Below, piece after piece: positions 1 to 22,798 of a stretch of DNA of 22,798 nucleotides. Origin of the DNA: a virus; the IMG/VR virus record IMGVR_UViG_3300037071_001544, positions 1 through 22,798 of that record, one strand, 5' to 3'. The translations under genes were made by a program, and so were the position numbers. Every line of letters begins with the position of its first letter. Positions within the stretch are counted from its first letter, which is position 1. The notes beneath the pieces were generated by a model that did no database searches, was not told where the DNA came from, and saw nothing but the letters and a program-made list of their open reading frames with translations.

Positions 1-47
1 TGCAGGATGGCCTCATTGTAAGGCCCATCAACGAACCGGGCCCTCAT
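1..47 (-). CDS. Partial small gene running off the left edge
   Basis: An ATG at 47-45 overlaps the TGA of the upstream gene as ATGA, and a purine-rich GGGGGAA run sits just upstream as a possible ribosome binding site. The visible product is the 15-residue start MRARFVDGPYNEAIL. The 'RFV(D/G)GP' opening resembles the start of small hypothetical proteins that are frequent in actinobacterial phages, but this is recollection and not a functional assignment. The overlap implies translational coupling to the 44-514 gene. The rest of the gene is outside the window. Confidence 0.5.
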   Translation of the reverse strand, partial: MRARFVDGPYNEAIL

Positions 48-514
48 TGTTTCCCCCGGACGGGAGCGTAGTGCTGGCGGACATAGGCGATGAACAGCTC
101 AGTGTCGGTAGTCGAGTGTGGGCATTCACTGAAGTCAGAACCGCAGATCACGCAGGGATCAGACAGGCTGTGTCGGTTCGAACGCACGCGGGCAACCTGA
201 CGAGGGGTAATCTCACCCCAGGACTTGGGCCCACTTTGATTGAGTGCCGTGGTGCCCATGGGAGGTTCGACTGTGGGGGTGTTGTTGCGACGGTGCTCCT
301 GTCGCTGGTGCTCCTCCCAGGTAACCCAAGCACTGTTCGTCGTCTCGACGATACGCACATGCACAACGGGCCAATAGGCCTTGGGTACACCCAATCCTTT
401 GAGGTGCCGGCACAGTTTGTCGAACCGTTGGAAGAACGCGGGGGAGCTGTCCATTTCATCCCACACCCAGGTGTCGTCAGGCCATGCAGCGCGGTACTCG
501 TGGTGTGTGCTCAC
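44..514 (-). CDS. Hypothetical protein with a Cys/His cluster
   Basis: This is a 156-residue protein of unknown function. It starts with a GTG that overlaps the stop of the upstream HTH gene as GTGA, which is typical of coupled phage genes. The N-terminal half is rich in aromatic and charged residues. Near the C-terminus C121, C124, C131 and H133 form a CxxC-x6-CxH arrangement that could bind a zinc ion. The segment around residues 75-105 is Pro/Asn/Thr-rich and probably flexible. It lies in the leftward small-gene operon with 511-894. I do not recognise the family; a small zinc-finger-like regulatory or nucleic-acid-binding role is only inference. That it is a real gene is supported by the two 4-base overlaps. 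Confidence 0.65.
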   Translation of the reverse strand: MSTHHEYRAAWPDDTWVWDEMDSSPAFFQRFDKLCRHLKGLGVPKAYWPVVHVRIVETTNSAWVTWEEHQRQEHRRNNTPTVEPPMGTTALNQSGPKSWGEITPRQVARVRSNRHSLSDPCVICGSDFSECPHSTTDTELFIAYVRQHYAPVRGKQ

Positions 515-894
515 GCGTCGACCTCTTCATCAACATACTGCGGCTTGGGCAGAACGCCACATTCGCGCATACGCTTGTCAAGCCGCGCCTGACGTTCGTG
601 CCGGCGACGGAGTACGTCGGCTTTGAGTTCGGGATTCTTGCTCACCTGGTACATCTGATCAACCGTGATGCCGGGATCCTGGTCCAGGTAATCGAGCGGA
701 TCAACCGAAGGCTTTGCGGGCTTCGACTTGTGCCACTTGTGGAACTGAATGTTCAGGGACTTGACTTCTTCTTCGGTGAACATGTAACGTCCGCCGATAC
801 CTGCGTTGTGCCAGGAGTCGTTGTCGCGCAAGAAACGCCTGAGAAGTCGCGGGGTTGTGTCAATTGCTGCGGCTGCCTCAATAGATGAGTACAT
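511..894 (-). CDS. Small HTH (excise/MerR-like) DNA-binding protein
   Basis: The product has 127 residues. Residues 3-48 look like the short winged helix-turn-helix of actinophage DNA-binding proteins: an 'EAAAAIDTTPRLLRRFLR' helix pair, then a GxGGRYxFTEEEV wing at 33-44. The middle (55-85) is Pro/Asp-rich and the C-terminal part (90-112) is a very basic helix (RRRHERQARLDKRMR). The ATG at 894 is preceded at a good distance by AAAGGA. A candidate promoter with a palindrome over its -10 box lies directly upstream (931-970), so autoregulation is plausible but untested. The next gene overlaps by GTGA. It could be a transcription regulator, an excisionase-like factor or a nucleoid-type protein; the sequence does not decide. 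Confidence 0.72.
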   Translation of the reverse strand: MYSSIEAAAAIDTTPRLLRRFLRDNDSWHNAGIGGRYMFTEEEVKSLNIQFHKWHKSKPAKPSVDPLDYLDQDPGITVDQMYQVSKNPELKADVLRRRHERQARLDKRMRECGVLPKPQYVDEEVDA

Positions 895-930
895 TTATAT
901 AATCCTTTGCGGGAATTACTGCGGTGAATG

Positions 931-950
931 TGTGTGGTGAACTCTACACA
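931..950. promoter_or_regulatory. Interrupted palindrome, candidate operator
   Basis: The plus strand reads TGTGTGG, six bases, then CTACACA. The half-sites match at 6 of 7 positions. The site covers the proposed -10 hexamer (TAGAGT on the minus strand, 941-946), the classical position for a repressor operator. The downstream gene encodes an HTH protein. The function is inferred; a short RNA stem is an alternative. Confidence 0.35.
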
Positions 951-970
951 ATAAGTATTACCTAAGTCAA
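941..970 (-). promoter_or_regulatory. Candidate sigma70-type promoter of the HTH gene
   Basis: On the minus strand TTGACT (965-970, 5/6 to consensus) is followed by an 18-base spacer and TAGAGT (941-946, 4/6). Transcription would begin near 934, giving a leader of about 40 bases with the AAAGGA ribosome binding site of the 511-894 gene. The -35 box lies just after the stop of the 979 gene, so it would allow separate expression of the left-end genes. Confidence 0.4.
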
Positions 971-978
971 ACGGGTTG

Positions 979-1263
979 CTAGAGTTCGTACTCCTGGTCA
1001 AGATCTTCCTTGACGATGGCGTAAAGTTCGTCTGGTGAGTCATCATCTACCTCGTAGTGAAGGTCTAAGAAATCGTTTGGATCTTCGCCATTATCCACGT
1101 ACACCTGGATGCATGGCTTGCCATGTTCGTCGATGTATGCCTTGCAGTCGAAGTCCAATCCCGCGGACGAAAGACGTTTCTCGAGAAGCAGTTTCACTCC
1201 CCGAGCTAATCCTTCCGGAATTGGTGGCGCTTTGTGCGCGTTGGATAGTTCCTCAACCATCAT
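979..1263 (-). CDS. Small acidic hypothetical protein
   Basis: A 94-residue protein with a strongly acidic C-terminal half (NGEDPND, EVDDDSPDEL, EDLDQEYEL). The N-terminal part (residues 1-36) is Pro/Lys/Leu-containing and probably helical. Residues 38-70 have an alternating pattern (CKAYIDEHGKPCIQVYVDN) that suggests two or three beta strands. Two adjacent ATGs (1263 and 1260) are possible starts; AAGGGG lies 4 bases before the first and 7 before the second, so the second is spaced better. I do not recognise the family. The charge and size would suit a protein-protein interaction or DNA-mimic role, but this is speculation. It is flanked by an upstream promoter/terminator region and a gap of about 80 bases downstream. 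Confidence 0.65.
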   Translation of the reverse strand: MMVEELSNAHKAPPIPEGLARGVKLLLEKRLSSAGLDFDCKAYIDEHGKPCIQVYVDNGEDPNDFLDLHYEVDDDSPDELYAIVKEDLDQEYEL

Positions 1264-1315
1264 GTGTCCCCTTCATGCTTTCAATGCATACCCAGCGTAT
1301 GTAATTGATACATTC

Positions 1316-1345
1316 ATATTACATCATGGAAAATACATGTAGCAA
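1316..1345 (-). promoter_or_regulatory. Weak candidate promoter for the 979-1263 gene
   Basis: On the minus strand TTGCTA (1340-1345, 4/6) and TAATAT (1316-1321, 4/6) are separated by 18 bases in an AT-rich stretch just downstream of the terminator hairpin at 1353-1393. The position fits a new transcript that starts after the histone-like gene has been terminated. Confidence 0.3.
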
Positions 1346-1352
1346 CTCTGTA

Positions 1353-1393
1353 GAAAGACCCGTGATTCGGGGGGAATGAATCACGGGCCTTTC
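1353..1393. terminator. Hairpin terminator after the histone-like gene
   Basis: CCCGTGATTC (1359-1368) pairs perfectly with GAATCACGGG (1378-1387) around a 9-base loop. After one mismatch the stem continues as AAAG/CTTT. The 3' T run is short on either strand, so it may be a moderate, bidirectional terminator. It is the main feature of the 1264-1503 gap; the rest of that gap (about 1394-1503) shows nothing I can name. Confidence 0.65.
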
Positions 1394-1503
1394 ATCCTGG
1401 GGCGGGTCTCAAGCACCCCAAGCTGTTCGTGCAGGGCAGGGAGGAGATGCGCTTTAGTTCCTTGATCCCCGTTTACCCGACGCCCAACGGAGCCTGCACG
1501 AAG

Positions 1504-1989
1504 TTAGATGTCGTCGTCGATTTCGAGGTCGTCGTCGTCTTCCTCTTCGACCTCAACGACTTTCTTCGAACGGGCTTTCTTGGCCGGCGCTGCCTTGGCC
1601 TTGCCCTTCGAGGCGGCACGCTGTTCCTTCAGCGCGTCGAGTCGTTCCTGCTTGGCCTTCTCGCCGGCGCCGGACTTGACGGCCTTGACGATGGCGACGA
1701 CCTGCGGGTCCTTGGCGCCCTTGGGGAAGTTGTAGCGCTGGCGGCCTTCGGAGTCGCGTTCGAGTACGCCGTCCTTGGTGAGCTTGCGCAGGAGGATGCG
1801 CAGCGCGGAGGCGGAGTACGACGTGCCGGCCTGGGTGTTGACGTGTTCGACGAGCCAGGCGGAGCCGTACTCGATGGATTCGCGGGGGGCCTTGACGGGC
1901 GGTGCGGCAGCAGCCTTTGCCTTGGCCGGCGTAGCCTTGGCGGCCTTTGCCGGTGCCTTCGTTGCGGTTGCAGTCTTGCGAGTTGCCAT
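1504..1989 (-). CDS. Histone-H1-like Lys/Ala-rich winged-helix protein
   Basis: The product has 161 residues in three parts. Residues 1-36 are an Ala/Lys/Thr/Pro-rich basic tail. Residues 37-107 form a compact domain (YGSAWLVEHVN, then LRILLRKLTKDGVL and a RQRYNF strand) that reads as a winged helix. Residues 108-145 are again Lys/Ala-rich, and the end (145-161) is an acidic Asp/Glu tail. This make-up is that of a DNA-compacting or nucleoid-associated protein; similar proteins occur in actinophages. AAGGAG lies 9 bases before the second ATG (1989) but directly abuts the first (1998), so I chose the second. It has its own candidate promoter (2057-2065) and a downstream hairpin, so it is probably monocistronic. 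Target and role (genome packing or host chromatin control) are unknown. Confidence 0.8.
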   Translation of the reverse strand: MATRKTATATKAPAKAAKATPAKAKAAAAPPVKAPRESIEYGSAWLVEHVNTQAGTSYSASALRILLRKLTKDGVLERDSEGRQRYNFPKGAKDPQVVAIVKAVKSGAGEKAKQERLDALKEQRAASKGKAKAAPAKKARSKKVVEVEEEDDDDLEIDDDI

Positions 1990-2056
1990 GTCGGTCATCT
2001 CCTTGTTGGTGGGTGTTTGCTTCGTGTGAAGCGTTGTTTCAAAGCGTTACGTCTAA

Positions 2057-2077
2057 ACTATAACACAGACTTTGTGT
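2057..2077 (-). promoter_or_regulatory. Candidate extended -10 promoter with upstream palindrome
   Basis: On the minus strand TGT-TATAGT (2057-2065) is an extended -10 element with a 5/6 hexamer. No good -35 box is seen, which extended -10 promoters tolerate. A perfect 5-base inverted repeat ACACA-n5-TGTGT (2063-2077) adjoins it and may be an operator. The leader would be about 60 bases and contains a small GCTTC/GAAGC hairpin before the AAGGAG site of the histone-like gene. Confidence 0.45.
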
Positions 2078-2098
2078 GTCGCGCAGAGGTGAGAGTGG

Positions 2099-2443
2099 CT
2101 ATTTCCCGTGCGCCATGGCGCTGTCGGTTGGTAGCCATTTGGTCAGTAACGTGAACTCGACTGTTCCTCTATCACCCACACGGGCCCAGCAGTCGTCTTC
2201 GTTGTCGGATTCGATGTACACCACACCGTCGATAGTCCCCCGGTATCGCACGGCCATACCCGCGAGTGCGTCACGTAGTTCCACAACAAGTTTCTTGAGG
2301 AGTGCGTGGCGCACAAGCAGGTTCCTTCGATCAGCGGCGTTCAGCTTGTGCCCCTGTGAAAGGAGGTACGTTGGGATGTTGCGAGCTTCTTCATCCCAGC
2401 GTGACATAAGATCAAACAGATCTTCTGGCGTTTGTGCGTTCAT
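2099..2443 (-). CDS. Hypothetical protein, probably leaderless mRNA
   Basis: A 114-residue protein of unknown function. Residues 1-62 are helical and charged (SRWDEEARNIPTYLL, RRNLLVRHALLKKLVVELRDAL). Residues 63-105 look like a small beta sheet (MAVRYRGTIDGVVYIES, TVEFTLL). No Shine-Dalgarno sequence precedes the ATG at 2443, and an in-frame TGA lies seven codons upstream, so no earlier start is possible. A CATGAT hexamer ends six bases before the ATG, with TTGTGC 17 bases further up, so the transcript could begin at or next to the start codon; leaderless genes are common in Actinobacteria. It is the first gene behind the late-operon terminator. I do not recognise the family. Confidence 0.65.
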   Translation of the reverse strand: MNAQTPEDLFDLMSRWDEEARNIPTYLLSQGHKLNAADRRNLLVRHALLKKLVVELRDALAGMAVRYRGTIDGVVYIESDNEDDCWARVGDRGTVEFTLLTKWLPTDSAMAHGK

Positions 2444-2449
2444 ATAACG

Positions 2450-2478
2450 ATCATGTCACATGGTCTTTACGGGCACAA
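2450..2478 (-). promoter_or_regulatory. Weak candidate promoter for a leaderless gene
   Basis: On the minus strand TTGTGC is followed by 17 bases and CATGAT (4/6 to TATAAT), ending six bases before the ATG of the 2099-2443 gene. The boxes are weak; the argument rests on their position and on the missing ribosome binding site. Confidence 0.28.
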
Positions 2479-2592
2479 CGCATATTGATTCTTTTTTGAA
2501 ATCCTCTTTCCCACGGGGTTAGTACTCGCCCGCACCGTACCTCCGAGATACCCCCGCTTTGCTGCGAAGCTTGCAACACGCGGGAGGGCTAG

Positions 2593-2614
2593 ATGTGATT
2601 TTTATACATGTGAT
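2593..2614. repeat. Direct repeat ATGTGAT around an AT-rich box
   Basis: The heptamer ATGTGAT occurs at 2593-2599 and 2608-2614, a 15-base period, flanking TTTTATAC (TATAAA on the minus strand at 2601-2606). It lies in the gene-free stretch 2444-2771. It could be a -10 box between tandem regulator sites, but no matching -35 is evident. The same gap holds an imperfect CCCGC/GCGGG stem at about 2551-2583 and the terminator at 2705-2750; I see nothing else in it. Confidence 0.3.
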
Positions 2615-2704
2615 ACGATTACGTTCGTCTTCGATTGAAGTATCGTTCACAACACAGCACCGCAGGCACGGTAGGGCATAACCCCTCGCATCTGACGCAC
2701 CCAC

Positions 2705-2750
2705 TAAAAAAGGCCCCCAGCTGAATTATCAACCGGGGGCCTCTTTTATT
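2705..2750. terminator. Bidirectional intrinsic terminator of the late operon
   Basis: AGGCCCCC (2711-2718) pairs with GGGGGCCT (2735-2742) around a 16-base loop. On the minus strand the stem is followed by TTTTTT; on the plus strand by CTTTTATTT. It sits about 30 bases past the stop of the second holin-like gene, so it ends the leftward structural and lysis transcript. Confidence 0.85.
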
Positions 2751-2771
2751 TACGCGTATTTAATTGTGTAT

Positions 2772-3068
2772 TTATTTATTCAATTCAAGCAACGGCGATT
2801 CGGCTGCCGTCGGTACCTTGGGCTGCTTCGCGTAACGCAGGAAGAACGATGCGACAGCAGCGAGGATCGACTTGACGATCAGGACCAGCAACGTCCACCA
2901 GAAGGCGGATGTGAACGGGTCGGACTCGAGCATCAGCTGCTGCATGCCCAGGCCGATTGCCAGCAGCAGGTCAACGCCTACCGCCGCATAGAACGTGCGC
3001 CATGCGCGGTCGAGTGCATCAAGGAGCTTGATGCTGCTCGCAGCCGGAGGTGCTTCATGGTCTGCCAT
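2772..3068 (-). CDS. Holin-like protein with two membrane segments
   Basis: The product has 98 residues. Two hydrophobic segments are visible, about 26-44 and 56-78, separated by a short acidic turn (LESDPFTS). The N-terminus is polar and the C-terminus is a short tail. This is the size and layout of class II holins, which form the membrane holes that release endolysin. AAGGAG lies 7 bases before the ATG at 3068. It is the last gene of the late operon, just before the terminator and two genes after the endolysin. Its start lies inside the frame of the 2978-3229 gene. The assignment rests on topology and position, since holins share little sequence. Confidence 0.72.
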   Translation of the reverse strand: MADHEAPPAASSIKLLDALDRAWRTFYAAVGVDLLLAIGLGMQQLMLESDPFTSAFWWTLLVLIVKSILAAVASFFLRYAKQPKVPTAAESPLLELNK

Positions 3069-3229
3069 TTTTTTACTCCTTCATCAATTCGGTTGAGGTC
3101 ACCCCAACGGTGATCTACTGTGACTCTGTGTACGGTTCTCAGCGTGTAGAACAACATGATGCCCATGCCGACCATGAAGCCGGCCTCAGCACTAAGCACG
3201 TAGAAAACCTTCGATGGGATGTCTTTCAT
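2978..3229 (-). CDS. Small one-TM protein, possible second holin or antiholin
   Basis: An 83-residue frame starting 6 bases after the endolysin stop. Residues 8-30 form one membrane segment (VFYVLSAEAGFMVGMGIMLF), followed by a basic/polar part. No strong ribosome binding site is seen; translation may be coupled to the endolysin stop. Its last 91 bases overlap the two-TM holin gene in another frame, and from about residue 54 the protein (HLRLRAASSS...) looks like an out-of-frame by-product. The first 53 residues look selected. Paired small membrane proteins after the lysin gene are common in actinophages, where they act as holin and partner. A different role is possible. Confidence 0.55.
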   Translation of the reverse strand: MKDIPSKVFYVLSAEAGFMVGMGIMLFYTLRTVHRVTVDHRWGDLNRIDEGVKKWQTMKHLRLRAASSSLMHSTAHGARSMRR

Positions 3230-3234
3230 GTTCG

Positions 3235-4692
3235 TTACTTCGTGCGTTCCAGAAACATCTTGATCAACCAGTCGAAGAAGTTCCGCAAGACAGTGCCTTC
3301 ATCAGGCAGTGGAACAACGATTGGCGGCGGGGGTGTCACCGGGACAACGACAGGGTCGGGAACCTTGGGTTCGTCAACCACAATGTCAGCAACCTTGAAG
3401 CGTGCCAGGTCGAACCCCGAGCATTCGGTTGCCATGAATTCCTTGTGCAGATGGTCGTTGAGCTTGCGTCCGTAGAAGTCACGCAGCTCAGCCGCGAGAG
3501 CACGGACGTTCGCCTGAATCTTCAGAGCGAGTTCGGTGTAGGAACCATCAGCGTTCTTTTCATTCGCCAGAGGATCAACCTCTACGCCCACCTTGTCATT
3601 GCCGGCAGGACCCGCATGGAATGCCCGGTCGTTCAGCGACACGCACTGGATGACTCGATCATGCGTCACGATGAAGTGCGGCGACTTGGAGGTGGACACG
3701 TTGCAGAACTCGTTGATCACCGAAGCAATCGACGGCCTGTTCGGAATGTTGTTCCACCAGTGCCACACCACACCCGAGGGGTTCGTCGGAAATTCCTCGC
3801 CGTAGTTGTCCCAGTGTGCAGGGATCTTCTCGACGTTGATATCTCCAACCTTGAAGATGTCTTGCGTGAACTCGTACTTGGGAGCCGTCGGTGTGGGTGG
3901 CGTCACAACTACGGGCGGAGGCGTCGGATCGGCAGGCGTGAAGTTCTGCAGATCGTGAGTGCCCTTGTCACCGAAGCCCGAGGAGTGGAACCAGGTGTCA
4001 GAGTAACGACCCTTGAACCAGAGACGGTTGCCGTCGCCGTACGGGTCGGTGCCCTTGGTCGTGAACCCACCGAAGTCGAACCGGGTGTCAGCAGCCCAGG
4101 ACTTGATCAGCGTGGAGTTGTGATCCGGAGCTGAACGCTGACGGATTTCCACAATGCTGTCACGCTGGAAGCCCATGATGGGAGTGCTGATATCTCCCTG
4201 CGGCTGAACGGCGAGAACGTCCTCCCAGTACAAGGTGCATACCAGTCGGGGGTTCGAGCGTCCATACGTGGAGCTTCGGATGTTGTACTTGTCGAGGAAC
4301 ACTTCGAAGTGGCAGTGCGGACCAGTGGTCCACTTGCCCGTGTTGCCCGACCATGCAACGACTTGGCCTTTCTTGACCTTGTCGCCCGGGTTGAGCTTCG
4401 TCTCGTTGAGGTGGCACATGATCGTGGTCGGCAGACCTTTGCCGTGATTGATGACGAGACAGATGCCTCCGCCTGCAGTCAGCAGCCAGGGGTTGTCAGA
4501 ACCATCAGTCGTGTAGAACCAGCGAGCAGCCTCGACCACACCATCAGCAGGTGCGCGGAGGGGAGTGCCAACTGGCAGTGGTACGTCGATACCAGTGTGC
4601 CCGCCTGCGGGGTTTACGCCCCCGGGCCATGTACCGAACTCTTGACTAGCCACTTTGCCTTTCGGCCAGGGCCAGATGAAATCGTAAGCCAT
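3235..4692 (-). CDS. Endolysin: M23 peptidase plus Amidase_2
   Basis: A 485-residue lysin. Residues 10-140 are an M23 (LytM-like) peptidase with the HxxxD (H32, D36) and HxH (H126, H128) zinc motifs, which would cut peptide cross-bridges. Residues 170-252 look like an SH3-like wall-binding or linker domain (RQRSAP...LWFKGRYSDTWFH). A Pro/Thr linker follows. Residues 285-440 are an Amidase_2/PGRP-type N-acetylmuramoyl-L-alanine amidase with probable zinc ligands H311, H416 and C424 (H-x7-C). After a second Pro/Val linker the protein ends in an amphipathic helix (467-485, LRNFFDWLIKMFLERTK). No signal peptide is present, so release needs the adjacent holins. The ATG at 4692 follows AGGAG; the upstream TAG stop lies within this ribosome binding site. 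Confidence 0.93.
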   Translation of the reverse strand: MAYDFIWPWPKGKVASQEFGTWPGGVNPAGGHTGIDVPLPVGTPLRAPADGVVEAARWFYTTDGSDNPWLLTAGGGICLVINHGKGLPTTIMCHLNETKLNPGDKVKKGQVVAWSGNTGKWTTGPHCHFEVFLDKYNIRSSTYGRSNPRLVCTLYWEDVLAVQPQGDISTPIMGFQRDSIVEIRQRSAPDHNSTLIKSWAADTRFDFGGFTTKGTDPYGDGNRLWFKGRYSDTWFHSSGFGDKGTHDLQNFTPADPTPPPVVVTPPTPTAPKYEFTQDIFKVGDINVEKIPAHWDNYGEEFPTNPSGVVWHWWNNIPNRPSIASVINEFCNVSTSKSPHFIVTHDRVIQCVSLNDRAFHAGPAGNDKVGVEVDPLANEKNADGSYTELALKIQANVRALAAELRDFYGRKLNDHLHKEFMATECSGFDLARFKVADIVVDEPKVPDPVVVPVTPPPPIVVPLPDEGTVLRNFFDWLIKMFLERTK

Positions 4693-4701
4693 GCCTTGCT
4701 C

Positions 4702-4983
4702 CTAAACTATGCGGATGAATCCCGCATGGACAAGCGGCGATTCGGGGTAAGCCTGAAGACGAACCCCGACATGCCAGTAGCCTCGAGTGAGCCCTTCGGT
4801 GAAGAACCCAATCTGGCCATCCAGCGTAGCCACGTCCTGGGGCAGTGCGTCGAGAAACGCCTCACCCTTTGGAACGATGACGTACTGGACTCCAGTGGTC
4901 ACAGGAGTAACCACCTCATCAACCGTCTTAGTCACAATGATTGGCTGGAACTCATTCGAGCCGAATATGTAAGCGTTGGTCAT
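4702..4983 (-). CDS. Small hypothetical, probably structural protein
   Basis: A 93-residue, mostly beta protein (QPIIVTKTVDEVVTPV, GVQYVIVPKG, WHVGVRLQAYPESPLVHAGFIRIV). It starts at an ATG that shares a base with the stop of the big repeat fibre gene (TAATG), with AGGAGAG eight bases upstream. It ends 10 bases before the endolysin. The pattern and position suggest a small virion or tail-tip accessory protein, but I do not recognise the family. Confidence 0.6.
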   Translation of the reverse strand: MTNAYIFGSNEFQPIIVTKTVDEVVTPVTTGVQYVIVPKGEAFLDALPQDVATLDGQIGFFTEGLTRGYWHVGVRLQAYPESPLVHAGFIRIV

Positions 4984-7373
4984 TACGACTCTCCTAAGTC
5001 AGCGTTCCATCGTCGGGGAAGTGATGCGTCCCATTGTCCTACGCGAGTGACAAGGTCAGCGTTGTAGCGTGCCATTCCAAGCGAGCCCAATATGAAGTCG
5101 GGCATAGCCTCATTATGCGTCGTCGCTGTCAATACGCCAGCACCCGAGAGTTCGACGATGACAGACATCTCAGACACCGCTGCAGCGTTTAGCGTACCGA
5201 CGCCTGACAGTGTGCCTGTCGCAGTGATCGACGATGTAGCAGACGCCGACAGAGTGCCAGTACCGCTGAGCGATCCTGTTGCTGTCTTGGCTGTTGATGC
5301 AGTGCCAGACAACGTGCCTGAACCACTGAGCGACACGGCGCGTGAGTAGCCAGGTTTAGCTGTGCCAGTCAGCGTGCCTTCGCCGTCCAGGTTCACCGAG
5401 ACGCTGCCGGCGCTTGATGCGTCAGCCGTTGCAGACAGTGTGCCTTCACCCGACAGGTTACCTGTGCGCGAGACACTCGGTGTGGTCGATGCAGTAAGTG
5501 CGCCCGACCCGGACAGGTTGACCGTACGTGCGAAGCTGGGTACTCCCACACCAGACAGTGTACCTGTTCCACTCAGTGTACCTGTTTTGGTGAACCCAAC
5601 AATGCGCGTTGAAGTCAACGTGCCCGAGCCGGACAGTGTGCCGCTAGCGTTAGCCGCGGGAGCTCGTGTGCTGGTCAGTGTGCCTGAGCCAGACAGGTTT
5701 GATGTGACGGCGACATGCTTGCTCGCAGTCGCAGTGAGTGTGCCTGAGCCTGACAGCGACCCAGTCTTCGCAAAGCCAGCAACGCGTGTCGAGCTGAGCG
5801 TACCTGAACCTGACAGGCTTGCCGACCGCGTGTAACCCGGCGTCGAGGTTCCCGTAAGAGTGCCAGACCCAGACAGCGACGCAGCCCGAGCGAACCCAGG
5901 GGTAGCCGACCCAGTCAATGTACCCGAGCCGGACAGCGAAGCAGATCGAGCGAACCCTACGACCCGAGTAGATGACAACGTGCCCGAGCCTGAGAAAGCA
6001 GCCGTGGGTTTTGCTGACATCCCCGTTTGTGTGGGGGCCAGCGTACCCGAGCTAGAGAACTGACCATAGGCACCATTAGCCCCCAGGGGCGTGATGGGTG
6101 TTGAGATGGTTGTCAGGGTGACGTTATCCATCGACCACGTGCCTTGATTGCCAGCTTCCGGCGAACCTAGCCACACATTGTTGATGGTTGTAGTTATGAG
6201 ATAATCGGCGGGTGCGTCACTGGCGTCAAGATACTGGACACCATCGACCCACACATGCGGAACACCATTGGTGCCCCACACAACCTTCATGTAGACCCAC
6301 TGGTTTAGTTCGAGCCTCAGCCCAAACGGGATGTACCAGGAGCCAATGCCGTCAGCCTTGGTTACCCGAAGCCAGAGATTGAATCCCGAAGCGATCTGGT
6401 TCTGCCGATAAACGTCAGCGACCCGGGTGCTGCCCCAGTCGAAGCGGCAGAAGGGTACGTTGGAATCAACGACACCCTCAGCGCTTACCTTCCACCAGCC
6501 TTCGATGGAGACTTGCTGCACACCAGGACTGATGGTGTATGAGAACCCAGCCTTGTCTATCGAGGTTGACGGCACGGTAGCACCGATGCCCAGGATGGAC
6601 TGGTACGTGTCGGCGGCTGAGTTAGTAGCCGTGCCCGCGCCAGCAGTCGTGGGAGTCCAGATTCCCAAGCTCGATTCAAAAGTCTCGAGCATTGTGGTGA
6701 TTACGGCCGGACCCCCGGTGGCTTCATTCAGTGCGAAGGACACACCGAACGCACCAGTGGTAGAGCCCGCTGGGTTGGCCTGCCGGGTGCCTGTAGCAGA
6801 GTTAGCCGTCACAGCCTGATAGGCAATCAGGTGGCCAGCGTTGGTTGCCCCAGTAGCCTTGCCATTAGCTTCGGCGACCGTGGTCATTCCAGCTGACAAG
6901 CTAGAGAAAGGTGTCAGGTACGCACCATTGGTTGCGCGGCGGCCCGTGAATACACAGACAAGATGCGTGCTGCTGGGTGTGATCGTCGGAGCAATTAGCG
7001 TGGTTGCGCCCGAGGCGGCCTGCGTGACAGATGCCGCTGTGTTGACGAAAGTTCCAGGGTCAGCGCCCGACACCTTGACGGGGGTGGCAGCCACACGTCC
7101 ACTCGTGGTGGTGACAGCAACGCTCCCATCGCCTGAGACCCATTTCCGGTAGAAGATAGCGTGAGACATGGACGTAGAGCCGTTGACAGAGTTCGTGTCT
7201 GCCAGGATGTTAGTCCAGCCTGCAGGAGTGGTGACGGTAGAGTTGGTGGCGTTACATGAAACGAAGATGATGGTGTAGTCGCCATCGACCAGGCCAGCGG
7301 GCAATGTGACAGTCGTGCTGGTCACGCTGCCCGTAGATTCGACGGAGGTGCCCGCTGTAAGAGTTAGAGCCAT
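4983..7373 (-). CDS. Tail fibre with lectin-like domain and sixteen 20-aa repeats
   Basis: A 796-residue virion protein. Residues 1-220 are a beta-rich N-terminal domain (GDYTIIFVSCN, AGWTNIL, SGADPGTFV) of a type seen in other phage surface proteins. Residues 228-421 resemble a concanavalin/LamG-type sheet domain (FESSLGIWTP, ISIEGWWKVS-like strand, WVYMKVVWGTNGVPHVWVDG, WSMDNVTL). Residues 438-755 consist of sixteen units of about 20 residues, each beginning with LSGSGTL or a close variant; one unit has 22. A 40-residue C-terminus with three Trp/Tyr positions ends the protein. It probably binds surface glycans as a fibre or minor tail protein. AGGGAGG lies 4 bases before the ATG. It stands behind a hairpin (7392-7421). 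Repeat length may vary between relatives by recombination. Confidence 0.8.
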   Translation of the reverse strand: MALTLTAGTSVESTGSVTSTTVTLPAGLVDGDYTIIFVSCNATNSTVTTPAGWTNILADTNSVNGSTSMSHAIFYRKWVSGDGSVAVTTTSGRVAATPVKVSGADPGTFVNTAASVTQAASGATTLIAPTITPSSTHLVCVFTGRRATNGAYLTPFSSLSAGMTTVAEANGKATGATNAGHLIAYQAVTANSATGTRQANPAGSTTGAFGVSFALNEATGGPAVITTMLETFESSLGIWTPTTAGAGTATNSAADTYQSILGIGATVPSTSIDKAGFSYTISPGVQQVSIEGWWKVSAEGVVDSNVPFCRFDWGSTRVADVYRQNQIASGFNLWLRVTKADGIGSWYIPFGLRLELNQWVYMKVVWGTNGVPHVWVDGVQYLDASDAPADYLITTTINNVWLGSPEAGNQGTWSMDNVTLTTISTPITPLGANGAYGQFSSSGTLAPTQTGMSAKPTAAFSGSGTLSSTRVVGFARSASLSGSGTLTGSATPGFARAASLSGSGTLTGTSTPGYTRSASLSGSGTLSSTRVAGFAKTGSLSGSGTLTATASKHVAVTSNLSGSGTLTSTRAPAANASGTLSGSGTLTSTRIVGFTKTGTLSGTGTLSGVGVPSFARTVNLSGSGALTASTTPSVSRTGNLSGEGTLSATADASSAGSVSVNLDGEGTLTGTAKPGYSRAVSLSGSGTLSGTASTAKTATGSLSGTGTLSASATSSITATGTLSGVGTLNAAAVSEMSVIVELSGAGVLTATTHNEAMPDFILGSLGMARYNADLVTRVGQWDASLPRRWNADLGES
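5109..6062 (-). repeat. Tandem 60-bp coding repeats, about 16 copies
   Basis: The array encodes L-S-G-[SETVA]-G-T-L plus 12-13 variable residues per unit. Units are in frame with a 60-base period; the protein motif is kept better than the DNA, so the array is old or under purifying selection. Copies differ mainly at the 'T(S/G)TRVxGFAR' half of the unit. It is a protein-coding repeat, not a CRISPR. Confidence 0.9.
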
Positions 7374-7391
7374 TGTTCCTCCCTAAAGAAT

Positions 7392-7421
7392 GGGGCCCGG
7401 CATCAGAAGACACCGGACCCC
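7392..7421 (-). terminator. Intercistronic hairpin behind the metallophosphoesterase
   Basis: GGGGCCCGG (7392-7400) and CCGGACCCC (7413-7421) pair at 8 of 9 positions around a 12-base loop. On the transcribed strand it is followed by ATTCTTTAG, a weak T run. It fills most of the 60-base gap and could be a leaky terminator or an mRNA end stabiliser. Confidence 0.5.
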
Positions 7422-7433
7422 ATCACTGTTGTA

Positions 7434-8981
7434 CTACGGGCGGGTACCACTATCGGTGTTGGTCATGTTGCCCGAGGTCGGAACGAAGTTCCAGCTGTAG
7501 GAACCATCGGACTTCAGGCTCATACGCAGGTGACCCCAGGAGTCGGAGAACCGATTCTGGATGTACGCAGGGTTGTCGGTAAACGCACGGAGGGTAATGC
7601 CACCGGTGGATACCTGGAACTGCTGCATCCCATCGGCCACACACTGATCCGCGTTGTTCACGGGGCAGCTGCGTTCGTAGTTGTGCTGTGATCCGGAGAA
7701 CAGAACCTTCACCCGGTTCTTCCAGAACATGTCGATCCAGGGCTTGTGTTCAAACGCCCGGTCGTGGGAGCTGGTCTTCGAAGTGAAGTACGGCTCGTGG
7801 TACACAACGGCGAGGTGCTTGCCCGCAGCCTTAGCGGCCATCAGGTCGGCATCCATTTCGGAAGTGATCGCGTTCGCCTTGGGCACGTCGTAACGCCACA
7901 GCGCAGACGGAGCAACCAGGATGTGCCAGTTCCCCTTGTCGAAGGAGTACCAGTTCTGGTTCTCCTGGAACGTGCCAGCAGGGTTGGGACCCTTACGAGT
8001 CGGGTCGGTGCTGGTCGCGGACTTCACCGTATCGACACAGCCTCCGTCCATGTAATCGTCGAGGTCAGTGTTGCGACCCGGCTGGTAGTCATGGTTCGGT
8101 GCGGCAGTCCAGTACGTCTTGTCCTTGAACGATCCCCATTGGGTGTGGTACTTGGAGTAGTGGTCGTTTGCGGGATTGGATGAACCGGAGAGTCCGCAGT
8201 GACCGATGCTGTACTGGAAGTCACCGAGACCGAAGAAGTTATCAACCTCACCGGACGCGAGCGCGTTCTTGATGCTGATGGCGTTCTTGCCCGACTCGGT
8301 GGTAGCTGCACTGTGCCCGGACGGGTTCATGTCACCAACGATGGCGAAGTCCCAGTCACCGCCGGTGGGCGGAGGGGTCGTTTCCGTCGGAGTGGGCGTG
8401 GGTGTCGGGGTCGGGGTGCCATCGGGTTCAGTGACGATGACGAGCTGGGGCTTCAGCGCAGGGTCGGTGTTTTCCTTGGACTTGAAGCCGATCCATTTCT
8501 GTGCGTTGGATTCGAGCTTGAAGTTGGTGTACCCGCCGTTCGCGCCAACCCAAGTCGTCACGTCCCATTCAACCCATGAGCCGACAGCGAAGTTCCCCTG
8601 CTTACCGAGCCAGGTGCTACGAGCGGGCGCGTTGTTCCAGTTGACGCCAGCTTCGGTCCATGATCCATTGGTGCCATAGACGTCTACGAATTCAGTTGAG
8701 GTCGTTGCTGACTCCGAGTAAGCACGAAGCTTTGCGGAGACCACCTTCTCGCCTGCGGGAACTACTACGTTGAATCGAATCAGTGAGTTACGCCAAATGT
8801 CGGTTCGACCCTCAGTGGACCATCGGACGCTTGCGCCGAAGTTCTCAGTGGGCTTGTCGTACTGCACGTAGGTATCGGCGGTGGGAGTAAACACCGTAGT
8901 TCCGGCAGCGAACGCCATGGGGGCGATGCTACCAGCGAGGAGGAGTGCGAGTGCTGCGAGCACCGCAAACAGTTTCTTCAT
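7434..8981 (-). CDS. Secreted CBM96/DNRLRE-metallophosphoesterase
   Basis: The 515-residue product starts with a clear Sec signal peptide: MKK, a hydrophobic core (4-20) and an AFA-A cleavage site near residue 25. Residues 29-183 match the DNRLRE/CBM96 beta-sandwich (ADTYVQ, LIRFNV, GSWTEAGVNWNNAP, VEWDVTTWV, FKSKENTDPALKPQLVI), a carbohydrate-binding type. A TP-repeat linker follows (189-207). Residues 210-500 are a calcineurin-like phosphoesterase: GD (D217), GLGD (D254), NHD (296-298), YHEPY (H395) and GSQHNYER (H433). In related enzymes the last motif is GHxH; here the first His is Ser431, so the metal site may be altered. Cysteines 262, 315, 439 and 447 could form disulfides outside the cell. 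The start at 8981 has AGGAAG 3 bases upstream; a longer reading from 9164 would bury the signal peptide. Substrate unknown. Confidence 0.85.
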   Translation of the reverse strand: MKKLFAVLAALALLLAGSIAPMAFAAGTTVFTPTADTYVQYDKPTENFGASVRWSTEGRTDIWRNSLIRFNVVVPAGEKVVSAKLRAYSESATTSTEFVDVYGTNGSWTEAGVNWNNAPARSTWLGKQGNFAVGSWVEWDVTTWVGANGGYTNFKLESNAQKWIGFKSKENTDPALKPQLVIVTEPDGTPTPTPTPTPTETTPPPTGGDWDFAIVGDMNPSGHSAATTESGKNAISIKNALASGEVDNFFGLGDFQYSIGHCGLSGSSNPANDHYSKYHTQWGSFKDKTYWTAAPNHDYQPGRNTDLDDYMDGGCVDTVKSATSTDPTRKGPNPAGTFQENQNWYSFDKGNWHILVAPSALWRYDVPKANAITSEMDADLMAAKAAGKHLAVVYHEPYFTSKTSSHDRAFEHKPWIDMFWKNRVKVLFSGSQHNYERSCPVNNADQCVADGMQQFQVSTGGITLRAFTDNPAYIQNRFSDSWGHLRMSLKSDGSYSWNFVPTSGNMTNTDSGTRP

Positions 8982-8988
8982 TGACTTC

Positions 8989-9333
8989 CTAGCTCTGTGT
9001 GTAGGTGAAGGTAACAGCCAGCGTGCCCTGGGAGGCGAAGGCCTGGCTGGTGATGGTCGCACCATCAAGGTACGTGCCTGCAGTGAGTGCCGTGTGAACG
9101 CCGATGCCAACAATGGTTGCACCCGAGGGAACGTCGAACGTCGCCGTCGCTGTGATTGTACCATTGGAGGGCGCAGACCAGCTCAGCGCTTTTCGTGCAT
9201 ACGCCGGCGAGCCACCCGAGGGCTCAGTGCCCTGGGTTGCTCCGGGGGCCGTGGTGTAGATTGCTCCGTGAGTAGCGTCAACCCCGTAGTCGGTCGCCAG
9301 GTTATTTTTCTGGGCGGTTGTCTGAATTGCCAT
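8989..9333 (-). CDS. Small tail-fibre-type structural protein
   Basis: A 114-residue protein of a family common in actinophage tail regions: an N-terminal AIQTTAQKNNLATDYG helix, a strand AIYTTAP, the conserved GTEPSGGSPAYARKALSW motif (residues 34-54) and a C-terminal beta part (FDVPSGATIVGIGVHTAL). Such proteins are annotated as minor tail or fibre-associated; the precise role is not known. I chose the ATG at 9333, since AGGAG lies 5 bases before it, and the GTG at 9339 falls within that site. The first 32 bases overlap the end of the upstream membrane-protein gene. Only 7 bases separate its stop from the secreted phosphoesterase. Confidence 0.75.
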   Translation of the reverse strand: MAIQTTAQKNNLATDYGVDATHGAIYTTAPGATQGTEPSGGSPAYARKALSWSAPSNGTITATATFDVPSGATIVGIGVHTALTAGTYLDGATITSQAFASQGTLAVTFTYTQS

Positions 9334-9589
9334 TGTCACTCCTAAAGAGTTGTTGTTCTAGTTTTCGGATGCGAGCTCGTAACTCGTTGTTATCTTTACG
9401 AGCGTCAGCGAGGTTACGCTTCAGCAAGTTTACATAGTCTGTCTCGTAATCGACGGGCAAACCCTGTAAGACTTCGGGCTCCGGCTTTTTCTTCTTCCTC
9501 TTGTTCAGGGCGTCGATGATCCAGGCCCCCACACCGAGGATTAGTGGGGTTACAAGACTGACGAACAGTCCCCACTTTTCCCATTCCAT
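9302..9589 (-). CDS. Small membrane protein with coiled coil
   Basis: A 95-residue protein. Residues 6-26 form a membrane segment (GLFVSLVTPLILGVGAWIID), followed at once by a KRKKKK cluster, which predicts the C-terminus inside the cell. Residues 50-83 (LLKRNLADARKDNNELRARIRKLEQQLF) form a coiled coil. This build resembles some small phage lysis-associated or spanin/holin-like proteins, but it lies among fibre genes and far from the endolysin, so the role is open. It is the third of three consecutive membrane-protein genes. The ATG is at 9589, 6 bases after the upstream stop. Confidence 0.7.
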   Translation of the reverse strand: MEWEKWGLFVSLVTPLILGVGAWIIDALNKRKKKKPEPEVLQGLPVDYETDYVNLLKRNLADARKDNNELRARIRKLEQQLFRSDNGNSDNRPEK

Positions 9590-9595
9590 GACGCC

Positions 9596-10033
9596 CTACG
9601 ACTGGGAGGCTCGGAATCGACGGAGAGCTCGGCGTTCGTAGAAAATCTGGCCCGCTCGGAAGGCGAAGCCAATAAGGAAGATGCTACTGAACCCAAGGGT
9701 GTTGGTCAGCAGCGAACCCTCGGGACGATACCCGAGCAGCAGATACTCGAACCAGCTAAGAAGCGTACAGAGCGTTATGCACGCCCAAAATTCGATGACG
9801 AGTGATGTATCAGGGTCACGTCGCCGAGGCGCCGACAGAGTCGCGTACACCGCTGCAGACGACGAAAGGAATAACAGCGTCGACCATACGTCACTCAGCG
9901 GGTTACCGAGCACATTGTCGACTGTTCCGTTCGGGCTCAGGTTCGTAGTGTAGACAAACCCAGCGAACGCCAGCAGTACGTAGATGACGACGGCGAGGGA
10001 GTTAGTGGGGCTGGTAATGGTAAAGGGTTTCAC
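9596..10033 (-). CDS. Membrane protein, four TM segments
   Basis: A 145-residue protein with four hydrophobic segments at about 13-31, 49-68, 80-101 and 108-130, and a basic C-terminus (ERRALRRFRASQS), which predicts both ends in the cytoplasm. I chose GTG 10033 because GGAGGAG lies 4 bases before it; an earlier in-frame start at 10216 would add 61 low-quality residues that read in the shadow of the upstream gene. It overlaps the upstream gene by 32 bases, in another frame. Function unknown. Its similarity in layout to the upstream four-TM protein suggests a pair or complex, but no sequence relation is clear. Confidence 0.7.
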   Translation of the reverse strand: MKPFTITSPTNSLAVVIYVLLAFAGFVYTTNLSPNGTVDNVLGNPLSDVWSTLLFLSSSAAVYATLSAPRRRDPDTSLVIEFWACITLCTLLSWFEYLLLGYRPEGSLLTNTLGFSSIFLIGFAFRAGQIFYERRALRRFRASQS

Positions 10034-10424
10034 GTTTCTCCTCCGCCCAGCAAATGACTTGAGTGAAGATTGAAATCCAACCCAGCGCAACGAATGCCCA
10101 CACCAGGGGGCTGATTCCATTTGCCAACGACAGCAAGCCGAAGACAATGAAGACACCCCCGAGCATGAGCGCGGGTAACTGCGCGTAGCTTGGTTCAACC
10201 AGGACACTGATGACAAGCGCAGTGCTTGCCACCAGGAAGATCACACCCCAGGCAACCGGCGACACGTACAGGAAGTTCGTAGCCAGCATCTGATAATTCA
10301 AGAACGTGTCCGGGGCGGACAACAGCGAAAGGCCGATGCCGGCGCCACCCAGAAAGAGGATGACGCCGAGCACCTGTGCAGTTCCGTGTCGTGCTGCTCG
10401 CATAAGCAGGCCTTTCAAACTCAT
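10002..10424 (-). CDS. Membrane protein, four TM segments
   Basis: A 140-residue protein with hydrophobic segments at about 13-37, 53-77, 82-104 and 105-128, a basic N-terminus and a charged C-terminal tail (WAEEKRETLYHYQPH). The ATG at 10424 overlaps the stop of the tail-spike gene as ATGA, so translation is coupled. No catalytic motif is seen. In late phage operons, such proteins can be holin-like, superinfection-exclusion or envelope-modifying factors; nothing in the sequence selects one of these. It heads the three-gene membrane cluster. Confidence 0.72.
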   Translation of the reverse strand: MSLKGLLMRAARHGTAQVLGVILFLGGAGIGLSLLSAPDTFLNYQMLATNFLYVSPVAWGVIFLVASTALVISVLVEPSYAQLPALMLGGVFIVFGLLSLANGISPLVWAFVALGWISIFTQVICWAEEKRETLYHYQPH

Positions 10425-12238
10425 GTCAGGTCACCTTCCAGAATGTACGAGTTGGTTCCAGTGCACCGGATTGTAACCTGGGACCATTGAACTCGTGTGG
10501 TCAGTGAACGCGGCGTCCGCAATGTGACACCCGCGCCCGGAGCGAACGTAATCTGACCCGCCCCCATCTGAGCTACCTTGAAGACGCAACCCTTGAAGAC
10601 ACCCCCGGATGAAGTCGGAGGAACTGTGACCGTGACGCCAGTCGCGGAAGTCACCTCGACAACGCGAGCAGTGTCCGCATCACTCGGAAGGAGTGTGTAG
10701 TTCGCTGTCACCGGAACAGGCAGCACAACGTCGGACAGGCCTCCGTTACCCTTGATGTTCTGCAGGGTTGCGTTGTTCGACGCGTTGTTCAGCGGCCCGG
10801 TACCCCAGCTCGAGGTGGGACCAAAGGAGTTGCTTAGGACCATCGTTCCCTGCGAGGCAGTGCTCGCAATGTTGATGGCATAGCGCGCCTTGACGGTGCT
10901 GCCTCCCTTGAGGCTGAAGTTGTTGGCAATGAATGTATTGCGCGAGATGCCATTGCCGGTGGGGCCCATCACATGGACGTAGTCCCAGGTGTTGGTAGCT
11001 GAGCCCTGGTTGATGTTCGCAAAGCCGCAGCCCGTGAACTGGATGTCCGCGTAACCAGCGACGGTCGAGTCAATCAGCACGAGGTGTTCAGCCGCACCCT
11101 CAATCTTGCAGTTGCTGAACTTCGAACGTGAGCCCGAACCCGCGAACCGAATGTCATTCCGAGCGGCGTCGTAGAAGTGGACGCCAGTCACCTGTGCGCT
11201 ACCACCACCGGTCAAAAGCATGTTGTCCTGGTTCCGGAAGAGGATGCTGTGCGACATGTGAATGTCAGTTGCGCCTTCATCAAGCCATACACCCGAGCCG
11301 GTGCAGTCACCAACAAGCAGACTGGTGAAGCGAGTGTCATAGGTGTCCCACGGAGCAGGTGCCCCGTAGCCCTTGATGTGCAGGCCCACACCAGAGGTTC
11401 GCCAGATGTGGACGTTGTGCATGCTTCCCTGGCTGACCCGGAACAGAACGCCATCAACGTTGGTGCCATAAGCACCACCATCAATCGCAAGGTCCTGGAT
11501 CACCACACCCTGGATGGGCCGGTCATTCGCAGCGGGCTGGACGAGGATCATGGCCTCACCGATCATACCCGGCGCTGCAACGATCCGAGACCCAAGAGCC
11601 GGCTGGTAGGCACCTGAGCGGTTGCCCGTCCCACGCCCGTAAAGGAACATGGCTTCAGTCTCAACACGCAGAGGAGCGGAAATCTTATAGTCGCCTGGGG
11701 GGAAGTACACCGCCCCACCCTCGTTGAGAGCTTGCTGGATAGCAAAGGTGTCATCAGCCACACCATCACCAACAGCGCCGAAGGCCTTGACGCCCAGGTC
11801 GCTACCCCCACCTCCCATGGGTGGGTCTTCCCAACGCGTCTCATAGGGATCGAGGCCATCCTTGGCAAGGAACTGACCATCGAGGCCACCAGCGGGGAAG
11901 CCCGCGGGATTGGCCCATTCCATGTCGTAGTCGTTGGAGGTCTTCTTGAGCAGCGCCTGACCCGTGGTACCCCCAGCAGGGATAAGGTCGTAAGCGATCA
12001 TGCCGAGGGCGTAGGGCCCGGACACCCACCTGACGAGCGAGTAGTTCGTTGAGAACTCGGGAACCACACCATCGTTGTTTGCGATCAGCTGGTTCAGCGG
12101 GATAGCTGTGCCAGAGGCGTCGAAGATTGCCAGGGGGGTTGTGTTAGCGAAGTCCTCCATTGCGAAGATCTGTCCGACGGCATTTGCCAGCGGAGCACCT
12201 CCCGCATCTACGACGACCTGGCTATGAAAACGTGCCAT
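10421..12238 (-). CDS. Tail spike/fibre with pectate-lyase-type beta helix
   Basis: A 605-residue virion protein. Residues 1-85 are an N-terminal attachment domain. Two GQ(A/F)L(L/A)K...Y(D/E)xxW motifs (93-108 and 121-136) are of the kind that precedes enzymatic spike domains. A Gly-rich hinge follows at 141-146. From 148 the sequence GVKAFGAVGDGVADDTFAIQQAL ... VYFPPGDYKI is the start of the Pectate_lyase_3/glycosyl hydrolase 28-like right-handed beta helix, which runs to about 500. The C-terminal 100 residues are beta-rich. Such spikes bind or cleave surface polysaccharide during adsorption. The active-site residues cannot be named from the sequence. AGGAG stands 6 bases before the ATG. 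Confidence 0.85.
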   Translation of the reverse strand: MARFHSQVVVDAGGAPLANAVGQIFAMEDFANTTPLAIFDASGTAIPLNQLIANNDGVVPEFSTNYSLVRWVSGPYALGMIAYDLIPAGGTTGQALLKKTSNDYDMEWANPAGFPAGGLDGQFLAKDGLDPYETRWEDPPMGGGGSDLGVKAFGAVGDGVADDTFAIQQALNEGGAVYFPPGDYKISAPLRVETEAMFLYGRGTGNRSGAYQPALGSRIVAAPGMIGEAMILVQPAANDRPIQGVVIQDLAIDGGAYGTNVDGVLFRVSQGSMHNVHIWRTSGVGLHIKGYGAPAPWDTYDTRFTSLLVGDCTGSGVWLDEGATDIHMSHSILFRNQDNMLLTGGGSAQVTGVHFYDAARNDIRFAGSGSRSKFSNCKIEGAAEHLVLIDSTVAGYADIQFTGCGFANINQGSATNTWDYVHVMGPTGNGISRNTFIANNFSLKGGSTVKARYAINIASTASQGTMVLSNSFGPTSSWGTGPLNNASNNATLQNIKGNGGLSDVVLPVPVTANYTLLPSDADTARVVEVTSATGVTVTVPPTSSGGVFKGCVFKVAQMGAGQITFAPGAGVTLRTPRSLTTRVQWSQVTIRCTGTNSYILEGDLT

Positions 12239-12261
12239 GTTTTTCTCCTAAGTGTAGGCTG

Positions 12262-13218
12262 TTACCAGCCGATAGCAATCCAGTTGACGCGGTGCCACGT
12301 ATTTCTGGCCATCTCGTTCGAGCCGACCCAGTTGCGCACCATGTAGACCACGTCCCATTTACTGCCGTTGCCAGAGACGCCCCAGAAGCCGTTGTTCCCT
12401 TCGACGATCATGTGCGCCCCGGCCGTGGCCCAGCTGTCGCCGTTGGTGAGGATTACGGTAAGCAGGCCGTTCGGAAACTGCTTGGGCCAGGTGATCCGGG
12501 CATAGCCGGCCGAGTCGGTTCGATGAACGGTGGAGCCAGCCTGAATGAGCATGCCGGCATTCGCAGGCGGGGAGCCTCCAAAGATAGAAGGCCCTATTCC
12601 ATAAAGAGAAGCCGTACCGGGTCGCCAGTAGGCTGCGCCATCCTTGTCAACCTCACGGTGCCATTCGACCCGGTCGAACTGTGTGGTTCCGATGGTGATG
12701 ACGGTGCCTGGGTCATTCAGGTAAGTCATTACCAGTTCGTCGTTGGCAGTAGCGCCCCCATTGTGAGCCCACACTCGGAGGTCGACAATTTCCTGAACGA
12801 CCGAGGAGCCTGCCTTGATCCGGCACAGAGCGATGGGCTGGTCAGCAAGCGCGCCCTTGGTGTTGTTCCGGGCGGGCAGCGACTTGTTCGTACCACCAGT
12901 GATGATGGTGTAGACGTAGGTCGAGGCGCCGGGAGTTGGGTTCCATGTACGTCGCAGAACGACCATGTCCCAACGGTCAGCACCAGAAGCAACGGCCGAG
13001 TGCGCCAGGAATGTGGGGTTGTCGAACTTGTCCATGACGCCATCGCCAGTGATCGTGCCGGGCTTGATTTCGATGCCCCGGTCGGCGTGGGCGCTGGTTA
13101 CAACTTTGCAGTCGTTGACCCCACCCACGGAGTATTGTGCGGCACCCACGTTCGGGGCCAGGCTTGCCCAAGCAGCGGCATTTACCGACCCTGGGTAACC
13201 ATAGTGCTGGTCAGCCAT
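12262..13218 (-). CDS. Tail fibre/minor tail protein with gp53-like C-terminal tip
   Basis: A 318-residue protein. The N-terminal part (1-190) resembles actinophage minor tail proteins that follow the Gp37/Tal protein (GYPGSVNAAAWASLAPNVG, DRWDMVVLRRTW, RIKAGSSVVQEIVDLRVWA). Residues 244-318 (WPKQFPNGLLTVILTNGD ... HRVNWIAIGW) have the features of the gp53-like C-terminal domain of tail fibres, including the closing WIAIG motif. This tip domain is known to bind receptors in other phages. The ATG at 13218 shares a base with the upstream stop (TAATG). The gene is followed after 23 bases by the beta-helix spike. Confidence 0.8.
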   Translation of the reverse strand: MADQHYGYPGSVNAAAWASLAPNVGAAQYSVGGVNDCKVVTSAHADRGIEIKPGTITGDGVMDKFDNPTFLAHSAVASGADRWDMVVLRRTWNPTPGASTYVYTIITGGTNKSLPARNNTKGALADQPIALCRIKAGSSVVQEIVDLRVWAHNGGATANDELVMTYLNDPGTVITIGTTQFDRVEWHREVDKDGAAYWRPGTASLYGIGPSIFGGSPPANAGMLIQAGSTVHRTDSAGYARITWPKQFPNGLLTVILTNGDSWATAGAHMIVEGNNGFWGVSGNGSKWDVVYMVRNWVGSNEMARNTWHRVNWIAIGW

Positions 13219-14336
13219 TATTGACTCGCTTTCAGTTTGTCCAACGAACCACCCAGTGTGGCGATAGCATTCACCACGGCGGCGTTGGGATCGGTTTTCC
13301 TGCCAATAGTTCCCAAGAGCTTCAGGCCTTTTTCTGCATCATATGAGAACTCAATTTCACGCAGAATGTCGGTGACCTCGACCAGGCCGTTAGCAACCTT
13401 CGCTGTGCAGACCTGCCCGACCTTCAGCCCGTTGGGACCACCGAACTTGAAGTTGCCAGCCTCAGCCAGCGTAACCTCAAGACTCGCAGAGCCCCGGCCG
13501 TCGAAGAGCGTTTCTTCTGCACGTTCCTCGAGCGTGAGCGGGCTGTCTGCATCCCGGGCATCCCGGAACACTTCGATGCGGTCACCCCAGAGGTCTTGTG
13601 CTGCTGAGTTGGTACGAGAGATGAAGGTACGAGCTGTGCCTTCACCTGAACCACCGACGACCACGTTGGTTACATCGGGGGCAATCACTCGAGACTTCCA
13701 CTTACGGATGACCCGAGACTGTTCGGTCAATGGGTTCGGGTAGGTGCCTGGTTCGTACACGTCCACGGTCAGACCCGCAGGCGAAGCAACAACGGTGACA
13801 CCCAAGCCCATGGATTCGAGCAGCGGGAATACCTCGTTGTAGATCTTCGCCATGCGGGCCTGCGCGGTGACGGTGCCCCCCCTATTCAGATTCGGCGCAA
13901 GAATGATCGGTTCAACCGACCGGTACTTATTCTTGTCGATGATATCTTTGAGCACCGTTTCCATGTCACCGGTTATCTCGTACCGGTACGCACCCGACTG
14001 GGCGGCCATAGATCCTCCGGGCACCTGATAGATCAGCAGGTTTCGCAGGATGCGGAAGTTATCCTCCACGTCGAAGGTGAATGTGCCCGACACCCCGGGA
14101 CCCGATCCCGCATGCTCCCGGATGGGGCCCTCGATGAAGGTCTCACCCCGAAGCCGGCAGCGGACACGAGTCCCGGGAGTCAGCATTGTACCCAGGCGTT
14201 TGTGTGTGGCCTTGACAGTGAACGAGAGGTCCGAGATGTTGTCGAACCGTTTAGTTCCCTCGAGCGACACGAACGCACCAACGGGTGCCTGCCACACCCT
14301 GCCCTTGTTGTAGAGGTCGAGTTGGAACAACGACAT
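13218..14336 (-). CDS. Tail-hub/minor tail protein, Gp37/Tal-like
   Basis: A 372-residue protein of the Siphovirus Gp37-like type: an opening VGAFVSLEGTKRFDNISDLSFTVKATHK strand set, a FTFDVEDNFRILRNLLIYQVPGG segment around residue 88-108, and a C-terminal part that ends GLKLLGTIGRKTDPNAAVVNAI. In known siphoviruses such proteins form the tail hub at the tip and contact the Dit ring. It lies directly after the Dit-like gene, with a one-base overlap at both ends (TAATG), in line with a coupled tail-tip module. Confidence 0.8.
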   Translation of the reverse strand: MSLFQLDLYNKGRVWQAPVGAFVSLEGTKRFDNISDLSFTVKATHKRLGTMLTPGTRVRCRLRGETFIEGPIREHAGSGPGVSGTFTFDVEDNFRILRNLLIYQVPGGSMAAQSGAYRYEITGDMETVLKDIIDKNKYRSVEPIILAPNLNRGGTVTAQARMAKIYNEVFPLLESMGLGVTVVASPAGLTVDVYEPGTYPNPLTEQSRVIRKWKSRVIAPDVTNVVVGGSGEGTARTFISRTNSAAQDLWGDRIEVFRDARDADSPLTLEERAEETLFDGRGSASLEVTLAEAGNFKFGGPNGLKVGQVCTAKVANGLVEVTDILREIEFSYDAEKGLKLLGTIGRKTDPNAAVVNAIATLGGSLDKLKASQ

Positions 14337-15253
14337 TAGAGACTCCGCAGGTAGAGAGGCGTGAAGTACGCCTGGATTGAACCAGTACCGTCCATTGCGA
14401 GCGACAGCGTGATATCTTCACCTGGGGGCACAGGTGCGAACTCAAAGGCCCCGAGTGAGGCCATGATATCCACACCATCTCGTGTAGCCGTCAGGTTCCG
14501 CGGATCAGTGTCGATGATCACGGTCTCATTCGCCAGCGTTGTGCCCAGATTCGCAACCATGCCGTTGATACCAACAGATGCCGTATCAAACGGCCCTTTC
14601 ACAACCCAGCGCATATAGGCTTCAACGTCACCCGGGTTGGTGATGAGCGCGTTGCCAATGTCCGATGAAGAAGCGATGATGAAGTCGGGGGCGAACCCAC
14701 CGTCGAAGAAATCGTTGTCAGTCGACGGGTACCAGATGGGCGATTGAGTCTTGCCTTCCCAGAAGGGTTGCTCGCACATTCCCGTGATACCGTAGATCGC
14801 CCAGCCCAAGCGGACGGGGTCTCGCGAGTACACGGAAGTGTCGTCACTCTTGAACCGGACGTTGATGCTATAGCTGTCACCACTTGGGAGTATGACCTCC
14901 CAGCGCATCACTTGGCCCGGCCGGAAGATCTTCCAGAAGGCAGTCTTCTGAGCGACCCAGGCTTCACTCGAGTCCTCGAAGATTCCGATGACCCAGTGAA
15001 CGTCTCGACCTGAGGCTCGCCAGCCCTCCCATTCAAAGCCGTGGACGACTGGCGAGTCAAAGGTGTATTGCTCGATGGCCGGCATGCCCATACCCTCGAT
15101 GCCTTCCGGCATGAGGAACACCCCGTTGCGACCATCGGTCACATCCCAGCGAGAACCATCCCACCCATGGAAGATGTGCTTGACACGCTTCCATGGGTTG
15201 TAAATCGGCGGGGGTTCTGGCGGAGCAAGGAGAGAGCCTCTCAAGTAAGCCAT
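14336..15253 (-). CDS. Distal tail (Dit)-like minor tail protein
   Basis: A 305-residue protein that follows the tape measure directly (TAATG overlap), the usual position of the distal tail protein. Motifs are WDVTDGRNGVFLMPEGIEG (37-55), a 'FEWEGWRASGRDVHWVIGIF' segment (74-93) and a C-terminal beta part (DITLSLAMDGTGSIQAYFTP). Dit-like proteins form the ring that joins the tail tube to the tip and fibres. The assignment combines order, length and pattern, so the identity is likely but not certain. Confidence 0.75.
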   Translation of the reverse strand: MAYLRGSLLAPPEPPPIYNPWKRVKHIFHGWDGSRWDVTDGRNGVFLMPEGIEGMGMPAIEQYTFDSPVVHGFEWEGWRASGRDVHWVIGIFEDSSEAWVAQKTAFWKIFRPGQVMRWEVILPSGDSYSINVRFKSDDTSVYSRDPVRLGWAIYGITGMCEQPFWEGKTQSPIWYPSTDNDFFDGGFAPDFIIASSSDIGNALITNPGDVEAYMRWVVKGPFDTASVGINGMVANLGTTLANETVIIDTDPRNLTATRDGVDIMASLGAFEFAPVPPGEDITLSLAMDGTGSIQAYFTPLYLRSL

Positions 15254-18200
15254 TACTTACCTACCTTACCTATTTGAGCTACGAGGTTTGCACGCCGTGC
15301 TTTTTTGTCGAATTCGTCAGCGACCTTCTCGGGGGTAGCCCCGTAGTAGTCGCCTTCGATGTTGACGAGCGCACGATCCTTCGGCGTCGAGTACGTACCG
15401 CTCACGCCAGACGCTGCAGACGTGAATGAGGAGGTACCGTTGAACACATCGGCAGATGCAACAACACCGCGTGCTGTTTTCTGTAGCGCCTCTGCACGCT
15501 GTGCCATGCCCTTGCCGAAGTCATCGACCAACGCACGACCGGACCAGATCGTGTAACCACGACCTGAGAACGGACCATACTTTGCCGGCGAGTGAGGGAA
15601 CAAGCCCTTGACCGCAGCGATGACCGTAGTTGCAGCAGCGACAGCCGTGCGGATGCCTGCGCCAATGCCTCGAGCGAACGCGTCGATCAAAGCACCACCA
15701 GCCTGGAAGAACTGCCAGGTCTGGCTAATCAGGGCACCTGAGATTTGACTCGGGATACCACGAGCGGTGGCGACAAGCGATGCCACACCGATGACAAGGC
15801 CCGTACCCACTCGAGCCATCCACGCGGGAACAGCACCGATGATGGTCTGGAATCCCGCAGCGAACTGAGCCCAGAGTTGAGCCATGCCAATGATCACCGC
15901 AAGCAGCATGCCCGGGATACCGTTGGTGATACCCGCGGCAATATTCCTCAAGCCCACCGCGGCGTTGATAGCCACGTTGCGCCAGAAGATGTCCCACTGC
16001 ATCTTCGCGTTAGCAAAGAACCCGAGGAACTGGGCGACCATCGCAGGGATGTTCAGGTTGATTGCTGCAGTCACCATGCTGAGCGCAAGGCTAGCTGGTG
16101 TGGGCAGACCCGACCAGAACGTTGTCCACGAACCCGAGGTTGGGAACAGCGTGTTGATGGAAGCGATGATCAGTGCAATGGCTGTGCCCACCACACCAGG
16201 GATCGCGGAGAACCCAGTGACCGCCTGCCCGAGCGTTGCCCAGAAGATGGACCACTTGTCGACCACACCAAACAGGTTGTTGAACGCAATGATCAGCGAG
16301 GGCAGACCCTTGGCAGGATCAGTCAACCAACCGATTGCTTCAACGAAGCCTGTGATGCTTTCGATAGCAGAGCCAGCACCAGCGATCCGGTCAAGCACCC
16401 CACCAAGCGCAGTGTTCAGCGCAGTGAAGAATCCCGGAATCTGGGGGTTCTCGATAGCGAGCCGCATGATCGTGAACAGGCCACCCTCTGTGTCGCCCAA
16501 GCTCAGCTGAGCAAAGGCTTTCGGGAAGTCGTTCATAACCTTGACCATGTCGGTCAGCCAGCCAACAGCAGCGAGAGCGAACGGCGTTGCAACCTTGAGC
16601 GCGTTGCCCAGCTGTTCGAAGAACACCACGATTGCCGGCGCAGCAGCCTTCACAAGCTCGACGACGAGAGGAGCAAGCTTAGCGATGAGCGGGATCAGCG
16701 GGGGAAGAACTTCCTTCACGAATGAAAGCAGAACCGGCCCGAGTTCCTTGAGCACATCACGCAGCAGTGAGGTCAGCTCGGGAATCAGCGGCTTGACAGC
16801 CTCGAAGAGTTCGACGAAGATCGGAGCAAGCTGCTTGGCAGCCTCAGTGAGCACGGGGCCCATCTGAGACAACAGCAGACCCAGAGCCGAAGCGAGCGTG
16901 CCGATGATCTGACCCAGAGGAGCCATCGCAGGCTTCAGGTCAGTCATAAACGTCAGGAACCCAGAGAAGAAGTTCTTCAGGCCCGTCTGCAATGTCGGAT
17001 CAGAAACGAGCAGCCCAATGTTCTCGAGCAGCTGTCCCAGGATCTTGCCCACCGTGTCGAAGATGGTAGACAGCGTGGGAGCGAAGTTCGCGAGGCCCTG
17101 ACCCAGTCGGTTGAGTCCGTCGATCAGACCGTCCATGAGTTTGTGTGCACCACCGAAGATGGTTGCGAACGTCACCTGGAAGTTCGAGGTGTTCATGGTG
17201 TCAGCGAGTTTACGCAGACCGTCAGCAAGGCCAGCGAACGTGGAGCCACCTGCAGCCTGAGCAGCGCGACCCAGTGCAGCGAACACACGGCCCGATTCCC
17301 GGAGCACACGACCCAGGTCCTTGAACGCCTGGATGCCGTTCTCAGCCCAGATGGCGAGTCGACCATCAGAAGCCGCAGCCTGGATGAAGTTGTTGAACTG
17401 ATCGCTGAGCTTCACCAGCCAGGTCGAAAGCCTGGGCAGATACTCGGAACCGAAGGAACCCAGTGTGGTGAATGCAGCGACCATCGGCTTCATGGCCTTG
17501 GCAGCAATGTCGATGGACTTGGTGAGGTTGCCCATCATAAACGTGAGCTTGTCGGGTGTGACGTTCGCCTTTATTTCGCGAGACATCTCACCGAACAGAT
17601 TACCCCAGGCACGAGCGAGGTCACCCAGTGTGGCCCGCATCGTGGGAAGCAGAGTCTGCACGAGTTCACGGATGGGCGCAGCAGCCTGGCCCCAGAACTT
17701 GTCACTGATGATGTTCTGCAGTCCAGAGAACGCAGGACCCAGGTCAGCGAGGACTTTCTTCGTGTCCTTGAATGCAGCGATGAGCACACCGATGCTGATT
17801 GCCGAACCCGTGAGAAGCGCGGGCAGCAGTACAGCGATCTGGCCCAGCTGGGCGAACGATACACCCAGGGTAGCGAAGTTCGAGATGAGTGCGAGTACCG
17901 CACCACTCAAGCCCAGGATACCCGAGGAGATGAGCCCCAGCTTCGGTGCGTTCTTGTCGAGGTTCTTGATCGAGTTCCAGAAGGAGTCGAACACGTTGCC
18001 CAGCAAACGGGCACCCGACAGAGCGGCGAGAGTTTGTGCAGCAGCGGCTACCGACGCGGCGTTCACCCGAACGAATATCGGGACTGTACGGGCGCGTGTA
18101 AGGACTGCCAGTTGCTGACGTGCTCGAAGCGCATCAAGGTTGGCGCGAATGTTTGGATCAATATCCTCGAGCTTTTCCTTCAAGTCGTGGAGTTGTTCCT

Positions 18201-18414
18201 GGGTGACATACGGTTCAACCTTGATGCGGACTTCGAGTTCACGCAGTTGTTCTTTGAGTCGCCGGACGGATTCTCGCGTCACCGCGAGCTCGGCCGGGAT
18301 GGTCGCCTTCATTGTCTTCTCGATACGCTCGAGCGAGACCTTCAGATCTTCGCGGAAGCGCGACGAGTCGGGCAGGACACGGATTGATACCCGGCCTGCG
18401 GATTTTGTAGCCAA
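15253..18414 (-). CDS. Tape measure protein
   Basis: A 1053-residue protein, the longest in the window. Residues 20-110 are coiled-coil-rich (LERIEKTM, VRRLKEQLRELEVRI). Residues 155-215 contain hydrophobic segments of the type thought to insert into the host membrane. A long Ala/Leu/helical middle follows. Near residue 960 the motif FPHSPAKYGPFSGRGYTIWSG is conserved in actinophage tape measures. By the usual 0.15 nm per residue, the tail would be about 158 nm long. The start is a TTG at 18414 with AGGAGG 5 bases upstream. No lytic-enzyme domain is evident. Confidence 0.95.
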   Translation of the reverse strand: MATKSAGRVSIRVLPDSSRFREDLKVSLERIEKTMKATIPAELAVTRESVRRLKEQLRELEVRIKVEPYVTQEQLHDLKEKLEDIDPNIRANLDALRARQQLAVLTRARTVPIFVRVNAASVAAAAQTLAALSGARLLGNVFDSFWNSIKNLDKNAPKLGLISSGILGLSGAVLALISNFATLGVSFAQLGQIAVLLPALLTGSAISIGVLIAAFKDTKKVLADLGPAFSGLQNIISDKFWGQAAAPIRELVQTLLPTMRATLGDLARAWGNLFGEMSREIKANVTPDKLTFMMGNLTKSIDIAAKAMKPMVAAFTTLGSFGSEYLPRLSTWLVKLSDQFNNFIQAAASDGRLAIWAENGIQAFKDLGRVLRESGRVFAALGRAAQAAGGSTFAGLADGLRKLADTMNTSNFQVTFATIFGGAHKLMDGLIDGLNRLGQGLANFAPTLSTIFDTVGKILGQLLENIGLLVSDPTLQTGLKNFFSGFLTFMTDLKPAMAPLGQIIGTLASALGLLLSQMGPVLTEAAKQLAPIFVELFEAVKPLIPELTSLLRDVLKELGPVLLSFVKEVLPPLIPLIAKLAPLVVELVKAAAPAIVVFFEQLGNALKVATPFALAAVGWLTDMVKVMNDFPKAFAQLSLGDTEGGLFTIMRLAIENPQIPGFFTALNTALGGVLDRIAGAGSAIESITGFVEAIGWLTDPAKGLPSLIIAFNNLFGVVDKWSIFWATLGQAVTGFSAIPGVVGTAIALIIASINTLFPTSGSWTTFWSGLPTPASLALSMVTAAINLNIPAMVAQFLGFFANAKMQWDIFWRNVAINAAVGLRNIAAGITNGIPGMLLAVIIGMAQLWAQFAAGFQTIIGAVPAWMARVGTGLVIGVASLVATARGIPSQISGALISQTWQFFQAGGALIDAFARGIGAGIRTAVAAATTVIAAVKGLFPHSPAKYGPFSGRGYTIWSGRALVDDFGKGMAQRAEALQKTARGVVASADVFNGTSSFTSAASGVSGTYSTPKDRALVNIEGDYYGATPEKVADEFDKKARRANLVAQIGKVGK

Positions 18415-18423
18415 GGCAACCTC

Positions 18424-19193
18424 CTAGGATGCTAAACCATTGCCGAACAAGTTCTTGAGTGTTGTGCCAAAGTCAGCCAGCGTTTCGGTGGGCTTGTCGG
18501 GCGTACGGCCCGGGCGAGGATAAGGCGTAATGTCAGGCACCTTATTGTTCTCGTTGTTTGCACCCACAAAGATAGCGGTGCTTTGGTTCACAGCGTCGAT
18601 CATGTCAGCCATGACGTAAGTATTAGCGTCCCATCCCAGGAACTTCGAGTAGTCTTTGAGCTCCGGACCACCAAGGGATTTCGCACGCCATAGAGATTTG
18701 GACTCGTGAGGCAAGCGGTCCAGCAGAGCATAAACCTGGCGCATGGGAACCCGACCGTCGATTGCATCCCATATGTCAAAGCCATATAGAGCAAGCAGGT
18801 CGGATTCCCAGTCCGGGTTCTCCTCTAGCTGTCGTCGGAGCTCTCGCCTTCCCCCAGGACGGTTGTCCAAGCAACGGCGAGTTCAGCGATACGCTGGAGC
18901 GCATCCTTGCCAGTGCAGAACTTGGTGAACTCGGCCTGATCCTTGGCCCAGGGCAGCATTGCCTTGCCGATCTTGCCCAGAAGCGGGATTGCTTCCGAAT
19001 CGCTGAGCGAGATGGTCGAGCCTTCCTCAGCATCACCGAGAAGTTCAGCGACGAGTCCGAGCAGCGGGGCCTGATCCCACACCGGTACTTCGTCAATCGA
19101 CTTCATCAGATTGAAGCCCGGAGTTTCCTCAGGGCGAACGATCTTCTCAGCCTTGGGCTTACGATCCTGGGGGGTTTTCTTGGAAGTAGTCAT
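18424..19193 (-). CDS. Tail assembly chaperone G-T frameshift product
   Basis: Ribosomes reading the G gene slip by -1 at GGGGGAA (18849-18855) and continue in the 18852-18424 frame. The fusion has about 256 residues: 114 from G, then GRRELRRQLEENPDWESDLLALYGFDIWDA and the rest of T. The second frame has only a TTG (18870) without a ribosome binding site, so independent initiation is unlikely. In lambda-like phages G and G-T act together with the tape measure to assemble the tail tube. The T part ends 10 bases before the tape-measure start. Confidence 0.82.
18825..19193 (-). CDS. Tail assembly chaperone G
   Basis: The 122-residue unshifted product. It is small and acidic with a helical core (APLLGLVAELLGDAEEGS, IPLLGKIGKAMLPWAKDQAEFTKFCTG) and ends in GEGESSDDS. 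It sits between the major tail protein and the tape measure, the invariant chaperone position in siphoviruses. AAAGG precedes the ATG at 19193. Its last 30 bases hold the slip site, and the second frame overlaps its end. Confidence 0.85.
   Translation of the reverse strand: MTTSKKTPQDRKPKAEKIVRPEETPGFNLMKSIDEVPVWDQAPLLGLVAELLGDAEEGSTISLSDSEAIPLLGKIGKAMLPWAKDQAEFTKFCTGKDALQRIAELAVAWTTVLGEGESSDDS
18849..18855 (-). other. Programmed -1 frameshift site GGGGGAA
   Basis: In the G frame the codons are CTG GGG GAA. A -1 shift of the GGG codon re-pairs perfectly (GGG), and the next codon becomes GGA in the T frame. The A-site shift is not a perfect X XXY YYZ slip (GAA to GGA), so a P-site slip is more likely. 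Position, direction and reading frames match the conserved tail-chaperone shift. Confidence 0.8.
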
Positions 19194-19231
19194 TGCGAGC
19201 CTACCTTTCTAAAGTAGCGAGCCTGGTAATG

Positions 19232-19270
19232 CCTGTGCGGGAGCCGGCTCGCAGAAGACTCCCGCACAGG
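19232..19270 (-). terminator. Perfect 12-bp hairpin behind the major tail protein
   Basis: CCTGTGCGGGAG (19232-19243) and CTCCCGCACAGG (19259-19270) pair perfectly around a 15-base loop. It starts 4 bases after the stop of the major tail gene. No T run follows, so it is an attenuator, RNase-protecting stem or processing site rather than a standard terminator. Confidence 0.65.
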
Positions 19271-19274
19271 GTTG

Positions 19275-20078
19275 TTATGCAGCGCGAGTGTACGCCTGCG
19301 AGTTGGAAACACCGTTGCCGCTCGTAACGACAATCGGCGCGGAACCTGCCGACCCTGCGGGCAGGGTGACGTTCAGGCTCTTGGTGTTGACCTGCGTGTA
19401 GGAAGCGGTGACGCCACCCACGGTCACAGCAGTGACACCGACGAAGCCCGTACCAACCAGGTTCACAACCTGGCCCGTGCCCTGACCCGACGGAAGCGCG
19501 GTCGTGATGACCGGAGCCGTGTCGATGAGACCCGGGTGGTAGAAGCGGAACCGCTTGCCCGTGGTCTCGGAGTTGAGCATCTGAGCGGACAGCGTGATTT
19601 CGAAGAACGCATCCACAGCGAGCTGCGGGGCGTCACCGATGGTGATGGTCGTGTTCGGGATGTAGATACCCATCCGCGAGGTGCCATCCACGATCAGGAT
19701 GAAGAGCGCCTTTTTCTGCGGAGCGATGGAGCCGCCCACGTCGTAGGTGCCGAGGGTCCCGTTGTGGGTACCATCGCCGAAAGCCAGACCCAGGGTCAGC
19801 TTGTCGATCTGGATGGAGTTGACGTTGACCGACCAGGTGATCGGGTCGTAGGTCGAACGCAGCGCGTCGTCCCACCATGAGCCTCGCTGTGTGGCATCGC
19901 CGCCGCCCTTGGAAAGGGAAACGTTGTTGTCACGCGAGGTGTGGCCGAGAGCCTGCCATCCGCCGGACAGTGCGCCGGTCGGGTCAACGGTCTCGTAGTC
20001 GGGAGCTGCAGTGTCCGGGGGAGCGACGAGCACGGTGCCCTTGCCCGGAATGGTTGTTGCATTGGCGTTGAAGCCCAT
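19275..20078 (-). CDS. Major tail protein with C-terminal Ig-like domain
   Basis: A 267-residue tail tube protein. Residues 1-185 form the tube domain (GTVLVAPPDTAAPDYETV, WQALGHTSRDNNVSLSKGG, DPITWSVNVNSI, a helix/strand set to RFRFYHPG). Residues 187-267 (PVITTALPSGQGTGQVVNLVG, VTVGGVTASYTQV, GSAPIVVTSGNGVSNS) are an IPT/TIG-type Ig-like domain. Such decorations stand out from the tail tube and may bind host or glycan surfaces weakly. GGAAGGA lies 6 bases before the ATG. The gene is followed by a strong hairpin, in line with high and separately controlled dose. Confidence 0.92.
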   Translation of the reverse strand: MGFNANATTIPGKGTVLVAPPDTAAPDYETVDPTGALSGGWQALGHTSRDNNVSLSKGGGDATQRGSWWDDALRSTYDPITWSVNVNSIQIDKLTLGLAFGDGTHNGTLGTYDVGGSIAPQKKALFILIVDGTSRMGIYIPNTTITIGDAPQLAVDAFFEITLSAQMLNSETTGKRFRFYHPGLIDTAPVITTALPSGQGTGQVVNLVGTGFVGVTAVTVGGVTASYTQVNTKSLNVTLPAGSAGSAPIVVTSGNGVSNSQAYTRAA

Positions 20079-20095
20079 GGTAAATCCTTCCGAAT

Positions 20096-20536
20096 TTAGA
20101 GTTTGCGAACGATGACATGGAAATGGCCATCGTACTGGGTAAGGTCGCCTGCCGGCGTGAGGGTCGTACTCGTGCGGCTGGGCATTGAAACGTCATCGAC
20201 AGACGTCACAGCGCCCACACCAGGGTAGCGCGCATTGTTATCGTGCGATTCATGCATGGCGCGATACACCATGTCTGCAATGTCTGCAGCGGTGTCGCGT
20301 GTCTTGCCGATGATTGAGACGTACACGTCCCATTCCCAAGCGTTGGGTCCACCGAGCATGCGCCCATTCTGGGCATTGACTACCACAAAGGGTACATGCT
20401 CTATGGCATCAACGTCTTGCTGGCCCATTACTTCCATGTCGGCGGTGCCAAACGTTTCAGCGATTTCTTCAAGAGCGTCACGGAGCACCAGGGTAAAGAG
20501 CTCTTCAACATCCACGGTCATTCGTTCGTAAACCAT
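20096..20536 (-). CDS. Tail terminator protein
   Basis: A 146-residue protein with an N-terminal helix pair (VEELFTLVLRDALEEIAETFG), a central segment (FVVVNAQNGRMLGGPNAWEWDVYVSIIGKTRDTAADIADMVYRAMHES) and a C-terminal beta strand (GHFHVIVRKL). This alternation fits the tail-terminator fold, which caps the tail tube below the neck. It lies directly before the major tail gene, the usual position. It starts at an ATG that shares a base with the upstream stop (TGATG). Confidence 0.8.
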   Translation of the reverse strand: MVYERMTVDVEELFTLVLRDALEEIAETFGTADMEVMGQQDVDAIEHVPFVVVNAQNGRMLGGPNAWEWDVYVSIIGKTRDTAADIADMVYRAMHESHDNNARYPGVGAVTSVDDVSMPSRTSTTLTPAGDLTQYDGHFHVIVRKL

Positions 20537-20883
20537 CAGAACTTCCCGCGGACCCAGGGGCCAGGCAGTTGGGCGACAGCGCCACCCAGGATGTGCTGGC
20601 CGGGAACCCAGGTTGCACCAGGTTCACCCTTGCGTGGGGAGAAGTGACCCCACTCGATGGAGTAAGCAGCCTTGTCGCCTGCAAAGACCATGCGGTCTCG
20701 AACGCCCTTCTTGCCGGGAACGTTCTTGAGCGACAGCTTGCCGATGTAGTCACCCGTAAGCTGGTGAGCCCGGGCACGACGCTTGACGATGAACATGAGC
20801 TGCATGGCGACTGTGTCCATCTCTTCGGAATTGCCCGCCATGCGAGCGACACCGTTGGGAACCCAACCAAATACCTCAGCCAT
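20536..20883 (-). CDS. Neck/minor tail completion protein (gp10-like)
   Basis: A 115-residue basic protein starting MAEVFGWVPNGVARMAGNSEEMDTVA with helical, basic middle (QLMFIVKRRARAHQLTGDYIGKL) and a C-terminal YSIEWGHFSPRKGE motif. It stands between the head-tail stopper and the tail terminator, as HK97-gp10-like neck proteins do. It also recalls a protein family of unknown function found at this place in mycobacteriophages. Both flanks overlap by one base. The exact role in joining head and tail is inferred from order. Confidence 0.7.
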   Translation of the reverse strand: MAEVFGWVPNGVARMAGNSEEMDTVAMQLMFIVKRRARAHQLTGDYIGKLSLKNVPGKKGVRDRMVFAGDKAAYSIEWGHFSPRKGEPGATWVPGQHILGGAVAQLPGPWVRGKF

Positions 20884-21239
20884 TACTTCACCGCCGTCCC
20901 TCGTGCCTTGAGCTTGATTTCTTCGTGCTTGGTGCGTCGACCACGGCCAAACCGTTTGACCACACCAACCTGGTCGTATTCATCCCCGTTCCACATGACC
21001 GTGGAGTGAGGGCCGCCTACCCATGCGGGTTTGTCAGCCTTGAGGACAACGTAGTCAGCGTTGATGTAGCCGGGGTCTTCAGCAGAACCGAAAGCAGCCA
21101 GGCCCGCGGGTTGCACGCTAACACCACGATAGGTGACAGGTGTCCCGGGGCCCAGCTTGTTGCTTCCTGTTCGGTCTTGACCAATGATAACCCGTGGGAT
21201 GCAAGTCACGGTATCTGGGCCGGAGGTGAGGGCGCTCAC
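20883..21239 (-). CDS. Head-tail stopper
   Basis: An approximately 118-residue, beta-rich protein (TVTCIPRVIIGQDRTGS, VTYRGVSVQPAG, ADYVVLKADKPAWVGGPHSTVMWNGDEYDQVGVVKRFG). Size, place and pattern fit the stopper that seals the neck below the adaptor. I chose GTG 21239, which overlaps the upstream TGA as GTGA; a TTG two codons earlier (21245) is possible. No distinct ribosome binding site is seen, so translation is probably coupled. Confidence 0.75.
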   Translation of the reverse strand: MSALTSGPDTVTCIPRVIIGQDRTGSNKLGPGTPVTYRGVSVQPAGLAAFGSAEDPGYINADYVVLKADKPAWVGGPHSTVMWNGDEYDQVGVVKRFGRGRRTKHEEIKLKARGTAVK

Positions 21240-21652
21240 GGCCAACCATACCGATTCGAGGCAAACACCGTTCGCGGCCTGACGGTCGCTGTGGCGAGGA
21301 TGCCCAGGTCAGCAAGTTCGTCCTTCGTGTACCAGATGTTGCCTGACGCTACAACTGGGTTACGCTTGTAGGAGTAGTTGCCTTCTGTTTCTGATTGCAT
21401 TCCTTCGGGGTCACGCAGTACGCGCAACACAGCGCCGATGACTTTGTCCTTCACAAAGGCCGGGTCAAGACCCACCCCAGTTTCGGCGTCGTAAGCAGCC
21501 ATGCGCGAGACGATGGTGGGAGCCTTCCGAAGAAGCAGTCGGACTGCCTCGTCGATTTTGTCCTGGTACCACTCGTCAAGATTTTCCAGGTCCAACTCAC
21601 CCTCATACGGAGTTTCCAGGTCAGTCGAAACATAACCGAGGACGTTGGCCAT
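21236..21652 (-). CDS. Head-tail adaptor (Gp19/Gp15/Gp42-like)
   Basis: A 138-residue, helix-rich protein: ENLDEWYQDKIDEAVRLLLRKAPTIVSRM (24-52), then GVGLDPAFVKDKVIGAVLRVLRDPEGMQSETEGNYSY (60-96). The 'lRvlrnPeGixsEseGdYSY' pattern is typical of the Gp19/Gp15/Gp42 head-tail connector family of actinophages. It forms the ring attached to the portal. AGGAG lies 5 bases before the ATG. Confidence 0.85.
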   Translation of the reverse strand: MANVLGYVSTDLETPYEGELDLENLDEWYQDKIDEAVRLLLRKAPTIVSRMAAYDAETGVGLDPAFVKDKVIGAVLRVLRDPEGMQSETEGNYSYKRNPVVASGNIWYTKDELADLGILATATVRPRTVFASNRYGWP

Positions 21653-21660
21653 GGTGACTC

Positions 21661-22065
21661 CTACTCGGTGTCGTCGTCTTCGTCGGCTGCGTCGTCCTCT
21701 TCGAGACGGGCGATGAGCTCAGCCTTGTTGCCGGAGACCGGCAGGTCGCGCTGCTCGAGCAGTGCCTTCAGATCGTCCTTCGAGAGATCTTCGTACCCGA
21801 GGTCCTCGTCGGAATCCTCGTCCACGTCTGGTGTGGTCTCGGCTGCCGGAGGAAGTGTGTTGACGGTCGACCACTTGGTCTCGTCGTCATCTTCCTCGTT
21901 TTCCGGGTCGGTGAGGCGAACGTCTTCAGCTTCCTCAGCATCCCCGATAACGTGATCGCCAACAAGATCCAGAGCCCACTCAGGAACGTCGTCACCCGGC
22001 GCGAACCAAACAGTCTCAGCAGGGTCTTTGTGAACCGCGACATGAGCATTGAACTTCTTTCCCAT
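21661..22065 (-). CDS. Acidic SAP/HeH-domain protein next to the capsid gene
   Basis: A 134-residue protein. Residues 1-45 have a pattern common in small actinophage proteins next to capsid genes (HVAVHKDPAETVWFAPGDDVPEWALDLVG). Residues 50-92 are strongly acidic. Residues 93-123 (LSKDDLKALLEQRDLPVSGNKAELIARLEE) show the helix-extended loop-helix of the SAP/HeH/LEM type, known for binding DNA or envelope partners. A DDAADEDDDTE tail follows. It could contact capsid-bound DNA or the capsid, or join head completion. AAAGG precedes the ATG. A strong hairpin separates it from the capsid gene. Confidence 0.7.
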   Translation of the reverse strand: MGKKFNAHVAVHKDPAETVWFAPGDDVPEWALDLVGDHVIGDAEEAEDVRLTDPENEEDDDETKWSTVNTLPPAAETTPDVDEDSDEDLGYEDLSKDDLKALLEQRDLPVSGNKAELIARLEEDDAADEDDDTE

Positions 22066-22084
22066 GGTAGTACCTTTCTCAAAA

Positions 22085-22114
22085 GTGTGGGGCCCCCCGA
22101 AGAGGACCCCACAC
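22085..22114 (-). terminator. UUCG-capped hairpin behind the capsid gene
   Basis: On the transcribed strand GTGTGGGGTCCTC pairs with GGGGGCCCCACAC (two G-U pairs) around a UUCG loop closed by C-G, followed by TTTTGAG. The stem has 13 pairs. It lies about 10 bases behind the capsid stop. It is either a leaky terminator or a stabiliser of the capsid mRNA. Confidence 0.8.
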
Positions 22115-22125
22115 AGCTGGTTGAG

Positions 22126-22798
22126 TTACGCGAGGACCTGTGCCGAGAAGGACAGAGCCGCGTTGCCCAGGACGGGCATGCCGATTGCGTCAGAGATGAC
22201 CTCGGCGATGACGGGCGGCTGCTCGTTGCGGTACACACCAGCAACAATGCCTGCCTGCTCGTCGTCAGCGATGCCCCAACCGAGGTCGGTCGCCGTGAGC
22301 GTGGTACCCCAGTAGGTCTTGCCCAGGGCTTCGGATTCCTCCGGAGTCGGGAGCAGGAGGACCTTGTTCGCCGGGACAACCGGGGTGAGCGTGCCTTCGA
22401 AGTTGACGCGGCGGTCGAAGATCTGGATGGGGGCGAGGCCCTCATCGGCCATGATGGCCTGGATTTCGGACTGCGTCATCGGGCGGCCCGTGACGGTGTT
22501 CTGGAACTGCGTGCCCTTACGGAACTGTGCGTACACAGTCGAGGACATGAGGATGCGACCCGGGTTGATCGAGTTGGTCGCACGGTAGGTGTCCTGCCAA
22601 GCCAGCAGGTCGGAGATGCGGTCGGTGGCCGCGATGGACCAGAGAGCCGCAGCCGTGACGGTGTGGCCTGCCGGGCGACCGAAGTTGTCGGCGACACGGA
22701 AGTTGGACTGGTTGACGGTAGCGATACCGGTATCCAGTACCACACCACGCAGGAGTTCCATCCGGTCGGCCACGGCGCGAACGACGCGGTCGGCGGTC
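22126..22798 (-). CDS. Major capsid protein, C-terminal part
   Basis: The frame is open to the right edge, so the protein is N-terminally incomplete; 223 residues are visible (TADRVVRAVADRMELLRG at the edge). A GTG at 22773 is internal. The order ADRMELLRGVVLDTGIA, LAWQDTYRATNSINPGRILMSSTVYAQF, and IFDRRVNFEGTLTPVVPANKVLLLPTP, then ...WGTTLTATDLGWG and a C-terminal ISDAIGMPVLGNAALSF, fits an HK97-fold capsid protein, and it lies upstream of the connector genes. It forms the shell of the head. The scaffold or protease and the portal would be to the right of the window. Confidence 0.88.
   Translation of the reverse strand, partial: TADRVVRAVADRMELLRGVVLDTGIATVNQSNFRVADNFGRPAGHTVTAAALWSIAATDRISDLLAWQDTYRATNSINPGRILMSSTVYAQFRKGTQFQNTVTGRPMTQSEIQAIMADEGLAPIQIFDRRVNFEGTLTPVVPANKVLLLPTPEESEALGKTYWGTTLTATDLGWGIADDEQAGIVAGVYRNEQPPVIAEVISDAIGMPVLGNAALSFSAQVLA

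Follow-up and report, generated by a model that had tools for sequence, protein, structure and literature searches.

A candidate exported CBM96 protein with a PAP-fold domain in the tail and lysis region of an actinobacterial siphophage

The window analysed here is a 22,798-nucleotide stretch of viral DNA (IMG/VR record IMGVR_UViG_3300037071_001544, positions 1 to 22,798) from an actinobacterial siphophage. Amid the tail-fibre and lysis genes of this virus lies a phosphoesterase gene on the minus strand (7434..8981), which codes for a 515-amino-acid protein composed of a predicted signal peptide, a CBM96 domain, a TP linker, and a PAP-fold domain. The gene starts with an ATG at 8981, which carries an SD-like AGGA sequence 5 nucleotides on its 5′ side, and ends with a stop codon at 7434. 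A start codon at 9164, the limit of the program-made ORF, was rejected because it would create an overlap with the upstream gene (8989-9339), whose stop codon is located 7 nucleotides before the ATG at 8981. This upstream gene matches a virion protein PHROG. A sequence-only reading of the locus had described a late-operon setting, and the genes nearby agree with this description, as they code for the tail tube, the tape measure, a Gp37-like tail protein, the spike, small hydrophobic proteins, and an M23-amidase endolysin. Between the spike and phosphoesterase genes is a row of three small proteins with hydrophobic stretches (9302-10424), which are possibly lysis membrane proteins.

Downstream on the same strand is a partner gene (4983..7373), which codes for a 796-amino-acid repeat protein whose first ~220 residues are common to the three phages compared below. 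A central run of many short repeats (GTLSGSGTLT...) differs among these phages behind the same N-terminal domain. A terminator-like hairpin on the minus strand (7382..7424) follows the phosphoesterase stop codon and includes 16 pairs and a U-rich tail (-29.9 kcal/mol, z -4.5). The hairpin was missed by a pattern scan, and no counterpart was seen by eye in the two divergent phages L003 and L004.

The N-terminus of the protein reads MKK-LFAVLAALALLLA-GSIAPMAFA/AGT, in which MKK is followed by an uncharged hydrophobic run of 13 residues and then by an A-F-A/A site. We assign residues 1-25 (MKKLFAVLAALALLLAGSIAPMAFA/A; 8907..8981, minus strand) as a putative Sec-type signal peptide, based on a rule-based score and on equivalents in L003, L004, and the bacterial homologues. 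The score uses our own rules rather than SignalP, and considers a basic n-region, an uncharged h-region, and small residues at -3/-1. Only 0.025% of shuffled N-termini reach the score of the 515-residue protein, and a single other window protein, of 140 amino acids (10002-10424), received any signal call (22 proteins scored). The signal peptides of the three phages are 35-42% identical, yet they retain the form of their n-, h-, and c-regions. Thus, by rule-based score and preserved form, the protein appears to carry the cleavable signal peptide found in phage envelope proteins exported by Sec, as had been claimed from the sequence. Cleavage at AFA-A had also been proposed, and a site after A25 fits, although the rule-based score favours a site after A20.

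The remaining domains occur in the order proposed earlier, with profile matches and a predicted fold in agreement. Residues 28-183 (8433..8900, minus strand) form a CBM96/DNRLRE domain that matches Pfam PF24517 (E 1.6e-27, 96.8 bits against a cut-off of 26) and NCBIfam NF033679 (E 5.9e-26, 91.5 bits against a cut-off of 34). A Thr-Pro linker follows at about residues 188-207 (8361..8420, minus strand). Protein alignment, the blastn break, and Pfam matches in relatives mark this linker as the site of a GH16 domain, which is located between the CBM96 and PAP domains in the 739-749-amino-acid proteins of L003 and L004 (Pfam). GH16 is missing from the window copy, where the blastn match breaks off cleanly at the linker (8415-8417). 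An assembly fault is an unlikely cause of this absence, as a second contig (G001) agrees with 99.93% identity over the whole window. Bacterial relatives carry GH16 as well, and the simplest interpretation is therefore that the window lineage lost it.

The C-terminal PAP-like metallophosphoesterase domain (residues 208-515; 7437..8360, minus strand) is supported by alignment, an AlphaFold2 model, PDB matches, and a profile search. On its own sequence, this region has no Pfam match, including to Metallophos (PF00149); PF00149 is matched by 21 of 56 aligned relatives. A tblastn search with the domain matched bacterial metallophosphoesterases, and a sequence-based profile search of the PDB returned PAPs only (E 2.6e-22). 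The structure prediction suggested in the earlier reading, made from the 56-row alignment, gave a model with a mean pLDDT of 92.7, and the first 31 structural matches in the PDB are PAPs (E values down to 3.7e-15, query TM-scores 0.63-0.71). We regard both the predicted PAP fold and the export signal as solid.

The predicted metal site departs from that of PAPs at one position. For mapping we used the ligand numbering of kidney-bean PAP (KBPAP), in which H323 is an M2 ligand. Six members of the seven-ligand set (D, D, Y, N, H, H, H) are kept in the window protein as D217, D254, Y257, N296, H395, and H433, and His297 is the equivalent of the catalytic acid, whereas Ser431 occupies the position of H323. 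The protein thus resembles kidney bean PAP (1kbp), wheat phytase (6gj9), and mammalian TRAP in its fold and in six of seven metal-ligand positions, but differs from them in carrying Ser for the M2 His of the GHxH motif. This Ser is present in all 37 members (3 phage, 34 bacterial) of the clan to which the protein belongs, whereas 18 of 19 more remote relatives carry His. We rejected decay inside the phage as the origin of the substitution, as 34 of 34 aligned bacterial clan members carry the same Ser. Cys 262, 315, 439, and 447 are invariant in all 37 members, which fits with extracytoplasmic folding of the domain.

Because the M2 ligand is Ser across the whole clan, the PAP-fold domain could be catalytically altered or could be a binding pseudoenzyme. 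In the latter case, the exported protein might be a catalytically dead glycan binder that serves in superinfection exclusion or receptor masking, with the PAP fold as a scaffold. The substitution itself is consistent with this idea, as is the presence of GAP50 of Plasmodium, a PAP-fold anchor protein, among the structural matches of the domain. In the window copy, which is without GH16, CBM96 and the PAP fold are all that would remain. However, the other six ligands and His297 hardly vary within the clan, beyond what a scaffold would need, and the GH16 motif of related copies (ELDYAE or EIDYAE) appears intact. On balance, we consider a dead binder unlikely, though a credible competitor. The clan-wide replacement of a PAP metal ligand and the GH16 domain of related copies also raise the possibility that the protein targets a polysaccharide and not simply a polymer of phosphate.

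The viral carriers of the gene comprise only four IMG/VR contigs, none of which is a cultured phage. One is a near-identical virus (G001, 35 kb; 99.93% over the window) with the same gene, and two are the divergent viruses L003 and L004. A tblastn search of an annotated phage collection returned no relative of the PAP domain, only CBM96-like matches, and a search for near phages that lack the gene returned only a short contig (L103) that ends too soon. The PAP domains of the phages are 80-86% identical, with pairwise dN/dS values of about 0.12-0.17 (NG86). Thus, the gene is maintained by purifying selection in two divergent phages, which counters the concern that it is a random recent insertion in a single phage.

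In all carrier viruses, the next gene codes for a protein that begins with the shared N-terminal domain. At the DNA level, the phages resemble one another over the phosphoesterase gene and the start of this next gene (4983-7373) and over little else, and the first ~220 residues of the partner protein are 63-71% identical. Between the window and the L004 phage, the phosphoesterase is 81% and the partner N-domain 70-71% identical, the spike and endolysin are 53-56% identical, and the tail core proteins are only 24-38% identical. This gradient is compatible with a function linked to a type of host surface that the phages have in common. The L003 phage has only the cassette and a weak endolysin match in common with the window (15 window proteins tested). 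Given that the tail core differs and that L003 shares little beyond the cassette, the gene has probably moved between phages, which perhaps have the same kind of host.

The setting of the gene also brings to mind a tail-borne virion depolymerase or adhesin used for entry, whose hydrophobic N-terminus would be an anchor or a bacterial relic. The phosphoesterase gene begins only 7 nucleotides after the match to a virion protein, its place among the genes of the tail-fibre region is compatible with such a role, and the partner repeat protein may be structural. In addition, CBM96-like domains of other phages occur in annotated pectin/pectate lyases that may be tail enzymes. Nevertheless, the form of the signal peptide is kept in three phages despite sequence change, the invariant Cys residues fit an extracytoplasmic protein, and no tail-attachment or trimerisation domain was found in the 515-residue protein with Pfam or PHROGs. 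A virion role is therefore an unlikely explanation in our estimation.

In a phylogenetic tree, the phage copies form one clade (support 99/99) nested inside Micrococcales proteins, consistent with the earlier proposal of acquisition from a bacterial genome. The phage clade adjoins a protein of Actinotalea sp. Marseille-Q4924 (90/85), followed by proteins of Arthrobacter, Pseudarthrobacter, and Sinomonas. The bacterial homologues whose N-termini were read all have exported-type starts, which are signal peptides (L015, L022, L024), a lipobox (L014, L106), or weaker signal-like or anchor-like starts (L013, L023, L025). Some bacterial copies have the full CBM96-GH16-PAP layout. The Actinotalea, Arthrobacter, and Pseudarthrobacter proteins L013, L015, L022, and L024 share the domains, their order, and the exported-type N-terminus with the window protein (Pfam scan for L013 and L015), and their PAP domains are 67-77% identical to that of the window protein, with the GSQHNYER motif in common. 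They differ in being chromosomal rather than phage-encoded and in the GH16 domain that is missing from the window copy.

The bacterial copies are sporadic, being found in 8 of 245 Arthrobacter-family genomes and 1 of 150 Actinotalea-family genomes. The sister Actinotalea gene adjoins a divergent gene that reads by eye as a LacI-type regulator. We considered whether the homologues could be hidden prophage genes, and rejected this possibility because ORF reading of the surroundings of L013-L016, L022-L025, and L106 suggests ordinary chromosome. When other window proteins were compared with the bacterial loci, no match was found except for the partner N-domain near L025, where a similar region in an Arthrobacter protein is 38% identical over 117 amino acids. 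At this locus (6070-8637, minus strand), the Arthrobacter ORF adjoins a clan member and itself looks like another phosphoesterase; it has a TP linker and ends in a domain resembling the partner N-domain. In Sinomonas mesophila (L023, 4788-10640), three nearby ORFs have very similar N-termini and are possibly tandem clan copies.

Because the closest neighbours of the phage clade are the Actinotalea chromosomal gene and Arthrobacter proteins that are exported and have this layout, capture of the gene from Micrococcales is well supported by the sequence comparisons. A single capture followed by passage among phages would explain the data best. The much greater breadth of the bacterial clan makes transfer in the reverse direction, from phage to bacteria, less likely.

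Related ideas have appeared for other phages. Thermobifida phage P1312 ORF22 is a metallophosphoesterase with a carbohydrate-binding domain encoded directly after tail genes, and its authors proposed that it is secreted and either prevents superinfection or cuts teichoic acid (PMC4569894). The virion mass spectrometry table for P1312 gives no peptides for ORF22, which was reported to carry a signal peptide (PMC4569894). The deposited ORF22 protein (L100, 3359-6649) starts MSVEWVWAGAGTETSVWV, without a hydrophobic run or signal peptide. ORF22 differs from the window protein in being of the PhoD type with CBM4_9. Kayvirus Tgl is a phage envelope enzyme with a signal peptide whose secretion by host machinery has been demonstrated (PMC7150955), but it is a lytic transglycosylase with unrelated domains. 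During infection, T4 Spackle (gp61.3) is exported and its signal sequence is cleaved off, and the protein is thought to block later infection (PMC7650644); it differs in being a small lysozyme inhibitor with a Gram-negative host and no enzyme domain. Thus, exported phage envelope proteins are already known, and a secreted CBM-metallophosphoesterase has already been proposed.

We infer that the infected actinobacterium exports the 515-residue protein via Sec, most likely late in infection. Once outside, the protein would be held on a surface or wall glycan by CBM96, and a polysaccharide there that bears phosphate or is otherwise decorated might be the target of the PAP-fold domain (plus GH16 in related phages). 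The outer envelope or exopolysaccharide would be remodelled before or at lysis, and the most likely benefit would be the clean release of progeny, which would avoid attaching to debris or infected cells. We give this proposal, in which a late protein is exported to modify the envelope, a probability of roughly one half. A PAP fold captured from bacteria could also point to phosphate scavenging, in which a host-derived secreted phosphatase feeds phosphate to the infected cell. However, the location of the gene among late genes argues against such a role, and the glycan-binding domain and the GH16 of relatives point toward a polysaccharide target, making scavenging very improbable.

More broadly, and somewhat more tentatively than for the window protein itself, we suggest that Micrococcales phages have captured a glycan-binding PAP-fold protein of the clan with Ser for the M2 ligand and export it, either alone or fused to GH16, so that the surface of the infected cell is rebuilt from outside ahead of lysis. 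The gene, together with the front of the repeat protein, would form a cassette that moves between unrelated phages. To our knowledge, few phage enzymes leave the infected cell before lysis, and the ways in which phages of Gram-positive hosts avoid trapping on debris or wall polymers have been little studied. The conserved exported cassette makes both pre-lysis export and debris avoidance testable, and the fact that the whole clan has lost one PAP metal ligand while keeping the rest poses a clear question of metalloenzyme chemistry. The gene suggests that a virus may alter the surface of its host ahead of lysis.
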